Source: Bacteroidales bacterium
GTDB lineage: Bacteria; Bacteroidota; Bacteroidia; Bacteroidales; UBA932
DNA: 64,000 nt
Reading direction: 5' to 3'
Assembly: GCA_017509685.1 (NCBI GenBank)
Contig: JAFWPA010000009.1
Location: forward strand, 140,351 to 204,350
Below are positions 1-64,000 of the stretch, piece after piece. Position numbers and translations under genes: made by a program. Positions within the stretch are counted from its first letter, which is position 1, and each line of letters starts with the position of its first letter. The notes under the pieces are model-generated. The model was not told where the DNA came from, did no database searches, and saw only the letters and a list, made by a program, of their open reading frames with translations.

Positions 1-1461
1 CTCAAGGCCCATTACTCTACCCGTTACCTCACCATCAAGTACCTGGAGGGGGACCGGGAGGTGGAGGAGCAGCTGTCCGGCATGCCCAACATCCAGGACA
101 TCGCCTTTGCCCGGGCCGATGAGGCCGTGAACATCTGGGAAATGATGGAATGCTCCCTGGAGAGCGCCATCGTGGATGCCAAATATGCCTTTATCCAGGG
201 TGCCCTGGCCGAAACGTACAAGCAATTTCACGCCGACCGGCCCCGGCACACTATTACGGACAAAATAGACGCCCTTGTCACCAACCAATGGCTCGCGTTC
301 CCTATCTTTCTTTTGTTGTTGTGGTTTATTTTCTGGGCTACCTTTACCATCGGCCAGTATCCGATGGACTGGATTGACGCGGGAGTAAACTGGTTCGGTG
401 GCAAGGTGGCCGGCTGGATGCCCGCCGGATGGTTCAGGGATTTGCTGGTAGACGGTATCATCGCGGGCTGCGGCAGCGTGCTGGTATTCCTGCCCAACAT
501 CCTCATCCTGTACTTCTTCATCTCCATCCTGGAAGACACCGGGTATATGTCCCGAGCGGCTTTCATCGTGGACAAACTGATGCACCGGATTGGCCTGCAC
601 GGCAAGAGTTTCATCCCCATGGTGATGGGCTTCGGCTGCAACGTGCCCGCCATCATGGCCACACGCGCCATCGAGAACCGCAAGAGCCGGCTGATAACCA
701 TCGCCATCATCCCCTTTATGTCCTGTGCGGGACGGTTGCCCATCTTCCTGCTCTTCGCAGGTGCGTTCTTCCCGCACAACGCCGCCACCGCCTTGATGGG
801 AATCTACCTGCTGGGGGTGCTGCTGGCCATCCTTTCGGCCATGGTGCTGGGGAAATTCATCAAGGACGACGAACTCCCCTTCGTGATGGAACTGCCGCCG
901 TACCGGATGCCCACGGCCAAGGCTATCGGCCGGCATACCTGGGAAATGGGCAAGCAGTATCTGCAGAAGATGGCCACCACCATCCTCCTGTTCTCCATCG
1001 CCATCTGGTTCCTGGGCTACTTCCCGCGCCACGAAGGCGCCACCGCCGCCTACCAGCAGGAGCACTCCTATATCGGCATGGTAGGCAAGACCGTGGAACC
1101 CGCCCTGGAGCCCCTGGGCTTCAACTGGATGATGGACGTGGGCCTGCTCACCGGCATCGGCGCCAAAGAACTGGTCATCAGCTCGCTGGGCGTGATGTAT
1201 GCGCAGGAGGGGGAACTCACCGAAGTCGATGATGGCGACACTGCCCTGCAGGCTGCGCTGAAGGCCTCCATCCCGGTGGCCGCCGCCGTCGCCTATATGG
1301 TCTTCGTGCTGCTGTACTTCCCCTGCATCGCCACCTTCGTAGCCATTAAAAACGAAACAGGAAAATGGCGCTGGGCCATTCTCCTGTGTCTGTATACCTT
1401 CTTGGTTGCCTGGATTTGCGCCTTTGCGGCGTTCCGGCTGGGCCTGTTGCTCTGGCCTTAA
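1..1461 (+). CDS. feoB: Ferrous iron transport protein B, C-terminal part (truncated by window start)
   Basis: Open reading from base 1 with no start in the window, so the N-terminal G domain lies upstream. The visible part is the polytopic inner-membrane region that moves Fe(II) into the cytoplasm. The first Gate motif is seen as GFGCNVPAIMATR, followed by PFMSCAGRLPIF, and the second conserved block as GIGAKELVISSLGVMY, with several hydrophobic segments between. FeoB is the main ferrous iron importer of anaerobes. The stop codon overlaps the convergent mdh stop by 4 bases, so the two transcription units run tail to tail. Identification is firm; how the N terminus is built cannot be seen here. 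Confidence 0.95.
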   Translation, partial: LKAHYSTRYLTIKYLEGDREVEEQLSGMPNIQDIAFARADEAVNIWEMMECSLESAIVDAKYAFIQGALAETYKQFHADRPRHTITDKIDALVTNQWLAFPIFLLLLWFIFWATFTIGQYPMDWIDAGVNWFGGKVAGWMPAGWFRDLLVDGIIAGCGSVLVFLPNILILYFFISILEDTGYMSRAAFIVDKLMHRIGLHGKSFIPMVMGFGCNVPAIMATRAIENRKSRLITIAIIPFMSCAGRLPIFLLFAGAFFPHNAATALMGIYLLGVLLAILSAMVLGKFIKDDELPFVMELPPYRMPTAKAIGRHTWEMGKQYLQKMATTILLFSIAIWFLGYFPRHEGATAAYQQEHSYIGMVGKTVEPALEPLGFNWMMDVGLLTGIGAKELVISSLGVMYAQEGELTEVDDGDTALQAALKASIPVAAAVAYMVFVLLYFPCIATFVAIKNETGKWRWAILLCLYTFLVAWICAFAAFRLGLLLWP

Positions 1462-2444
1462 AGGTTGGGGTTCTCTTTCTTCCAGTTTTCCACGGCGGGA
1501 ACGATACCCAGGGAGACGATTTCGTCGCGCATCTTCACCAGGTGCTCATAGGAAGCCTGGAGAGCAGCCATTTCTTCGGGGGTACCCTGCGGGTTGGTGA
1601 AGTGGCAGCCAGTGGCGTCAATGACGGTGGGCATAGCCATCATCACGTTCTTGTACTGGGCGTTGTTCACGTACGTGCCGGCGGGCCAGGTGAACTTGTC
1701 GCCGCCCATGGCGGCCTCGATCATCTTCACGGCCTGGTAAGCGGGGCTCTGGAAGGAGCTGCGGCCACGCAGTTTGATGATGTTGGAACCACCCTGGATG
1801 GTGTTGTGCTTGATTTCCTCGAAGCGCTCTGCGCTCAGCTTCATATCGGCCAGGGGTTTGCCGTCAATCTTGACATCGGAGGCGAATACGGCCATGGCCT
1901 CACCGTGACCACCGTAAGTGTGGGCTCCGGTTACCTTGCACTGCTGTACGCCGAACTCCTGGGCCAGGGCTTCCTGCAGACGGGTGCTGTCCAGGGCCGC
2001 CAGGGAAGTGAGCTGGCTGGGCTTGAGACCGGAGTGGATGAGGGCGGTGAGAGCGGTGACATCGGCCGGGTTGAAGATAACCACCACAAACTTGGCGTCG
2101 GGGCAGTACTTCTTGATGTTGTCACCGAATTCGGCGGCAATCTGGCAGTTGCCCTTGAGCAGATCCTCGCGGGTCATGCCTTCCTTGCGGGGAGCGCCAC
2201 CGGCGGAAACGATGTACTTGGCATCCTTGAAAGCAACGGCAGGGTCGATGGTGGCAGTGAGGTTGATACCCTCGAATGCGCAGTGATCCATTTCGGCCAG
2301 TACGCCCTTGAGACCGGGCTCGAAGATATCGTACAGGCAAATGTTGGGGGTAAGACCCAGCATGGCGGCGGTCTGGACCATGTTGGAACCGATCATGCCG
2401 GCTGCGCCGACAATCAGGAGCTTTTCATCAGTAAGAAATTTCAT
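1458..2444 (-). CDS. mdh: Malate dehydrogenase
   Basis: 328-residue protein of the lactate/malate dehydrogenase family, catalysing NAD-dependent malate/oxaloacetate interconversion in the cytoplasm. The Rossmann dinucleotide loop is near the N terminus (IVGAAGMIGSNM, residues 10-21). A conserved NPAD follows the central strand, and the catalytic His lies in a GAHTYGGHGEAM segment. Length is normal for the family. It is monocistronic, read from a TATCTTTG promoter element about 40 bases upstream, and converges on feoB. Substrate choice between malate and lactate is not proven by motif alone, but the sequence style matches Bacteroidota malate dehydrogenases. Confidence 0.9.
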   Translation of the reverse strand: MKFLTDEKLLIVGAAGMIGSNMVQTAAMLGLTPNICLYDIFEPGLKGVLAEMDHCAFEGINLTATIDPAVAFKDAKYIVSAGGAPRKEGMTREDLLKGNCQIAAEFGDNIKKYCPDAKFVVVIFNPADVTALTALIHSGLKPSQLTSLAALDSTRLQEALAQEFGVQQCKVTGAHTYGGHGEAMAVFASDVKIDGKPLADMKLSAERFEEIKHNTIQGGSNIIKLRGRSSFQSPAYQAVKMIEAAMGGDKFTWPAGTYVNNAQYKNVMMAMPTVIDATGCHFTNPQGTPEEMAALQASYEHLVKMRDEIVSLGIVPAVENWKKENPNL

Positions 2445-2486
2445 GATATGTGTGTGTTTAATGTGTTCGCTTTTCGTTTGAGCCTA

Positions 2487-2494
2487 CAAAGATA
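2487..2494 (-). promoter_or_regulatory. -7 element of mdh promoter
   Basis: TATCTTTG on the minus strand, matching the Bacteroidota -7 consensus TAnnTTTG. It predicts a leader of about 40 bases for mdh. A second, weaker ATCTTTG match lies about 20 bases further upstream. Confidence 0.6.
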
Positions 2495-2537
2495 CGAATT
2501 TCCGTGCAAAGATTCGTTGGAATTCCCAAAAATGAAT

Positions 2538-2545
2538 TATCTTTG
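2538..2545 (+). promoter_or_regulatory. -7 element upstream of structured RNA / PPTase
   Basis: TATCTTTG on the plus strand, a perfect TAnnTTTG element. It lies about 175 bases before the PPTase start codon, so the transcript begins with a long, apparently folded leader. That is unlike most genes here, whose leaders are very short. Confidence 0.6.
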
Positions 2546-2551
2546 TGGCGT

Positions 2552-2715
2552 AAAATTGTAACGAACAGTATGGAGCCTCCCAGTCAGGTCAAATCCAATC
2601 AGTTAACGGGCGTCGGTTCAGACGACCCTCTGTCGCGATTATACACCTTTAATAACTGAGAACCCGGTGCCGCCAAGGCATGCGGGCGCTTCACTATTGT
2701 CGTTCGAAAACCTTT
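2552..2715 (+). ncRNA. Candidate structured RNA (6S-like rod or structured leader)
   Basis: About 160 bases between a strong promoter and the PPTase start, able to fold into one long interrupted hairpin. The closing stem is CGAAC at 2562-2566 with GTTCG at 2702-2706. An inner stem pairs 2609-2619 (GGCGTC then GGTTC) with 2660-2671 (GAACC, one bulged C, GGTGCC), giving 11 pairs. A small apical CGAC/GTCG hairpin adds to it. Size and rod shape recall 6S RNA, but no family signature was recognised. A PPTase leader or riboswitch is equally possible. A 29-codon reading frame (2571-2660) inside it looks coincidental. Confidence 0.4.
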
Positions 2716-2718
2716 GTA

Positions 2719-3357
2719 ATGGGACTTTATTTAAAGAAGAAACTGGACAACGAAGCCACCATCGGCGTGTGGCAAATCACAGAAACGGAGGAGGAGCTGA
2801 CCAAGCTCAGCGCCACCCCCACGGACGAGATGGAAGAAATCTCGTTCATCAAGAGCGAATCCCTTCGCAAACAGCGGCTGGCCGTACGCGCCCTGCTCAA
2901 TACCCTCTTTGAGGAAAAAGTGTACCTGAGCCACCACGACAACGGCAAACCCTATCTGGAGAACAACGCTGTCAATATCTCCATCACCCATACAGAAAAA
3001 TACGTAGCCGTCATCCTGCACGAGGAAGAGGACTGCGGCATCGATATCGAATCCCTGGACCGGGACTTCAGCGCCGTGGAAAAGAAAGCCCTGAGCGAAG
3101 ACGAAATCGACGACCTGGAAGAAGAGAAGAGAAACGAGCAACTGGCCATCTACTGGTGCGCCAAGGAAGCTATCTTCAAGCTCTTAAGCCGCTATAACGT
3201 GGACTTCGCCGAGCAAATTGAAATTGAGCGCTTCCGCCCCCGCGGCGAAGGCGAACTGGAAGCCACCTTCATCGACAAAAACGAAGACGAAGAAGAGTTC
3301 GATTTGGAATACATGACCTTCGACCGCCACGTGCTGGTCTGGGTAGTGGGAGACTAA
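2719..3357 (+). CDS. 4'-phosphopantetheinyl transferase superfamily protein
   Basis: 212-residue cytoplasmic enzyme that transfers the phosphopantetheine arm of CoA to carrier proteins such as ACP. The two hallmark blocks are present: the Mg-binding GIDIES and the WCAKEAIFKLL helix (WxxKEA, residues about 145-155). The frame stays open further upstream, but the ATG at 2719 leaves the standard N terminus and sits after the structured RNA. C-terminal residues are strongly acidic. It is monocistronic and ends before a strong hairpin terminator. Whether it serves the housekeeping fatty-acid ACP or a secondary pathway cannot be decided here. Confidence 0.85.
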   Translation: MGLYLKKKLDNEATIGVWQITETEEELTKLSATPTDEMEEISFIKSESLRKQRLAVRALLNTLFEEKVYLSHHDNGKPYLENNAVNISITHTEKYVAVILHEEEDCGIDIESLDRDFSAVEKKALSEDEIDDLEEEKRNEQLAIYWCAKEAIFKLLSRYNVDFAEQIEIERFRPRGEGELEATFIDKNEDEEEFDLEYMTFDRHVLVWVVGD

Positions 3358-3373
3358 ATCCCTCCATACAATC

Positions 3374-3394
3374 TTAGTCCGAAAATCGGGCTAA
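3374..3394 (+). terminator. Hairpin 1 after PPTase
   Basis: A 9-bp stem with a 3-base loop (arms 3374-3382 and 3386-3394) immediately downstream of the PPTase stop. The left arm can alternatively pair with the left arm of the next hairpin, because ATCTTAGTC at 3371-3379 is complementary to GACTAAGAT at 3399-3407. The two structures could therefore be exclusive. Confidence 0.4.
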
Positions 3395-3398
3395 AACA

Positions 3399-3437
3399 GA
3401 CTAAGATCGTCAGCAGTGACGATCTTAGTTCGTTTTT
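3399..3437 (+). terminator. Intrinsic terminator of PPTase gene
   Basis: A perfect 13-bp inverted repeat (3400-3412 with 3417-3429, 4-base loop GCAG) followed by a T tract at 3433-3437. This is a strong Rho-independent terminator on the plus strand. Confidence 0.75.
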
Positions 3438-3527
3438 GGACCTAATTCCACTTAAGATTGCAGCGCGGGCGGTCGAGGGGATTTTTTTTGTGGTGGAATC
3501 CGCCACAGAAAGGTTGCGGGGAAGCGT

Positions 3528-3535
3528 TATCTTTG
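3528..3535 (+). promoter_or_regulatory. -7 promoter element of the 3552-7275 operon
   Basis: TATCTTTG, with a TTG at 3514-3516 in roughly the -33 position. The predicted leader is about 12 bases. It drives the four-gene secreted-protein operon. Confidence 0.6.
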
Positions 3536-3551
3536 TGAAAAACTGATAACC

Positions 3552-4043
3552 ATGAAAAGAATCTTCACCTTGCTCGTCGCAGGCTTGTTGCTAGCCGTGT
3601 GCCAGCCGGCCGCCAATGCACAGCAGTTATCCCAGGAAGAGGTGGACGAGATGCTGCGGCAATACGGCGCCACGGACGAGTATTTTGAAATGCAGCGACT
3701 GATGGACGAAATAGCGGAAAAGTCAGAGGCCGCCGAGCGGCAGGAAAAGACCACCCGCGCCGTGATGCTCATCCTGTCCCTGGCCGTGGCGGTGATACCG
3801 CTGTGGGGCATTGGCAAACGCATTATCCAGCATCCGGAAGTGAGAACCGCCAAAGGCGTCACGCTGGCCCTGCTCATTGGCGTCGCGGGCGGCGCCGTGC
3901 TCTTTGCCATCAACTACGGCTGGATGTTCCTGCGGGTCAAATACGGTGACGAACTCAACTTTCCCCTGGCCCTGCTCATCACCGTGGGCATCGCTGCGGG
4001 GGCCATTTTCCTGATGAACAAGAAAGATGAAAAGGATTCTTAG
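3552..4043 (+). CDS. Small membrane protein with signal peptide, function unknown
   Basis: 163 residues. An N-terminal Sec signal (MKRIFTLLVAGLLLAV, ending near AANAQ) is followed by an acidic, coiled-coil-like segment (about 25-65) rich in E and Q. Three hydrophobic stretches come next (about 71-90, 100-120 and 135-155), and the C terminus is charged (NKKDEKDS). It looks like an inner-membrane protein with a short periplasmic helical region. It is the first gene of a four-gene operon and overlaps the next gene by 17 bases, implying translational coupling. I do not recognise the family. Confidence 0.7.
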   Translation: MKRIFTLLVAGLLLAVCQPAANAQQLSQEEVDEMLRQYGATDEYFEMQRLMDEIAEKSEAAERQEKTTRAVMLILSLAVAVIPLWGIGKRIIQHPEVRTAKGVTLALLIGVAGGAVLFAINYGWMFLRVKYGDELNFPLALLITVGIAAGAIFLMNKKDEKDS

Positions 4044-4545
4044 CGTCCTGCTGCTCACCTTCGCTCTTGCCTGGGCCGCGGGTGCGCAGCGCGTCAATGC
4101 CGAAATCGGCTTGTATTATCAGAACGGGCAATACGACACCGTGAAGGATAACTTCATCGGCGCGTCCATCCTGGTCCAGTTCGAGCCCTTCTTCCCTGCG
4201 TCCCTCTATCTGAGCACCGGTATAGAGGCCTCCCTGGGACTGAGCAAAGGCGGCAACGTGCCGGACTATCGCTTTGAACTGCCCGTCAAACTCTCCTGGC
4301 TGTATGAGCCTTCGCCCAAGTTTTCCGTGGGTCCCTATGCCGGGGTGTACGGGGTGGCCAACCTGATGGTAACCCCGGACGACAAATCCCTCTACAACAC
4401 GCTCCAGGGCGGATTCAGTGCGGGTCTCACTATACAGTTCGGGGCCCTGGACCTGTACGGCGGCTATTGGCGTGACTTCCTTCCCTTCCGCAAGGGCGGC
4501 AGCACCTTCAGCGGTTTCCGTATTACGCTGGGTATCTTCTTATAA
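4027..4545 (+). CDS. Outer-membrane beta-barrel protein, small
   Basis: 172 residues with a signal peptide ending in AGAQ. The rest consists of short alternating amphipathic strands (for example ASILVQFEP, SAGLTIQFGALDLYGGY) and a C-terminal strand ending in LGIFL, with a terminal Phe-x pattern typical of porin-like barrels. Eight or so strands fit the length. It overlaps the upstream gene and is followed after 6 bases by the next. The role is unknown; its partner genes suggest an envelope complex. Confidence 0.65.
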   Translation: MKRILSVLLLTFALAWAAGAQRVNAEIGLYYQNGQYDTVKDNFIGASILVQFEPFFPASLYLSTGIEASLGLSKGGNVPDYRFELPVKLSWLYEPSPKFSVGPYAGVYGVANLMVTPDDKSLYNTLQGGFSAGLTIQFGALDLYGGYWRDFLPFRKGGSTFSGFRITLGIFL

Positions 4546-4551
4546 ACGGTT

Positions 4552-5841
4552 ATGAAACGCATCCTACTCCTATTGACAGCCCTCCTCGCCGCCCTTCCGC
4601 TGGCAGCCCAATATGATATTCCGCCGGTGAGCGAAGCCAAAATAGTGGCCGTCTACTGCATCCACTGCGGACTCATCGAACTTGAAAAAGGGGAGACACA
4701 CCGGAGTGACTGCCCTTACACAAACGGTAGCGTATCGGAAAGCGAAGGATCCTACGGAAGCGGACGGGCGTCCTACGCCGACCGTCATTACGACGCCTGG
4801 TATGAACGCCAGGCGGCCCGGGAAGCCCGAAAGGCCGAAAGAGAAGCCCGGAAGTATGCCCGGCCGAAAAAGGTGAAACTGAAGGATTATATCCCCATGG
4901 CCGGACAAACCGTGGTGGCGCCCCAGGGGGCCACGGCGAACACCCAGGTCATAGCCAAATATGACAAAAAGGGCGTTCCCCGCTACGGCCTCAAGAACAA
5001 AGCTACCGGGAAATGGATACGCAAGCCCCAGTTCGAAGGCATCACCATCGTGGGTCCCCACGCCGCGGCAGCCAGCCTGAAGGGCAAGACCGCCATCATA
5101 GACCCGGATACCGGAAAGCCAACCACGGAGTATGCCTTTGACCAGTTCAAGGCCTTCCACTACCCGGACAACGCCAAAAACACCATCCTGGCCCTGGCCA
5201 AAACCAGCCCCGAAGGACAACGCGCCTGGTATATGATGAAGGCCGACGGCAACGGCAACTACAACCAGTTCATGACCTGCCTGGACACAGATTTCTATGA
5301 GGATGCCACCGGCCGGAAAGTCATTTACCGGGAAGCCGATAACCGGAAAGTGGGGATCATGGACGAGTTCGGGAACGAGATCCTGCCACCCATCTTTGAC
5401 GGGCTGCAGAACCTGGAATTCGCCGTGAACGACGCTTCCTACTACCAGGCCCGGATAGTGAAGGAAGACGGGCAGTCCGTACGGGGCGTGATAGACGACA
5501 AAGGACGCGTTGTTGTCCCCTGCCGGTACGACGCCGTGGACGCCAAATCCTGGGGCAAATACGGTATACGGGTAGAGAAAGAAGGGAAAGTGGGCGTCTT
5601 TGACGTGGAGGGAAACCAGCTGTTGCCCGACGCTTTCGATTCCCTGGAACTGGACCATTTCTGGAAGGACGACCACCACTGGGCCTTCTTCCGGGGCTGG
5701 GTGACCGACGGGGACGGCAAGCGCTACTGCGCCCTTTTCAATACGGAAGGGGAACAGCTCACCGATTTCTCCGACAGCCACCGGTATGGGTTTGAACTGG
5801 AAGATATGACAGACCGCCTGGAAGAATACAGAATTTACTGA
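4552..5841 (+). CDS. Secreted WG-repeat protein with a Cys/His metal-site-like N terminus
   Basis: 429 residues. The signal peptide (MKRILLLLTALLAALPLAAQ) is followed by a CxxC-x10-HxxxC pattern (C36, C39, H50, C54) that could bind zinc. A very basic/acidic helix rich in RKAEREAR (about 85-105) comes next. The C-terminal two thirds carry WG-type repeats: units of the form G-hydrophobic-x-D-x-x-G-x-hydrophobic-P, such as KVGIMDEFGNEILPPIFDGL, VRGVIDDKGRVVVPCRYDAV and KVGVFDVEGNQLLPDAFDSL. WG repeats generally mediate binding. It is the third gene of the operon, 6 bases after its neighbour. Specific function is unknown. Confidence 0.7.
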   Translation: MKRILLLLTALLAALPLAAQYDIPPVSEAKIVAVYCIHCGLIELEKGETHRSDCPYTNGSVSESEGSYGSGRASYADRHYDAWYERQAAREARKAEREARKYARPKKVKLKDYIPMAGQTVVAPQGATANTQVIAKYDKKGVPRYGLKNKATGKWIRKPQFEGITIVGPHAAAASLKGKTAIIDPDTGKPTTEYAFDQFKAFHYPDNAKNTILALAKTSPEGQRAWYMMKADGNGNYNQFMTCLDTDFYEDATGRKVIYREADNRKVGIMDEFGNEILPPIFDGLQNLEFAVNDASYYQARIVKEDGQSVRGVIDDKGRVVVPCRYDAVDAKSWGKYGIRVEKEGKVGVFDVEGNQLLPDAFDSLELDHFWKDDHHWAFFRGWVTDGDGKRYCALFNTEGEQLTDFSDSHRYGFELEDMTDRLEEYRIY

Positions 5842-5844
5842 CCT

Positions 5845-7275
5845 ATGAGACTCATCGCTTTATTCCTGGCACTGGCCATCCTGCCCATTCAGAAGAGTTT
5901 CACGGGCTCGCCTGATGCCAGCACCCGTGCGCCGCAATTCGAGCAAGGCGTGGTGCGCTACTTCAACCTGACTCCCGGCGGCCAGCAGGGAAACCTGGTG
6001 ATTGTGAAAGAAAACGGGCTTCCGGGCATGTGGAACAACGCCACCGCCCAGTGGCAGATTCTGCCCGGCGGCGTGCGCGAACTCTTTTTCGCCACCGCCA
6101 ACCAGTTCTATTACACCAACCTGGAAGGCCACGCCGGATTCGGCCGCATCCAGCCCGGCTTTGAGAAAAGCGGGCCCTATGATTCCGCCACTTTCTCCTG
6201 TCCATTCACAGCCATCACCTATTACCCCAGCCGGGAGGAAGTGCAGTACATTTACCTGCAGATAGGGGGCCGATGGGCCGTGCGCGGGGTGGACGGTTTT
6301 CTGGTATCGCCGGACGCTCCCCGGAAACCGGCCGATGAATCCAACGCAGACTATGTGATGCGGCAGTTCCGGGAGCTGAACGCCTCCTCCATGCATGTGG
6401 CAGCCCAGACCCACGACAGCAAAGGTAAGGGCGTATACGTCACCCTGACCGAGACGCCCTACGCGGGGCCTTATTACCTCCCTGGCATTCCCGCCGACTG
6501 TACTGTATTTCCGGAATACGGCATCTTTGGCGTGAAAGACGGGGTGCTCACCCTGGCCTGCGCCGAGTTCTACTGCTGGGAAGACGACGGCTTTTACTGG
6601 TACGAGGACTTCGGCGTAGAGCCCCCCTACATCCCCTTAAACATGGTTACCCGCTATGCCGCCGGTTTTGACGGTATCAAGGGTACCGACGGCGGGGTCT
6701 TCTACGGCACCAAGGAGGATGCCTGCTACGGCCTGCACCTGCGCCCCGACGGTTCCTACAAGTTCGGGAAGGTCTATCTGCACATCAACAGTGACGGCAC
6801 CTACACCCCCTTCGGCCACTCGGACTGGTGGGAGGACGACTGGCGGTTCCCTATGGATTTGAGCTTCCGGGAATTCTACTTTGACTATGAGTTCCAGTTC
6901 TACAGGTCCGACCCGGAGTATGACGTGGACGCCCTGTGGGAAAAGGCCAAAAAGATTTATCTGAAGGCCAACAACTGGTCAGAGTTCACGGAACGTTATC
7001 CCATGTCCACCGAAGGATATGACAACGAAAAAGGCGCGCTCAAACTGGTCTTCGCAGAAGATATCTTTCCGCCCGTTTTCGTCCCAATGAGCGCCAAGGA
7101 TGCCGAAAACCTCCTGCGAGACATCAAGAAATACGGCACCGACGAACTGGTCTGGTGGTACTCGAGGGGAATCGACGAAGAAGGATACCTGTATGCCAGT
7201 CACGTCTCTGTTGGCTGGCCGGTGAATTGGCCGGGGCAGCGCCAGGGAAGAATATTCGAATATATAGCGGAATAG
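5845..7275 (+). CDS. Secreted protein of unknown function
   Basis: 476 residues with a short hydrophobic N terminus (MRLIALFLALAILPIQ) acting as a signal peptide; no lipobox Cys is seen. The body is rich in aromatic residues and Gly, with repeated beta-type segments (YYLPGIPADCTVFPEYGIFG, WEDDGFYWYEDFG), suggesting a propeller or repeat beta fold like the WG-repeat neighbour. It starts 3 bases after the WG-repeat gene and is the last gene of the operon. It converges on nrdG, with 4 bases between them. No family was recognised. Confidence 0.6.
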   Translation: MRLIALFLALAILPIQKSFTGSPDASTRAPQFEQGVVRYFNLTPGGQQGNLVIVKENGLPGMWNNATAQWQILPGGVRELFFATANQFYYTNLEGHAGFGRIQPGFEKSGPYDSATFSCPFTAITYYPSREEVQYIYLQIGGRWAVRGVDGFLVSPDAPRKPADESNADYVMRQFRELNASSMHVAAQTHDSKGKGVYVTLTETPYAGPYYLPGIPADCTVFPEYGIFGVKDGVLTLACAEFYCWEDDGFYWYEDFGVEPPYIPLNMVTRYAAGFDGIKGTDGGVFYGTKEDACYGLHLRPDGSYKFGKVYLHINSDGTYTPFGHSDWWEDDWRFPMDLSFREFYFDYEFQFYRSDPEYDVDALWEKAKKIYLKANNWSEFTERYPMSTEGYDNEKGALKLVFAEDIFPPVFVPMSAKDAENLLRDIKKYGTDELVWWYSRGIDEEGYLYASHVSVGWPVNWPGQRQGRIFEYIAE

Positions 7276-7279
7276 AAGC

Positions 7280-7789
7280 CTACCGCAACGGCTCCAGTGC
7301 AACCGTCCCGGGAATGTCGTCCTGGGGCGGTTGTCCGTGTAAATAGATGATGCGCTGGTTGGGGCTGCCGCGGAACAGGAGGTCCGTATCCCGCTGTTCC
7401 AGGATGAAGGGGCCGTCTACCAGCACGTCCAGGTACGGCAGCAGCTGGGACAGTTTGGCCGATGCCTGGATTTCCTCCAGCGTGAAGCCCGTCCAGCACC
7501 AGATGGTCTTGGAGGTCTCTTCCTTGATGCGCCGGGCCAGCTCCGTGAAGGCCTCCACCTGGTAGAAGGGGTCTCCGCCGGAGAAGGTGACGTCCGACAT
7601 TTCATCGGCCCGGACAATCTCGAAGAGTTCGTCCGTGGTCATCCATCGGCCCGCGTTGAAATCCCAGCTCTGGGGATTGTGGCAGCCCTTGCACGCGTGC
7701 TTGCACCCGGCACAGTAAATGGCCGTGCGGAAACCGGGTCCGTCGGCCATTGTCTGTTCGATGATGTCTAATACGCGGATTCTACTCAT
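7280..7789 (-). CDS. nrdG: Anaerobic ribonucleoside-triphosphate reductase activating protein
   Basis: 169-residue radical SAM activase that installs the glycyl radical on NrdD. The [4Fe-4S]/SAM motif CxxxCxxC is visible as CKHACKGC, followed by HNPQSWD, and TFSGGDPFYQ is the SAM-binding GGD block. The frame is open further upstream, but the ATG at 7789 (MSRIRVLDII) gives the normal length and overlaps the nrdD stop by 8 bases (ATGAGTAG). This implies translational coupling in an nrdD-nrdG operon. It is active only without oxygen, in agreement with an anaerobic host. Confidence 0.93.
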   Translation of the reverse strand: MSRIRVLDIIEQTMADGPGFRTAIYCAGCKHACKGCHNPQSWDFNAGRWMTTDELFEIVRADEMSDVTFSGGDPFYQVEAFTELARRIKEETSKTIWCWTGFTLEEIQASAKLSQLLPYLDVLVDGPFILEQRDTDLLFRGSPNQRIIYLHGQPPQDDIPGTVALEPLR

Positions 7790-9992
7790 GCACAACCCTG
7801 TCGTGGAGTTCGGCGAGCTTGCCGGCGTTCCAGCGGTCCGTGGTGCCCACCAGGTAACCGGTGATGCGCTGGAGGGTGTCGATGTGGTGACCATGGCAGT
7901 GCGGGCACTCGGTGAGGTTCTTATCGGCGTTCTCGTAGCCGCAGTCCATGCAGCGGTTGCGGTTGTGGTTCACGGAGCCATAGCCGATATCGTACTTGTC
8001 CATCAGGTCCACAATGCGCATGATGGCCTCGGGGTTGTGGGTGGCGTCACCGTCTACCTCTACATAGAAGATATGGCCGGCGTTCTCGTACTTGTGGTAC
8101 GGGCCTTCAACCTTGGCCTTGTGCTCCGGGGTGCACTTGTAGTACACGGGAACGTGGCTGGAGTTGGTGTAGTAGTCTTTGTCGGTGATGCCGGGCAGGA
8201 CGCCGAAGGTCTTCTTGTCCCGCTTGGTGAACTTGCCGGACAGGCCCTCGGCGGGCGTGGCCAGGAAGGTGAAGTTGTGCTGATAGGTCTCGGCGAAGCC
8301 GTTGATCTTTTCGGCCATGTGGGCTACGATGCGAAGACCCAGTTCCTGGGCTTCCTCGCTTTCACCGTGGTGCTTGCCCACCAGCGCGATGAGGCATTCG
8401 GCCAGGCCGATAAAGCCGATGGAAAGAGTTCCCTGGTTCAGGACGGGCTCGATGGGGTCGTTGTCGTCCAGCTTTTCGCTGCCCAGCCACAGACCGGCCA
8501 TCAGCAGCGGGAACTGCTTCTTGAGGGCGGTCTTCTGGAACTCGAAGCGCTCGTTCAGCTGACGGGCGGCAATGTCCAGCGCCCAGTCCAGCTTCTGGAA
8601 GAACACCTTCAGGCGGGCGTCCTTTTCGGGGGCCTCGTTCATGGCCTCGATGGCCAGTTTCACGATATTGATGGTGGTGAAGCTCAAGTTACCGCGGCCG
8701 ATAGAAGTCTTGGGGCCGAACTTATTGCCGTACACGCGGGTGCGGCAGCCCATGGTGGCCACTTCGTGCTCGTAGCGCTTGGGATCGTCGGCCTTCCAGG
8801 CGTCGTCCTGGTTGTAAGTAGCGTCCAGGTTCAGGAAGTTGGGGAAGAAACGGCGGGCGCTCACCTTGCAGGCAAACTTATAGAGGTCATAGTTGGGGTC
8901 GGCCGGCAGGTAGCTCACGCCGCGCTTCTTCTTCCAGATCTGGATGGGGAAGATGGCGGTGGAACCGTTGCCCACGCCCTCATAGGTGGTGTTCAGGATC
9001 TCGCGGATGATGCAGCGGCCCTCGGCCGATGTGTCCGTACCATAGTTGATGGAGGAGAATACCACCTGGTTACCGCCGCGGCTGTGGATGGTGTTCATGT
9101 TGTGCACGAAGGCTTCCATGGCCTGGTGCACGCGGCCCACGGTCTGGTTGATGGCGTGCTGACGGGCACGGTCCTTCCCCTGAAGACCGGTGAGGTCACG
9201 CTTGAGGTAGTCGTCAATCTTGACGTCCTTGAGCTCGCTGTAATCGGCGTTCGCCATTTCGCTCACCTTGTCAATCTCCTCTTCGTAGGTCTTGCGCACG
9301 AAGGGAGCCAGGTAGAAGTCGAAGGCGGGAATGGCCTGGCCACCGTGCATCTCGTTCTGCACGGTTTCCATGGAGATGCAGGCCAGCACGCTGGCGGTCT
9401 CGATGCGCTTGGCGGGACGGGACTCCCCGTGACCGGCCTTGAGGCCGCTGTTGAGGATCTTATCCAGCGGGTGCTGGATGCAGGTAAGGCTCTTGGTGGG
9501 ATAGTAATCCTTGTCGTGGATATGGATGTAGTTGTTGGCCACGGCTTCCCGCACGGCGTCGCTCAGGAGGCACTCGTCCACATAGCTCTTGGTGGCCTCG
9601 GAGGCAAACTTCATCATCATGCCGGCGGGGGTGTCGGCATTCATGTTGGCGTTCTCGCGGGTGATATCGTTGGCCTGCGCGTCGATGATGGTCTCGAAGA
9701 TCTCGTTGGTCTTGGCCTTACGGGCGATGTTGCGCTTGTTACGGTAACGGATGTACTCTTTGGCCACTTCCTGGCGGGGGCTGTTCATGAGGTAGTTCTC
9801 CACTACGTCCTGAATCTCCTCCACCGTCATCTCCTCCTTGTCCAGCTGGGAGATAGCTTGGGCAATTTGTGCGGCAAGGACAATATCCTCACCGTCTTCG
9901 GTCACGTCCATCGCTTTGAGGATGGCGGCTACAATCTTCTGATTGTTAAAGTCCACGCGGCGTCCGTCGCGCTTGAGTACACGTTTTACCAT
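7782..9992 (-). CDS. nrdD: Anaerobic (class III) ribonucleoside-triphosphate reductase
   Basis: 736-residue enzyme making dNTPs from NTPs by glycyl-radical chemistry. An N-terminal ATP-cone (about 1-90, starting VKRVLKRDGRRVDF) provides allosteric control. The large ten-stranded barrel follows, with HIHDKDYYPTKSL and the SLSFTTINIVKLA-type core. Near the C terminus is a four-Cys zinc site (CMDC and CPHC), then the radical loop RITGYLVG with the glycyl site near residue 712. It is first in an operon with nrdG and is transcribed from a TATCTTTG element at 10051-10044. All key motifs are intact. Confidence 0.96.
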   Translation of the reverse strand: MVKRVLKRDGRRVDFNNQKIVAAILKAMDVTEDGEDIVLAAQIAQAISQLDKEEMTVEEIQDVVENYLMNSPRQEVAKEYIRYRNKRNIARKAKTNEIFETIIDAQANDITRENANMNADTPAGMMMKFASEATKSYVDECLLSDAVREAVANNYIHIHDKDYYPTKSLTCIQHPLDKILNSGLKAGHGESRPAKRIETASVLACISMETVQNEMHGGQAIPAFDFYLAPFVRKTYEEEIDKVSEMANADYSELKDVKIDDYLKRDLTGLQGKDRARQHAINQTVGRVHQAMEAFVHNMNTIHSRGGNQVVFSSINYGTDTSAEGRCIIREILNTTYEGVGNGSTAIFPIQIWKKKRGVSYLPADPNYDLYKFACKVSARRFFPNFLNLDATYNQDDAWKADDPKRYEHEVATMGCRTRVYGNKFGPKTSIGRGNLSFTTINIVKLAIEAMNEAPEKDARLKVFFQKLDWALDIAARQLNERFEFQKTALKKQFPLLMAGLWLGSEKLDDNDPIEPVLNQGTLSIGFIGLAECLIALVGKHHGESEEAQELGLRIVAHMAEKINGFAETYQHNFTFLATPAEGLSGKFTKRDKKTFGVLPGITDKDYYTNSSHVPVYYKCTPEHKAKVEGPYHKYENAGHIFYVEVDGDATHNPEAIMRIVDLMDKYDIGYGSVNHNRNRCMDCGYENADKNLTECPHCHGHHIDTLQRITGYLVGTTDRWNAGKLAELHDRVVHE

Positions 9993-10043
9993 AAGGCAGT
10001 CGTTTCAGTGTTGATTTAGGTAAGAGGGGCGATTTCCCCAAAA

Positions 10044-10051
10044 CAAAGATA
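10044..10051 (-). promoter_or_regulatory. -7 element of nrdDG promoter
   Basis: TATCTTTG on the minus strand, with a TTG about 17 bases upstream at the -33 position. The leader to the nrdD ATG is about 45 bases. No obvious NrdR box pair was seen between it and the gene. Confidence 0.55.
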
Positions 10052-10171
10052 TGTTTAATGAATCAACTTTCCCACTGTTTTGCCAAAAAAAGTTATCAAC
10101 AGTAAGTGCCTCACATCCTGTTAATTTGATGATTTACAGCGCTCTAATAAAGATTTTTATAAACACGGAAA

Positions 10172-10203
10172 CGCTGCAGGAAACAAGCGAGTTTCCTGCA
10201 GCG
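10172..10203 (-). terminator. Hairpin terminator downstream of the sigma/barrel operon
   Basis: A perfect 13-bp inverted repeat (10172-10184 with 10191-10203, 6-base loop) 20 bases past the stop of the minus-strand barrel gene. The following minus-strand sequence is T-rich but interrupted, so termination may be incomplete. The remainder of the 9993-10223 gap is AT-rich and shows only the nrdD promoter. Confidence 0.6.
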
Positions 10204-10223
10204 GAAGTTATTAACAAAAGGAA

Positions 10224-11408
10224 TTATTTCTGGCCGAAGCTGAAGCGCACGCCGGCCTCCATTTCAAAGCGGAGGGGCTGGATGGTGCGCAAGGAGCGGG
10301 GCTGGTTTTCCGTGTTGAAGTAGTACCGGAAGTTGGGATCCAGATAGATACCCACGTGCGGCGTGATACGGAACTCTACGCCCAGACCGCCGGCCACAGA
10401 CCACTGCGTTGACTTACTGTTCTGGTGGAAATGGATGTCCTTGGGAGAATAGTGCACCAGGAAATCGTTGTCCAGCAGGAACTCTGCGGCGCCGCCCACA
10501 AAGGCATGCACACGCCAGCGGCCGCGGTTCACGATGTCGTAATATACATTAAGCGGTACACCCAGCCAGTGCTGTTCGTTGTCAATGTCCGTCTGCGGAA
10601 TGGTGATACCTTCTCCCGAGACGAAATCGGCGATGAAAGTGCGTCCCAGGTTGGTGTAGCGCACACCGGTACCAACCGCCCAACGGTTGGTGAAGTTGTA
10701 GCGTACGGCCAGGCCGATGGAGAACGGAAGACGGAAATTGGTCTCCGGAGTTTCGTTGTAGATACCTTCCCCGGCGCCGAAAGGCGGTGCGCTGTAGGGT
10801 TTGGAATAGGCCATGGACGGCACTTCCCCGCGCTGATTGCCCTGGATCTGGCCGGAGGCGATGAGGGAGAATCCTTTGTCGGAGGGTTTCTGACGCTCTG
10901 TGTAGGCCAGCTGGTTCAGGAGAGAATGGTCGTCCAGCAGGGCCGTTCGCTCCGTGACGGGAACCGCATTCTTCTGGACCAGACGCACCGGCTGCTGAGG
11001 CTGTACCGCGACGGGCTGAATCTCATCGGCCGGAAGGGCCGATACCGGCGCCACCACCTCCTGACGGGGGTGCGAACGCTTGACGGCAACCGCTTTGGTG
11101 GGAACGGAAACAGGCTCTTCTTCAGTGACGGAAGCCGGTTCCTCTGCGACAGCCGGAGCTACCGGTTCTGCCATGGCGGTTGCCGACGGCGTTTCTTGAT
11201 AAGATATAGAAGGGTTAGAATGGAATACAACGAATGCGGCCACCACAGCAGCTGCCGCGGCCACAGAGACCGCTGCCCAACGCCACACAGGAACCACACG
11301 GGCCTTCCTGTTAAGACCCGCCGCCACGCCTTCCCAAACCCGTGGGGAGACTTCCTCTTCTGCGTCCTGCAGAAGGTTCCTTACATACTTGTCAAACTCT
11401 TCGTTCAT
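10224..11408 (-). CDS. Sigma-factor-linked membrane protein: anti-sigma-like N terminus fused to an outer-membrane-type beta-barrel domain
   Basis: 394 residues. Residues 1-40 are a short acidic cytoplasmic segment (NEEFDKYVRNLLQDAEEEVSP-like), like the N termini of Bacteroidota anti-sigma proteins. One transmembrane helix spans about 43-62 (Ala/Val-rich). A Pro/Val/Glu-rich linker runs about 70-150, and the C-terminal 210 residues are alternating beta strands ending in GVRFSFGQK, as in small outer-membrane barrels. It lies directly behind an ECF sigma gene (4-base overlap, ATGA). Together they suggest that one polypeptide crosses the periplasm to sense the outer membrane; this is inference. 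Confidence 0.7.
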   Translation of the reverse strand: MNEEFDKYVRNLLQDAEEEVSPRVWEGVAAGLNRKARVVPVWRWAAVSVAAAAAVVAAFVVFHSNPSISYQETPSATAMAEPVAPAVAEEPASVTEEEPVSVPTKAVAVKRSHPRQEVVAPVSALPADEIQPVAVQPQQPVRLVQKNAVPVTERTALLDDHSLLNQLAYTERQKPSDKGFSLIASGQIQGNQRGEVPSMAYSKPYSAPPFGAGEGIYNETPETNFRLPFSIGLAVRYNFTNRWAVGTGVRYTNLGRTFIADFVSGEGITIPQTDIDNEQHWLGVPLNVYYDIVNRGRWRVHAFVGGAAEFLLDNDFLVHYSPKDIHFHQNSKSTQWSVAGGLGVEFRITPHVGIYLDPNFRYYFNTENQPRSLRTIQPLRFEMEAGVRFSFGQK

Positions 11409-11959
11409 TTACTGCTTTCGTTTATCATTTCCTGCAACCTGAGCCGCGCGCGCTGCAGTTTGGAGCGCGAGGTGGCTTCCGTGCATCCCAGTTCTTCCGC
11501 TATTTCCTTGTGGGAGTAACCCTCTATCACATACATGTTGAACACCGTTCTGGCGTCTGGTGGAAGGGATTCGATAAGGCGCATCAGTTCCTTGTAACCC
11601 ATCTTCTGCACCGGGGTGGCCTCTTCCGAGAAGAGGGTGCGGGCTTCGGAGATGTCGTCACTCAGTCCCAGGGCGTCTGTACGTCTGAGATGCATCAGGG
11701 CAGTATTGACAAAGATCTTACGCGCCCAGCCTTCAAAGGAACCGGTCCCCTGGTAGCTGTCTAACTTATTGAACAAGGTGATGAACCCTTCCTGCAGAAC
11801 GTCTTCTGCGTCTTCCCGGTTTCCCATATAACGCAGGCACACCGCCATCATCTTGGGAGCCAGTACTTTGTAGATTTGCTCCGGGGATGATGTTGCATCG
11901 GGGGATTTTTGTTCCCTTGTCCGATTAGTTAGATGCAGATTTGGCCAAAAACGTTTCAA
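11405..11959 (-). CDS. ECF-type RNA polymerase sigma factor
   Basis: Sigma-70 region 2 is clear (PKMMAVCLRYMGNREDAEDVLQ-type block, then GSFEGWARKIFVNTALMHLR). Region 4 (LIESLPPDARTVFNMYVIEGYSHKEIAEELG, with SRSKLQRARLRLQ as the recognition helix) is complete. The start is uncertain. No in-frame ATG precedes region 2, and the frame open to 12187 would run through the divergent promoter. A TTG at 11959 is the most plausible start (about 184 residues). The N terminus lacks the usual first helix of region 2. It is cotranscribed with the barrel protein that probably controls it. Confidence 0.8.
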   Translation of the reverse strand: MKRFWPNLHLTNRTREQKSPDATSSPEQIYKVLAPKMMAVCLRYMGNREDAEDVLQEGFITLFNKLDSYQGTGSFEGWARKIFVNTALMHLRRTDALGLSDDISEARTLFSEEATPVQKMGYKELMRLIESLPPDARTVFNMYVIEGYSHKEIAEELGCTEATSRSKLQRARLRLQEMINESSK

Positions 11960-12007
11960 AAAGGTCCGGATTTTGTTTTCGCAAATACAAATTTCGAAAA
12001 AATCCCG

Positions 12008-12015
12008 TATTTTTG
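12008..12015 (+). promoter_or_regulatory. -7 element of the TPR/EnvC operon, ending 5 bases before the start codon
   Basis: TATTTTTG on the plus strand, with the GTG start at 12021 only 5 bases further. The transcript is therefore predicted to be leaderless or nearly so. The divergent sigma-factor promoter must lie in the same 60 bases. Confidence 0.55.
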
Positions 12016-12020
12016 CAACT

Positions 12021-13646
12021 GTGAAAAAACTGCTTCTCACACTTGTCTTCACTTTATCGGCATTGTTTTCCGCCGCCGCACAGTCGGTGGAGGCCAATCT
12101 GGTGGATGCCGTACAGTTATACAGTGACGGCAAGATCAAAATGGCCAATGAGATGCTGCGGCTGCTGGCTGCGGCCGCCCCGGACAACGACGCCGTGTGG
12201 TATTACCTGGCCCATACCCAGGTAGCGGCCAATGACCTGGACGCCGCCCAGTCCTCCTTGGAAAAGGCCGTGGCCCTGGACAGCAGCAACTACTGGTACC
12301 GCCGTATGCTGGCCCGTCTGTACCTGATGCACGGGAAGCCGGAAGAAGGTACCACCCTCTACGAATCCCTGGTAAAAGATTTCCCCAACAGCGGCAATCC
12401 GGTGTACGAATTGCTGGATATCTACCTGCAGCAGAAGAAGTTCGACAAGGCCCTCCAGGCCCTGGACGACATCGAGCGGCAGCGGGGTACGTCGGAGGAG
12501 GTGGTCCGCACCCGCTACGACGTCCTCAACGCCATGGGCCGGCAGGACGAAGCCATTGAAGTGCTGGAGAAGTTCAACAAGGAATATGCATCGGCCCCTG
12601 TCCTCACCGTCACCGGCGACTATTATCTGAGCGAGTTCTCGGATTCCCTGGCGCAGGTGCGTTACGAGGAAGCCCTTTCCCTGGACAGCGGCTATATGCC
12701 CGCCATCATCGGACTGGCCGAGGTACACCGCCATCAGCGCCGCTACCCTGAGTATTTCCGCTGTATGGAGCCCTTTATCAGCTCGCAGGACGTCCCGGCG
12801 GCTACCAAGGGGATGTTCATCGGCAACCTCACCCGTGGGATGGATCCCAAGATCCTGCAGCTGCACCGGGCGGGCTTCGACTCCCTGGTGAACCTGGCCA
12901 CCCAGACGCATCCCGCCGACAGCAGTGTCCTATCGGCCGCGGGAAGCTACTACTATGCCACCGGCCGCCAGGAAGAGGCGGGCCGATGGTTCCGGCAGTC
13001 GGCCGACACCCATCCGGAAAGCATGACGCTCACGGCCACCTACATCCAGTACCTGTCCCTGCAGAAGCAGTGGGAGGAGATGCGGGACCGTTCCGTGGCG
13101 GCCTTCGACCACTTCCGGGAGCTGGCCTTCCTGGATTACGCCAATATGGCCAACTACCAGCTGGAGGACTATGACGCTATCATCGGCAACAGCCAGTACC
13201 TGATTTCCAACTACCCCAAGGACAAGGATCTGTGCGTGGGCGCCTGGTCCATGATGGGAGACGCCTACCACTCCAAAGGAGACAAGAAAAACGCCTACAA
13301 GGCCTATGAAAAGGCGTTGAAGCTGAACCCGGACTACGCCCCGGTGCTCAACAATTACGCCTATTATATGAGTCTGGAGGGCAAGAATCTGAAGAAGGCC
13401 TACAAGATGTCCAAGAAGACGGTGGAGGCTGAACCGGACAACGCCACCTACCTGGACACCTTCGCCTGGATCCTGCACCTGATGGACAAGGACCTGGAGG
13501 CCAAGCCTTTCTTCAAGCACGCCATGCTGTACGGCGGAAAAGACAGCGCCGTAATCCTGGAACACTACGCCACCGTACTGGAAGCACTGGGTGAGGCCGA
13601 TGCCGCCCAGGTGTACCGCAATATGGCCAAGCGGCTGAATCCATGA
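12021..13646 (+). CDS. Secreted or periplasmic TPR-repeat protein
   Basis: 541 residues starting with GTG. The frame is open upstream, but the signal peptide (KKLLLTLVFTLSALFSAAAQ) begins here. The body is a series of 34-residue TPR helices, for example AVWYYLAHTQVAANDLDAAQ and NAYKAYEKALKLNPDYAPVL, with the typical A/G-Y-A-P pattern from about residue 30 to the C terminus. TPRs form a protein-binding scaffold. The stop overlaps the next gene, an EnvC-like factor, by 4 bases (ATGA). A role in cell-wall remodelling or cell separation is therefore inferred. Confidence 0.8.
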   Translation: MKKLLLTLVFTLSALFSAAAQSVEANLVDAVQLYSDGKIKMANEMLRLLAAAAPDNDAVWYYLAHTQVAANDLDAAQSSLEKAVALDSSNYWYRRMLARLYLMHGKPEEGTTLYESLVKDFPNSGNPVYELLDIYLQQKKFDKALQALDDIERQRGTSEEVVRTRYDVLNAMGRQDEAIEVLEKFNKEYASAPVLTVTGDYYLSEFSDSLAQVRYEEALSLDSGYMPAIIGLAEVHRHQRRYPEYFRCMEPFISSQDVPAATKGMFIGNLTRGMDPKILQLHRAGFDSLVNLATQTHPADSSVLSAAGSYYYATGRQEEAGRWFRQSADTHPESMTLTATYIQYLSLQKQWEEMRDRSVAAFDHFRELAFLDYANMANYQLEDYDAIIGNSQYLISNYPKDKDLCVGAWSMMGDAYHSKGDKKNAYKAYEKALKLNPDYAPVLNNYAYYMSLEGKNLKKAYKMSKKTVEAEPDNATYLDTFAWILHLMDKDLEAKPFFKHAMLYGGKDSAVILEHYATVLEALGEADAAQVYRNMAKRLNP

Positions 13647-14857
13647 GGAAATTCCTGTGCATACTGGCTCTGGTACTGGTCTGCGGCCTTCCGGCGGCAG
13701 CCCAGAAGAACAGCATGAAACAGCTGGAAAGCCAGCGTGCGCAGCTGGAAAAGGATATCGCCCTCCTGAACCGGAAACTGGACCAGAACGCCAAGAACAA
13801 GGATGCGGCACTGTCCAACCTTTCCTTACTGAAAAGCAAGATCCGCACGCGGGAAAAACTCATTGACGGCTGTGACCAGACCATCCGGATGCTGGACGAC
13901 TCCATTGCGGTGTGCCAGCGACAGATGAACAAGATGCAGGCACGCCACGACACCCTTTCCCTCTACTACGGCCGCCTGGTGCGGGGCGCATACAAGAACC
14001 GTGACAGCCGTCTGTGGTATATGTACATCCTCTCTTCGGAGTCCATCGGCCAGGGGCTCAAGCGGGCCGGATACCTGCGCAGCATGTCGGCCGAAATGAG
14101 CGCGCAGGCCCTGCGCATCCGGGAGACATCGGCCCAACTGGAGGTGGAGAAAGAGCGGCTGAACGGCTTGCGCAAGGAAGCCACGGACATGCGTCGGAAA
14201 GTGGTGAGCGAACGCACCCAGCTGAAGTCGGAAGAGACCCAGGCCAATAACCTGGTCACCCAGTTGGGCAAGGACCGCAAGAAGTTCCAGAAGCAGTTGC
14301 AGGAGAAGAACCGCCAGAAGGAGGCCCTGAATAAGAAGATTGCCGATTTGATCCGGAAGGAAAGCCAGAAGGCGGCCAAGTCCAAGGGCAAAGGCTCCAA
14401 CAAGGCGTCCGGCAGCAAGACCACGTCTACGGCCGTGGATACCAAACTGTCCAACGAGTTCGCTGCCAACCGAGGCAAACTCCCGTGGCCGGTGGAAGGA
14501 GCCATCGTGGAGCGGTTCGGCAAGCACCACCACCCCGTATACACCAACGTGGAACTGCCGCAGAACAACGGCGTCACCCTGGCCGTACGCCCCGGCGCCC
14601 AGGCCAAGGCCGTCTTCAACGGAAAAGTGACCCAGATTGTGGTCCTGCCCGGCTATAACCAGTGCGTGCTGGTGAGCCACGGCGCCTATTTCACCCTCTA
14701 CTGCAAACTCAAGAGCGTGGCCGTCAAAGTGGGTGACACCCTAACCACCGGCCAGGTGGTGGGCATCGTAGACAGCATTGACGGCGAAGACCTCTTCCAC
14801 TTCGAACTCTGGAACGGCGCCGTTCCCCAAAACCCCGAAGGCTGGCTACGGAAGTAA
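13643..14857 (+). CDS. EnvC-like murein hydrolase activator (degenerate LytM/M23 domain)
   Basis: 404 residues: signal peptide (to about residue 21), then a long coiled coil with heptads (about 24-250, rich in Q, K, E), a basic Ser/Lys linker, and a C-terminal LytM domain (about 275-404). The zinc ligands expected in active M23 peptidases are not all kept. The NxGxD block reads NNGVTL, and the Y-x-H strand reads FTLYCKL. This matches EnvC-type proteins, which do not cut murein but activate N-acetylmuramoyl-L-alanine amidases at the division site. It is coupled to the upstream TPR gene. Confidence 0.85.
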   Translation: MRKFLCILALVLVCGLPAAAQKNSMKQLESQRAQLEKDIALLNRKLDQNAKNKDAALSNLSLLKSKIRTREKLIDGCDQTIRMLDDSIAVCQRQMNKMQARHDTLSLYYGRLVRGAYKNRDSRLWYMYILSSESIGQGLKRAGYLRSMSAEMSAQALRIRETSAQLEVEKERLNGLRKEATDMRRKVVSERTQLKSEETQANNLVTQLGKDRKKFQKQLQEKNRQKEALNKKIADLIRKESQKAAKSKGKGSNKASGSKTTSTAVDTKLSNEFAANRGKLPWPVEGAIVERFGKHHHPVYTNVELPQNNGVTLAVRPGAQAKAVFNGKVTQIVVLPGYNQCVLVSHGAYFTLYCKLKSVAVKVGDTLTTGQVVGIVDSIDGEDLFHFELWNGAVPQNPEGWLRK

Positions 14858-14862
14858 GTGCC

Positions 14863-14944
14863 TCCGTGTGCGCTGGAGGGCTCTGGTGCACACCGAGGGC
14901 CTTTTGACGGTGGTCCGTGTGCACTGGAGGGCTCTGGTGCACAC
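14863..14944. repeat. Pair of 31-bp direct repeats, each a hairpin, in an intergenic gap
   Basis: Copies at 14863-14893 and 14914-14944 (51-bp period) differ by one base. Each contains an inverted repeat: GTGTGCAC and GTGCACAC around a 12-base loop in copy 2, with one mismatch in copy 1. They fill the 114-base gap between the EnvC-like gene and ispE, which converge. There is no strong T tract, so they are not classic terminators. They resemble REP-type elements. Confidence 0.7.
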
Positions 14945-14971
14945 GGGAATGCCCGGGCGGAAAATCACCCC

Positions 14972-15799
14972 TTAAAAGATACCAAAGAAAGCGCTGCCGC
15001 TGCCGGACATGGCGGCGTAGACGGCGCCGCGGGCGTAGAGGCTGTCCTTGACGGCGGCCAGGGTGGGGTATTTGGCGAAGACGGTGGTTTCGAAGTCGTT
15101 GTGCAGGTCTGTTTTCCAGGTGGTGATATCCTGGGCCAGGACTTCCCGGAGCGGTTTGGGGGGCAGGGCCGGGACAATGCCGCGATAGGCATCGGCGGTG
15201 GAGACGGCTATGCCTTCCGGGATAATCACTTCCAGCCGATAACCGCTTAAATCCACATCATACGGTTCCAGCACTTCCCCGCGGCCGCTGCCGAACATGG
15301 GGCGGTTGTAGACGAAGAAGGCGCAGTCGCTGCCCAGGCGGGCGGCGTAGGCGGCCAGGGTGTCGTCGGACAGGGAAAGACCGGCCAATTCCGCCATCAT
15401 CCGCAGGGCAAAGGCGGCGTCGGAGCTGCCTCCGCCCAGACCGGCACCCACCGGGGAGCGCTTCTCCAGGAAGATTTTCATGGGAGGGAGGTCATGATCG
15501 GCCGCCAGTAAAGCGTATGCCTTGGCGGTGAGGTCCTTGAGCGGGTCCCAGTCCACGCCTTGGGCGCGGGCGATGGTAATCATCAGCTTGCCGTCCGGGG
15601 TCACGGCCTGGGTGAGTTCGCCGTACTTTTCCTTGAGCCCGGCCAGGGTACGGGACCAGTCGTCGCCGGTGATGATTTCCAGTTGGTCCGCGATGCCGGA
15701 ATAAGGGATGAAAAGGGTCTCCAGGTCATGAAAACCGTCGGGTCTTTTGGCCAGGACGTGGAGTCCCAGATTGATTTTTACATTAGGACAACAGATCAT
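14972..15799 (-). CDS. ispE: 4-diphosphocytidyl-2-C-methyl-D-erythritol kinase
   Basis: 275-residue GHMP kinase of the MEP isoprenoid pathway; it phosphorylates CDP-ME in the cytoplasm. The substrate-binding start (CPNVKINLGLHVL), the ATP-binding PVGAGLGGGSSDA block and the C-terminal GSGSAFFG motif are all present. The frame is open 19 codons further upstream, but the ATG at 15799 gives the standard N terminus and sits 5 bases after a TATCTTTG element. It indicates that this organism makes isoprenoids by the non-mevalonate route. Confidence 0.93.
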   Translation of the reverse strand: MICCPNVKINLGLHVLAKRPDGFHDLETLFIPYSGIADQLEIITGDDWSRTLAGLKEKYGELTQAVTPDGKLMITIARAQGVDWDPLKDLTAKAYALLAADHDLPPMKIFLEKRSPVGAGLGGGSSDAAFALRMMAELAGLSLSDDTLAAYAARLGSDCAFFVYNRPMFGSGRGEVLEPYDVDLSGYRLEVIIPEGIAVSTADAYRGIVPALPPKPLREVLAQDITTWKTDLHNDFETTVFAKYPTLAAVKDSLYARGAVYAAMSGSGSAFFGIF

Positions 15800-15804
15800 G
15801 AAGG

Positions 15805-15812
15805 CAAAGATA
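15805..15812 (-). promoter_or_regulatory. -7 element of ispE, 5 bases before ATG
   Basis: TATCTTTG on the minus strand, directly followed by a 5-base gap and the ispE ATG. It supports both the chosen start and a leaderless or near-leaderless transcript. Confidence 0.6.
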
Positions 15813-15919
15813 ATGCACAAATCCTTCAAAACATAAAAATCTACCATACAAAACATAAATTTCTTTTGCAGGGTTATAGGAAATCCTAAATGCTTTTCCC
15901 ACCTTGGCCGGGAGAAAAA

Positions 15920-17134
15920 ATGTGCGCTATGAGACGACTGATGATTCCCCTGCTACTTTTCCTGGCAGTTTCCGCCTGCGAAGAACCCTTGTTTGACACC
16001 CCTTCCCGGGAGACACCGGAGAGTGGCCGGAACGACCCTCCGCCATCGGCCCCCGACACCACGCGTGCCGAAGTGCTGGTGTATGCCACCGCCATCGCCT
16101 TCCCCGATTCCGTGGACTGGCGCGCGGGCGACACACGCGGGGCGAAACTGGTACTGTTCGAAAACGAAAAAGCCATAGGGTCGCTCCCTGTCCCGGAGCG
16201 GTTGGACAGTGACTGGCACCGGGTTATGGACGGACACCTGTGGACCTATTACAATGACGGGGAAAGTACCACCATTGCCTGCGACGGCTCTGTCCTCTTC
16301 TCTTTCCGGGGCCAGGAGACCCTGGTGGGCTTCCTGGTGACGAACGGATCTGTACACACCGTGGGCCAGCATCCCGGCGGCGGTTTCACCTACCGTATAG
16401 ACGGGCAGGAGGTCTATTCGTCGGCGCAGGGGACGGTGATGGGGACGTCGGCCGATACGGAAAGGCAGGGCGGTGCGCTTTCGCTGGACGGCACGGACAT
16501 CATCTACGCCTATGCCCAGCCCGTACAGGGGGCCGATGATGAACTGCTCTGGGAATACCGGGTGATGCGGGGTGCCGAAATGATGAAATCCATCCCGGCG
16601 CTTTCCGGCGTCCAGCTGTTCGACATCTGCGTGCACGACGGCGAGATATATCGGCTGGAATACCGTTACGGGCACCTGTGCCTGCAACGGGGAGGGAACC
16701 TGACACCCCTGGAAGTGCCGGAAGGTAGCCATTCCCTCCGGTTGACGGTGGTAGACGGCGAAGTGCTGGTAAAAGGCTGCCATTACGACGGCTGGGACGG
16801 CTACTACTGGCTGCGGGACACGGAACAGGAACGCTACCAGTTCTATGCCCGCTGGCGCTATCTGTACAATCTGTATGTGGATGACGGGGAACTGGCGGCT
16901 ATCGTCCTGGACCTGGACAACTGTGTGGTGCAAGTGGTCCGGGGCGATATGGAAGTGAACCTGAACTTTGAAACCCACCGCCTGCATACCGCCCGGTGCG
17001 TAGACTACCGGAAGGGGGCCATTGCCCTGGCCCTCACCGGCGATGTAGACTATAACGAGAACGTGTTGTTAATCAATGACCGGAAAGTGGCCGTCCCGTT
17101 CAACGGATACTTCACCGGCGTCTATCTTCAATAA
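15920..17134 (+). CDS. Lipoprotein of unknown function
   Basis: 404 residues with a lipoprotein signal (RRLMIPLLLFLAVSAC) whose lipobox Cys is about residue 20; a Pro/Asp/Glu-rich spacer follows. The mature part consists of repeated beta segments (LWTYYNDGESTTIACDGS, YRIDGQEVYSSAQG, GEIYRLEYRYGHLCLQ) like a beta-propeller. The start could also be 15929; 15920 is preceded by GGAGAAAAA. It ends 4 bases before the ComM-like gene, and the two may be cotranscribed. No enzyme motif was found. Confidence 0.65.
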   Translation: MCAMRRLMIPLLLFLAVSACEEPLFDTPSRETPESGRNDPPPSAPDTTRAEVLVYATAIAFPDSVDWRAGDTRGAKLVLFENEKAIGSLPVPERLDSDWHRVMDGHLWTYYNDGESTTIACDGSVLFSFRGQETLVGFLVTNGSVHTVGQHPGGGFTYRIDGQEVYSSAQGTVMGTSADTERQGGALSLDGTDIIYAYAQPVQGADDELLWEYRVMRGAEMMKSIPALSGVQLFDICVHDGEIYRLEYRYGHLCLQRGGNLTPLEVPEGSHSLRLTVVDGEVLVKGCHYDGWDGYYWLRDTEQERYQFYARWRYLYNLYVDDGELAAIVLDLDNCVVQVVRGDMEVNLNFETHRLHTARCVDYRKGAIALALTGDVDYNENVLLINDRKVAVPFNGYFTGVYLQ

Positions 17135-17138
17135 GCCT

Positions 17139-18698
17139 ATGTTAGTCTATATTCACAGCGCAAAATGTCTGGGAATCGAGGCGGTTCCTATTACTGTTGA
17201 GGTTCAAATTCAACTCGGCATCGGTATCCATTTGGTCGGTTTAGCAGACGCCGCGGTCAAGGAAAGTCTGCTGCGAACGGTCACCGCCCTGCAGGCAAAA
17301 GGGTTCCACATCCCGGGGCACAAAATTGTCATCAACCTGGCTCCCGCCGACCTCCACAAGCAGGGCAGCGGCTATGACTTGCCCATCGCGCTGGGTGTTA
17401 TTGCAGCGTCCGGCCAGCGCCAGCTGAAGGGATTGGAGAAGTACCTGATTATGGGAGAGCTGGGCCTGGACGGCAGCATCCGCCCGGTGAGCGGCATCCT
17501 GCCGATGGTGGAACTGGCCCGCCGGCAGGGATTCCGGGGGTGCATCCTGCCGGAGGAATCGGCCCTGGAGGCCGTAGACTACTCCGACGCGGAGATTTAC
17601 GGGGTACGCACGCTGGAGGACGTGCTGCGCATCCTGGAGGAGGTAGAGGACCCCTCGGACCTCCTCATCTGGAATTCAGCGCTGTACAGGAAGGCGCTGG
17701 AGGCGGCCGCCAATCCCCGGCGGGAGTATATGGATTTTGCCGATATCATCGGCCAGGAAGGCGCCCGGCGCGGGGTGGAGATTGCGTGCGCGGGGCAGCA
17801 TAACCTGCTGCTCATCGGCGCCCCGGGCAGCGGGAAAAGTTCCATCGCCAAATCCCTGGCCGGAATCCTCCCGCCCATGAGTCTGGAGGAAAGCGCCATC
17901 ACGTCGAAGATTTTTTCCGTGGCGGGGCGGTCTTCCGGCACCCTGGGCTTCATCCGCACGCGGCCCTTCCGGGCACCGCACATATCGGCCTCCAAGGCAG
18001 CGATGCTGGGCGGCGGCAGCGGAGACAACATCCTGCCCGGCGAGGTATCCCTGGCCACCAACGGCGTGCTCTTCATTGACGAATTCTGTGAAGCGCCCAA
18101 ATCCATGCTGGAATCGCTCCGGGGGCCGCTGGAAGACCGCAAGGTGACCATCTCCCGGCTCAAGGCCAAAGTGGAATACCCCGCTTCCTTCATGCTGGTG
18201 GCAGCCTCCAACCCCTGCCCCTGCGGATACTACGGAGAGGGCGACCGCTGCACCTGCAGCCCCAGCCAGCGGCTCACCTATCTGTCCAAGCTGTCAGGGC
18301 CGATAATGGACAGGATCGATCTGCAACTCTGGATGCATCCTGTTGAGACATCGGCCCTGGTGAGAGGCGGAAAGGCCGAGCCCTCAGAGGCCATCGCCGC
18401 GCGCGTGCTCAAGGCCCGCGAAATCCAACGGGCGCGCTTTGCCGGCAGCGGCATCTTCTGCAACGCCGAAATGAATTCCAAACAGCTGGAAAAGTACTGC
18501 GTCCTGGACGAGGATTGCAAGACCCTTTTGGAAAACATCATCGACCGCCTGGGCCTGAGCGCCCGCGCCTACACCCGCATCATCAAAATCGCCCGCACCA
18601 TCGCCGACCTGGCCGACGCCCCGCAAATCCAGCCCCAGCACCTCTCCGAAGCTGCCCTCTACCGCTTCCTGGACAGACGGAATATATTGGATTTGTAG
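17139..18698 (+). CDS. YifB/ComM family Mg-chelatase-like AAA+ ATPase
   Basis: 519 residues. An N-terminal Lon-protease-like S5 fold (about 1-180, with QGSGYDLPIALG and MGELGLDGSIRPV) is followed by the Mg-chelatase AAA+ module. This has Walker A GAPGSGKS at about 227-234, Walker B GVLFIDEF, the NPCPCGYYG Cys-rich loop and a C-terminal lid. The family includes ComM, a branch-migration helicase that helps integrate DNA during natural transformation. The start is the first ATG after the upstream lipoprotein. Cys-rich insert and length are normal. Confidence 0.9.
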   Translation: MLVYIHSAKCLGIEAVPITVEVQIQLGIGIHLVGLADAAVKESLLRTVTALQAKGFHIPGHKIVINLAPADLHKQGSGYDLPIALGVIAASGQRQLKGLEKYLIMGELGLDGSIRPVSGILPMVELARRQGFRGCILPEESALEAVDYSDAEIYGVRTLEDVLRILEEVEDPSDLLIWNSALYRKALEAAANPRREYMDFADIIGQEGARRGVEIACAGQHNLLLIGAPGSGKSSIAKSLAGILPPMSLEESAITSKIFSVAGRSSGTLGFIRTRPFRAPHISASKAAMLGGGSGDNILPGEVSLATNGVLFIDEFCEAPKSMLESLRGPLEDRKVTISRLKAKVEYPASFMLVAASNPCPCGYYGEGDRCTCSPSQRLTYLSKLSGPIMDRIDLQLWMHPVETSALVRGGKAEPSEAIAARVLKAREIQRARFAGSGIFCNAEMNSKQLEKYCVLDEDCKTLLENIIDRLGLSARAYTRIIKIARTIADLADAPQIQPQHLSEAALYRFLDRRNILDL

Positions 18699-18706
18699 TA
18701 TATTTG
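18699..18706 (+). promoter_or_regulatory. -7 element of tsaE, 4 bases before ATG
   Basis: TATATTTG directly abutting the stop codon of the ComM-like gene and 4 bases from the tsaE ATG. A separate leaderless-type promoter for tsaE is predicted. Confidence 0.5.
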
Positions 18707-18710
18707 CAGT

Positions 18711-19130
18711 ATGAAACATCAGATTCAAATTGCATCCCTGGAGGATTTGGGGCGGGCCGCACGGGAGTTTTTGGAGGCCATAGGAGAGAATACCCTCATA
18801 GCGTTTTATGCGCCGATGGGGGCGGGAAAGACCACGTTCACCACAGCCATCTGCAAGGCGCTGGGGGTGCAGGAGGACGCTATCAGCTCCCCCACTTTCG
18901 CCATCGTGAACGAATATCGCGGCGGTGTGGGGCAACCCATCTATCACTTTGATTTCTACAGAATTGAGCGGCCGGAAGAGGCGCTGGATATCGGCCTGTA
19001 CGACTATCTGGATTCAGGAGACCTGTGCCTGATGGAATGGCCGGAAAACATTGAGGGCTTGTTGCCCGAAGAGACTTTGCGCGTACAGATTGCAGTGAAT
19101 CCCGACGGCTCCCGCACGGTGAGCTGGTAA
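18711..19130 (+). CDS. tsaE: tRNA threonylcarbamoyladenosine biosynthesis ATPase TsaE
   Basis: 139-residue P-loop protein of the TsaB/TsaD/TsaE complex that makes t6A37 on ANN-decoding tRNAs. Walker A is MGAGKTTF at about 36-43; the family block SSPTFAIVNEY and the Walker-B-like HFDFYRIERPEE and LMEWPENIE follow in order. Length is normal. It converges on the CotH-family gene, with 2 bases between the stops. Confidence 0.93.
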   Translation: MKHQIQIASLEDLGRAAREFLEAIGENTLIAFYAPMGAGKTTFTTAICKALGVQEDAISSPTFAIVNEYRGGVGQPIYHFDFYRIERPEEALDIGLYDYLDSGDLCLMEWPENIEGLLPEETLRVQIAVNPDGSRTVSW

Positions 19131-19132
19131 CC

Positions 19133-20728
19133 CTACAGGGAGCGCTGGATAACCTGGAGGTGTGTGTTGTAATTTTTCTTGAGACGGTCGATGGCAGCGT
19201 CGAAACTGAGGTTTTCGTCGCCGTTGATGATTCGGCCGCCGTTCTGTGTGCGGTCATCGGCCGGATTCCACATCTTGAAATTCAACTGGGCCGATTTGCT
19301 TAAGAGGGCGCGGCATTCTTCCATATACTCCGGAATGGTTTCCAGCTGGGGCAGCAGTTCCTGGAAACGGGCTTTTACCCGGTCCTTGAAGGCGGGATCC
19401 TGAAACAGACGGGCATACCAGATGGCCTTTCCGTTCACCAGACCATTCTCGCCGTTGGACGTATAGAAGGAAAGGACGCCCCAGTCAAAGTCCCAGGCGG
19501 GGCCGGCTTTGAGCAGCCCGTCCTTGTCCTTGTGGAAGAATACACTGCCCGGATTGCCCAGTTCGTGATTGCACATCACTTCATAGACAATCCATTCGTC
19601 AATGAACGAGTCTACGTCCAGGTATCGGGCATACCCCTTTTCGGGGTCCTTGAAATCAGTCCCGTAAATAGCGTCAGAGACCTCCTTGACATAATTCTTG
19701 ATATAGGTCTTCTGCGGCTGGGTAAGTTCATCGGGGTCCGGATACTTCACCGCAAAGGGGATGTTGCGTTCTTTCCACTGAAACTCGTTGTCGTAGTGGA
19801 AATCCAGTTCCAGCAGGTATCCTTCCTCTTTGGAAATGTTCACGCGGTCTTTGTCTACCCGCACCTGTTCTATGAGCAGATAGGATCCCTTGTGCACACC
19901 GTTGAGCACCAGCTCTACGGGAACGCAGCGCGGGGTCCACGCCAGGGAAGTAAGGGTGGCCACTTTCATCGACACCAGGTTGCGCATCAGCGTGCGGTCC
20001 ATAAAATTGGCCAGCAGGACCCAGCGCTTGTGCCGGGGCATCCCCAGGACGGACTGCTGCTCGTCAAAGGCAATGAGATAGGGTTTCTTGGGCCAGGTCC
20101 AAGTGGTGTTCCCGCGGCCACGGATGCGGCATTTGGCCGTGGGCAGGCCCGGCAGGGTCTCCGTCCCCCGGATGGTGACATCACCGGCCACAAAATCGGT
20201 CTTGGAGGTGATATTCTTCCCGTCGGCCGTATTCATGAACAGCACGGGAAGGCCCGTTTTCCCTGCTTCCCCGGCCGGATCGAATTCGGCCTTAAAATTG
20301 ATTGCAGCCGATTTCACCACCGATTCCGCCCCTGTTTCCGAATCACGAAGTACAATGGCGATACTGGCTTGGGTCTCATACCGCGTGCCCGTGCCGGCAT
20401 CGGCGATAACGGCAACATACGTTCCTTGAGGATGACTGCCGAAAACATCCTTCAGATAGAATTCCTGAGGTTCCCGGCCGCCTGGGAGCATCAGTTTTAC
20501 CTGACAGGCAGAAGTCCCTACGGCATAATTGAATACGTAGGCGGCATCACTGACCGTAAATTGCAATTCGGCCGATCCCCCTTCCGGAAGGACCAAAGTG
20601 TAGGCCGACACTGAAATGTTCCTTAAAACGGCACTTTCCGGCGTCGGCAGGATTTCTTTACGCGGAGAGCAACCCGCTATCAAATGCAGGGCACAGACAC
20701 ACAAAAGAAACAGTTTCCTTGGTTGCAT
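19133..20728 (-). CDS. CotH-kinase family lipoprotein
   Basis: 531 residues. Lipoprotein signal with Cys at about 20 (ALHLIAGC), a beta-rich N-terminal domain (about 35-165), then the CotH kinase fold. Its signatures are RGRGNTTWTWPKKPY, PRHKRWVLLANFMDRTL, GSYLLIEQVRVDKDRV and KAGPAWDFDWG. CotH proteins are atypical kinases first known from spore coats; secreted bacterial homologues have unknown targets. It follows the glucan locus on the same strand but has its own promoter 4 bases before the ATG, so coregulation with the locus is only possible, not shown. Confidence 0.88.
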   Translation of the reverse strand: MQPRKLFLLCVCALHLIAGCSPRKEILPTPESAVLRNISVSAYTLVLPEGGSAELQFTVSDAAYVFNYAVGTSACQVKLMLPGGREPQEFYLKDVFGSHPQGTYVAVIADAGTGTRYETQASIAIVLRDSETGAESVVKSAAINFKAEFDPAGEAGKTGLPVLFMNTADGKNITSKTDFVAGDVTIRGTETLPGLPTAKCRIRGRGNTTWTWPKKPYLIAFDEQQSVLGMPRHKRWVLLANFMDRTLMRNLVSMKVATLTSLAWTPRCVPVELVLNGVHKGSYLLIEQVRVDKDRVNISKEEGYLLELDFHYDNEFQWKERNIPFAVKYPDPDELTQPQKTYIKNYVKEVSDAIYGTDFKDPEKGYARYLDVDSFIDEWIVYEVMCNHELGNPGSVFFHKDKDGLLKAGPAWDFDWGVLSFYTSNGENGLVNGKAIWYARLFQDPAFKDRVKARFQELLPQLETIPEYMEECRALLSKSAQLNFKMWNPADDRTQNGGRIINGDENLSFDAAIDRLKKNYNTHLQVIQRSL

Positions 20729-20732
20729 ACTG

Positions 20733-20740
20733 CAAAGATA
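20733..20740 (-). promoter_or_regulatory. -7 element of the CotH-family gene, 4 bases before ATG
   Basis: TATCTTTG on the minus strand, separated from the ATG at 20728 by CAGT only. It overlaps the end of the GH30 gene region, whose stop is at 20744. Confidence 0.6.
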
Positions 20741-20743
20741 CTG

Positions 20744-22216
20744 TTATTTTTCGGTCCAAATGACAGACTGGATGGATTTGGCAGGAACTTTACAAGGGAC
20801 AGACACTTTACCGCTTACCAGATTCACCAGCACCTGCTCGCTGCTTTCATTGAGGAAGAGAACGGCCTGTGACCCGTCGGGATTGCGGAACCAAAGGTAA
20901 GTGAGGCCCGCGGCGGAGTATCCGGAAGTCCCCAGACGGACGGCACCAGGTTTCAGTACCTTGGAACAATGTGCAACATTATAATAATGGGAGTTGCGCA
21001 CCAGGGAATGGTCGTTCGAATTGAGGGTGACAGCTCCCCAGCAGGTGCCGCAGCCACCGGGCCGATAAGGCTTATGCTGATCGTCCAGCATCAGGTTCCA
21101 CAGGGTGACACCTTTACCGAAACGAGACAGCGTGCCCAGGAAAATGTCCCGGAAATCATTGAGGAGGCAACCGTCAAAACTGTAGTTCCAGGTGCCGATG
21201 GAAGCCTCCGTAAAGTAAATTTCCTTGTCGGGAGCGCTGCTATGAATCTTGTCGAGCACGTTCACGCTGCCCCCGTAGTTGTGCCAGGCGCTGCCGGCCA
21301 CATAGGCCGATGCCTCCTCATCTGCATAGATGCGCAGGGGATAATCGGTCTGGTCCGACATGCCGTCGTAATTGTAATTGTGGTCAAAGAGCAGGATCTT
21401 TGCCTGAATGCCGGCTTGGGCAAATGCGGGACCCACGGCTTCCTTGATGAAGGCCAGTTGGTCGGCCCAGGGCATGAACAGCGACATGGAATTGCCCCTG
21501 TTCAAAGGCTCGTTCTGCAGGGTTACCGCCTGAATCTTATACCCCCGTTTCTCCATCTCCTGAATCCACTTCACAAAGTATTGGGCGTATTCTTGATAAT
21601 GGAGCGGGTTCAGGCGTCCGCCTGTCCACTTGTCATACGGAAGCGATCCGTTCTCCCCCATTTTCATCCACACGGGGCAGCTCCAGGGAGAGCCGATGAT
21701 TTTCACATCGGGATTGATGCGGTATATCTCATCCAGTATGGGGAACACCCACTGTTCGTCGGAAGGATGGACGGCGAAATTCTCCATACCGGGCGTGTCA
21801 CACCAGGTGAATTCGTCCAGGGAAAAGTCGGAGCCGCCGATGCATACGCGGATAAGGGACGAGCCGAGGCCCTTTTCCCGACTGAAAATCTCTTCCAGAA
21901 AAGCGCTGCGGTCCGCTGCACTCATCAGCATCAGGTTGTAGCAGCTGGCCTGGGTAATGGCCAGGCCGAAGCCGTCTACCGACTGAAAGCTTTCCCCTGT
22001 AGGAGCCACCTTATAGAATATGGCATCCTCCGGTTTTCCCAGCACAAGCTGGCTGGGTTCCATCCGTGCGCCGCTCACAGAAGTGGTGTACACCTGGGCA
22101 TACGACTTCTCGGAAGGGGTCGGTTCCGGACCGGGATCCGGCGTCACCGCCGAGGAAGGTCCGCAGGAAGGAAGCAGGAACAGGGCGAGGAGGAGCAGGG
22201 ACCGCATACTTTTCAT
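20744..22216 (-). CDS. Glycoside hydrolase family 30 lipoprotein (endo-beta-1,6-glucanase/glucosylceramidase-like)
   Basis: 490 residues with a lipoprotein signal (Cys18, LLPSC) and a Pro-rich spacer. The (beta/alpha)8 barrel is typical of clan GH-A. The acid/base Glu lies in LQNEP (E236) and the nucleophile Glu in YFTEAS (E337). FGLAITQASCYNLMLM and SPWSCPVWMKMGENG are family blocks, and a C-terminal beta domain completes the GH30 layout. In Bacteroidota, GH30 enzymes beside GH16 and GH3 often cut beta-1,6-linked glucose branches. It is the last enzyme gene of the utilization operon, 3 bases after GH3. Confidence 0.88.
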   Translation of the reverse strand: MKSMRSLLLLALFLLPSCGPSSAVTPDPGPEPTPSEKSYAQVYTTSVSGARMEPSQLVLGKPEDAIFYKVAPTGESFQSVDGFGLAITQASCYNLMLMSAADRSAFLEEIFSREKGLGSSLIRVCIGGSDFSLDEFTWCDTPGMENFAVHPSDEQWVFPILDEIYRINPDVKIIGSPWSCPVWMKMGENGSLPYDKWTGGRLNPLHYQEYAQYFVKWIQEMEKRGYKIQAVTLQNEPLNRGNSMSLFMPWADQLAFIKEAVGPAFAQAGIQAKILLFDHNYNYDGMSDQTDYPLRIYADEEASAYVAGSAWHNYGGSVNVLDKIHSSAPDKEIYFTEASIGTWNYSFDGCLLNDFRDIFLGTLSRFGKGVTLWNLMLDDQHKPYRPGGCGTCWGAVTLNSNDHSLVRNSHYYNVAHCSKVLKPGAVRLGTSGYSAAGLTYLWFRNPDGSQAVLFLNESSEQVLVNLVSGKVSVPCKVPAKSIQSVIWTEK

Positions 22217-22219
22217 AAA

Positions 22220-24457
22220 CTACTGTACTTTAAAGGATAATGCTTCGCCGGAAGCGCTGTCTCCGGCTACCCACAGCTGGAAGTCTCCGGCTTCCACTTT
22301 CTTCACACCGTCCAGCCCCACGAAAGCGAGCTCCTGCACGGGAATCTTCACCGTGAGGGTACGGCTTTCACCGGCCTTCAGGCTCACGCGCTCGAAAGCT
22401 TTGAGTTCCTTCACCGGACGGGTGATGGAGCCTACCAGGTCACGGATATACACCTGAGCCACTTCGGTGCCGTCGTACTTGCCCGTGTTGGCCAGGGTGA
22501 AGGTTACCGTGATGGTATCATCGGCCTTGTAAACCTCTTTGTCCAGGCCGATGCCGGAATAGGCAAAGGTGGTGTAGCTGAGGCCATAGCCGAAGGGGAA
22601 GAGCGGATAGGCGCCGTAATCCAGATAGTAGGAAGTATTGCCCAGGGAAGTCTGGCCGGCCTCGGCCGGGATGTCATCCAGCAGGGTTTCCCCCCTGTAC
22701 GGCCGGCCGGTGTTGTTATGGCTGTAGTACATGGGAGCCTGTCCTACGGTGCGCAGGAAGGTGATGGGGGTCTTGCCGGAAGGATTCACCTTGCCGAAGA
22801 GGATGTTGGCCAGGGCCGGACCGCCCATGGTGCCGGGATGGAAGCTGTACAGCATGGCATCCACGTTGGGGAGGTCCCGCTCGATGGTGAGCGGCCGGCC
22901 GGCCATCACCGTGGCCACTACCGGCTTGCCGGTGGCCTTCAGGGCGGCGAGCAACTCGCTCTGGGAGCCCTTCAGGTTAAGATCGGCCAGCGAGTGTGCC
23001 TCGCCGGAAAGGATGGCTTCCTCGCCCAGGAACACCAGCACCACGTCGGCACGGCGTGCTGCAGCCATCACATCGAAGAAATTGTTGCGTTTATCACGAC
23101 TGAAAGTGAGGCCGGGAACATAGTCCACCTTGCCGGGGAAAAGTTCCTGCAAAGCCTTGAGCGGAGTAACCGTGTGGGCTTTTTCACCGTCGAAAACCCA
23201 GGTGCCCAGCTGGTCGTGCGGAGCATCGGCCATGGGGCCGGTGACCAGGATCCGCTGACCGCCCTTGAGCGGCAGCACGCCGCTATTCTTGAGCAGGATC
23301 ACGGACTCCTCAACGCTCTTCTGGGCCGATGCCAGATGCTCGGGAGCATACTGGACGGCCTTCGCGGCCTCCACGTCCACGTAGGGATGCTCGAACAGGC
23401 CCAGCATCACTTTGACGCGGAGGATGTTACGGACGGCATTGTCGATGGACTTTCTGCTGACGGCCCCGTTCTTCACCAGTTCTTCCAGATGAGAGAGGAA
23501 GCCGAAGGTCATCATATCCATATCCACACCGGCGTTCACGGCCTTCTCGGCCACATCCTTCCGGTCTTCACCGAATCCGTGGTCGATCATCTCGCCCATG
23601 GAATCCCAGTCGGTAACCACCAGGCCGTCGAATCCCCATTCGCCGCGCAGCACGTCCTTCACCACAAAGGCGTTGGCCGTGGAAGGCACACCGTCGTTGT
23701 CGTTGAAGGAAGTCATCAGCGTCATGGCTCCGGCCTTGATGGCGGCCTCGAAGGGAGGCAGATACACATTGCGGAGCTGGCGTTCGGTGAGGAAGGTGCT
23801 GTTGTAGTCACGGCCGCCTTCGGCTGCGCCATAACCCACGAAATGCTTTACGCAGGCAGCCATGGAAGTGCTGTCCAGGCTGGTGCCCTGGTAACCGCGC
23901 ACCATCGCCTCACCCATACGGGCATCCAGATAAGTATCTTCACCGCTGCCTTCGGCGATGCGTCCCCAGCGGGGGTCGCGGGCAATGTCCAGCATGGGCG
24001 AGAACGTCCAGCGGACACCCTGCGCCGTGGCTTCCGAGGCTGCCACGCGGGCTCCCTCTTCTACCAAGGCGGGGTCAAAGGTGGCGGCCAGGCCCAGCGG
24101 AATGGGGAAGATGGTATGGAAGCCATGAATGACGTCACGGCCCACCAGCAGCGGAATGCCCAGGCGGGACTCTTCCACTGCCAGGCGCTGGAATTCATTC
24201 AGCTTCACGGGATCCACCTCATTCAGGATGGAGCCTATCTGCCCCTTGCGCAGGGCGTCGGCATAATTGCCCACCTCTCCCCCGGCGGACACCTGGTTCA
24301 TCTGGCCGATTTTTTCGGCCAGGGTCATCTGCGAGAGCAGTTTTTCCACGCGTTTCTCTACTTCGGGAGTGCTGCCCACGGTGGTGCCTTGCTGTCCTGA
24401 GCAGGAGAACAAGAGCAACACCAGGGCCGACAGGTATAGGTTTCGGATACTTTTCAT
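22220..24457 (-). CDS. Glycoside hydrolase family 3 beta-glucosidase, lipoprotein
   Basis: 745 residues, lipoprotein signal with Cys19 (LLLFSC). It has the complete GH3 layout: an N-terminal (beta/alpha)8 domain with the nucleophile Asp in VVTDWDSMGE (D283), a second alpha/beta sandwich domain, and a C-terminal fibronectin-type-III-like domain (about 630-745). KHFVGYGAAEGGRDYN and DPRWGRIAEGSGED are family signatures. It probably releases glucose from the beta-gluco-oligosaccharides produced by the GH16 enzyme in the periplasm. It lies 3 bases from both neighbouring genes in the operon. Confidence 0.93.
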   Translation of the reverse strand: MKSIRNLYLSALVLLLFSCSGQQGTTVGSTPEVEKRVEKLLSQMTLAEKIGQMNQVSAGGEVGNYADALRKGQIGSILNEVDPVKLNEFQRLAVEESRLGIPLLVGRDVIHGFHTIFPIPLGLAATFDPALVEEGARVAASEATAQGVRWTFSPMLDIARDPRWGRIAEGSGEDTYLDARMGEAMVRGYQGTSLDSTSMAACVKHFVGYGAAEGGRDYNSTFLTERQLRNVYLPPFEAAIKAGAMTLMTSFNDNDGVPSTANAFVVKDVLRGEWGFDGLVVTDWDSMGEMIDHGFGEDRKDVAEKAVNAGVDMDMMTFGFLSHLEELVKNGAVSRKSIDNAVRNILRVKVMLGLFEHPYVDVEAAKAVQYAPEHLASAQKSVEESVILLKNSGVLPLKGGQRILVTGPMADAPHDQLGTWVFDGEKAHTVTPLKALQELFPGKVDYVPGLTFSRDKRNNFFDVMAAARRADVVLVFLGEEAILSGEAHSLADLNLKGSQSELLAALKATGKPVVATVMAGRPLTIERDLPNVDAMLYSFHPGTMGGPALANILFGKVNPSGKTPITFLRTVGQAPMYYSHNNTGRPYRGETLLDDIPAEAGQTSLGNTSYYLDYGAYPLFPFGYGLSYTTFAYSGIGLDKEVYKADDTITVTFTLANTGKYDGTEVAQVYIRDLVGSITRPVKELKAFERVSLKAGESRTLTVKIPVQELAFVGLDGVKKVEAGDFQLWVAGDSASGEALSFKVQ

Positions 24458-24460
24458 CGT

Positions 24461-25582
24461 TTACTTTTTCTTGAAAACGCGGACGTAGTCCACTTCGTAG
24501 ATAGCAGGCAGCTGGCTGTCATCGGTCTTGCCGCCCATATTTCCACCGTATGCCAGATTGAGCTTGAGGTAGAAAGGAGCGTCAAACGGCCAGTGGTCGT
24601 AGCCCTTGCCGTCATTCTTGAAAACCAGATGCACGTTGCCGTCTACGTAAAATTTCATCTCTTCGGCCGTCCATTCCAATGCATATACGTGGAAATCCGT
24701 AGCTGCATTGCTCACGGGCTGCACGTGCGTCTTCTGCGTTCCGGCAGGCCAGTTAAAGGCGTTGCAGTGAATGCTGGAAGAAGACTTATTCTTGCCTTGA
24801 GTGGAGATGGCATATTCCATAATGTCAATCTCTCCGTCTCCGGGCCATGTCTTGAAATTCTTGGGCATCATCCAGAACGCCGGCCAGGAACCGGGGACGT
24901 CTGTCACCCTGATGCGAGCCTCGAACCAGCCATACTGCCAGGCACGCTTGGTATTCATACGGATGGAATAGACCGTACCGCCTATCTTCTGGGCCTCGAT
25001 CTTGAGACTACCGTCGCTGATGTAGGCCAGGTCCACACCGTCCTTGGCACGGGCCACGTAGGTCTGGATTTCGTTGTTACCCCAGCCACCGCCACCGGTC
25101 TCGTACCACCATTCGGTCATGGAAGGCATTCCGGCCGTTTCAAACTCGTCGTTCCAGTCCAGCTCATAGCCGTCGGGAACCACCATGCCCGCAGGTGTGG
25201 GCGGTGCGGGTTTTTCCTTGCCCGTCTGGGAAATTTCCACGGTCTTGGACTCGCTTCCGTAGCGGAAAGTTACGGTGTTGGTGCGGGTCTCGTAAGTGTT
25301 GTTTTCCGCTATCTTCACCGTGACGGGTGTGGTTCCGGACACACCGCCGGAGGGAGTAACCGAGCACCACTCCTTGTCGGTGACCGACACGCCCCAGTCG
25401 CAATCGGCTGTGACCGTGATGGTTTCCGTCGCGGCGGCATCGGCCAGATTCAGGCTGGCCGGATTCACGCTCAGGGTTCCGGCCGACGCAGGCTGCACCG
25501 GCTTGGAACCGCAAGCGGAAATCAAAAGGGTTGCCACCGCAAGCGGCAGCAGCAACCCCTTCATGCATTTCAGAGGACTCAT
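24461..25582 (-). CDS. Glycoside hydrolase family 16 endo-glucanase (laminarinase-like) with BACON domain, lipoprotein
   Basis: 373 residues: lipoprotein signal (Cys24, LLISAC), a BACON domain (about 36-119, with ADCDWGVSVTDKEWCSVTP), then a GH16 jelly roll (about 135-373). The catalytic signature GEIDIMEYA gives nucleophile E251, helper D253 and acid/base E256; WWYETGGGGWGNNEIQTY is a laminarinase-like block. GH16 enzymes of this form cut beta-1,3 or mixed-linkage glucans at the cell surface. The ATG overlaps the upstream stop by one base (TAATG), implying coupled translation. BACON domains usually space the enzyme from the membrane. Confidence 0.93.
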   Translation of the reverse strand: MSPLKCMKGLLLPLAVATLLISACGSKPVQPASAGTLSVNPASLNLADAAATETITVTADCDWGVSVTDKEWCSVTPSGGVSGTTPVTVKIAENNTYETRTNTVTFRYGSESKTVEISQTGKEKPAPPTPAGMVVPDGYELDWNDEFETAGMPSMTEWWYETGGGGWGNNEIQTYVARAKDGVDLAYISDGSLKIEAQKIGGTVYSIRMNTKRAWQYGWFEARIRVTDVPGSWPAFWMMPKNFKTWPGDGEIDIMEYAISTQGKNKSSSSIHCNAFNWPAGTQKTHVQPVSNAATDFHVYALEWTAEEMKFYVDGNVHLVFKNDGKGYDHWPFDAPFYLKLNLAYGGNMGGKTDDSQLPAIYEVDYVRVFKKK

Positions 25583-28056
25583 TATTGGACTCTCTTAAGG
25601 ATGAACTGCCAGGCAATCGATCCACCGCCATTGCCCGTAGCTGTGTAGCTCATCAGGATAAGCTGATCCTTGCTGTAGGACTTCACATAAAGCCAGGGCT
25701 CGTCGGCAAAATCGTTGTTGGGAGTATAGGAGAACATTCCGCCATCATCCAGCTTGATAACTTCGTAGTCATCAACCTCATCGAGCGTATAGTTCACATT
25801 CACCGGATCGATGGCGATGACAAAGTCGTCTCCGTAAGGACTCTCACCGGTCTTAAGGGCGTTGTATACAGTAACATCTTTATTGATATAGGACTTGCCG
25901 TCCACGGGATCCAGCGTATACTTGCCGTCAGCGGTAAAGGTGATTACGTCGTTGTACATAAAGGCGTTGTCCTTGCAGTGGGCTTCACCGCTCCACCAAC
26001 CGGTAGGGTTGGCCAGGGTTTCACCACAGCCAAAATGGCCATTGACGTCGGCATCCCAGGTCCAGGAACCCACAAGGGCTTCTTCCAGAGAAGCAGGCTC
26101 ACCGCCGCCACCCTGACCGTCCTTAGGCTTATACATGAACTGCCAGGCAATGCCTTCATACACGCCAACGAGCGTCATACTGTCTGCTGTCAGTTCCTTG
26201 ATGTAAAGACGGTTGGGTTCGTCATTGATCACAGCGGCATTGGGCACATAGCCAAAGAGGGTTCCGGCAGGGAATTCGATGTATTCGCCGTTTTCATCCT
26301 CATCAAGCACATAGGTGGTTTCCTGCTGCTGGGCAGGAGCATCGTAGTCGTTGCCGTCACCCGTATAGATTTCGGCATGATAACCGGAATCCTTGTTTAC
26401 ATATACAAGACCGTCGGCGCCGGGATTGAAGACATATTTGCCATCGGCAAAGAAGGTGAGCTCATCATCGGTTACACCGTAGGCATCCTTGTCGTGGGGA
26501 GCGGCGCTCCACCAGCCGGCGGGGTTGCCCAGGTCGGGACCGCAGCCCATATAACCAGCCTTGTCATTAGCGGGAATCCAAATCTTGCTGGTGATACCAT
26601 ACAGCGGGTCTTCAGCAGGCTGTACTCCGTTCTTGGGACGGAAGATAAGCTGCCAGGAAATGCCGTCGAAGTTGGCCACCAGGACCAGACGGCTCTCGGT
26701 GAGTTCCGTCACGGTAAGGCGGTTGGGCTCGTCATTGATGACAGCGGCATTAGGCACGTAGCTGTAAAGGATACCGGCAGGGAATTCGATGTAGTCGCCA
26801 TTCCCGTCGGAACCCAGCGTATAGGTAGATTCCTGCTTCTCGGCGGGAGCATCGTAGTCATTGCCGTCACCCGTGTAGATTTCGGCGTGATAACCGGAGT
26901 CCTTGTTTACATACACAACACCATCGGCGCCCGGATCAAAGATGTACTTGCCATCCTTGAAGAAGGTGAGTTCATCATCCTTCACACCATAGGCATCCTT
27001 GTCGTGCGGAGCGGCGCTCCACCAACCGGTGGGGTTGGTCACGTCGGGACCACAGCCCATATAACCCTGCGTTTCGTTGTCCAGGACCCAAGTCTTGCTC
27101 TCCTTTCCATAGAGCGGATCTTCGGAACCGGGAGCAGAGCCTTCGGGAATAAACTCGTAGTACCAGGAGATACCATCCGTATTGTCGGGTGTAAACACCG
27201 TGGCCATGAGCTGCAGCTTCTTTTTGATGGAAGACGTCTTGGTTTCCATCAACTGGTAGCGGGGTTCTTCCACGATGCTCTTGTGGGGCACATAGGAGAG
27301 TTCGCTACCGGATTCCAGCACCAGGTAGATTTCCTCGATACCGGCTTCGTTCCAATTGCTCTCGAAGCTGTACTTGGTGGTCTTCTCAACCGTGTCGAAG
27401 AGGTAGTCTTCATCGGCGGTCTTGAATTCGGTCTTGTATTCAGAGCCCTTGTTGGCGTAGGCCTTTCCGTCACCGGGGTTGAAGGTGTACTGGCCGTCGG
27501 CGCTGAAGGTCATCACGTCGTCATAGAGGAAACCCTTCTTGCCGTTGGCTTCGCAAGACCACCAGCCCTTAGGATCCCCGACAGGACCGCAGCCGAAATG
27601 ACCATTCTCCGAGCTGTTCCATACCCAACTCTGGCTTTCGCCACCGGATACGGCCTTGATGTAAGGAGAAGGATCGAAGGGATCGCGGTAGGTGTTTTCC
27701 AGGGTGAAGGTCTTCACCAAGGAACCCTGGGTCATACCGCCATTGTTGTAGGCTTTCACCTCAACGGCGTATTCACCTGCGTCGCGGAAACGGAGTTTCA
27801 GGCCGTTCACGGTATAGGAGTAATTCTTGTTGGCTTTTCCGTCAATCTTCTGGTCACCGAAGATCCAAACCGGAACCAGTCCCTTGTTATTCATGGTGAA
27901 AGTAACAAAGTTGGTGGTCTGGTCAACGTCTATGGTCACGTCCAGGGCCGATGCCTGAGGGGCCAGAGAAGGGGAGACTTCCGGATACTGGGGAGCACAG
28001 GCGGCGGCAAAAGCCAGACCGGCTGCAACAGCTATATATTTCCAGAATTTTTTCAT
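25582..28056 (-). CDS. Surface lipoprotein with four tandem ~165-residue repeats (SusE/F-position glycan-binding candidate)
   Basis: 824 residues, lipobox Cys20. An N-terminal PKD/Ig-like domain (about 35-120) is followed by four repeats (about 139-303, 317-475, 487-645, 661-823). Each repeat has a W-x-W or W-hydrophobic start, an invariant GCG, a GWW, a beta hairpin with DELTFF..GKY.F.PG, and ends in a W-x-x-x-F/Y strand. Repeats 2 and 3 are nearly identical, also in DNA, so the duplication is recent. Position right after SusD and exposed Trp patches suggest glycan binding; no named domain was recognised, so this is inference. Confidence 0.75.
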   Translation of the reverse strand: MKKFWKYIAVAAGLAFAAACAPQYPEVSPSLAPQASALDVTIDVDQTTNFVTFTMNNKGLVPVWIFGDQKIDGKANKNYSYTVNGLKLRFRDAGEYAVEVKAYNNGGMTQGSLVKTFTLENTYRDPFDPSPYIKAVSGGESQSWVWNSSENGHFGCGPVGDPKGWWSCEANGKKGFLYDDVMTFSADGQYTFNPGDGKAYANKGSEYKTEFKTADEDYLFDTVEKTTKYSFESNWNEAGIEEIYLVLESGSELSYVPHKSIVEEPRYQLMETKTSSIKKKLQLMATVFTPDNTDGISWYYEFIPEGSAPGSEDPLYGKESKTWVLDNETQGYMGCGPDVTNPTGWWSAAPHDKDAYGVKDDELTFFKDGKYIFDPGADGVVYVNKDSGYHAEIYTGDGNDYDAPAEKQESTYTLGSDGNGDYIEFPAGILYSYVPNAAVINDEPNRLTVTELTESRLVLVANFDGISWQLIFRPKNGVQPAEDPLYGITSKIWIPANDKAGYMGCGPDLGNPAGWWSAAPHDKDAYGVTDDELTFFADGKYVFNPGADGLVYVNKDSGYHAEIYTGDGNDYDAPAQQQETTYVLDEDENGEYIEFPAGTLFGYVPNAAVINDEPNRLYIKELTADSMTLVGVYEGIAWQFMYKPKDGQGGGGEPASLEEALVGSWTWDADVNGHFGCGETLANPTGWWSGEAHCKDNAFMYNDVITFTADGKYTLDPVDGKSYINKDVTVYNALKTGESPYGDDFVIAIDPVNVNYTLDEVDDYEVIKLDDGGMFSYTPNNDFADEPWLYVKSYSKDQLILMSYTATGNGGGSIAWQFILKRVQ

Positions 28057-28064
28057 GACAACTG

Positions 28065-29576
28065 TTATTTATTGTAATCGTTCTGTACCAGAGCGGGATC
28101 CTTATCAATTTCGCCCTGAGGGATGGGCCAGTACTTCTTGTTCTCGGTCCAGTCGGTCTTGCGGTATTCGTGATTGGCGGCTTTCAGTACGGTGGGAGCC
28201 AAGCCGCTGCGTACCAGGTCCCAATAACGCTTGCCTTCACCCACAAACTCCTTGTGGCGCTCCTGGATGATGTCTTCGCGGGTGACACCGGTGTCGTGGC
28301 AGTTGGCACGGTCACGCACCTGCTTGAGGTAACTGCTGCCATCCTGTCCCAGGAGGACGGAAAGCTCGGCGGCGTTCAGCAGCGTCTCGGCGTAGCGGTA
28401 GATACGCTCGTTGTTGCAGTAGTTCACGTTATCGGAAGCCTTGTAACCGTGGTTACCGCCTTCACGGGCGATGTACTTGAGGTTCCAGAAACCGGTATCC
28501 TGCCAACGGGGCGTGTATTCGGCACCCGGATGGGAAGCAGCATACTTAGCGAAATTCAGGATACCGCCATCCTTGCGGATATCGTCGTCGGCATACATGT
28601 CGTAAGCGCTCTTGGCGATGGTGCCGAAGCCCCAGCCCTCATGGTAATCGGGAACGTTCTTGGGAGCGGGAATACCGGTGAGGATGGAATTCACCTGACC
28701 ACCGGCAGCGATGGAGTTACCCCAGTCGCGGATACCGCCTTCGGACATATAGTTGATTTCCCAGATGGATTCGGGACCCCATTCACCGGTCTCTTCCCAG
28801 ATGCTTGCGAAATCGGCTACCAGGGAGTACTCGCCGCTGGTGATGATTTCCTTCATGTAGTTGAGGGCGGTCTGGTAACGGCTGTTGTCGTTCTGGTACA
28901 TCACGGCCTCGGCGTAAAGCATATAGGCCATGGCCTTGGTCACGCGGCCTTCACTGCCCACGGCGGCCTTCATGGGAAGGACGTCGAGAGCGATGGCATC
29001 CTCGATCAGTTTGATGAACTTGGCATAAACCTCATCGTGGCCCAGCTGGGGAGCGAAGTAAGGGGCCTCCAGGAGTTCCTCCCAGTAAGGGATGTTACCC
29101 CAGAGTTTCCACAGCATATTATAGTAGTAAGCCATCAGGACCTTGGCCTCGGCCACATAGAGTTTCTTGGTATTGTCATCCACACCTTCGGCGCCATCAA
29201 TGTATTTGATGAGCGTGGCGGCACGGTTGATACCGGAATAGTTCACCGTCCACATCTGGTTGCACACGTCGGTGGAAGTGGCGGTGTAGTAATGCGTCTT
29301 CACAATGATGGGCTGGTCACCTTCGTTGGAACCGCCGGCATACATGTCGTCGCCCATTACATCGAAGATGAGGTGCAGGTTGTCGTACTGGCCAAAGGCA
29401 TAGTCGTACCACTCCAGCGGGTCATAGGCAGCCACAAGGCACTGGAAGAGACGCTCCGGAGTATTGAAGTATTCATCGAGCGGTTCGGAGCTGTTGTGCT
29501 TGGGATTGATGAAATCCTTGGAGCAGGCAGTCAGCAGAACGGCAATGGCACTGAGTGCAATAATTATCTTTTTCAT
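28065..29576 (-). CDS. SusD/RagB family nutrient-binding outer-membrane lipoprotein
   Basis: 503 residues, lipobox Cys18 (AVLLTAC). SusD-type layout: a NPKHNSSEPLDEYFNTPERLF-like N-terminal helix region, TPR-like helices (for example YVAEAKVLMAYYYNMLWKLWGNIPYWEE) and a C-terminal ERHKEFVGEGKRYWDLVRSG block, diagnostic for the family, followed by WPIPQGEIDKDP. It caps the SusC barrel and delivers oligosaccharides into it. It is the second gene of the locus, 12 bases behind SusC. Substrate is inferred as beta-glucan from the neighbouring GH16, GH3 and GH30 enzymes. Confidence 0.95.
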   Translation of the reverse strand: MKKIIIALSAIAVLLTACSKDFINPKHNSSEPLDEYFNTPERLFQCLVAAYDPLEWYDYAFGQYDNLHLIFDVMGDDMYAGGSNEGDQPIIVKTHYYTATSTDVCNQMWTVNYSGINRAATLIKYIDGAEGVDDNTKKLYVAEAKVLMAYYYNMLWKLWGNIPYWEELLEAPYFAPQLGHDEVYAKFIKLIEDAIALDVLPMKAAVGSEGRVTKAMAYMLYAEAVMYQNDNSRYQTALNYMKEIITSGEYSLVADFASIWEETGEWGPESIWEINYMSEGGIRDWGNSIAAGGQVNSILTGIPAPKNVPDYHEGWGFGTIAKSAYDMYADDDIRKDGGILNFAKYAASHPGAEYTPRWQDTGFWNLKYIAREGGNHGYKASDNVNYCNNERIYRYAETLLNAAELSVLLGQDGSSYLKQVRDRANCHDTGVTREDIIQERHKEFVGEGKRYWDLVRSGLAPTVLKAANHEYRKTDWTENKKYWPIPQGEIDKDPALVQNDYNK

Positions 29577-29588
29577 ATCCGTGGTCTG

Positions 29589-32500
29589 TTAGAAAGTTAC
29601 ATTGACACCAAAGGTGACGGTTCTGTTCTGAGGATAGACACCGCGGTCTACGCCCACTGAGGTGAAGCCGCCGGAAACTTCCGGATCGCAGCCGGTATAT
29701 TTGGTGAGCGTGAAGGCGTTCTCGACCTGTCCGTAGAATCTCAGGCGGGAGACAAAGAACTTCTTGGTGAGCTTGGAAGGGAGGGTATAACCCAGCTGGA
29801 TGTTACGGGCACGCAGGAAAGAAGCGTCTTCCAACCAATAGTCGGAAACACGGTAGTTCTCGTTGGCCGAATCAAAAGCGAAGCGGGGATACTTGTTGGT
29901 GGAACCTTCGCCGGTCCAGCGGTTCAGGATGGACTTGGGCAGGTTGATGTAGTACAGGTCGGTACGGCGGGTGACGTTCATGGCCTGGGCGCCTGCCTGG
30001 CCCTGGAGGAGCATGGAGAAGTCGATACCCTTCCAGTCGAAGGTAATGGTGAGGCCGAAGGTCCAGTCCGGAATACCCTTACCCAGTTTGGTGCGGTCAT
30101 CGTCATTGATGACACCGTCGTTGTTGATGTCCTTCCAGCGGAAGTCACCGGGCTGGGCGTTGGGCTGGATGAGTTCGCCCTTGTCGTTCACATAGGCATT
30201 CACCTCGGCCATGTTCTGGAAAACGCCGTCGGTCTTCCATCCCCAGAAGTACGGGAACACTTCACCCACTTCGCCGCGGGTAAGGGAGCCGATCTTATGG
30301 GTGGCCGTGATGATATAGGAGGATTCATCGGCCAGCTTAGTGAGCTTGTTCACGTTGTAGGATGCGTTGGCCTTGATACCGTAATGGAAGTCGCCGGCGC
30401 TGCCGCGATAACCCAGGTCGATTTCGACACCGGAGTTGCGCATGGTACCTACGTTGCCGGTAGGGGCAGAGTCACCTGCATAGGTGGGAACCTGCATCTC
30501 CATGAGCATACCGGAGGCGTCCTTGATATAGTAGTCCAGGGTAGCGGTGAACTGGTTGCCCCACAGACCCAGGTCTACACCGAAGTCGGTCTGGATAGAC
30601 TGTTCCCACTTGGCATTGGGGTTGGCCAGGCCGGAGGCCTTTACGCCGATGTTCACGGCTTCCGTAGCGTTGGCACCGGAACCGAAGATGTAGTTGTTGC
30701 CGGACTGGGCGTACACGGCATACAGGAAGTCGGCCAAGTTGTCCTTACCGTTGATACCCCAGGAGGCGCGGATCTTCGCCATGGAAATGACGCGGTTCTC
30801 CTTCAGGAAGCGCTCGTTCTTGATATTCCAGCCCAGGGAGAAGGACGGGAAGGTACCCCACTTGTTGTTGGGGCCGAAGTGAGAGGAGGCGTCCCGACGG
30901 ACAGTGGCCTGTGCCAGAATGCGCTCGTCAAAGTTATAGGAGACACGGGCGAAATAGGAAAGAATGCTGTACGGGATGGAATTCCAGCTTCCCCAACCGT
31001 CACGGTCGCCGTCGTTGGACTGGCCCAGGGTGTTGTTCACGCTGATCTTCCAGGGATCGTCGGGATAGATGAGGCCCTTGGCGGAAGCGCCCACGGAGGA
31101 AGAGGAGGACTTGTAGGCAGACTGACCCAGCACCACATTCAGGCTGTGCTTTCCGAACGTCTTGTCATAGGTGAGGGTGTTTTCAATCTGGTAGCTGTAG
31201 TAACGGTACATGTTCTGGTAGGCAGAGGAACCGTAGTTGATCTTTTCAACGGTGGAAGCATTGCCACTGGCGTCGTACACCGTGGAAGAGGTAACCGTAT
31301 CGTAGCTGTAGCTCTTGGAGGTGAGGAAGTAGGGAACAGTATAACCGTGCTGGGACACATAGGAGAGGTCCAGGGTAATGGCGTTGCGGAACTTCAGGCC
31401 GTCGATGAGCTGGAGCTCGGTGGTCAGGCCGCCCACAATCTTGTCGGTAGCGGTATAAGCGTGGGGACGGTCCAGCATGGCGATAGGGTTGGCCTGCTCG
31501 TTATAGGTACCGCCGTCGGCGATGAAGTAGGGCTTACCCTGGCTGTCACGGATAATATAAGGATAGCCGGCCGGGTACAGAGTCTTGTAACGGGCTTCTT
31601 CATCGGCGTCGGCATAGATGGGATCCAGCGGGGACATGCCCAGTGCGGAACCCAGCGGGGAACCGTATTCGGAGTTTGCCGAAATGCCGGCGTTCTCGAT
31701 GTGAGCGTAGGAAATCTGGTTGCTGATAGTGAGTTTGTTGAGCCAGATACGGGAAGCGGAATCATCGAAAAGGGTAACGCCCACGTTCTCGCGCAGGGTC
31801 ACTCTGTCATAGTAGGACTGGCCGAAGCGACCGCCGATGGTACCCTTCGAAGAAAGGTAGCCGCCGGAGATGTTGTAGTTGATGCGGCTGGTACCACCGG
31901 AAATGCTCAGGTCGTGCTTCATGATAGGGGCGTTCTTGTCGAAGATGGCGCCCACCCAGTCGGTTCCCTTGCCCAGGGAGTAGGGATCGTCGTAAATGGG
32001 AGCACTGCCGGCATTGAGCATACCCTCGTTCATCATGATGGCATATTCGGTAGCATTGAGAACGGCGGGTTTGCGCCAGGGATTCTGGAATCCGTAGGAA
32101 AAGTCGTAGTTCACCACGGTCTTGCCTTCCTTACCGGACTTGGTGGTCACCAGGATAACACCGTCGGCGGCGCGGGCACCGTAAACGGCAGCGGAAGCGG
32201 CGTCCTTGAGCACGTCGATTCGTTCAATGTCGTTCGGGTTGATGTAGTCGATGCTGCCGGCGGGCATACCATCAACAATATAAAGCGGAGACGCGTGGTT
32301 GATGGAACCCACACCACGGACGATCACCGTGGAACTGGCACCGGGGGCACCGGATTCCTGGGTAACCTGGACACCGGAAGTCATACCCTGAAGCATGTTG
32401 TCCACACGGTTCTGGGACTGGACTCTCAGGTCGTCTGAGGTGACGGAGGAAATAGCCGCGGTCACCACCGATTTTTTCTGGACACCGTAGCCGATGACAA

Positions 32501-32807
32501 CGGTCTCCTCCAGCATCTGGCTGTCGTCCTTGAGGACGATGTCCAGCGTCTGGTCATTGTTAATCGTGAACTGCGTGCTTTCATAACCCAGGCAGGACAC
32601 CTCTACAACCGCGCCGCGCGCGACGCGAAGGGAGAATGCTCCGTCCACGTCGGTCATGGCACCATTGCTGGTTCCCTGCTGAACGATGAAAGCGCCCACG
32701 ATGGGCTGGTTGCCGGAATCCAGGACACGGCCCTTGAAGGTCACGTCCTGTGCCATTGCAACCAGACTCAATCCTAAGAAAAGGACTAAGAAAGCTAGTT
32801 TTTTCAT
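29589..32807 (-). CDS. SusC/RagA family TonB-linked outer-membrane transporter
   Basis: 1072 residues. Signal peptide to about residue 19, a carboxypeptidase-regulatory-like domain (about 22-95), a TonB-box-containing segment near EETVVIGYGVQ (about 105-115), the plug (about 118-230 with QESGAPGASSTVIVRGVGS and AASAAVYGARAADGVILVTT) and a 22-strand barrel ending in VTFGVNVTF. It imports oligosaccharides across the outer membrane using TonB energy. It is first in the operon after a 65-base leader, with a terminator of the upstream regulator gene in between. All signatures are intact. Confidence 0.96.
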   Translation of the reverse strand: MKKLAFLVLFLGLSLVAMAQDVTFKGRVLDSGNQPIVGAFIVQQGTSNGAMTDVDGAFSLRVARGAVVEVSCLGYESTQFTINNDQTLDIVLKDDSQMLEETVVIGYGVQKKSVVTAAISSVTSDDLRVQSQNRVDNMLQGMTSGVQVTQESGAPGASSTVIVRGVGSINHASPLYIVDGMPAGSIDYINPNDIERIDVLKDAASAAVYGARAADGVILVTTKSGKEGKTVVNYDFSYGFQNPWRKPAVLNATEYAIMMNEGMLNAGSAPIYDDPYSLGKGTDWVGAIFDKNAPIMKHDLSISGGTSRINYNISGGYLSSKGTIGGRFGQSYYDRVTLRENVGVTLFDDSASRIWLNKLTISNQISYAHIENAGISANSEYGSPLGSALGMSPLDPIYADADEEARYKTLYPAGYPYIIRDSQGKPYFIADGGTYNEQANPIAMLDRPHAYTATDKIVGGLTTELQLIDGLKFRNAITLDLSYVSQHGYTVPYFLTSKSYSYDTVTSSTVYDASGNASTVEKINYGSSAYQNMYRYYSYQIENTLTYDKTFGKHSLNVVLGQSAYKSSSSSVGASAKGLIYPDDPWKISVNNTLGQSNDGDRDGWGSWNSIPYSILSYFARVSYNFDERILAQATVRRDASSHFGPNNKWGTFPSFSLGWNIKNERFLKENRVISMAKIRASWGINGKDNLADFLYAVYAQSGNNYIFGSGANATEAVNIGVKASGLANPNAKWEQSIQTDFGVDLGLWGNQFTATLDYYIKDASGMLMEMQVPTYAGDSAPTGNVGTMRNSGVEIDLGYRGSAGDFHYGIKANASYNVNKLTKLADESSYIITATHKIGSLTRGEVGEVFPYFWGWKTDGVFQNMAEVNAYVNDKGELIQPNAQPGDFRWKDINNDGVINDDDRTKLGKGIPDWTFGLTITFDWKGIDFSMLLQGQAGAQAMNVTRRTDLYYINLPKSILNRWTGEGSTNKYPRFAFDSANENYRVSDYWLEDASFLRARNIQLGYTLPSKLTKKFFVSRLRFYGQVENAFTLTKYTGCDPEVSGGFTSVGVDRGVYPQNRTVTFGVNVTF

Positions 32808-32871
32808 ACGCTTTGATTTGGTTTGCGTTGGTTATTGTTAATAAATGTGTGTTTCGACAATATGTCTGGTG

Positions 32872-32879
32872 CAAAATTA
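32872..32879 (-). promoter_or_regulatory. -7 element of the glucan utilization operon
   Basis: TAATTTTG on the minus strand, fitting TAnnTTTG, with a leader of about 65 bases before susC. This is the only clear promoter between 33.0 and 20.7 kb, so susC to GH30 are read as one unit. Confidence 0.5.
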
Positions 32880-32883
32880 TAAG

Positions 32884-32926
32884 CAAAAAAAGCAGCCGCT
32901 TCCTTTAAGAATATTAAAGTAGCGGC
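32884..32926 (-). terminator. Terminator between the DUF6377-type regulator and susC
   Basis: Interrupted inverted repeat (GCCGCT/AGCGGC, with CTTTAA/TTAAAG inside; 32895-32926) followed on the minus strand by seven T (32890-32884). It ends the regulator transcript directly upstream of the susC -7 element. Confidence 0.7.
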
Positions 32927-32936
32927 ATAATAAAGC

Positions 32937-32961
32937 TAATTAGTTAAAACTAAACTAATTA
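32937..32961. promoter_or_regulatory. AT-rich inverted repeat upstream of the glucan operon
   Basis: Arms TAATTAGTT (32937-32945) and AACTAATTA (32953-32961), 9 perfect pairs with a 7-base spacer. It is located about 60-85 bases upstream of the susC -7 element and just after the regulator stop codon. It could be an operator for the locus or a weak first terminator hairpin; the sequence does not decide. Confidence 0.35.
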
Positions 32962-33010
32962 AAATACTTTAAAATAGTGAAAAAGTAGTAATGAAATAGG
33001 GCGAAACCCT

Positions 33011-34642
33011 TTACTTTCCAATGGCTTTCACCTGCTCTTCGAAGGCCTCACGGTCTCCCAGGGCGGCATTTTTGACAGCCACCTTGTAGTTGTAGATGGT
33101 GCTCAGGGAATAGTCCAGCATAGTGGCAATGGCCTTGCTGTCGTCCACGCCCAGACGGATGAGGGCGAAGATGCGCTGCGCCGTGGTGAGCCTTCCGTCG
33201 GGAGCCACTTCCCGCGCCTCCTCCTTGAGAAGGGCGTTGAATTTCTCCACAAACGCCGGATACAGGGCCAGGAAGGTAGAGTCGAAGGTTTCGTAGAATT
33301 CGTCGCGCGCCTTTTCGCTGCGGCCGCTGATGGACAGCTCCTTGAGCAATTGGTCGGCCTTCCCCTGCTTGAGCAGGTTGCGGAAGCGGTTGTCTTCCGT
33401 CCGGATAACGGAAACCTGCGCCGAGAGGCCCTGCAGGAAATTCAGGATGTATCTTTCCTTCACCTTATCGGCCTTGGAAATCTGCTGGTTCAGGCCGTTC
33501 AGGGTCACGTTGGCCAGCGCCAGGGAATTGTTGCTTTCCTCCAGCTCCATCCGCAGCTTGGAGAGTTTGCGGGAGCGGGCGATGAGGAAATAAGTGACCA
33601 TGGATAATATTAAGGTAAGGAAAGCCAGCAGGATAGACCATATCTGACCGGAACGGGTAACGCGGACCTGCCGTTCCTGATAAGCGTCTTCCACCTGCAT
33701 CAGGAAGCGGGAAATCTGCCAGGGGCGCAGCTTGGCGTTATACAACAGGGCATCTTCCTGGGCAATGCGCAGATAACGGAAACTGCGGTCGACGTCGGTG
33801 GGCAGGATGAGCTGGGCCACCATCGTAAGGGAAGCATAGTCCCGGACAGCATTCACAATGTCGCATTCGGCACTCTTGACCAGCCACTGCATTCGCTCTG
33901 TCTGATTGCCTTTCTGCTCCTCCAGTTCCGACTGGAAAAAGGCATGGATAGCGTAATCCCGGTCTTCCGGCTTTACACTGCCCAGCAGCAGACGGCTCAC
34001 GCTGTCGGCGGCTTCCAGCCGGCCTTCCTCCATAAACTGGTCCCGCAGGATCCAGCGGTAGCGGGACGACTCGGGGCGAAGCATCTGATACAGACGCTCC
34101 CGGAAAGAGGCGGCCGGGGGAATGGACATGCGCTCCACCATTCCGGAATTGCCCGCCATGTCCTTGCTGAAATCGTACAGCGTCCAGTAATACTCCTCCT
34201 GCAGCGGCTTGGACAGTTGATCCGGCTGAATCTGGTCGTACAGGATCTGGCTGGCCTCGAAGTAGTTGCCGGCCTTCTCATAGAGATGACCCAGTATGAT
34301 GGTGGCCTGGTCGTAACGCTCCTTGTCCGGAATGGACAGCGCCAGTGCCTGTGCCTTTTTCAGATAGGCCTGCGTAGAGTCGAAGCTGAAGGCGAAATAG
34401 TCGCTGGCAGCAATGATTTCCAATTCATACCGGCTCGCCGGGTCCTGCGTGGCGCTGATGAGGCGCCGATAGGCGTCCAGCTGATCCTGTTTCTTGGCAA
34501 CGTACAGTTCCTTGGCGGCCAGGTAACCGTCCAGCTCGTCCATCAGTTTCTGGATCTTGCGGTCTGTACGCTTAGGGGCCATGCAGGCTGTCACCAGAAC
34601 GGTGACGGCCGCCGCCAGTATCATGTTCTTACTCAAGCACAT
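33011..34642 (-). CDS. DUF6377-type transmembrane TPR/HTH regulator of the adjacent glucan locus
   Basis: 543 residues: lipoprotein or signal-anchor N terminus (AVTVLVTAC), a helical TPR-like sensor region (about 25-325), one transmembrane helix (about 333-352, WSILLAFLTLILSMVTYFLI), a coiled-coil segment with NNSLALANVTLNGLNQQ, and a cytoplasmic C terminus. The end (ALIRLGVDDSKAIATMLDYSLSTIYNYK) looks like a helix-turn-helix. The overall layout matches DUF6377 proteins found beside SusC/D genes, so a role in sensing glycan and switching on the locus is inferred. It overlaps sufD by 14 bases; a TATCTTTG box sits 4 bases upstream of the ATG. Confidence 0.75.
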   Translation of the reverse strand: MCLSKNMILAAAVTVLVTACMAPKRTDRKIQKLMDELDGYLAAKELYVAKKQDQLDAYRRLISATQDPASRYELEIIAASDYFAFSFDSTQAYLKKAQALALSIPDKERYDQATIILGHLYEKAGNYFEASQILYDQIQPDQLSKPLQEEYYWTLYDFSKDMAGNSGMVERMSIPPAASFRERLYQMLRPESSRYRWILRDQFMEEGRLEAADSVSRLLLGSVKPEDRDYAIHAFFQSELEEQKGNQTERMQWLVKSAECDIVNAVRDYASLTMVAQLILPTDVDRSFRYLRIAQEDALLYNAKLRPWQISRFLMQVEDAYQERQVRVTRSGQIWSILLAFLTLILSMVTYFLIARSRKLSKLRMELEESNNSLALANVTLNGLNQQISKADKVKERYILNFLQGLSAQVSVIRTEDNRFRNLLKQGKADQLLKELSISGRSEKARDEFYETFDSTFLALYPAFVEKFNALLKEEAREVAPDGRLTTAQRIFALIRLGVDDSKAIATMLDYSLSTIYNYKVAVKNAALGDREAFEEQVKAIGK

Positions 34643-35219
34643 GGTACAAAGATAGCAAAATTTCCTCTTCCCTTCCTTCCGGAATCACCGGGGACAGGAA
34701 GGAAAGCATCTGCAGGGTCTTGGCTTCTTTTTCCGGAATGCCCCGGGAGCGCATATAGAAGAGTTCGTCTTCGTTGAGCTGGCCCACAGTGGCGCCGTGG
34801 GAGCATTTTACATCATCGGCATAAATCTCCAGCTGGGGCTTGGTGTCCACTTTGGCCTCCGGCGTGAGCACAATATTGTGGTTTTCCTGATAGGCCTCGG
34901 TTTGCTGGGCGTCCGGCGCCACCACGATGGTGCCACCAAAAGACACCTGGGCGCTGCCGCCGGCAATGCCGTTGAACAGTTGCGTGCTCTTGCAGCCGTG
35001 GGCCTTGTGGTGCATTACAATGCGGAAATTCACCCTTTCGTTCCCGTTGCAAAGGTACATGCCCTTCAAATGGGCTTCGGCCCCGGGACCACAGAGGTCA
35101 ATAGAAACGTCTATGTCCTTGCTCTCCCCCGGCAGCACCACGAACTGCAGGTTCAGGATTTCCCCGGCCTGCACCTGATACTGCCCTTTCGGGGGTGCGA
35201 TGTACTTTCCGTGACCCAT
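34629..35219 (-). CDS. sufD: Short SufD-like Fe-S cluster assembly protein
   Basis: 196 residues, less than half of a usual SufD (about 430). It keeps the SufB/SufD beta-helix core and C-terminal helix block: KCSHGATVGQLNEDELFYMRSRGI-like sequence, with the conserved HG and ALHH-type positions. In the SufBC2D scaffold, SufD pairs with SufB and takes part in iron acquisition. It starts 1 base after the sufC stop. The N-terminal helical domain is missing with no remnant upstream, because sufC fills that space. Identity as SufD rather than a second SufB rests on position and length-independent similarity. Confidence 0.8.
   Translation of the reverse strand: MGHGKYIAPPKGQYQVQAGEILNLQFVVLPGESKDIDVSIDLCGPGAEAHLKGMYLCNGNERVNFRIVMHHKAHGCKSTQLFNGIAGGSAQVSFGGTIVVAPDAQQTEAYQENHNIVLTPEAKVDTKPQLEIYADDVKCSHGATVGQLNEDELFYMRSRGIPEKEAKTLQMLSFLSPVIPEGREEEILLSLYHVLE
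34647..34654 (-). promoter_or_regulatory. -7 element of the DUF6377-type gene, 4 bases before ATG
   Basis: TATCTTTG on the minus strand, inside the 3' end of sufD. It gives the regulator its own promoter with an almost absent leader; the alternative ATG at 34624 would give a 20-base leader. Confidence 0.5.
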
Positions 35220-35220
35220 A

Positions 35221-35958
35221 TCAGAACTGGTCAAATCCCTTGGATTCAATGGCTTCGATGAGCTCCTCGCCACCGGTTTTCACTATGCAGCCGGCTTTGA
35301 GCACGTGCACGAAGTCCGGCTGTACATACTCCAGGAGCTTGTGGTAGTGGGTAACGATGATGGCGCTCTTTTCCGGGCTGCGGAGGGTGTTTACGCCATC
35401 GGCCACAATCTTGAGGGCGTCCACATCAAGGCCGCTGTCGGTCTCGTCCAGGATGGAGAGGGCGGGGTCCAGAAGGGCCATCTGGAAAATTTCGTTGCGC
35501 TTTTTCTCGCCGCCGGAGAAGCCCACGTTCACTTCGCGTTTGGCAAATTCCGGTTTCATCTGCACAAAGGCCATCTTTTCCTTCATCAGTTTGAGAAAGT
35601 CGCCGGTTTTCATTTCCGGGAGGCCGCTAGCTTTGCGTTTGGCGTTCACCGCCGCCTTCATAAAGGCCGTAATGGTAACGCCGGGAATCTCGATGGGATA
35701 CTGGAAACTGAGGAAAAGCCCGGCCCAGGCACGCTCCTCGGGAGCCATGGCCAGAAGGTCCTTCCCCTGGAACAGCACCGTTCCTTCCGTCACTTCATAA
35801 CCGGGTTTGCCCGTAAGGACGGCCGCCAGCGTGCTCTTGCCGGCTCCGTTGGGGCCCATGATGGCGTGCACCTCCCCGGGGCCGATGGTCAAATCAATCC
35901 CGTTGAGAATTTCCTTGTCTTCTACCCGCGCGTGCAGATTCTTTATTTCTAACAACAT
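35221..35958 (-). CDS. sufC: SufC, ATPase of the SUF iron-sulfur cluster assembly system
   Basis: 245-residue ABC ATPase. Walker A GPNGAGKST (about 37-45), signature GFSGGEKKRNEI, Walker B LSILDETDSGLD and the switch His in VTHYH are all in place. SufC forms the SufBC2D scaffold that builds Fe-S clusters in the cytoplasm. The gene order sufC-sufD is kept, with 1 base between them, but sufB is about 2 kb upstream, separated by a serpin gene and pnuC. Its -7 element at 35985-35978 gives a leader of about 15-20 bases. Confidence 0.96.
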   Translation of the reverse strand: MLLEIKNLHARVEDKEILNGIDLTIGPGEVHAIMGPNGAGKSTLAAVLTGKPGYEVTEGTVLFQGKDLLAMAPEERAWAGLFLSFQYPIEIPGVTITAFMKAAVNAKRKASGLPEMKTGDFLKLMKEKMAFVQMKPEFAKREVNVGFSGGEKKRNEIFQMALLDPALSILDETDSGLDVDALKIVADGVNTLRSPEKSAIIVTHYHKLLEYVQPDFVHVLKAGCIVKTGGEELIEAIESKGFDQF

Positions 35959-35977
35959 GTGTTTCCGTTTTAGTTTT

Positions 35978-36005
35978 CAAAGATACGAAAAAATGGCTAC
36001 ATTTG
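35978..36005. promoter_or_regulatory. Divergent promoter pair sufC (-) / serpin (+)
   Basis: TATCTTTG on the minus strand (35985-35978) drives sufC. TACATTTG on the plus strand (35998-36005) ends 5 bases before the serpin ATG. The two -7 elements are 12 bases apart and arranged nearly symmetrically, so polymerase binding to one is expected to exclude the other. Confidence 0.5.
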
Positions 36006-36010
36006 TGCTT

Positions 36011-37306
36011 ATGAAAAAGATTGTTCTTGCAGCCGCCGCGGCGGTATTGGTATGGAGTTGCGACATGATCCTGGTCAAGGATCCCGTTGTGACGGATCCC
36101 ATCGATGTGTTCTTTCCCGACCCCACCGAGCAAATCACCAAGGTAGATTTGAGTGAGACGGAAAAGGGCTACGTGGATGCCGGCAACGGCATGGCTTTCC
36201 GCCTGCTGAACCAGATGTACTCCGGGGAAAACGTGGTTCTTTCGCCGCTTAGCCTGCAGCTTGCGCTGGCCATGACCGCCAACGGAGCCGATGGCAAAAC
36301 CCTGCAGGAAATCATCGGCTTCCTGGGATACGGGGCCGATGGGATAGACGCCCTCAACGCCTACAGCAAAAAACTGCTGGACCAGCTGCCGGCGGTGGAT
36401 TTGGACGTCAAGCTCAAACTCACCGACGCCCTGCTGGTGAACGACCAGTTCCCGCTTCTTCCGGCGTTCCAACAAAAGGTGCAGCAGAACTACTATGCCG
36501 CCGTGGACAACATGGATTTCTCGGACCCCGCCATGGTGGCCGCCCGCATCAACGAGTGGGCCTCCCGCAATACCGACGGGTTTATTGACAAAGTACTGGA
36601 GCCCGGAGATATATCGGACGATGTCGTCGCCGCCATCATGAACGCCCTGTACTTCAAAGCCAAGTGGGCCGGCACCGAATATGACCCCATGTTCCTGGAG
36701 GACAGCACCGTGCAGGATAACTTCACCCTGGCCGACGGAAGCAAGAAACAGGTTTCCTTCATGCGCAACACCCGGTATCACCGCTATGCCGAGATGGACG
36801 GGTACAAGGTTTTGGCCCTTCCCTATGCCGGCAGCAAATACTACATGTACATCCTCCTGCCAGACGACAACAACCTGGACGCCCTTGTCAAAAAGCTTCC
36901 GAATATCTCCTGGAAAACCATCCTGAGTTCCTTTAAGAACGATGCGGAAGTTTACGTAAAACTGCCCAAGTTCGACATTGAGAACAAGTTCGAACTGAAC
37001 GACGCCCTCAAAGCCCTGGGCATGCAGAGGCCTTTCGTGCCCGGCACGGCCGAATTCAACAGCATGTTCGAAAAGTCCGGCTACTATTTCTGGATTGGAA
37101 GCGTCATCCAGAAAGCCCGCATTTCCGTGGCCGAATGGGGCACCGAAGCCGCTGCGGTAACGGTTGTCATGATGTGTGGAGAAAGCGCCGGCCCCGGTGA
37201 AGAGCCCAAGCGCGTGTATTTCTACGCCGACCACCCCTTCCTCTTCGTCATCGGAGAGGCCACTTCCGGAACCATTCTCTTTGAGGGAGCCTATACCGGG
37301 AAATAG
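36011..37306 (+). CDS. Serpin-family protease inhibitor, lipoprotein
   Basis: 431 residues, lipobox Cys17 (VLVWSC). Serpin fold with NVVLSPLSLQLALAM at the helix-B position, NALYFKAKW, and the C-terminal family signature (FYADHPFLFVI). The hinge WGTEAAAVT has the small residues at P15-P9 needed for strand insertion, so it should be a true inhibitor. Counting from the hinge Gly as P15, the scissile bond falls in MMCGES with P1 Glu and P1' Ser. The start follows a TACATTTG box after 5 bases. It is the only plus-strand gene inside the suf region. Confidence 0.93.
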   Translation: MKKIVLAAAAAVLVWSCDMILVKDPVVTDPIDVFFPDPTEQITKVDLSETEKGYVDAGNGMAFRLLNQMYSGENVVLSPLSLQLALAMTANGADGKTLQEIIGFLGYGADGIDALNAYSKKLLDQLPAVDLDVKLKLTDALLVNDQFPLLPAFQQKVQQNYYAAVDNMDFSDPAMVAARINEWASRNTDGFIDKVLEPGDISDDVVAAIMNALYFKAKWAGTEYDPMFLEDSTVQDNFTLADGSKKQVSFMRNTRYHRYAEMDGYKVLALPYAGSKYYMYILLPDDNNLDALVKKLPNISWKTILSSFKNDAEVYVKLPKFDIENKFELNDALKALGMQRPFVPGTAEFNSMFEKSGYYFWIGSVIQKARISVAEWGTEAAAVTVVMMCGESAGPGEEPKRVYFYADHPFLFVIGEATSGTILFEGAYTGK

Positions 37307-37308
37307 CG

Positions 37309-37893
37309 TTACGCCTTATTGCGGTACAGCTTGAGCCAGGTGGCCAGCGACCACAGGCCGTTGATCAGGTACAGTCCGCACACGATGGGCATGAACACAT
37401 TGCCCACGCTGATGTGCAGGATAATCTGGGTAATATTCACCAGCAGCCACACAATCCAGCATTCCCACTTCTTGAGGGAACTGAGCAGCTGTGCCAGTAG
37501 GATGAGAGCGGTGACAAGGCAGTCCAGGTAAGGGTGAGGATCGGCCGGGAAGAGCTTGTCCAGCGTAAGGCCCCAAAGACCGGCGACAAGCGTAGTTCCC
37601 GCCACGCAGATAACGGCAGCCGAAGGGCTCAGGGAGCTCACTTTGAGGGCCGATGCATCCTGCGAACTCTGTTCGTCCTCCTTGGGATGTGTCCAGCGGT
37701 AATGGCCCAGGATGTTGATGGCCAGGGAAACCGGCTGCAGCAGCAGGCTGGCATAGAGGCTCTTGTCCCAGAACAGGAAAAACAGCGAGGCGGTGTACAG
37801 GTAGCCCACCCAAAAGTTGTATTTGGAGTTGCGGCCCGCCAGGAACACACACGTAAGGCCCAGCACGCTGGATATGAGGTCTAACCAGTTCAT
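37309..37893 (-). CDS. pnuC: PnuC-family nicotinamide riboside/mononucleotide transporter
   Basis: 194-residue inner-membrane protein with about seven hydrophobic segments. [20 protein letters not shown] and [18 protein letters not shown] match the PnuC signature, where Trp and Asn line the substrate path. PnuC imports NAD precursors by facilitated diffusion, with phosphorylation trapping inside. The ATG overlaps the sufB stop (ATGA), so it is translated from the sufB message. It converges on the serpin gene with 2 bases between the stops. Exact substrate (nicotinamide riboside or thiamine-type vitamins) is not decided by sequence alone. Confidence 0.88.
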
Positions 37894-39332
37894 CCTACCG
37901 ATCCTTCAAGTGACACTTGCAGCAGTTTCTGCGCCTCAACGGCAAATTCCATCGGCAAACGGGAAAGCACCTCACGCGCATAACCGTTCACGATGAGGCC
38001 CACAGCCTCTTCGGGGCCGATTCCCCGCTGGTTGCAGTAGAACAGCTGGTCCTCCGATATCTTGGAGGTGGTAGCCTCGTGCTCCACGGTGGCCGTGGGA
38101 TTCTGGCTCTGGATGACCGGGAAGGTGTGTGCCCCGCAGCGGGAGCCGATGAGGAGGCTGTCGCACTGGGAATAGTTGCGCGCGTTCTGCGCGTTCTTTC
38201 CCATCCGCACCAGGCCGCGGTAGCTGTTCTGGCTTACGCCGGCCGATATACCCTTGGACACAATCCGGCTCTTGGTGCCGCGTCCCAAGTGGATCATCTT
38301 GGTGCCGGTATCGGCCTGCTGATGATTGTTGGTGACGGCCACGGAGTAGAATTCCGAGGCCGAAAAATTGCCTTTCAAGATGGTGGAAGGGTATTTCCAG
38401 GTGATGGCGCTGCCGGTTTCCACCTGCGTCCAGCTCAGATGGCTGCCGTCTCCCTTGCAGATACCGCGCTTGGTCACCAGGTTCAGGATGCCGCCCTTGC
38501 CGTCGGCGTCTCCGGGGTACCAGTTCTGGACGGTGGAGTATTTGACATCGGCATCCTTCTCCACCACAATCTCCACCACGGCGGCGTGCAGCTGCTGCTC
38601 GTCGCGCATGGGGGCGGTGCAGCCTTCCATATAGCTCACGTAGGAGCCTTCATCGGCCACGATGAGCGTGCGCTCGAACTGGCCCGTGCCCTTGGCGTTG
38701 ATGCGGAAGTAACTGGAAAGCTCCATGGGGCAGCGGACGCCCTTGGGGATGTAGCAGAAGGAGCCGTCGGAGAAGACGGCGCTGTTCAGGGCCGCAAAGA
38801 AGTTGTCGGAAGCGGGCACAACGGAGGCCAGATACTTGCGCACCAGGTCCGGATGCTCCTTAACGGCCTCCGAAAAGCTGCAGAAGATGATGCCCTTTTC
38901 CTTGAGCGTTTTCTGGAAGGTTGTGGTGACCGAAACGGAGTCAAAGACGGCGTCCACAGCCACTACGCCGGCCAGCACGTCCCGCTCCTTGAGGGGAATG
39001 CCCAGCTTGTCGAAGGTCTCGGCCAGCTTGGGATCTATCTCCTTGGGCCTGTCCTTGTCCTTCTTAGGCGCGGCAAAGTAGATAATGTCCTGAAAATCAA
39101 TCTCCGGCATATCCAGATGCGCCCAGTCCGGCTGCGGCATCTTCTGCCACTTGCGGAAGGCGTCCAGGCGGAACTCCAGCAGCCACTCCGGCTCTTCCTT
39201 CCGGGCCGATATCAGACGCACGATTTCCTCGTTCAACCCCTTGGGAATGAACTCCTGCTCTACGTCTGTGACGAACCCTTCCTTGTACTCGCCGGAAGTG
39301 AACTCCTGTATGATCTTCTTATCCTGGGACAT
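37890..39332 (-). CDS. sufB: SufB, scaffold subunit of SUF Fe-S cluster assembly
   Basis: 480-residue protein with the SufB beta-helix. [44 protein letters not shown] and [25 protein letters not shown] are typical blocks, including the conserved E-H-E near the Fe-S assembly site and the C-terminal [16 protein letters not shown]. The ATG at 39332 is 7 bases after a TATCTTTG element; the frame opens slightly earlier only through a TTG that overlaps that promoter. It is the first gene of a sufB-pnuC unit. Confidence 0.95.
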
Positions 39333-39339
39333 AGGATTG

Positions 39340-39347
39340 CAAAGATA
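39340..39347 (-). promoter_or_regulatory. -7 element of sufB, 7 bases before ATG
   Basis: TATCTTTG on the minus strand. It decides the sufB start, since the upstream TTG of the same frame lies inside the promoter element. Confidence 0.6.
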
Positions 39348-39358
39348 CAAAAAATAGG

Positions 39359-40618
39359 TTAAATTGTCCTTGCCGTCATAGCGTCCTTGATAATCTGGGC
39401 GAAATTGGGCAGCCAGGCAATATCGTAATTCGAGGCCAGAATGCCCATCACATTTATGGCAAAATCCGCAGCGGAAGCAATATGGCGCGGAACCTGGTCC
39501 GGAACCAGAACGGAAACGCCTTTGGAGTAAAACAACTCCACGTGTGGCATTTCCTGTTCGCCTGTCAGGAAATGATACAAGTCCAGGGTATTGGCGCTGG
39601 AGACAACATCATCCTGGGGCAAACAGTTCAAAAAGATTCTTTCCTCTTTCCGGGGGACCCAGCCGGTACAGAGGTTATCCTTCACGACCGCTTCACTGAA
39701 CCGCCTGAACATTTCCGATTCGGCGTTCAGGATATCCGGATTCAACAGATTCTCCAAACGCTGGGCGGAATATTTTTCATTAACCTGGAAAATACTGTAA
39801 TTCTTGCTCAGGATATACTCTTTTATGTCCGGCATGGCGGATTCCCGGAAGAGCTCTTCCTGCCTGTATCCCAAGCCGTAATATTCATTGAACGCGAGAA
39901 GGGCCTGGATGACGGTAGCGGGAAGCCTGGTCTCTCCCGTCCGGAACAGGGAGATAAAGGTTTCCGGCATGTTATAAGGACCGCTGCCGGCAAAAGTGTG
40001 GGCGAAATGGAGGTCCGGGTACTTTTCGGCCGCCGCCTTCAATACGGCAATGGCCGTCTGCCCGCCCTGGGAATAGCCCATGTTGAAGATGCGGTTGTTC
40101 TTCCCGGGTTCAAAGGGAATGTCCAGTCCCGGAAGCAGCTCCTGTGCAGCCAGAAGCGCATCAACGGCGGCCTGCGCGTTCACCTCACCCATACAATAGG
40201 CCTGGCTCTTGTCCACCGTTACGCCAAACCCATATAAGTCTGGCGACACGCACACCAAACCGCTCCCAACCAGGATTTTCTGGATGAGCAGAAAGCCGCC
40301 GGAGGGGCAGTCGGCCGTACCGGCTGCCGATGGCCTGTTCACCAGCATGATGCCCTTTGCCGGCTTCTGGTCTTTGATCTCATCGCCGTAAGTGATGGTG
40401 CCGGAAAGCGTGATCGGATTACCGTAAGGGTCCGATGACGGGTACTCCATGACGCAGACGGTCATACCATACGGTTCATCATGCGTAGTGGAGACAATCC
40501 TGGCGGGAGGTAACGGTTCCACCTCGGGCTCCACGGGCTCCGGCGCAACATCCCTCTTCGAGCAGGAGAACACCGCCAGCGCGGCCATTCCTGCCATCAA
40601 TATGTATTTGGTTTTCAT
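39359..40618 (-). CDS. Secreted alpha/beta-hydrolase lipoprotein
   Basis: 419 residues (two more if the ATG at 40624 is used). Lipobox Cys near 19 (AVFSC), then a Pro/Glu-rich spacer. The alpha/beta-hydrolase fold has the nucleophile elbow GYSQGG (about 185-190), preceded by SPDLYGFG. The overall layout resembles secretory lipase or peptidase-like hydrolases of Bacteroidota; the natural ester or peptide substrate is unknown. It shares a perfectly palindromic divergent promoter with the PCMD-like gene, hinting at joint regulation. Confidence 0.75.
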
Positions 40619-40640
40619 AGGCATTTACAGCTTCAAAAGC

Positions 40641-40678
40641 CAAAGGTACGAAAAAACGGCCGTTTTTTCGTACCTTTG
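40641..40678. promoter_or_regulatory. 38-bp perfect palindrome holding two divergent -7 elements
   Basis: Bases 40641-40678 are an exact inverted repeat centred between 40659 and 40660. Each outer arm is a TACCTTTG box: minus strand 40648-40641 for the hydrolase gene, plus strand 40671-40678 for the PCMD-like gene, whose ATG follows 6 bases later. The core is C-G-G-C-C-G flanked by six A and six T. Confidence 0.8.
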
Positions 40679-40684
40679 CGTGTG

Positions 40685-41434
40685 ATGAAAAAAGTACTGA
40701 TTATTCTTTTGACGATTTGTGTTTGCGCGGTCGTCAACGCCCAGCAGCTGTATAATATGAGCCTGGACGTCTGGTCACAGCAGGGACGTACCTGGAATCC
40801 GTATCCCAAGGATGCCGGTAAAGAGCAACGCGTATGGGACAGCGCCAACGGTGCCATGAAGGTTTTGGGAGTCAATACCACTACGCCGGAATATGAGCAC
40901 GTGGCCGTTCCCGGCCCGGGGAAAGCGGCCGCCAAGATTGTAAGCCGAAAAATAACCTGGACCTTCGCGCCCGGTAGTCTTTATACCGGTCAGTTTATCC
41001 GCCTTGTCAACTTCTCCGGCATAGAAATGGACAGCGGAACGCCCTTTAAGGGGCGTCCCAAGAGCCTGTCAGGCTATTATCATTATATTCCCGGCGTCAT
41101 CGACAACGCCAAGGAACCTTATCTGTCCAAAAAGGGGAAAACAGACAGCGGCCAAATTGAGGTGGCCCTGTACGACTGGCCCAAGGCGCAGCGCCTTGTG
41201 ACCACGGAAGGCCACTTCGACCCGGAAGCTGACCCTCACCTGGTTGGAAGGGGCGTGCTGGTATTATCCCAGGGCACAGACGGTTACGTCCATTTCGAGA
41301 TTCCCATTGAATACAAGAAGGATGCTACCCCCACCTTTGTAGGGGTCAACATCCTTTCCAGCGCTCTGGGCGAGTATTTCACCGGCAGCAGCAAATCCAT
41401 CCTGTACATTGACGAACTCCAGTTCAACTACTGA
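40685..41434 (+). CDS. PCMD-domain-like secreted protein
   Basis: 249 residues with a signal peptide ending in VNAQ. The mature protein resembles PCMD (putative carbohydrate metabolism domain) proteins. The start QQLYNMSLDVWSQQG reads like the conserved N-terminal strand with W and N. It has a central jelly-roll-like region (WTFAPGSLYTGQFIRL, KGRPKSLSGYYHYIPG) and a C-terminal SKSILYIDELQFNY, where an Asp-Glu pair closes the domain. It is likely a surface or periplasmic carbohydrate-binding protein. Start at 40685 rather than the upstream in-frame codon, because the promoter lies in between. Confidence 0.7.
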   Translation: MKKVLIILLTICVCAVVNAQQLYNMSLDVWSQQGRTWNPYPKDAGKEQRVWDSANGAMKVLGVNTTTPEYEHVAVPGPGKAAAKIVSRKITWTFAPGSLYTGQFIRLVNFSGIEMDSGTPFKGRPKSLSGYYHYIPGVIDNAKEPYLSKKGKTDSGQIEVALYDWPKAQRLVTTEGHFDPEADPHLVGRGVLVLSQGTDGYVHFEIPIEYKKDATPTFVGVNILSSALGEYFTGSSKSILYIDELQFNY

Positions 41435-41442
41435 TCGGCCCG

Positions 41443-43167
41443 TCAATTATGTCCGCCACCTCCGCAAGTGGGATTGCCCCAGGGCAGGCAGGTGTTGATG
41501 CGGAGGAAATTGCCCCAGCCGGTGAGTTTATGGAAGGTGCACTGCTCGTAGCCCGCGCCGATGCCGTCGTTATTATAGTCATCTCGATTGTAGAGGCAGA
41601 CGCTGAGGCTGTAGTGGTCCAGGTGCTGCACGCTCCAACTGACGTCGGCGTACTGGAGGATAGCCTTGCCGAAGGCCGTGCGCAGGCTGGCGGCAATGGC
41701 TGTCAGTTCGGCGTCGCCCGTGTTGGCAGCCAGTTTATCGGCATAGTCCTGGAGGTCGAAGAATGGATAAATATAGCATTCCTCGGGGTTGTTGCCGGCG
41801 GTGTAGAAGCGGTAAACCTGCTTGGTGGCGAGGTCAATGGCCTCCTGCTGCGACGGGTAGAGGGTGACGAGGCGGTCGGCCAGTCGGCGGGTGACATCGA
41901 TAATTCCGTCCAGTTCGCTGGTGCGCAGCAGCTTAAAATCGCCATTAAAGGCCGGGACTACACCACCACCCCTGTAGGCATTCTGCCATTCGGGGGTGAT
42001 GTCGCTGAGCATATAGGCGAAAGCATCCTCCACGTTGTCCTTCTCGATGAGTCCTCTGATGAAGGCGGGCAACACGATGTAGCCGGTGGAGAGCAGGTGG
42101 GCAGAGCAAGCAATGTACTCGGCTACGTCGCGCAGTTCAGTCTGCGACTCCATGTTGCCCATCAGGCAGTTGTTCAAGAAGATGGCCTTCAGCGGGGCGC
42201 GCCCCGTAGCCTTGATGGCCTGCGAGAGTTCGTACATGTCGAGTCTCTCGCCGCCGTTCCACTCGTCGCCGATAACGCCTTTGGTGATATCGGGATTTTC
42301 AGTGTATTTGCCGGGAATATCGTTCGTGGGGTCGAAGCCGTTGCCGTGGCCCCAGATGGTAAAAATGTATTCTTCGGCGGGGCAGAAAAGGCTGCTGAAC
42401 TCGATGAACTGGTGGATGGTGTTGGGATCGTAAAGCCTGGTGGCGATGGCCTCGGTGTGCATGCCGAGACCGTTCAGTCCTTCCGTGTGCAGATTGTCAA
42501 GGTCGGTCTCGCTGTTCAGTTCGAACCACACCACATCGCCGTCGTCGGTCATCTGGCTGCTGGTGTTCTGGCCGTACTTGTAGAGGACAGCCACGCGCAC
42601 CTTGGTGGAATCCGTCAGGTAGGGTCTGACCGCCTCCCAGAAGTCTTTCTCGATGATGTTGTCCGTCCTGCCGCCGCAGTTGCCATAGACGAAGATGGTA
42701 TAGCGGGCCTGGAGGCCGGGCACCGACAGCAGCTCGCGCTTGCCCCACTCGTCAAACCGGGCGGTCTGTGTAGCATCGGCCTTGTCGAAAGTCATTCCGC
42801 CTGAGCCTTCGTAGCTTAGCGTCAGCCTGCCGCCTTCGGCCTTGTATGTCCAGTCCCAGGGACCGTCCTCCATCAGGGTGACCAGCTTACCGTCCCCGGC
42901 GGTGTAGGTAAACGGCTGGTGCTGGACGGCAACGGGCTCTTCTTCCGCCAGGAAGAAAACGTCACACACGCCCGTGCCGTCGGCATTGAACGTCCACACG
43001 TTCCATGCCTTACCGTAGTTCCAGATGGAAAAAGTCTTTCCGGAAGCGTCGGCAACCCATGTGCCGCCAAAGTCCTTAAATCCGGAAGGGGTGCCGTCCT
43101 TGTTACAAGACGTCAACACTGCGGCGCAGCAAAGGACGGTTGCAAGTGTCAGCAGAATTTGTTTCAT
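41443..43167 (-). CDS. Clostripain-family (C11) cysteine protease lipoprotein
   Basis: 574 residues, lipobox Cys21 (AVLTSC). After a beta-rich N-terminal domain (about 30-150), the C11 protease domain shows the His-Cys dyad in TIWGHGNG (H274) and LNNCLMGN (C334), with LYKYGQN and SAHLLSTGYI around them. C11 enzymes cut after Arg or Lys and often mature by self-cleavage. The C terminus ends in a Gly-rich CGGGGHN. It lies downstream of tRNA-Leu and its terminator; no clear -7 box was seen in 43168-43196. Confidence 0.87.
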   Translation of the reverse strand: MKQILLTLATVLCCAAVLTSCNKDGTPSGFKDFGGTWVADASGKTFSIWNYGKAWNVWTFNADGTGVCDVFFLAEEEPVAVQHQPFTYTAGDGKLVTLMEDGPWDWTYKAEGGRLTLSYEGSGGMTFDKADATQTARFDEWGKRELLSVPGLQARYTIFVYGNCGGRTDNIIEKDFWEAVRPYLTDSTKVRVAVLYKYGQNTSSQMTDDGDVVWFELNSETDLDNLHTEGLNGLGMHTEAIATRLYDPNTIHQFIEFSSLFCPAEEYIFTIWGHGNGFDPTNDIPGKYTENPDITKGVIGDEWNGGERLDMYELSQAIKATGRAPLKAIFLNNCLMGNMESQTELRDVAEYIACSAHLLSTGYIVLPAFIRGLIEKDNVEDAFAYMLSDITPEWQNAYRGGGVVPAFNGDFKLLRTSELDGIIDVTRRLADRLVTLYPSQQEAIDLATKQVYRFYTAGNNPEECYIYPFFDLQDYADKLAANTGDAELTAIAASLRTAFGKAILQYADVSWSVQHLDHYSLSVCLYNRDDYNNDGIGAGYEQCTFHKLTGWGNFLRINTCLPWGNPTCGGGGHN

Positions 43168-43192
43168 TATCTATTGCTGTTGTCTTATAGAT

Positions 43193-43218
43193 AAAAGCCC
43201 GGCCAGAATGGGCCGGGC
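43193..43218 (-). terminator. Terminator of tRNA-Leu
   Basis: 8-bp GC stem (43197-43204 with 43211-43218, 6-base loop) followed by four T on the minus strand. It lies 4 bases past the tRNA 3' end. Confidence 0.7.
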
Positions 43219-43221
43219 TTG

Positions 43222-43305
43222 TGCCCAGAGCGGGAATCGAACCCGCACGATATTGCTATCACAGGATTTTGAGTCCAGCGCGTCTACCAATTCCGCCATC
43301 CGGGC
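43222..43305 (-). tRNA. tRNA-Leu(CAA)
   Basis: 84 bases on the minus strand with a complete class II cloverleaf. The acceptor arm GCCCGGA pairs with TCTGGGC (one G-T). The D arm has GGCGGAATTGGTAGACGC-type sequence; the anticodon loop CTCAAAA has CAA; there is a long variable arm, and the T loop is GGTTCGATTCC. CCA is not encoded. It decodes UUG. A TATCTTTG element (43325-43318) sits 12 bases upstream, and a GC hairpin with T tract follows. Confidence 0.95.
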
Positions 43306-43317
43306 TGGTAGGGATTG

Positions 43318-43325
43318 CAAAGATA
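43318..43325 (-). promoter_or_regulatory. -7 element of tRNA-Leu
   Basis: TATCTTTG on the minus strand, 12 bases before the mature tRNA 5' end, leaving a short 5' extension for RNase P. Confidence 0.6.
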
Positions 43326-43355
43326 GGTCAAAATCCGGAAATAGCAAAATTAGTT

Positions 43356-43742
43356 TTACTTCTGGAAGGTGTAGGAAGTGAGCTCATGGTCACCGCTGTA
43401 GGTGTAGATGAGCGTAACCTTTACACCCTTGAGATCCAGGGGAAGAGTGAGCAGGGAGCGGTCGTTGTCGATGGCCTTGCAGCGATTGAGGAAAGCGTCG
43501 GAAGCTTTCTTGTTGCAGGCGTTCTTCTCGCCATTCAGCGTCCAGTAGTGTACGCCTACCTCCATCTTGGTGAGACCGGCCTGGGCAAAGCCCTCGTCAA
43601 TGCCGTAGGCAAGGATGTCCATGTTGTCGAAGAAGCTTTCGTCAATTTTGACGTGGTACATAACGGTGCCTGTCTCAAGGGGCTGGCAGGAGGAAACCAG
43701 AAGGGCCATCACAGCGGCCACAATGGCAAAAATCTTTTTCAT
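43356..43742 (-). CDS. Small lipoprotein, unknown function
   Basis: 128 residues, lipobox Cys19 (LLVSSC). The mature part is small and beta/alpha mixed (VMYHVKIDESFFDNMDILAY; VTLIYTYSGDHELTSYTF) with two further Cys-Asn and Arg-Cys contexts at about 75 and 87. It is third in a probable operon behind a small membrane protein and another lipoprotein (gap 20 bases). I do not recognise the family. Confidence 0.6.
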   Translation of the reverse strand: MKKIFAIVAAVMALLVSSCQPLETGTVMYHVKIDESFFDNMDILAYGIDEGFAQAGLTKMEVGVHYWTLNGEKNACNKKASDAFLNRCKAIDNDRSLLTLPLDLKGVKVTLIYTYSGDHELTSYTFQK

Positions 43743-43762
43743 GGTTTTAATGGGTTAAGGGG

Positions 43763-44335
43763 TTATTTCCATTCACCGTGAGTGCCGTTACCGTTAGCAT
43801 CCACAGACTGTAAATAGGACTTGCTGAAATGACCTTCTTCAAAACGTTGGGCAACCTTTGTGCCGCTGGCAGGAACGGGGCCCGAGACGGTTACGCGGAC
43901 TCCGCCCTCTCCAATCAGCTTGCCGTCCTTATTGTAAAAGTAGATCCAGGCCGAAGGGGAAGGAAGGATATAATCCATCGTTTCCACTGCCTTCACATCA
44001 TCAAGGGTCTTTCCGGCCTTGAGGGTAGTGGTAAGGTTGTAGCCCATCTCCAGCGGGAGTTTCACGGCTGTATACTCCACCTTGAAATCGGCCGATACAA
44101 TCTTCTCGCTCACCTTGGAACCGTTGGTGGCATCCAGATATTCCAGGTTGAAGTCAAAGTACTGCAGCATGGCACGCGTGGTCTGGAAACTGTACTCCAC
44201 CACCACTTTGGCAATCTGGGTGTCGGGGTCGTTACCGGAAGGGGTGTCGCCACCAGGGGTGTTGTCTTTCTGACATGCGGTAAAAGCCAGGGCGCAGCAA
44301 AGGACGGCTGCGAGCGTCATCATAGTTTTTTTCAT
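43763..44335 (-). CDS. Small lipoprotein, unknown function
   Basis: 190 residues, lipobox Cys21 (ALAFTAC), then a Gly/Pro/Asp-rich spacer and a beta-rich domain (VVVEYSFQTTRAMLQYFDFN; AWIYFYNKDGKLIGEGG). Its signal-peptide coding sequence closely resembles that of the clostripain gene (shared TLA-VLCCA core, similar at DNA level), suggesting a duplicated leader. It is the second gene of the 44543-43356 group, 7 bases after the small membrane protein stop. Confidence 0.6.
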   Translation of the reverse strand: MKKTMMTLAAVLCCALAFTACQKDNTPGGDTPSGNDPDTQIAKVVVEYSFQTTRAMLQYFDFNLEYLDATNGSKVSEKIVSADFKVEYTAVKLPLEMGYNLTTTLKAGKTLDDVKAVETMDYILPSPSAWIYFYNKDGKLIGEGGVRVTVSGPVPASGTKVAQRFEEGHFSKSYLQSVDANGNGTHGEWK

Positions 44336-44342
44336 AACACTA

Positions 44343-44543
44343 CTATTTATTAGGATTATTGGTTTTCAGCAATTGTTTGATTTCCTGTTCCAGTTTCCAG
44401 TTCCGGTCAATGAAGTCGGAGATTCCCCCCATCAGCTCCCGCGTGCGCCAGTGGTAATACAGCACGCCCAGCACCAGGCCGATGATGAGCAGGCTTACCA
44501 CCGTTGAAAGGGCAACCGCCAGTATGAAGGAGAATGTTTCCAC
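44343..44543 (-). CDS. Small single-span membrane protein
   Basis: 66 residues with one transmembrane helix (SFILAVALSTVVSLLIIGLVLGVLYY) and a basic/amphipathic C-terminal tail (WKLEQEIKQLLKTNNPNK). GTG at 44543 is chosen because the only upstream start of the frame (TTG 44567) overlaps the TACCTTTG promoter element at 44572-44565. It begins a group with two lipoproteins, divergent from an AraC-type regulator. Function unknown. Confidence 0.45.
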   Translation of the reverse strand: METFSFILAVALSTVVSLLIIGLVLGVLYYHWRTRELMGGISDFIDRNWKLEQEIKQLLKTNNPNK

Positions 44544-44564
44544 TTTTTTCCGAACTTTCTGCCG

Positions 44565-44653
44565 CAAAGGTACAAAATGTCCGGAAAAGTATTGTTCTCA
44601 CGGCGCACAACTTTGTACTCCTGGCGCACAAATGACTATTTTTCGTATCTTTG
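44565..44653. promoter_or_regulatory. Divergent control region with a 21-bp-spaced direct repeat
   Basis: TACCTTTG on the minus strand (44572-44565) serves the small membrane protein; TATCTTTG on the plus strand (44646-44653) serves the AraC-type regulator. Between them GGCGCACAA occurs twice in the same orientation (44602-44610 and 44623-44631), exactly 21 bases apart, the spacing of AraC-family half-sites. This may be the regulator's own operator. Confidence 0.5.
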
Positions 44654-44672
44654 CCATTGCAAAATGCCTATT

Positions 44673-46340
44673 ATGAAGCCATTATTCGTATTTCTTACCG
44701 CAGCCGCCATCCTTTGCTGCGCCCAGCCCAAACAGGCGCCGAATACGGCCGATGACAGCCGCTACCAGTGGGAAAGCATCCGCCACTACCTGCTGGAGGA
44801 GCCGGAACACGCCCTGGCCATGGTGGACACTGCCCAGATGAGGGGCGTGGCCGATGTGAACTATGCCAACTGGATGCGCGCGCAAGTTTACCTGGCAGGC
44901 GGCTCAAAGGAAGACCTTGCCAAGGCAGAGGAATATTGCCTGGCGGTACTGGACAACCAGGATCCGGTGGCCGACAGCCTGCAGCGGGTAAAGACCTACC
45001 ATCTGCTGGTAGACATCAACCAACGGGACCCCAAGACGTATGATGACGCCATCCATTATGCCCTTGACGGGGCCCGGATTTCCCACGAAAACGGTTGGAA
45101 CGGCGAAGAAGCGCAGTTCTATTTTGACGCCGGAGAGACCATGGAAAAGGTACAGCGGGGCAGCGGAACCGAATACCTGGACCGTAGCCTGGAAATGTTC
45201 CGCGGAAGCACGAACATCAAAGCCCTTCCCATGTTCTCCTATTATCTTGGCAGCGTGACGCGGATGGCCGTCAACAATGAAGATTATGCCCGTGCCGTGG
45301 CGCTCACCCAGGAGCGCGAACAAGTGATAGACCGCATAGAGAAGGAATATACCACCGCGCCGGCAGGTTATATTGACCAGCAGCGCGCCTACGTTTACAG
45401 CCTCCTGGCCTACTGCCAGTACCAGCTGGGTGACAAAGCCGCCGCCGCCCGCAGTGCGCAGGCCTTTGAGAAAACTAAGTGCAGCCAGTTGCCGGAGCAT
45501 CAGCACGACATCTTCAACTACTATGTCATTTCCGGGAACGCCCGGCGCATCAACGAGCTTTTCGCCGTTCTGGAACCTTACTACCGGGAGCGGGAGGATA
45601 CCGTTTCCACCGACTACGCCATCCTTCTGCAGTCCTATTCCATCGGCCTGGACAAGTTGGGCCGAAGCCACGAGGCCTACGAGCAGCTCACCCGCTACAC
45701 CGTGCTCACCGACAGCCTCACGCAGCGCGAACGTCGCAGCGAGACGCTGATGTGGGCCCAGCAGATGCGTACGCAGGAAAAGGAAATGCAAATCAAGGAG
45801 CGGGAGGCCGAAGCCCGGCTCCACTGGGTCATCATTGCGGGACTGGTCCTTCTGCTGGTCATCGTGGGTGTGGCGCTCTGGCGCATCTGGCTGGCGCATC
45901 AGCGGCTGAAAGAGAAGAACCGCCAGCTCTACGAAACCGTGCAGCAGATGCTGCAGCAGCAGGAAAAGGAGCAGGAAAAGGCTCTGTCGGCTCCAGAATC
46001 GGCATCCCAGCAACTGTATGGCCGGCTGTGCCAGCTGATGCGGGAGCAGCAGCCTTACACCGACAGCGACCTCAACCGGGATGCCGTGGCGCAGATGCTG
46101 GGAACCAACTACAACGCCGTAGCGGCCGCCATCCGCGAGTTTGCCGATGGCGCCACGCTGGGAGAGTTCCTGGACGACTGGCGCATCCGCCACGCCGCCG
46201 GCCTGCTGCGGGACAGCAACGATCCTGTAGGTTTGGTTGGAGAAATGAGCGGCTTCGCTTCCCGAAGCCACTTCAACACCCTGTTCCGCGAAAAGTTCAA
46301 GCTTTCCCCCACGGAATACCGCAAGGCGGCCAGGGGTTAA
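44673..46340 (+). CDS. Membrane-anchored AraC-family regulator with periplasmic TPR sensor
   Basis: 555 residues (three more if ATG 44664 is used). N-terminal signal with lipobox-like LCC, a TPR-type helical region (about 30-370), one transmembrane helix (HWVIIAGLVLLLVIVGVALW, about 390-410), a coiled coil (QLYETVQQMLQQQEKEQEKA) and a C-terminal AraC HTH pair. The pair reads LNRDAVAQMLGTNYNAVAAAIREF and VGEMSGFASRSHFNTLFREKFKLSPTEYRK. Signal reception outside and DNA binding inside in one chain resembles hybrid or one-component PUL regulators. It is divergent from the lipoprotein group that it may control. Confidence 0.82.
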   Translation: MKPLFVFLTAAAILCCAQPKQAPNTADDSRYQWESIRHYLLEEPEHALAMVDTAQMRGVADVNYANWMRAQVYLAGGSKEDLAKAEEYCLAVLDNQDPVADSLQRVKTYHLLVDINQRDPKTYDDAIHYALDGARISHENGWNGEEAQFYFDAGETMEKVQRGSGTEYLDRSLEMFRGSTNIKALPMFSYYLGSVTRMAVNNEDYARAVALTQEREQVIDRIEKEYTTAPAGYIDQQRAYVYSLLAYCQYQLGDKAAAARSAQAFEKTKCSQLPEHQHDIFNYYVISGNARRINELFAVLEPYYREREDTVSTDYAILLQSYSIGLDKLGRSHEAYEQLTRYTVLTDSLTQRERRSETLMWAQQMRTQEKEMQIKEREAEARLHWVIIAGLVLLLVIVGVALWRIWLAHQRLKEKNRQLYETVQQMLQQQEKEQEKALSAPESASQQLYGRLCQLMREQQPYTDSDLNRDAVAQMLGTNYNAVAAAIREFADGATLGEFLDDWRIRHAAGLLRDSNDPVGLVGEMSGFASRSHFNTLFREKFKLSPTEYRKAARG

Positions 46341-46344
46341 CGCC

Positions 46345-47070
46345 CTATTGCTGGTCTATTCCCCGCCGAATGTCGTAGGAGTCGGCCACCAGGTGCTTGG
46401 TCATGCGTTTCTGCGCCTTCTTCAAGGCCCAGAAGCAGCCCAGGAGGATAACCAGGGAGATGACGCCGCTGAGTTCCGGCGTAACTGCTGCCGTCATGGC
46501 GATGGTGTCATAGATACCGTGGGCCAGCACCGGATACAGCCACATCTTGAGGCCGGCGCCCGGAGCGCGGTACTTGTCAAAGTGGTTGAGGGAATAATAA
46601 TAGCCCATGATCACGGCAAAGGCGAAATGGCCGGGAATGGCGGTAAGGGACCGGCCGATACCGGTAGTCACCCATGCGGAACCGGCAGCAAACAGGTATT
46701 CGATGTTCTCGAAGGCCGCGAAGCCCATTCCCACGCACACAGCGTACACAATACCATCCATGCGCTCGTCAAAGTCCCTGCACTTGCGCAGGAACAGCCA
46801 CAACAGGAACAGCTTGGCCGATTCCTCCGGAATAGCGGCGCCGAAAAACGCCGTGCGGAAGGCATCCCCAATGGACTGAATTTCCGCCGGAAACAATCCT
46901 ACCCGCATGGACGGAATGGAAATGAACAGCGATGCAAAGACGGACAGGCAGCCGAAGAAGAAAGCCTTCACCAGGTTCTTGGTGGGTTCCCGCTGCAGCT
47001 TATCCTGCTGATACGTGTAATAAATCAAGATGAGGGCTGGCAAAACCGCCAGGGCAACTACTGTTAGCAT
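46345..47070 (-). CDS. PrsW-family intramembrane metalloprotease
   Basis: 241 residues with seven to eight hydrophobic segments. The PrsW motifs are visible: IPEESAK (EExxK), GFAAFENIEYL (FExxxY) and HGIYD (HxxxD), plus AIPGHFAFAVIMGYY. PrsW proteases cut anti-sigma factors in the membrane in Bacillus; the target here is unknown. The frame is open 60 codons upstream, but the ATG at 47070 gives the standard N terminus and follows a TATTTTTG box (47095-47088). It converges on the AraC-type regulator gene. Confidence 0.85.
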   Translation of the reverse strand: MLTVVALAVLPALILIYYTYQQDKLQREPTKNLVKAFFFGCLSVFASLFISIPSMRVGLFPAEIQSIGDAFRTAFFGAAIPEESAKLFLLWLFLRKCRDFDERMDGIVYAVCVGMGFAAFENIEYLFAAGSAWVTTGIGRSLTAIPGHFAFAVIMGYYYSLNHFDKYRAPGAGLKMWLYPVLAHGIYDTIAMTAAVTPELSGVISLVILLGCFWALKKAQKRMTKHLVADSYDIRRGIDQQ

Positions 47071-47087
47071 ATCCAGTTTCTTTTCCG

Positions 47088-47116
47088 CAAAAATACGGAA
47101 AAATCCTTTATCTTTG
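47088..47116. promoter_or_regulatory. Divergent promoter pair prsW-like (-) / aro operon (+)
   Basis: TATTTTTG on the minus strand (47095-47088) and TATCTTTG on the plus strand (47109-47116). The latter ends 6 bases before the aroB ATG at 47123, so the aro operon message is nearly leaderless. No trp/tyr-type leader peptide or attenuator is present upstream of aroB. Confidence 0.55.
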
Positions 47117-47122
47117 TATTCT

Positions 47123-48088
47123 ATGACGGAGGAATTGATACAGCCGGCCGATGTTGTGGCCTGTCTGGCCCGCGAACCGGAAGTGTTTGTGGTGTTTGAC
47201 CAGCATGTAGAGTGGGTGGTCAAGGACCTTCCCTGGCCCAAGCATCCCATCTACACATCCGAGGCCCTCAAGACCCTGAGCACGGCAGAGGATATCTGCC
47301 GATGGCTCATGGAAGCCGGCGCCTCCCGCAGCGCCCTGGTTCTGGCCGTGGGCGGCGGTATCACCACCGACATCGCCGGATTCGCCGCGGGCATCTATAA
47401 GCGCGGCATCCGCTACGCCAACCTGCCCACCACACTGCTCTCGCAGGTGGATGCAGCCATCGGCGGAAAAACCGGCGTAAACCTGGACGGCTACAAGAAT
47501 ATGCTGGGCGTCTTCCGCATGCCGGAGGTCACCTTCCTCTGTGCCGATGTCCTTCGCACCCTCCCCCGCCGCGAATTCCTCTCCGGCCTGGCCGAACTCC
47601 TGAAAACCTTCCTGATTGGAGACGCCGGGGCTTATCGGCAAGCCCTCAAGGGCGTTACGCAGGAACTGATTGCCAGGGCGGCGGAGATTAAGGCCGATAT
47701 CGTGGCACAGGACCCCGAGGAGCACGGCATACGCGCCAAACTGAACCTGGGCCATACCTTCGGGCATGCCATCGAGCACGAGGCCCGCTTGCGCGGAGAC
47801 GACATCTCCCACGGGGAGGCCGTGGCCATGGGTATCATCCTGGCGGCGCGGCTGTCGGAAGCCCTGGGTATCGGCGAAAAAGGTCTTGCACAGCAGCTGG
47901 AGGCCGATTTCCAGGCCGCCGGCTTGCCCACCCGCTGTCCCTACCCGCTGGCAACCCTGAAAGAGGCCATGGGCAAGGACAAGAAGGCCCTGGGCGGCGG
48001 AAAGGTGAAGTTTGTGCTGCCCGTCAAGCCCGGAGAGGTAGTCTTCCATGAAATGAATCCCTATGATTTGCACTTCGATACAGAATAA
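47123..48088 (+). CDS. aroB: 3-dehydroquinate synthase
   Basis: 321-residue enzyme of the shikimate pathway, converting DAHP to 3-dehydroquinate with NAD and a divalent metal. The NAD-binding LAVGGGITTDIAGFAAGIYKRG-type block, the IGGKTGVNLDGYKNMLG loop, and the metal ligands in GLAELLKTFLIGD and NLGHTFGHAIEHE are intact. It starts directly after a promoter and overlaps the fusion gene by 26 bases, the beginning of a four-gene coupled operon (aroB, aroD-aroA, aroC, CDF). AroB itself is a metalloenzyme (Zn or Co), relevant to the metal theme of the operon. Confidence 0.95.
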   Translation: MTEELIQPADVVACLAREPEVFVVFDQHVEWVVKDLPWPKHPIYTSEALKTLSTAEDICRWLMEAGASRSALVLAVGGGITTDIAGFAAGIYKRGIRYANLPTTLLSQVDAAIGGKTGVNLDGYKNMLGVFRMPEVTFLCADVLRTLPRREFLSGLAELLKTFLIGDAGAYRQALKGVTQELIARAAEIKADIVAQDPEEHGIRAKLNLGHTFGHAIEHEARLRGDDISHGEAVAMGIILAARLSEALGIGEKGLAQQLEADFQAAGLPTRCPYPLATLKEAMGKDKKALGGGKVKFVLPVKPGEVVFHEMNPYDLHFDTE

Positions 48089-50045
48089 GGAACTGTCCCA
48101 GATCCAGGCCCTGCTGCAGCAACTGGAGATGGCCGAAATCCGCCTGGACCGCTGCGCCCTGGAGGAAGAGGATGTGGACCTGCTCTTCGGAGAATCCGAC
48201 GTCCCGCTCATCGCCACCTGCCGCCTGGCCGAGGAACCCCAGGCCCCGGAAATCCTGGAAAACGCCATCCAGGCCGGCGCCAAGTACGTGGACCTGGAGA
48301 TGGAGGCCCCCGCCGCCGTGGGCCGGCGCATCCGGGAAGCCTGCCGCTCCTACGGAACCGTGCTCATCCGTTCCTACCATAATTATGAATGTACGCCGCC
48401 GCGGGAGGTGCTCCTTTCCATCCTGGAGCGCGCCCGCACGTTTGGCGGCGAAGTGGTGAAAATTGTCACCACGGCCACTTCCCCAGCCGATAACGATATT
48501 ATCTTAAGCCTCTATGAAACGACCGCTCCCGGCACGCTGGTGGCTTTCTGTATGGGAGAAGCGGGCCGGCCTTCCCGGATGGAAGCCCTGAAACGGGGCG
48601 CACCCTTCACCTATGCCTGTTTAAGCCAGGAAGAGGCCACGGCCCCCGGCCAGTGGACCACTGAGGAGATGCAGCAGGCCCTGTACGACGATTTCCGCTT
48701 TGTCCGGGCCCAGAACCTGCCCATGCCATCTTCCAAGAGTTTCGCCCAGCGGGCCATCATCGCCGCCGCCCTTGCCCAGGGAACTTCCCGCCTGGACGGC
48801 TATTCGCCCTGCGGGGACAATGAGAGCGCTCTGGCAGCCGCCAGGGCCCTGGGAGCCCGGATTGAGGTAAAAGGGAACACTCTTGTCATAGATGGAATCG
48901 GTGCCCGGCCCGGATGCCTGAACCTGACCGAACTGCACACCGGAGAGTCCGGCTTCCTCACCCGCCTGATGATTCCGCTGCTGGCGGCGTTATCGGAAAA
49001 GCCGGTTCGGGTAACGGGAGAAAAGACGCTGCTTCAGCGCCCGCTTACCAGCGCACACGATATTATGGCCGCTTTCGGCGTGCGGCTTTATCCGGAAAAT
49101 AACACCAATGTCAGCGACGACAGGAAGGTAGACTGCTACCTCCCGCTCAAGGTGGCGGGCCCGCTGATTCCCGGACGGGCCGATGTCTCCGGAAAGGGCG
49201 GCTCGCAGCTCATCTCCGGCCTGCTGGCCGCGCTGCCGCTGATGGACGGCAAGTCCACCGTGTACGTGCACGACCCCCGCAGCATCCCCTACCTGTTCAT
49301 AACGGTAGACGTGCTTAAGAAATTCGGCATCCGGATGGGCAGCGAGATGGAAGGCGACGACGAATTCATGGAAACCCAGGACTGGAGCCTGTGCACCGGC
49401 CTCAACTTCCATATCAAGGGCGGCCAGCGGTATCAGGCGGCCGATTTCGCCATCGAGGCCGACTGGTCCGGCGCCGCACCCTTCCTCACCGCGGGCGCCG
49501 TCTTCGGCGATGTGGAGGTCACCGGCCTGGACACCACCAGCTTGCAGGCCGATATCTCCATCCTGGACATCCTGATGCAGGCCGGCGCCAGTATGTCCCA
49601 ACTGGACGAGCCCACGGGCAGCATCCACATCAAGCGGGCGCCCCTGAGCCCCTTCAACGCAGACCTGAACAACTGCCCGGACCTCTTCCCCATGGTGGCG
49701 GTCCTGGCGGCCTTCTGCCCCGGCGAAAGCCATATCCTGGGCGTGCAGCGCCTGCGCCACAAAGAGACGGATCGCGCGCAGGCCATCGAGCAGATGCTGT
49801 TGCAGATGGGCGTCCCGGTAAGTATAGACGACGACCAGATGACCATCACGGGCATGGGGCTAAGCCAGCGCCTGGCCACCGGTCATCTCCTGAAAGGCGG
49901 TAACTACGCGTCCCACGCCGACCACCGGATGGTGATGGCCCTGAAAGTAGCCTCCCTGGGAGCCGACAGCCCGGTTGTCATAGACGACACCACCTGCGTA
50001 GCCAAGTCCTTCCCCGGTTTCAACGAATTGTTTGACAAGCTATGA
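48063..50045 (+). CDS. aroD-aroA: Bifunctional type I 3-dehydroquinate dehydratase / EPSP synthase fusion
   Basis: 660 residues joining two shikimate enzymes. Residues 1-215 are a type I (Schiff-base) dehydroquinase with His106 (SYHNY), Lys133 (VVKIV) and the closing PGQW loop. Residues about 217-660 are EPSP synthase: PSSKSFAQRA (K225, R230), GESGFLTR, NCPDLFPM (D540) and RLRHKETDR. Both active sites look complete. The fusion skips shikimate dehydrogenase and kinase, whose genes are not in the window. It starts inside aroB and ends 4 bases into aroC, so all products are translated together. Confidence 0.9.
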   Translation: MICTSIQNKELSQIQALLQQLEMAEIRLDRCALEEEDVDLLFGESDVPLIATCRLAEEPQAPEILENAIQAGAKYVDLEMEAPAAVGRRIREACRSYGTVLIRSYHNYECTPPREVLLSILERARTFGGEVVKIVTTATSPADNDIILSLYETTAPGTLVAFCMGEAGRPSRMEALKRGAPFTYACLSQEEATAPGQWTTEEMQQALYDDFRFVRAQNLPMPSSKSFAQRAIIAAALAQGTSRLDGYSPCGDNESALAAARALGARIEVKGNTLVIDGIGARPGCLNLTELHTGESGFLTRLMIPLLAALSEKPVRVTGEKTLLQRPLTSAHDIMAAFGVRLYPENNTNVSDDRKVDCYLPLKVAGPLIPGRADVSGKGGSQLISGLLAALPLMDGKSTVYVHDPRSIPYLFITVDVLKKFGIRMGSEMEGDDEFMETQDWSLCTGLNFHIKGGQRYQAADFAIEADWSGAAPFLTAGAVFGDVEVTGLDTTSLQADISILDILMQAGASMSQLDEPTGSIHIKRAPLSPFNADLNNCPDLFPMVAVLAAFCPGESHILGVQRLRHKETDRAQAIEQMLLQMGVPVSIDDDQMTITGMGLSQRLATGHLLKGGNYASHADHRMVMALKVASLGADSPVVIDDTTCVAKSFPGFNELFDKL

Positions 50046-51097
50046 ATACATTTGGAAACAAATTCAGGATCAGTATTTTCGGCGAATCTCACGGGCCGCG
50101 TATCGGCGTTACCGTAGACGGTGTACTGCCCGGCATCCCGCTGTGCGAAGAGGACTTCGCCGAGGACCTGGCCCGCCGCAAGGCTGGCGCCCTGGGCACC
50201 ACACCCCGCACGGAAGACGACTTCCCGCAGATAGTCTCCGGCGTGTATGAAGGCCATACCACCGGCGCTCCGCTCACCATCCTCTTCCGCAACGAGAACA
50301 CGCGGTCGGAAGACTACGAGGGCTTCCGGGAGCATCCGCGTCCCGGCCACGCCGATTTTACCGCCAACCTCAAATACGGCGGCTTCAACGATCCCCGCGG
50401 CGGTGGCCATTTCAGCGGTCGCATCACGCTGGGCGTGGTGGCGGCGGGCGTCGTCGCCAAGAAAATGCTGTACTTCGCCAAGTTCCATGCCCAGCTGGTG
50501 GAAGTGGGCGGGCTGGCAGAAGCATCGGCCTGGCCGGATGCCCTGAAAGCTGCACAGGCCGAGGGTGATTCCCTGGGCGGCGTAGTGGAATGCACGGTGG
50601 AGGGGCTTCCCATCGGCCTGGGAGAACCCTTCTGGAACAGCGTAGAATCCCTGGTTTCCCATGCCATTTTCGCCATTCCCGGCGTACGCGGCATCGAATT
50701 CGGCGACGGCTTTGCCGCTTCCCGCATGAAAGGCTCCGAGCACAACGACCCCTTCCCGGAGCACAAGTGCCACCACGACGAACCGGGGCACCAATGCTGC
50801 CACGGGGAACATGAAGAAGGCCACCAGTGCTGCCACGGGGAGCACGAGGAAGGCGGCGAGCACCACTGCTGCGGCCGGCACAAGCCCCCCCAGCCGCCCG
50901 TGACCAACCATGCCGGCGGCGTGAACGGCGGCATCACCAACGGCAACCCGCTGGTGTTCCGCGTGGCGTTCAAGCCCACCGCCAGCATCGCCAAGGCAGG
51001 CATCCCCGGGCGCCACGACGTTTGCTTCGCGCTGCGCACGCCCGTGATTGTAGAGGCCATGGCCGCCATCGTCCTCACAGACCTGGCACTGGGATAA
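50042..51097 (+). CDS. aroC: Chorismate synthase with a His/Cys-rich insertion
   Basis: 351-residue FMN-dependent enzyme making chorismate from EPSP. Family blocks include SIFGESHGPRIGVTVDG, RPGHADFT, GGFNDPRGGGHFSGR, ASRMKGSEHNDPF and TNHAGGVNGGITNG. Between the last two (about residues 239-286), where relatives have about a dozen residues, sits an insert with 7 Cys and 12 His. It contains an 11-residue tandem repeat GHQCCHGEHEE (249-259 and 260-270) and a third CC at 276-277. The rest of the enzyme is complete, so it is probably active. The insert looks like a metal-binding loop; the coupled downstream gene is a metal exporter. Confidence 0.92.
   Translation: MNTFGNKFRISIFGESHGPRIGVTVDGVLPGIPLCEEDFAEDLARRKAGALGTTPRTEDDFPQIVSGVYEGHTTGAPLTILFRNENTRSEDYEGFREHPRPGHADFTANLKYGGFNDPRGGGHFSGRITLGVVAAGVVAKKMLYFAKFHAQLVEVGGLAEASAWPDALKAAQAEGDSLGGVVECTVEGLPIGLGEPFWNSVESLVSHAIFAIPGVRGIEFGDGFAASRMKGSEHNDPFPEHKCHHDEPGHQCCHGEHEEGHQCCHGEHEEGGEHHCCGRHKPPQPPVTNHAGGVNGGITNGNPLVFRVAFKPTASIAKAGIPGRHDVCFALRTPVIVEAMAAIVLTDLALG
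50786..50851 (+). repeat. 33-bp in-frame tandem repeat within aroC
   Basis: Two head-to-tail 33-base units (50786-50818 and 50819-50851) encode identical 11-residue His/Cys units but differ at several third-codon positions. The duplication is therefore not fresh; the protein repeat has been kept while codons drifted, which points to selection on the amino acids. Confidence 0.8.
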
Positions 51098-51981
51098 TGA
51101 AACGGGAGAAGGAAATAGAGCACGTAACCCTGGTGGGGAGCGTGGTGAACCTGCTGCTGGTGGGCCTGAAAGGCGTAGCCGGCATCGCGGGGAACTCCGC
51201 CGCCATGGTGTCCGACGCCGTGCATTCGCTGTCGGACTTTGTGACGGACATCGTGGTGCTCATCTTCGTTCGTGTGAGCGGACGGCCGCAGGACGAGGAT
51301 CACGACTACGGCCACGGCAAGTATGAAACGCTGGCCACGCTGCTCATCGGCCTGGCGCTGGCTTCGGCCGCCGTGGGTATCGTGGTCTCCGGCGCCGGAA
51401 AATTGGCCGCCTGGCTAAAGGGAGAGGAACTCCCCGCTCCGGGCAAGATGGCCTTGTGGGCGGCGCTCATCTCCATTGTGGTCAAAGAACTCCTCTATCA
51501 ATATACGCGAATCAGGGGGCGGAAACTGAACTCCCCGGCCCTGGAGGCCAACGCCTGGCACCATCGCTCGGATGCGCTGAGTTCCATCGGCGCGGCCATC
51601 GGCATCGGCGGTGCCATCTTCCTGGGCAACCGCTGGACGGTGCTGGACCCGCTGGCTTCCATCGTGGTGGGCGCCATGCTGGTGAAGGTGGCCTGGGACC
51701 TGCTGGGCCCCAGCTTCGGCGAACTCACCGACAGCTCCCTGCCGGCGGAAACGGAGAACCGGATGCTGGAAATCATTGGCGGCATCCCCGGGGTGGAGGA
51801 CCCGCACAACCTGCGCACCCGGCGCGTGGGCAACCGCATCGTGGCCGAGGTCCACATCCGCCTGGACGGCAGCCTGCCCCTGGCCGAAGCCCACGAGAAA
51901 GCCACGGAGGTAGAACGGCGCATCAAAGCGCAGTTCGGACAGAATTCCCACATTATCGTCCATATGGAGCCCCGGAAATAG
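51097..51981 (+). CDS. Cation diffusion facilitator (CDF) family metal transporter
   Basis: 294-residue inner-membrane exporter with six helices and a cytoplasmic C-terminal domain. The TM2 metal site is HSLSD (HxxxD, following MVSDAVHSLSDF) and the TM5 site is HHRSD (HxxxD, ANAWHHRSDALSS). HD/HD composition is more typical of zinc-type than of Fe/Mn-type CDFs. HDYGHGKYETLA is a family block. The ATG shares a base with the aroC stop (TAATG), so it is translationally coupled to the His/Cys-rich chorismate synthase. A terminator hairpin overlaps its stop codon. Confidence 0.92.
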   Translation: MKREKEIEHVTLVGSVVNLLLVGLKGVAGIAGNSAAMVSDAVHSLSDFVTDIVVLIFVRVSGRPQDEDHDYGHGKYETLATLLIGLALASAAVGIVVSGAGKLAAWLKGEELPAPGKMALWAALISIVVKELLYQYTRIRGRKLNSPALEANAWHHRSDALSSIGAAIGIGGAIFLGNRWTVLDPLASIVVGAMLVKVAWDLLGPSFGELTDSSLPAETENRMLEIIGGIPGVEDPHNLRTRRVGNRIVAEVHIRLDGSLPLAEAHEKATEVERRIKAQFGQNSHIIVHMEPRK

Positions 51982-51994
51982 GGCTCCTTTTTTT
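51966..51994 (+). terminator. Terminator of the aro-CDF operon
   Basis: 7-bp stem (51966-51972 with 51981-51987), overlapping the CDF stop codon, and a run of seven T. It ends the plus-strand operon directly at the convergent receptor gene. Confidence 0.75.
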
Positions 51995-54365
51995 ACATTC
52001 TGGCTTTCTGGTCGGCGCCGGCGCCGGTACCCTTATACTTGCTTTGAGCGGTGTTGAAGCTGTAGCGGATAGAGAATTTCACCTTCTGCGTGTCCATGTT
52101 GTTGGTTTGGGTGATGGTGTGGCTGCCGAAGTCGGTATCCACATTGTAATGGGCCCTGTAGATCAGGTCGGCCCCTTCCAGGCGCAACACCAGGGATCCG
52201 TCCTTGAGCAGGGTTTTCTGGATGGCCGCCGTAATATCTATGTAAGGACTGGTGAGCAGGACGTTCTGGGTGTAGCCCGGCGTCTGGATGGTACCGCCCA
52301 GTTCAAACTGCCAGCCTCCCTTTACAGTGACCGTGTTGAAGAGCTGAGCAAAGACAATGGGCTTACCGTTGAAGTTCACCATCCGTTTTCCAGAAGGAGT
52401 GCGGGGATCTTCCATCTCCAGGGAGAACCACTGCGGCATCAGCCCCACGGTGTAATTCAGGGTCCAGGGGCCCACGGTGGGCGTGATATTCACCATCGCT
52501 TGCAGGTTGCGGTAGGGCTCGGTCACGTTACGGGGTTTCACCAGCACCACGCCGTCGTCGTTGTAAGGCGTGCTCCACATCATAATGCAGTCGTCGGTGC
52601 GTGAATAGTTCACTATAAAGGTGATCCACTTGTATACGGCGGTGAGGCCGAAGTTCTGGGAAACTTCCGGCTGTAACTGCGCGTTGCCGCTCTGCCAGAT
52701 ATAACGGCTATTGTAGCGGATGGCGCTGGAAAGCATGGAATAGTTGGGACGGCGCGTCTTGGCGCTGTAGTTGAGCATCAACTGAACCGGACCGAAAACG
52801 TTGGCATACGAAAAAGTCGGGAACAAGTTGTTGTAAGAACGGGAAAGGTTAAGGGAAGGATTCACAATGTCCTCGTAGGCATAGCGCACGTGCTCAAAGC
52901 GCACGCCGGCGCTCATTTGGCCCACCCGGGGGATGTAGCAACCGTAGGAGGCAAACGCAGCAATGTTATCCTCTTTCACCATAGCCTGCGACGAAGGGAT
53001 TTCAATCCCCACAATGGAATAATTGTCTGTTCGGCGAGAGAAGGTTTCTTCTGTGCCGGCCTGCAGCTGCCCCGTCCAGAGGGGATAGGAAAGCACCGCC
53101 TTGCCGGCGAACATCCGGGAACCGCTGCCGCTGACCGAGGCAATGGCGGCGTCGTGTGTCATTGTGCTGTTTTCGGCCGATTCCGACCTTGTGGAAGACC
53201 GGGTGCCATAGTAATCCAAGTTCACGTCCACGCCCAGTTTCCCGCCGATGAGACCATTATAGTAAAGGTTGGCACCCAGGTTGAAGGGGGCTTCGACGCC
53301 AAGTACGTCGGTGGAAAGGGTGGACAACTTGTCCACAAGGATGCTGTTTTCGTAAACGTCTGTGTTAATCAGGGTAGTTCCGTCGTTCTGCAAGGTTCGT
53401 CCCCACTCGACTTTTCCTCCCACGAAGTGATTGTCGGCAATCTGCCAGTTCACTCCGGCGTTGCCATAGACAGACTGAGCGAAAGCCTGTGCGTCAATGG
53501 TTCCCTTGTTCTCAAAGACATTGAGAGCGCCGTTCTTGACGGAATAACTGGCCGTGCCGGCGTCGCTCAACTGACGGGCGGTTTCGCGGGCATAGTTGAC
53601 GCCGCCGAAGATGTCCACCCCGCCGGTGCGGTAATTCAGGTTAATGCCGCCGTTTACGTTGTTGCCCTTGGCCCAGCGCAGGGACTGGGCGTCGGAGGCG
53701 TTCAGGTTGAAGCCGAAGCCTTCGCCTTGGCGACGGATGGTTTTGATGCGCACCACGGCCCGCACGGTGGCATCGTACTGCGCACCGGGGTTGGTAATCA
53801 CTTCAATACTTTGGATCTCATTGCTCTGCAGGCGCTGGAGCTCGGTGGCATCTGTGACGCGCCGGCCGTTGATGTACACCAGCGGGGAACCCTTACCAAC
53901 CACCTCCAAGCCATTTTGAGTCTTGATGATGCCCGGCGTTTTTGCCAGCACGTCGTTGGCACTGCCCACATTCTCCAGCACAGAACCGCGGACGGCCGTT
54001 TGCAGCCCCTCTCCGGTAATCTTGGTCTTGGGCATAAACGCCGTTGCAACAGCGCTCTCCAGCATGGCTGTATCGTCCATCAGGGTGATAATCATGCCGT
54101 CCATGGGGGCCAGATACACGGTCTTGTAGCCCAGCATGGCCACCATCATAATGCCGTCGGTCTCGGTGGTTACTATATTAAAGGTACCGTCTTCTTCCGT
54201 GACGGCGCCGCATACCATGATGGAATCGGCCTTGGACAGCACGGCCACATTGGCGTAAGCTACCGGTTCACCGCTTGCATCCACTACTTTTCCTTTCCAG
54301 TCTTTCTTGGCAAAAGCCGAGAGGGAGACCAGCAGCATCAGGGTAAGAGCAATCCAGTTTTTCAT
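51993..54365 (-). CDS. TonB-dependent-receptor-like outer-membrane barrel protein
   Basis: 790 residues. Signal peptide (to about SAFA), a carboxypeptidase-regulatory-like domain (about 20-100, KGKVVDASGEPVAYANVAVL), a plug (about 115-220 with VLENVGSANDVLAKTPGI and VYINGRRVTDATELQRLQ) and a long barrel ending in IRYSFNTAQSKY-type strands. It matches the outer-membrane barrel receptor family without SusD partners, so substrate is open: siderophore, metal or peptide. It converges on the CDF gene, has its own TACCTTTG promoter (54404-54397) and is monocistronic. Confidence 0.85.
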   Translation of the reverse strand: MKNWIALTLMLLVSLSAFAKKDWKGKVVDASGEPVAYANVAVLSKADSIMVCGAVTEEDGTFNIVTTETDGIMMVAMLGYKTVYLAPMDGMIITLMDDTAMLESAVATAFMPKTKITGEGLQTAVRGSVLENVGSANDVLAKTPGIIKTQNGLEVVGKGSPLVYINGRRVTDATELQRLQSNEIQSIEVITNPGAQYDATVRAVVRIKTIRRQGEGFGFNLNASDAQSLRWAKGNNVNGGINLNYRTGGVDIFGGVNYARETARQLSDAGTASYSVKNGALNVFENKGTIDAQAFAQSVYGNAGVNWQIADNHFVGGKVEWGRTLQNDGTTLINTDVYENSILVDKLSTLSTDVLGVEAPFNLGANLYYNGLIGGKLGVDVNLDYYGTRSSTRSESAENSTMTHDAAIASVSGSGSRMFAGKAVLSYPLWTGQLQAGTEETFSRRTDNYSIVGIEIPSSQAMVKEDNIAAFASYGCYIPRVGQMSAGVRFEHVRYAYEDIVNPSLNLSRSYNNLFPTFSYANVFGPVQLMLNYSAKTRRPNYSMLSSAIRYNSRYIWQSGNAQLQPEVSQNFGLTAVYKWITFIVNYSRTDDCIMMWSTPYNDDGVVLVKPRNVTEPYRNLQAMVNITPTVGPWTLNYTVGLMPQWFSLEMEDPRTPSGKRMVNFNGKPIVFAQLFNTVTVKGGWQFELGGTIQTPGYTQNVLLTSPYIDITAAIQKTLLKDGSLVLRLEGADLIYRAHYNVDTDFGSHTITQTNNMDTQKVKFSIRYSFNTAQSKYKGTGAGADQKARM

Positions 54366-54396
54366 ATTCTTAGTGTCTTAGTTCATTAGTACACTG

Positions 54397-54404
54397 CAAA
54401 GGTA
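54397..54404 (-). promoter_or_regulatory. -7 element of the outer-membrane receptor gene
   Basis: TACCTTTG on the minus strand, about 31 bases before the ATG. The 54366-54524 gap holds only this element and the terminator of the gene behind. Confidence 0.5.
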
Positions 54405-54458
54405 CAACAATATTTCATACTTGCAAACTTTTCTTGAAAAATTGTAAGAGTTTTCCGT

Positions 54459-54503
54459 AAAAATCTTGCCCTGACAGATGCTGTAGCACGTGCCAGGGCA
54501 AGA
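54459..54503 (-). terminator. Terminator of the esterase-VanX / TerB-like operon
   Basis: 10-bp stem (54464-54473 with 54494-54503) followed on the minus strand by five T (54463-54459). Confidence 0.7.
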
Positions 54504-54524
54504 AAAAGGCTAAATGGTGCTGTT

Positions 54525-54884
54525 CTACAGGTTATTGTCCGGCAGTTTGCACAGTTCCTGGATCTTCCAGTAGAGTTCTTTCTCACGGTCGGTGAGCACG
54601 TTGTCGGCCACGATGGTCTTCACCAGGAAGTTGGACGTCCACTGCTTGGCGTTGGCGTCGAAGGCGGCCACGTGGATGAGGGCTTCGGCGGGTTCCATCT
54701 TGAAAGCGCTGTCAAGGTACTCTTTCAGGAGATCGTCTTTCCCTTCAAAGTTGTACTGGTCTGTGAGGGCCTTGATGATGGCTGCGGATTCGGTGTCGTC
54801 GATGTTTCCATCGGCGTCGGCAAGATGAATGGCCAGGCAAAGGACCGATGCCAGGTCTTCATAACTGAGGTTCAAATACGTCAT
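54525..54884 (-). CDS. TerB-like protein
   Basis: 119 residues, all-helical, with the TerB-type acidic signature LADADGNIDDTESAAIIKAL (about 22-41), an EF-like cluster of Asp residues that may bind a divalent cation. The second half (ADNVLTDREKELYWKIQELCKL) has the family's C-terminal helix. Soluble, no signal. It starts 5 bases after the esterase-VanX fusion stop and is read in one operon with it. TerB domains occur in stress and envelope systems; the role here is unknown. Confidence 0.75.
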   Translation of the reverse strand: MTYLNLSYEDLASVLCLAIHLADADGNIDDTESAAIIKALTDQYNFEGKDDLLKEYLDSAFKMEPAEALIHVAAFDANAKQWTSNFLVKTIVADNVLTDREKELYWKIQELCKLPDNNL

Positions 54885-54889
54885 AACGG

Positions 54890-56749
54890 TTACAGTGTTT
54901 TGTTATAAAATGTGAAATACGTGTCGGGGAATGGTTCGTCGGCCAGGGTGAAGTGCCACCACTCGCAGTCATAGGGCTTGAAGCCATGGCGCAGCATGGC
55001 GTCGCGGAGCACCTTGCGGTTGGCATACTGCTGCGGGGTAATATCGGTGTAGTCCGGATGGCTCTCAAGGCCGAACCAGTCGAAGGTGCCGCCCATGTCC
55101 ACCTCTTTCTCCGTTTTCATGTCAAAGAGCGTGAGATCAAGCGTTGAGCCGCGGGTATGGCTGCTTTTTGCGTCAATGTATCTCTTGATAAACAGGCTGT
55201 CTTTTACCTCCCGGGGATAAAAATACGGCTTCATGCGCGTGTCTTTGAGGTCTTTTCCCCAGCGGCAGAAATGGTCTACCGCGCACTGCGGGCGGTAGGC
55301 GTCGTATATTTTGAGCCGATATCCCATGACCTTCACTTCGTCGCTCACGGCTTTGAGCTGTTGGGCGGCGGCACGGGTCAGCAAGGCCACGGGCTCCAGA
55401 TAACCGTCTATGCGGTCTCCCACAAAATTGTAGGTGCCGAAGTAGCGGATTTCCAGGATGACATCCGGCACTACGTCGGTGATGTTGACAAAGGCCGATG
55501 AATCAGACGGATCCACCGAATGCGTATACTGGCGCAGGAAGGCGGCGCGTTCGCCGTCCCACACCTTTTCCTGCCACATGGCGTGGCCGCAGGTGGGAAC
55601 GCACAGGTAGCGCTTGTCCTGGCTGCCCAGGTTGTTGTAAATGGCAAAGTTGGTATGCGGCGGGCAGGTGGGATCCTGCAGGCCGAAGGCCATATACACC
55701 GGGCAGGTGATGCGCGAGGCGAAGTTCCGGATGTCGAAGTAGCGGAGCATGTCCAGCACCTGCGCGCGGGAGATACCCTCTGTGTCGGCCTCCTCAAAGA
55801 CCTCGTGCACGGGCCACCAAACGATGCCGGCATAATGGACGTAATCCCCCAGGAAGGGAACGGCGGGGGCGATGGCCTTGATGCGGCTGTCCAGTGCGGC
55901 GGCCAGGAAGGTGAAGGCACCGCCCTGGCTTTCTCCCCAGGCCACGATGCGGTTATCGTCGGCCTTCTCCAGGGAGGCGACGAAGTCAATGGCGCGCTTG
56001 ACGTCGCAGAAGGCGCCGCGGTAGTAGAAGGTTTCCTTGGATTCAATTCCGCGGTCTATCCAGCGGCTCTGGTCTCCCTTGAAGATACCCTGGTCCCGTA
56101 CGCTCACCAGGAAGTCGATGCGGTCCGGGTTGGCCGACGGATCAAAGTAGTAAGGCTCTGCGCCATATCCCATATAGGCAATGTACACGGGATATTTCCC
56201 GGGTGCCACGGGGACGCTGAGGATACCGCCGGACACGCCGCCGTCAAAGGACGGATAACGGACCTCGTAGCAGGTACGGAGCTCATTGGAATAAGCCGGG
56301 ACCTCCGTAAAGGTGGCCTCCAGCGGAATCTGGTCCAGTTGGGCCAGCGTGGATTCCCAGAACGCGTCAAAATCTTCCGGGACAACCGGGGGACAGGCTA
56401 CGTCGTCGGGTCTTACGCCGATGTTCCAGCGCACGCTGTCGCGCAGGCGAACCTCGTAAAAGCCGGGCGCCAGATTGCCCAGGTCCACCGAGATGGTGCT
56501 GTCGGGGGAGACGGTGATTTCAGCCCCGAAAACCACGTCCGGGGTGTCCGACATCAGGGAGATGTCCCGCACCAGCCGGAGGGTGGCGGGGCCGGGGGCG
56601 GCTTCCACACGGGTGGTCAGGTTATAGGGCCCTTTCTCCAGGAAAAGCCAACCCAGGTCCGGATTGGAGGATGTGCCCGTTACGGGCTGTTTCGTTTGAC
56701 AGCCGGCGAGAAAAATCAGGCCTAAAACAATAATTATCACTCTTTTCAT
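54890..56749 (-). CDS. Fusion lipoprotein: acetyl-esterase (AXE1-like) and VanX-type D-Ala-D-Ala dipeptidase
   Basis: 619 residues. Lipobox Cys16 (IFLAGC), a short beta domain (about 35-115), an AXE1/cephalosporin-C-deacetylase-like alpha/beta hydrolase (about 120-430, nucleophile GESQGG, Asp near LQDPTCPP, His in CGHAMW), then a complete M15D dipeptidase (about 435-619). Zinc ligands are in SSHTRGSTLDLTLFD (H, D) and EWWHF (E, H), and the active-site Arg in DAYRPQC. Both halves look catalytic. The pair could strip acetyl groups and cleave D,D-dipeptides during peptidoglycan turnover; this is inference. A promoter lies 4 bases before the ATG. Confidence 0.85.
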   Translation of the reverse strand: MKRVIIIVLGLIFLAGCQTKQPVTGTSSNPDLGWLFLEKGPYNLTTRVEAAPGPATLRLVRDISLMSDTPDVVFGAEITVSPDSTISVDLGNLAPGFYEVRLRDSVRWNIGVRPDDVACPPVVPEDFDAFWESTLAQLDQIPLEATFTEVPAYSNELRTCYEVRYPSFDGGVSGGILSVPVAPGKYPVYIAYMGYGAEPYYFDPSANPDRIDFLVSVRDQGIFKGDQSRWIDRGIESKETFYYRGAFCDVKRAIDFVASLEKADDNRIVAWGESQGGAFTFLAAALDSRIKAIAPAVPFLGDYVHYAGIVWWPVHEVFEEADTEGISRAQVLDMLRYFDIRNFASRITCPVYMAFGLQDPTCPPHTNFAIYNNLGSQDKRYLCVPTCGHAMWQEKVWDGERAAFLRQYTHSVDPSDSSAFVNITDVVPDVILEIRYFGTYNFVGDRIDGYLEPVALLTRAAAQQLKAVSDEVKVMGYRLKIYDAYRPQCAVDHFCRWGKDLKDTRMKPYFYPREVKDSLFIKRYIDAKSSHTRGSTLDLTLFDMKTEKEVDMGGTFDWFGLESHPDYTDITPQQYANRKVLRDAMLRHGFKPYDCEWWHFTLADEPFPDTYFTFYNKTL

Positions 56750-56753
56750 GTTA

Positions 56754-56782
56754 CAAAAATAGTCATTATTTTATTATCTTTG
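56754..56782. promoter_or_regulatory. Divergent promoter pair esterase-VanX (-) / amino-sugar operon (+)
   Basis: TATTTTTG on the minus strand (56761-56754) ends 4 bases before the fusion-gene ATG. TATCTTTG on the plus strand (56775-56782) has a leader of about 15-20 bases to the ATG at 56803. The two elements lie 13 bases apart. Confidence 0.55.
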
Positions 56783-56802
56783 TATGATTTTAAAGCGTGT
56801 TT

Positions 56803-58023
56803 ATGCGGAACTTTCGTCTATTTCTGCTTCTGACCCTCCTGCTCCTGACGGGTATCACCGCCTGCAAGCCCGCCAGAAACAACTACACCGTAATCATTTC
56901 GCTGGACGGAAACCGCTGGGATTATCCCGAATATTACAACACCACTTTCCTGGATTCCCTGGCCCAGGTGGGCGTATCGGCCCGCATGGAGCCCTCCTAC
57001 CCGGCTTCCACCTTCCCCAACCACTATACCCTGGCCACCGGCCTGGTACCGGACCACAACGGACTGGTGAACAACTCCTTTTGGGATCCGGATACCCAGT
57101 ATAAATATTCGATGGGAGACCCCGCCTGCCGCTACAATCCGGATTACTACCTGGGAGAACCCATCTGGATTACCGCACAGCGCCAGGGAGTCAAGACCGG
57201 CAACGTGTACTGGGTGGGATCGGACATTCCCATCAAGAACGAATACCCCACTTACTACCGCAAATGGGACCTGGACCCGCACTGGAGCTTCGAGGAGCGC
57301 GTGGATGAAATCGTGCGCCTGATGAGCCTCCCGGAAGACGAGCGTCCGCGCCTGGTGATGGGCTACTTCGACGAACCCGACCACACCGGCCACGAATTCG
57401 GTCCCATATCGGCCCAGACCAAAGAGATGGTGGAATATATGGACAGCCTGGTGCACGGGCTGTACCTGCGCCTGAAGGCCCTTCCTTACGGAGACAAGAT
57501 CAACTTCATCATCCTGTCGGACCACGGGATGGCGGAGGTTTCCCCAGAGCGCTTCATCGGCTGGTACGACGTGATTCCGGAAGGCTGGACAGAGAAAATC
57601 ATCGCCCACAACCCCACCAGCGTCTTCGTGAAAGAAGGTTACCTGGACAGCCTTTACAACCGCCTTTCCCAGGTAGAGCACATCAGCGTATGGAAGCACG
57701 GGGAAGTGCCGGAAGAACTGAACTATGGCACCAGCAACCGCCTGGGAGACCTTATCGTGGCCCCGGACCTTGGCTGGCAGTTCGCCGCATACCCGGGCAG
57801 AAAGGCGGGTGCCCATGGCTACAGCCCCAAGGAACCGGACATGATGGTGGCGTTCCGCGCCGTGGGCCCGGACTTCAAGGTGGCCTATGAGGCTCCCTTC
57901 ACGGAGGGCGAACAGAGCGCCTTCCACAACGTGGACATCTACCCGCTGCTCTGCGAGCTGCTGGGCATCAAACCGGCCCCTACGGACGGTCAACTGAAAC
58001 GGATTCATAAAATTCTCAGATAA
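56803..58023 (+). CDS. Alkaline-phosphatase-superfamily phosphodiesterase (NPP-like) lipoprotein
   Basis: 406 residues, lipobox Cys21 (LTGITAC). The nucleotide pyrophosphatase/phosphodiesterase fold shows the catalytic Thr in TFPNHYTLATGL, the first metal site at SLDGNRW, the second in FDEPDHTGHEFGP (D and two H) and SDHGMAEV, with a last His in GAHGYSP. These give a two-zinc site for phosphodiester hydrolysis, probably nucleotide or phospholipid headgroup substrates. The start after the promoter is the ATG at 56803. It leads a four-gene operon with amino-sugar genes (4-base gap). Confidence 0.88.
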   Translation: MRNFRLFLLLTLLLLTGITACKPARNNYTVIISLDGNRWDYPEYYNTTFLDSLAQVGVSARMEPSYPASTFPNHYTLATGLVPDHNGLVNNSFWDPDTQYKYSMGDPACRYNPDYYLGEPIWITAQRQGVKTGNVYWVGSDIPIKNEYPTYYRKWDLDPHWSFEERVDEIVRLMSLPEDERPRLVMGYFDEPDHTGHEFGPISAQTKEMVEYMDSLVHGLYLRLKALPYGDKINFIILSDHGMAEVSPERFIGWYDVIPEGWTEKIIAHNPTSVFVKEGYLDSLYNRLSQVEHISVWKHGEVPEELNYGTSNRLGDLIVAPDLGWQFAAYPGRKAGAHGYSPKEPDMMVAFRAVGPDFKVAYEAPFTEGEQSAFHNVDIYPLLCELLGIKPAPTDGQLKRIHKILR

Positions 58024-58027
58024 AGCT

Positions 58028-59953
58028 ATGAGCAAACACTTCACACTTCCCTACGAAGGCGGACTCATCGAGCAGAATCTGCCCGCCGGCATTCTTCACA
58101 CCTACGAGAAAATCTGGACCCATGTGTACCCGGAATCCCGTCCGGCTTCCTACGCCATCGCAGACCTCATCGAGGACGCCATCAAGGCCAAGAAAGACGG
58201 TCTGTTCCGTCTGGGACTCACTACCGGTTCCACGCCCGTTTCCCTTTACAACGAGCTTACCCGCCGCTACGAGGCCGGTAAACTCTCTTTCCAGAACGTG
58301 GAAGTCGTTTCCATCGACGAATACTATCCTTCTTCCAAAGAGGAGGCCCAGAGCCGCAACAACCGCCTGCACAAGGCCCTCCTGGACCGCGTGGATATCA
58401 AGAAGGAGAACGTCCACATCCCCGACGGTTCCGTCCCCGAAGAAAAACTCTCTGAATACTGCACCCAGTTCGACGCCCTGGCCCGCGGCCTGGACCTGCT
58501 GGTCATCGGCATCGGCGAACAGGGACAGGTGGGCTTCAACGAGGCCGGTTCCAACGAGAAGACCCGCACCCGCGTGGTAAGGCTGTCCTACGCTTCCCGC
58601 AAGCGCCAGTCGGCCAACTTCAACAACGACCTGGCTGTTACGCCGGACAAGGCCATCACCTTGGGTATCGGCACCATGCTCAGCGCCAAGAAGATTATCC
58701 TGATGGCCTGGGGCGAGGACAAAGCCTCTGCCGTGAAGGCCATCGCCGAGGGCCCTTCCACCATGGACTGCCCCGCTTCCCTGCTCCAGAACCACGACCA
58801 CGTTTCCTTCTACGTGGATGAGACTGCCGCCGAACAGCTCACCCGCAGCGTGGCCCCCTGGCTGGTAGGTCCCTGCGACTGGACGCCCAAGTTTGTGCGC
58901 AAGGCCGTGGTATGGCTGTGCCAGGTAACCGGCAAGCCCATCCTCAAACTTTCAGAGAAAGACTATCTGAACAATGGTCTCAGCGAGCTGCTGGAGAAAG
59001 TGGGCAAGTTTGACAAGATCAACATCGATGTCTTCAACGACCTGCAGCATACCATCACCGGCTGGCCCGGCGGCAAACCCAACGCCGACGACGCCACCCG
59101 TCCCGTGAGCGCCAAGCCGTTCCCCAAGACCGTTCTCATCTTCTCCCCGCACCCGGACGACGACGTCATCTCCATGGGCGGTACCTTCATCCGTCTGGCC
59201 AGCCAGGGTCACGACGTACACGTGGCCTACGAGACCTCCGGTAACGTGGCCGTACACGACGACGTAGTGCTCCAGCACATGGACTGCGCCTTCCAGCTGG
59301 GCTTCGCCGACAAATTCGACGAGGTGAAGAAGATTGTGGAGAGCAAGGTTCCCGGCCAGCCGGAGCCCCGCGCCCTGCTGGAAATGAAGGGGGCCATCCG
59401 CCGCAGCGAAGCCCGCGGCGCCGTGCGTTCCTTCGGCCTCAACGACAACACCAACGCCCACTTCCTGAACCTGCCCTTCTACGAGAGCGGCGGCATCAAG
59501 AAGAATCCGCGCACCCAGGCCGATGTGGACATCATCAAGGACCTCATCAAGAAACTGAAACCCCATATGATCTTCATGGCCGGTGACCTGGCCGACCCTC
59601 ACGGAACGCACCGCGTGTGCACGGAGGCCGCCCTGGAGGCCATGGAGCAGCTCAAGGCCGAGGGTAACCCCTGGCTGGAAGAAACCCATGTGTGGCTGTA
59701 TCGCGGCGCCTGGATGGAGTGGGAGCTGGGCCGTGTGGACATGGCCGTTCCGCTGAGCCCGGACGAAGTGGTGATGAAGCGTCACGCCATCTTCCGCCAC
59801 TTGTCCCAGAAGGATATCGTCCCGTTCCCCGGCGAAGATCCCCGCGAGTTCTGGCAGCGCGCCGAAGAACGTACTTCCAACACCGCTAAGCTGTACGATC
59901 AGCTGGGCATGGCAGAATATCAGGCCATTGAAGTATTCCTTAAACTGTATTAA
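58028..59953 (+). CDS. NagB-like domain (degenerate) fused to PIG-L/LmbE deacetylase
   Basis: 641 residues. The N-terminal half (about 1-270) follows glucosamine-6-phosphate deaminase: LTTGSTPVSLYNEL phosphate loop and SIDEYYP. The catalytic GxGxDGHIAFNE block reads GIGEQGQVGFNEAG, so the Asp and His of the proton relay are both Gln. The C-terminal half (about 365-641) is a PIG-L deacetylase with zinc motif SPHPDDDVISMGGT and MAGDLADPHGTHR. The long architecture is known in Bacteroidota; the loss of both catalytic residues suggests binding or regulation rather than deamination, with deacetylation kept. Canonical nagB follows after 19 bases. Confidence 0.85.
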   Translation: MSKHFTLPYEGGLIEQNLPAGILHTYEKIWTHVYPESRPASYAIADLIEDAIKAKKDGLFRLGLTTGSTPVSLYNELTRRYEAGKLSFQNVEVVSIDEYYPSSKEEAQSRNNRLHKALLDRVDIKKENVHIPDGSVPEEKLSEYCTQFDALARGLDLLVIGIGEQGQVGFNEAGSNEKTRTRVVRLSYASRKRQSANFNNDLAVTPDKAITLGIGTMLSAKKIILMAWGEDKASAVKAIAEGPSTMDCPASLLQNHDHVSFYVDETAAEQLTRSVAPWLVGPCDWTPKFVRKAVVWLCQVTGKPILKLSEKDYLNNGLSELLEKVGKFDKINIDVFNDLQHTITGWPGGKPNADDATRPVSAKPFPKTVLIFSPHPDDDVISMGGTFIRLASQGHDVHVAYETSGNVAVHDDVVLQHMDCAFQLGFADKFDEVKKIVESKVPGQPEPRALLEMKGAIRRSEARGAVRSFGLNDNTNAHFLNLPFYESGGIKKNPRTQADVDIIKDLIKKLKPHMIFMAGDLADPHGTHRVCTEAALEAMEQLKAEGNPWLEETHVWLYRGAWMEWELGRVDMAVPLSPDEVVMKRHAIFRHLSQKDIVPFPGEDPREFWQRAEERTSNTAKLYDQLGMAEYQAIEVFLKLY

Positions 59954-59972
59954 CCCTTAACCAACCCTTTTT

Positions 59973-60767
59973 ATGAAAGTCATCATCAGAAACAACTCCA
60001 AGGAAGGCTCCCTGTGGGCTGCCCATTACATTGCCAAGCGCATCAAGGAAAAGGCTGCCGTTACCGACAAGCCCTTCGTGATTGGCCTGTGCACCGGTTC
60101 CACCCCCATCGAGACCTATGCCGAGCTCATCCGCATGGTTAAGGCCGGGGAACTCTCCTTCAAGAACGTCATCTCCTTCAACATGGACGAATATGTGGGC
60201 CTGCCGGAAAGCCACCCCGAGAGCTACCACAGCTTCATGCACAAATACCTGTTCGACCAGATTGACGAGAAGCCGGAGAACATCCACATCCTCAACGGCA
60301 ACGCCAAGGACATCGAGGCCGAGTGCGCCGCCTACGAGGAAGCCATCGTCAAGGCCGGCGGCTTCGACCTTTTCCTGGGCGGCGTAGGTGAAGACGGCCA
60401 TATCGCCTTCAACGAGCCCTTCTCTTCGCTGAGCTCCCGCACCCGCGTGGTCACCCTCACCCAGGATACCCGCGAGGTCAACGCCCGCTTCTTCGACAAC
60501 GATCCCTCCGCTGTGCCCGCACAGGCCCTCACCGTGGGCGTAGCCACCGTACTCAGCTCCAAGGAGGTCGTCATCCTGGCCTTCGGCTCCAAGAAAGCCC
60601 GCGCCCTGAAGGACGCCATTGAAGGCCCCATGTCCCACTACTGCACCCTGAGCGGCCTGCAGAATCACCCCGCCGGCACCATCGTGTGCGACGAGAACTC
60701 CATCAGCGAGGTCAAGGTGAGCAGCTACCGCTACTTCAAAGCAGTTGAGGCCGCAGAAAACAAGTAA
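59973..60767 (+). CDS. nagB: Glucosamine-6-phosphate deaminase
   Basis: 264 residues. GLCTGSTPIETYAEL binds phosphate, SFNMDEYVGLP carries the catalytic Asp, and GGVGEDGHIAFNEPFSS keeps the Asp-Gly-His relay that the preceding fusion lacks. It converts glucosamine-6-P to fructose-6-P and ammonia, the last step of amino-sugar use. Cytoplasmic. The next gene (AraC type) starts on the base after its stop, so the regulator is cotranslated. Confidence 0.95.
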   Translation: MKVIIRNNSKEGSLWAAHYIAKRIKEKAAVTDKPFVIGLCTGSTPIETYAELIRMVKAGELSFKNVISFNMDEYVGLPESHPESYHSFMHKYLFDQIDEKPENIHILNGNAKDIEAECAAYEEAIVKAGGFDLFLGGVGEDGHIAFNEPFSSLSSRTRVVTLTQDTREVNARFFDNDPSAVPAQALTVGVATVLSSKEVVILAFGSKKARALKDAIEGPMSHYCTLSGLQNHPAGTIVCDENSISEVKVSSYRYFKAVEAAENK

Positions 60768-61802
60768 ATGTACAGTCTCGCCACCGCGCTGCCTTTTGTG
60801 GTGTGTCTCACCTGGACCATCATCCTTGGCCTTAAATACCGTCAAAACGACCGGGGACGCAGGGCGCTGACGCTGTTTGGCGTAATGGCCAGTTTACTGT
60901 ATTTTTGCCATTACCTGCATTTTAACGGTTTGGAGAGCACGATTGCAGAGGGATTGTACTTCCTCTGCAATCTCTCTGTTTATCCGCTGTACACCATCTA
61001 TATTCTCTGCCTCACCAGCAAGAAGGTCCCCAGCAGCGCAAATCTGCTGTGGTTCGTGCCGGCCGTGATTGTTTTCCTGGTTTCCGTCTCGGGAATCATC
61101 GGGGAATACAAAGTGTTCCTGCTCATCGAGCAAGTGCTCTTTGCCCTGGTTTCCCTGTCGGCAACCGTTGTGGCCGAGATTCATCTTTTCCGCTTTCGGG
61201 TGCGCGTAAACAACTACTACTCCAACCCGAAAAAGAAAAGGCTGAACCCGATAGCGGTTCTGGTAATCCTGCTGTTTGCAACATCTGTCGCTTCCATCGT
61301 GGTCAACTTCCTGGGCCGGGACCATTTTATGGCTACGGAACGCCTCATTATTCCGGCCACGCTGTTCTCTGTCCTGCTGTTTGCCGTTTTTTATATCGGC
61401 GGGAATACGGAACAGCCGGCCGATGATGTCAGGACCGAGGAAGGGGAAGAGGACGCGGCGGACGATCTGGCCCGGGTGGCACTCATGGCAAAGATTCAGC
61501 AGCAGATGGAGAAGGAGCAGCTTTTCCGCTTCAAGGGACTCACCGTGGCCGAACTGGCCGAAGCGGTCGGCTCCAACAGGACGTATGTATCGGCCTGTAT
61601 CAACCATCTGGCCGGGCAGTCTTTCTCGGACTTTGTGAACAAATGGCGCATTGAATACGCCATGGAACTGATGAAAAGCAATGTCAACCTCACCATAACG
61701 GAGGTGGCCGACAGGGCCGGTTTCACCGACCGCACCACCTTCTATCGCAGTTTCAAGAAAATGACGGGAAAGGGGCCTACAGAATGGCTTCAAATACAAT
61801 GA
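60768..61802 (+). CDS. AraC-family regulator with seven-helix membrane domain
   Basis: 344 residues. Residues 1-215 form about seven hydrophobic helices without an obvious catalytic motif. After an acidic linker (about 215-235) comes a C-terminal AraC double HTH: TVAELAEAVGSNRTYVSACINHLAG and NLTITEVADRAGFTDRTTFYRSFKKMTG. A membrane receptor and DNA-binding domain in one protein suggests direct sensing of a membrane or periplasmic ligand. It is last in the amino-sugar operon (0-base gap behind nagB), so it could control its own operon. A bidirectional terminator overlaps its stop. Confidence 0.85.
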   Translation: MYSLATALPFVVCLTWTIILGLKYRQNDRGRRALTLFGVMASLLYFCHYLHFNGLESTIAEGLYFLCNLSVYPLYTIYILCLTSKKVPSSANLLWFVPAVIVFLVSVSGIIGEYKVFLLIEQVLFALVSLSATVVAEIHLFRFRVRVNNYYSNPKKKRLNPIAVLVILLFATSVASIVVNFLGRDHFMATERLIIPATLFSVLLFAVFYIGGNTEQPADDVRTEEGEEDAADDLARVALMAKIQQQMEKEQLFRFKGLTVAELAEAVGSNRTYVSACINHLAGQSFSDFVNKWRIEYAMELMKSNVNLTITEVADRAGFTDRTTFYRSFKKMTGKGPTEWLQIQ

Positions 61803-61841
61803 AATTAGGCCGTCCATTTTACCGGACGGCCTAATTATTAA
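61803..61841. terminator. Bidirectional terminator
   Basis: 13-bp perfect inverted repeat (61803-61815 with 61824-61836, 8-base loop). The plus-strand tail is T/A-rich. It lies between the convergent AraC-type and lipoprotein genes and probably serves both. Confidence 0.65.
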
Positions 61842-63115
61842 TAGTATTCTATGGTTCTCTTCAGCGAGCCGTTTTTGACTTCTCCGTTGGGACCGTCTAT
61901 GGCAATCATATAGGTGGTCTTGTAGGAGATCCAGTTACCGTGACTGTCATATTCGAACTCCCAGGTTGTGGGACGGGTCCAAGGCTGGTCTGAGTCTTCG
62001 TTGAAACGCTCCTGCATCTCGATCAGATCACCGGCCTCATTGTATTTAAAGCTTTCCCAGTAACCGAAGACAAACAGGGCGTCGTGCGGCTTTCCGGGCT
62101 GGCAGTCCCATCTATTGGTGCAGATATAGCGCTTCTGGTTGGGGTCGAACTGGGTTATGCCGTCCGGGCCTTCCATCTTGAGGGGCATTCCATTGTCGCG
62201 CCAGGTAATGGATGAAATTTCGTAGAGCACTTGGCCATTCACTGCGACTGTGCCGGAAACGGGATAGTTATTCTGGTATACGATGGGATTGTCATAAGTG
62301 ACAGTATAATTCTCTTCACTGTCAAGGATATCTCCGACTTCTCCTGTTTCAATGTTGTATGCCCTGGAATACTGATGGTAGGAATATTCCATGTTTCCAT
62401 CGGCATTGAACACATATTCAAAGTCTGTAAAGCTTCTGGAATCCGTATTGATATCACTGTCGTTCACCAGCTGGATCTTGGAAAGATCCTTCATGATCAG
62501 GGCGGTACCATTCATATCTACGTCATGCTCGGAGAAGGATTCGGGATCCAGTTTACGGAAGGCATAAAAACTGGAGAAAAATGAATCGTCCGGACGTACC
62601 CAGACATATTTTCCGGGATTATTATACTCGTATGTCCAGACTTCGAGGCTAGCCCATTTGTCAAAGTCCATGCCGCCTTTCTCCTTGCTGCGGCCAAATA
62701 TCTTCTTGATAAGACGGTTATTGTCGTCATAGATGCGCTGTTCCATCCATTCTCCGCGCGCATTGCTTGGATCGACATCACGGATGATGGTGATGTTGCC
62801 GGCTTCATTATATTCGTACTCCCTGTGGGCCGAAGAACTGGACAGATACCATTTCTTCACGGGACCGCGGAGACCGGCCTTCTCCCGGTCGGAACGGGCC
62901 CAGTAATTCGTTTCGTACCAGGCTTCGGGGGTAAAGTCCGTTGTGCTACCACCGGGATTCGTCCCACCACCGGGGTTCGTTTCTCCTCCGGGATTGGTCT
63001 CCCCTCCGGGATTGGTCTCCCCTCCGGGAGGGTTCTGGTTCTGTTCGGGTTGTGAAGCAGGGGTACAGGCAAAGAAAAGGGCCCCCAGCAGGAGTAATAC
63101 GACAGTACGGTTCAT
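61838..63115 (-). CDS. Lipoprotein with Pro-Gly-Gly repeat linker and YD/RHS-like beta repeats
   Basis: 425 residues, lipobox Cys17 (ALFFAC). A hydrophilic linker made of six-residue PGGETN-type units (about 29-57) is coded by a near-perfect 18-base tandem repeat. The following region has repeats of the form REYEYNEAGNITII and WTYEYNNPGKYVWV, like YD/RHS-type strands (E-Y-x-Y-N-x-x-G). It is probably an exposed surface protein; the linker likely varies in length by slippage. Monocistronic, with a TATATTTG promoter (63145-63138). Specific function unknown. Confidence 0.65.
   Translation of the reverse strand: MNRTVVLLLLGALFFACTPASQPEQNQNPPGGETNPGGETNPGGETNPGGGTNPGGSTTDFTPEAWYETNYWARSDREKAGLRGPVKKWYLSSSSAHREYEYNEAGNITIIRDVDPSNARGEWMEQRIYDDNNRLIKKIFGRSKEKGGMDFDKWASLEVWTYEYNNPGKYVWVRPDDSFFSSFYAFRKLDPESFSEHDVDMNGTALIMKDLSKIQLVNDSDINTDSRSFTDFEYVFNADGNMEYSYHQYSRAYNIETGEVGDILDSEENYTVTYDNPIVYQNNYPVSGTVAVNGQVLYEISSITWRDNGMPLKMEGPDGITQFDPNQKRYICTNRWDCQPGKPHDALFVFGYWESFKYNEAGDLIEMQERFNEDSDQPWTRPTTWEFEYDSHGNWISYKTTYMIAIDGPNGEVKNGSLKRTIEYY
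62949..63033 (-). repeat. 18-bp tandem repeats coding the PGGETN linker
   Basis: About four to five copies of an 18-base unit in the N-terminal linker region of the lipoprotein gene; the middle two are identical. Whole-codon unit length keeps the frame when copies are gained or lost. Confidence 0.75.
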
Positions 63116-63137
63116 ACTAGTTTAATTTGGTTCTATA

Positions 63138-63145
63138 CAAATATA
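63138..63145 (-). promoter_or_regulatory. -7 element of the repeat-linker lipoprotein
   Basis: TATATTTG on the minus strand, about 22 bases before the ATG at 63115. Confidence 0.45.
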
Positions 63146-63208
63146 GATAAATGCCCTCCAAATAGAGCACGGGCATGTTTCAAAAAGTAAATAATTTGTT
63201 GCATATCG

Positions 63209-63249
63209 CAAAAATCCACGTCCCCCGAAAAGGGAACGTGGATTTTTTC
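63209..63249 (-). terminator. Terminator of the EF-G homologue gene
   Basis: Inverted repeat AATCCACGT/ACGTGGATT with CCC/GGG inside (about 63210-63247), flanked by A tracts on the left and T on the right. It is therefore symmetrical and can end transcripts from both strands. Confidence 0.65.
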
Positions 63250-63268
63250 ATAAGCGGGATACTCAGGA

Positions 63269-64000
63269 TTAGTCTTCTTCCTGCTCCTGGGCGGCGTATT
63301 CGGCCAGCAGCTTGGTCTGGACGTCGGCCGGCACCTGGACGTATTCCGCGAACTTCATGGAGAAGGTGGCGGAACCGCCGGTGAGGGAGCTCAGGATGGT
63401 GGAGTAACGGTAGAGCTCGGCCAGCGGCACGCGGGCGTGCAGCACGGTGAAGCCCTTGTCCATATCCTGGTTCAGGATCATGCCGCGACGGGTGTTAAGG
63501 TCGCTCATGCAAGGACCCACATACTCGTTGGGAGTGATGATGTCCACATTGTAGATGGGCTCCAGGATCTTGGGACCTGCCTGGCGGAAAGCCTCCTTGA
63601 AGGCGTTGCGGCCGGCGATGATGAAGGCGATTTCCTTGGAGTCCACGGGGTGCATCTTACCGTCGTACACATACACGCGGATGTCACGGGCATAGGAACC
63701 GGTGAGAGGGCCTTCCTCCATCTTGCTCTTGATACCCTTGAGGATAGCGGGCATGAAGGAGAGGTCGATGGAACCACCCACTACGCAGTTGTAGAATTCC
63801 AGCTTGCCACCCCACTCGAGGTCGGTGATATCCTGGCTCTTGAAGTTGAACACAACGTCCTTGCCGTCGATCTTGAAGTTCTTGGGAGCTTCCTGACCTT
63901 CCACGTAGGGGCAAACCAGCAAGTGCACCTCACCGAACTGGCCGGCGCCGCCGGACTGCTTCTTGTGACGGTACTGGGCGGTAGCGGTCTTGGTGATGGT
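63269..64000 (-). CDS. Elongation factor G homologue, C-terminal part (cut by window end)
   Basis: About 243 codons, open to the window edge, so the GTPase domain lies outside. The visible part covers domains IV and V: the domain IV start YRHKKQSGGAGQFGEVHLLV, VVGGSIDLSFMPAILKGIK, and the domain V block EPIYNVDIITPNEYVGPCMSDLNTRRG, then ARVPLAELYRYSTILSSLTGG. EF-G moves tRNA and mRNA through the ribosome. The GGAGQFGEV variant differs from the common GGRGQYG form, suggesting the paralogue type (EF-G2-like) rather than the main EF-G, but this cannot be settled from the fragment. Confidence 0.88.
   Translation of the reverse strand, partial: TITKTATAQYRHKKQSGGAGQFGEVHLLVCPYVEGQEAPKNFKIDGKDVVFNFKSQDITDLEWGGKLEFYNCVVGGSIDLSFMPAILKGIKSKMEEGPLTGSYARDIRVYVYDGKMHPVDSKEIAFIIAGRNAFKEAFRQAGPKILEPIYNVDIITPNEYVGPCMSDLNTRRGMILNQDMDKGFTVLHARVPLAELYRYSTILSSLTGGSATFSMKFAEYVQVPADVQTKLLAEYAAQEQEED

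Follow-up and report, generated by a model that had tools for sequence, protein, structure and literature searches.

Introduction

Stretches rich in histidine and cysteine on housekeeping proteins are of a kind already known. In Helicobacter pylori the chaperonin HspA (GroES) carries one as a nickel-linked C-terminal tail, and Hpn of the same species is a free small protein, acidic and rich in both residues, with an EEGCC unit (available part of PMC5312948).

We describe an insert of this type inside chorismate synthase (AroC), found in a window of 64,000 nucleotides, the whole stretch of DNA analysed, from the genome of a Bacteroidales bacterium (GenBank assembly GCA_017509685.1). As in HspA and Hpn, it is dense in His and Cys with CC units and is absent from most homologues, being present in 21 of the 147 AroC loops that could be read across the genus. 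Like Hpn it is acidic, and it has a similar small unit (EEGHQCCHGEHEE), although no homology is claimed. Whereas Hpn is a protein of its own, the insert is part of AroC and has no Pfam or PDB match of its own. Whereas the HspA extension is a tail, the insert is an internal loop of a biosynthetic enzyme; its metal binding is predicted, and it exists in many sequence versions. The 21 insert-bearing genomes (completeness 55–98%) also differ from Helicobacter in giving no sign of service to nickel enzymes, with neither NiFe hydrogenase (PF00374, 0/21) nor urease (PF00449, 0/21) detected.

Chorismate synthases of known structure (PDB 1um0, 1qxo, 1r52/1r53 and 7rca) have the catalytic fold and the conserved blocks in common with the AroC of the window, but in three alignments 7rca, 1r52 and 5z9a have about 1–12 residues between the matched blocks, against 48 extra residues here. 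Among the open-licence papers listed by our searches, a body of literature without most subscription journals, none dealt with a metal-binding insert in chorismate synthase. Apparently new, at least to us, are three things: that such a stretch lies within an enzyme of biosynthesis, that it turns over while its ligand density stays even, and that it takes up dispersed repeats.

Our preferred reading, to which we give a probability of about 0.5, takes the insert to be a flexible loop that binds metal, is under selection for its Cys and His content and buffers metal on a working AroC.

The aroC gene and its insert

The genes around aroC, and the parts of its insert, are as follows.

47030..48088, + strand: aroB (PF01761 and PF24621), upstream of aroC, overlapping the next ORF
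48063..50045, + strand: aroD-aroA, type I 3-dehydroquinase (PF01487) and EPSP synthase (PF00275) fused in a single 660-aa ORF between aroB and aroC, overlapping the aroC start
50042..51097, + strand: aroC, chorismate synthase, 351 aa
50756..50899, + strand: His/Cys-rich insert, AroC residues 239–286, 48 aa
50756..50785, + strand: 5′ part of the insert, PEHKCHHDEP
50786..50818, + strand: unit 1, GHQCCHGEHEE, 33 bases
50819..50851, + strand: unit 2, GHQCCHGEHEE, 33 bases
50861..50884, + strand: 3′ part of the insert, HHCCGRHK
51097..51981, + strand: cation diffusion facilitator (CDF) exporter (PF01545 and PF16916), with a start codon that overlaps the stop of aroC

The first-pass annotation of this DNA had counted 7 Cys and 12 His in an insert that separates the conserved GSEHND and TNHAGG blocks of AroC, and its coordinates correspond exactly to residues 239–286, which also hold 10 Asp/Glu and 3 Lys/Arg. 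The two units differ at five bases, every one at a third codon position and synonymous, as that annotation had said. Its description of the loop as metal-binding-like agrees with the composition and motifs, which match those of metal-binding tails. To set a background, Cys+His was counted in 43,645 windows of 48 residues from all six frames of the window DNA, using stop-to-stop stretches of at least 100 codons; the mean is 2.5 and the 99.9th percentile 12. At the place of the insert the count rises to 20, whereas no other stretch exceeds 12.

Outside the insert the protein is a normal AroC, again as first annotated: family match, fold and conserved residues all agree. It matches PF01264 at 327.4 bits (cut-off 27) over the full profile (positions 1–327 of 327). 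An AlphaFold2 model, made from a 60-sequence input gathered here, has a mean pLDDT of 84.2 and a pTM of 0.84, and searched against the PDB it retrieves 28 chains at E ≤ 0.001, chorismate synthases without exception, with TMq up to 0.78. Among 60 aligned AroC proteins H17, R46, R100, R127 and D326 are invariant and H103 nearly so; by motif, we take H17, H103 and D326 to be the active-site His and Asp residues named in papers on chorismate synthase. Within the insert, residues 251–278 fall below a pLDDT of 50, and this part reads as disordered in the model.

Searched alone, the window's insert matches nothing in Pfam or the PDB at E ≤ 10, and two longer stretches match only PF01264 in Pfam, weakly, at the same cut-off. 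Nothing in either database at E ≤ 10 supports placing the insert among the metallothioneins or in another known family of metal-binding domains. No second copy of the insert was found at E ≤ 10 in the window's own genome, which is 79% complete.

Distribution of the insert

Two samples were used. The first scan took one genome per species and the best 80 of 544 loci, and one of its six query peptides came from the insert itself, so it does not give a frequency; its loci are for the most part from metagenome-assembled Bacteroidales. The second was a genus sample of 161 genomes, of which 153 had an AroC match, 150 were mapped and 147 gave a readable loop. Left out of the genus count are G070, G084 and G117, with fragmentary or unlisted matches, and G005, G025 and G033, whose loop was not shown. 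With flanking blocks counted in, the loops are bimodal.

His/Cys-rich, 21 of 147: 40–104 residues, Cys+His 12–37
Short, 122 of 147: 9–33 residues, Cys+His 0–4
Long without His/Cys, 4 of 147: 54–78 residues, Cys+His 1–3; L259 (genome G017), L198 (G096), L211 (G073) and L230 (G170)

The first-pass annotation would have given up its reading had the insert been missing from all relatives and present only as an artefact; the 21 His/Cys-rich genus loops show that it is present in relatives. Alignment with AroC of other Bacteroidales, which it had proposed, finds the insert in a minority of genus loops and in 42 distinct versions of 18–92 residues. An assembly artefact was rejected because related inserts occur in many independently assembled genomes.

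The DNA pattern for CCHGEHEE occurs in 20 of 400 genus genomes, and at each of the 10 loci examined it lies in AroC. At the level of the order, a query made of insert plus flanks found matches in 140 of 149 genomes; apart from the window's own, these start at query positions 36–61 of 88, the insert being positions 10–57. No insert was seen in other genera among the best-scoring 7 of the 139 other order loci, all of which have short loops.

Nine His/Cys loci of the first scan (L006, L011, L014, L015, L019, L021, L025, L027 and L028) name a gut compartment in the record title, which is rumen, reticulum or abomasum throughout; several insert-less records derive from those organs too. In one AroC (L010) the insert comes to just 18 residues, among them 2 Cys and 4 His. 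Two loci, L020 and L116 (genome G204), have a stop codon within the His/Cys insert, either genuine or a sequencing error.

Phylogeny

A quick tree was built from the AroC core with the loop removed, using 147 rows and 7 outgroup rows. Eighteen of the insert-bearing rows form a main clade in which every row has the insert (18/18, SH-aLRT 91), and a separate clade of three rows, with support of 100, has it in every row as well. Both clades adjoin relatives with short loops. Forcing all 21 insert rows together costs 42.6 log units and is not rejected (AU p 0.118). One origin or two are thus possible for the insert, with this tree favouring two.

Selection on the insert

The 42 distinct His/Cys AroC proteins were chosen by a Cys+His count of at least 8, flanks included. 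Their inserts are 18–92 residues long with a Cys density of 0.141 (sd 0.010) and a His density of 0.246 (sd 0.038); length and Cys number are tightly correlated (r = 0.96), and CC occurs in all 42. Unit copying may be part of the cause of the even Cys density. Two motifs recur too: the start is of the type xxP[E/V][E/H], e.g. PFPEH, in 36 of the 42, and the pattern CC[GFH][RSHKN]H, seen in the 3′ part of the window's insert, occurs in 36 of the 42. Codons for Cys and His make up 0.388 of the inserts in the reading frame and 0.003–0.121 in the other five frames.

Constraint on the exact residues was estimated from pairs of inserts. The three pairs among the gap-free 72-residue inserts of L064, L065 and L084, near relatives from the three-row clade and outside the window's clade, have 17–19 synonymous against 2–4 non-synonymous differences (pN/pS 0.03–0.06). 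For the window's own clade, 19 pairs among the 25 listed (of 133) give a pN/pS of 0.00–0.50 for the insert against 0.05–0.19 for the core; here the inserts are unequal in length, and the protein-guided alignment lowers pN/pS. Since the range extends higher than that of the core in spite of this downward bias, the exact residues of the insert appear less constrained in the window's clade than the AroC core.

Repeat pairs within a single insert, picked by DNA identity, occur in 19 of the 42 inserts. Their window offsets are divisible by three in 530 of 530 cases, and they show 192 differences at third codon positions against 63 at first and 57 at second positions; the changed codons are 107 synonymous and 104 non-synonymous. 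Between whole inserts, six equal-length pairs at 60–100% identity retain 50 of 55 Cys, 75 of 88 His, 71 of 86 Gly and 49 of 65 Glu. From these retention counts and the steady Cys density we conclude that, as far as the sequences tell, the order and length of the insert drift while its ligand content stays.

Dispersed repeats in the AroC loop

A 27-bp repeat that reads CHSERSEES is present in 18 of the 21 insert-bearing genomes, at 0–67 sites per genome when up to one mismatch is allowed. It stands nearly unaltered in the AroC inserts of L004, L005, L007, L017 and L249, and variants in which Q, H or D replaces R are found in those of L002, L244, L011, L013 and L009. The six of the 21 genomes that have a CHSE-type unit in AroC carry 5–67 copies (G028 49, G062 38, G149 67, G150 34, G171 5 and G178 43), with the AroC copy included among the matches listed for G028, G149 and G150. 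The other 15 carry 0–15 copies (one-sided Mann-Whitney p 0.001, a statistic that ignores kinship).

The repeat is thus multi-copy and dispersed, and it lies in frame within unrelated genes. In the window's own genome (G000) it reads CHSERSEES in an ORF of 878 codons for a class I tRNA synthetase (L123, C42:39091-39117), between PF00133 and PF08264, the catalytic and anticodon-binding domains; by its motifs we take the enzyme to be isoleucyl-like. No strong hairpin was found in the 27 bp (−4.6 kcal/mol, z −0.54, with 50 of 200 shuffles equally good). Rickettsia palindromic elements are likewise repeats inserted in frame in genes, as this one is in AroC and the class I tRNA synthetase ORF. They differ from the 27 bp considered here, which have a weak stem, another sequence and another host. 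Among the papers that a literature search listed, none was on this repeat.

In another lineage of the genus there is a second, different repeat, present in 7 of 8 genomes at 0–19 copies. It lies in frame in the same AroC loop of G017 and, in the opposite orientation, of G073, and there it brings no enrichment in His or Cys.

These repeats suggest an account without function, in which a tolerant loop is a place where selfish or neutral dispersed DNA lands and multiplies, its His/Cys content being useless. The 27-bp repeat inside several inserts, its higher copy number in the genomes with CHSE units, the landing of another repeat in the same loop of another lineage in both orientations and the looser constraint on residues among the window's clade members all favour it. 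The near-equal numbers of synonymous and non-synonymous codon changes in the DNA-picked repeats, the shrunken insert of L010 and the stop codon in G204 count against the buffer reading as well. We nevertheless judge such useless expansion unlikely, given the synonymous bias and even Cys density; moreover, six members that branch early within the main clade (L119, L248, L240, L235, L243 and L241) have no CHSE unit, and, to judge from the long loops poor in His and Cys, landing of repeats by itself does not make a His/Cys loop. Because those early-branching members of the quick tree are without the unit, the dispersed repeats are probably later additions to the insert rather than its origin.

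A combination with the preferred reading of a metal-binding loop is also conceivable: AroC would have become a metal buffer, and mobile-like 27-bp repeats that landed in frame would have been reworked into Cys/His units, their R giving way to Q, H or D. We hold this only tentatively and consider it doubtful. The Q form also has at least five copies outside aroC in G150, and it may have landed ready-made, which counts against the reworking step. If the account were true, junk repeats would have become a metal-binding domain of an enzyme that is essential, and the steps could be seen in species alive today; with their units CHSERSEES, CHSEQSEES and CHSEHGEES, related inserts would then show dispersed DNA repeats turning into protein parts.

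Proposed function

Under the metal-buffer reading, the Cys-Cys-His units, set in an acidic, glycine-rich chain, would bind soft or borderline ions, and AroC would act as a passive cytosolic metal buffer, in the manner of the HspA extension of H. pylori. The ligand content would count for more than the exact sequence, hence the turnover of unit order and length. The cargo would most likely be Zn(II), with Cu(I) or Fe(II) next; zinc is a first guess from chemistry alone. For a published peptide close to these units, EEGCCHGHHE, binding of Zn(II) has been set against that of Ni(II), and CC is a better Zn(II) ligand than CH or HC (available part of PMC10221980). Nickel appears less likely as cargo because neither of the two nickel enzymes sought was detected in the 21 insert-bearing genomes, though their incompleteness weakens this argument. 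What the data show is the insert, its occurrence throughout a clade, its even Cys density, its synonymous bias and the low confidence of the model there. Metal binding, the identity of the metal, the buffering role and the continued activity of AroC are all things that we infer.

Bound metal might instead order the loop beside the flavin and substrate region and so switch or stabilise AroC, coupling the supply of chorismate to metal status. The insert does bridge two conserved blocks, it is a large local change in a genus where most loops (122/147) are short, and substrate binding is described as altering the conformation of chorismate synthase (available part of PMC3509576). A precise switch is hard to square with varying length and unit order, and no confident structure is predicted for the insert, so we consider metal control of the enzyme unlikely. 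For the same structural reason, we found no support for metal sensing by the loop or for a tuning of chorismate output, as suggested in the first-pass annotation.

If the buffer reading is right and metal is bound, rumen bacteria have given an enzyme of the aromatic pathway a second job, that of storing metal. The loop comes in about forty natural versions of near-equal Cys density, on which ideas about the evolution of disordered metal buffers could readily be tested.

Gene neighbourhood

Among the ORFs of loci L001–L081, a CDF exporter beside aroC was matched at E ≤ 10 only at the window's own locus (L001), and no metal-handling neighbour of aroC is conserved among these loci, which speaks against the buffer reading. 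A functional link between the CDF gene and aroC was considered and dropped, since the CDF gene occurs at no other locus of L001–L081 within the stretch covered. At L003 its place after aroC is occupied by a repeat-like low-complexity stretch (L003:7149-7784), which ends before a gene resembling that at 51993–54365 of the window.

Immediately 3′ of aroC at L004, L006, L007, L008, L011, L015, L022, L072 and others lie genes that we take, by name, to be sufB-, pnuC- and sufC-like. Such downstream genes are also found in some insert-less genomes. Of 20 insert-bearing genomes whose sequence runs on for 700 bases or more past aroC, 12 have a presumed sufB-like gene downstream, on the aroC strand and no more than 3.5 kb away, against 25 of 119 genomes with short loops (Fisher p 0.0007) and 0 of 4 with long loops without His/Cys; the counts are lower bounds, as the stretches vary in length, and the Fisher test ignores kinship.

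This association would fit a Cys-rich loop that carries iron or electrons, for instance keeping FMN reduced or passing iron to the neighbouring SUF system. Chorismate synthase requires reduced FMN, and some of the enzymes reduce FMN themselves (available parts of PMC2386126 and PMC3509576). We regard a redox or iron module as highly improbable, however: common descent may account for the sufB association, and in the window it is the CDF gene, not a sufB-like one, that follows aroC. The CC and CH units, rich in His, are moreover unlike the usual ligands of iron-sulfur clusters.

Further along the window, at 62952–63029, an 18-base unit is repeated 4.3 times with 85% matches.
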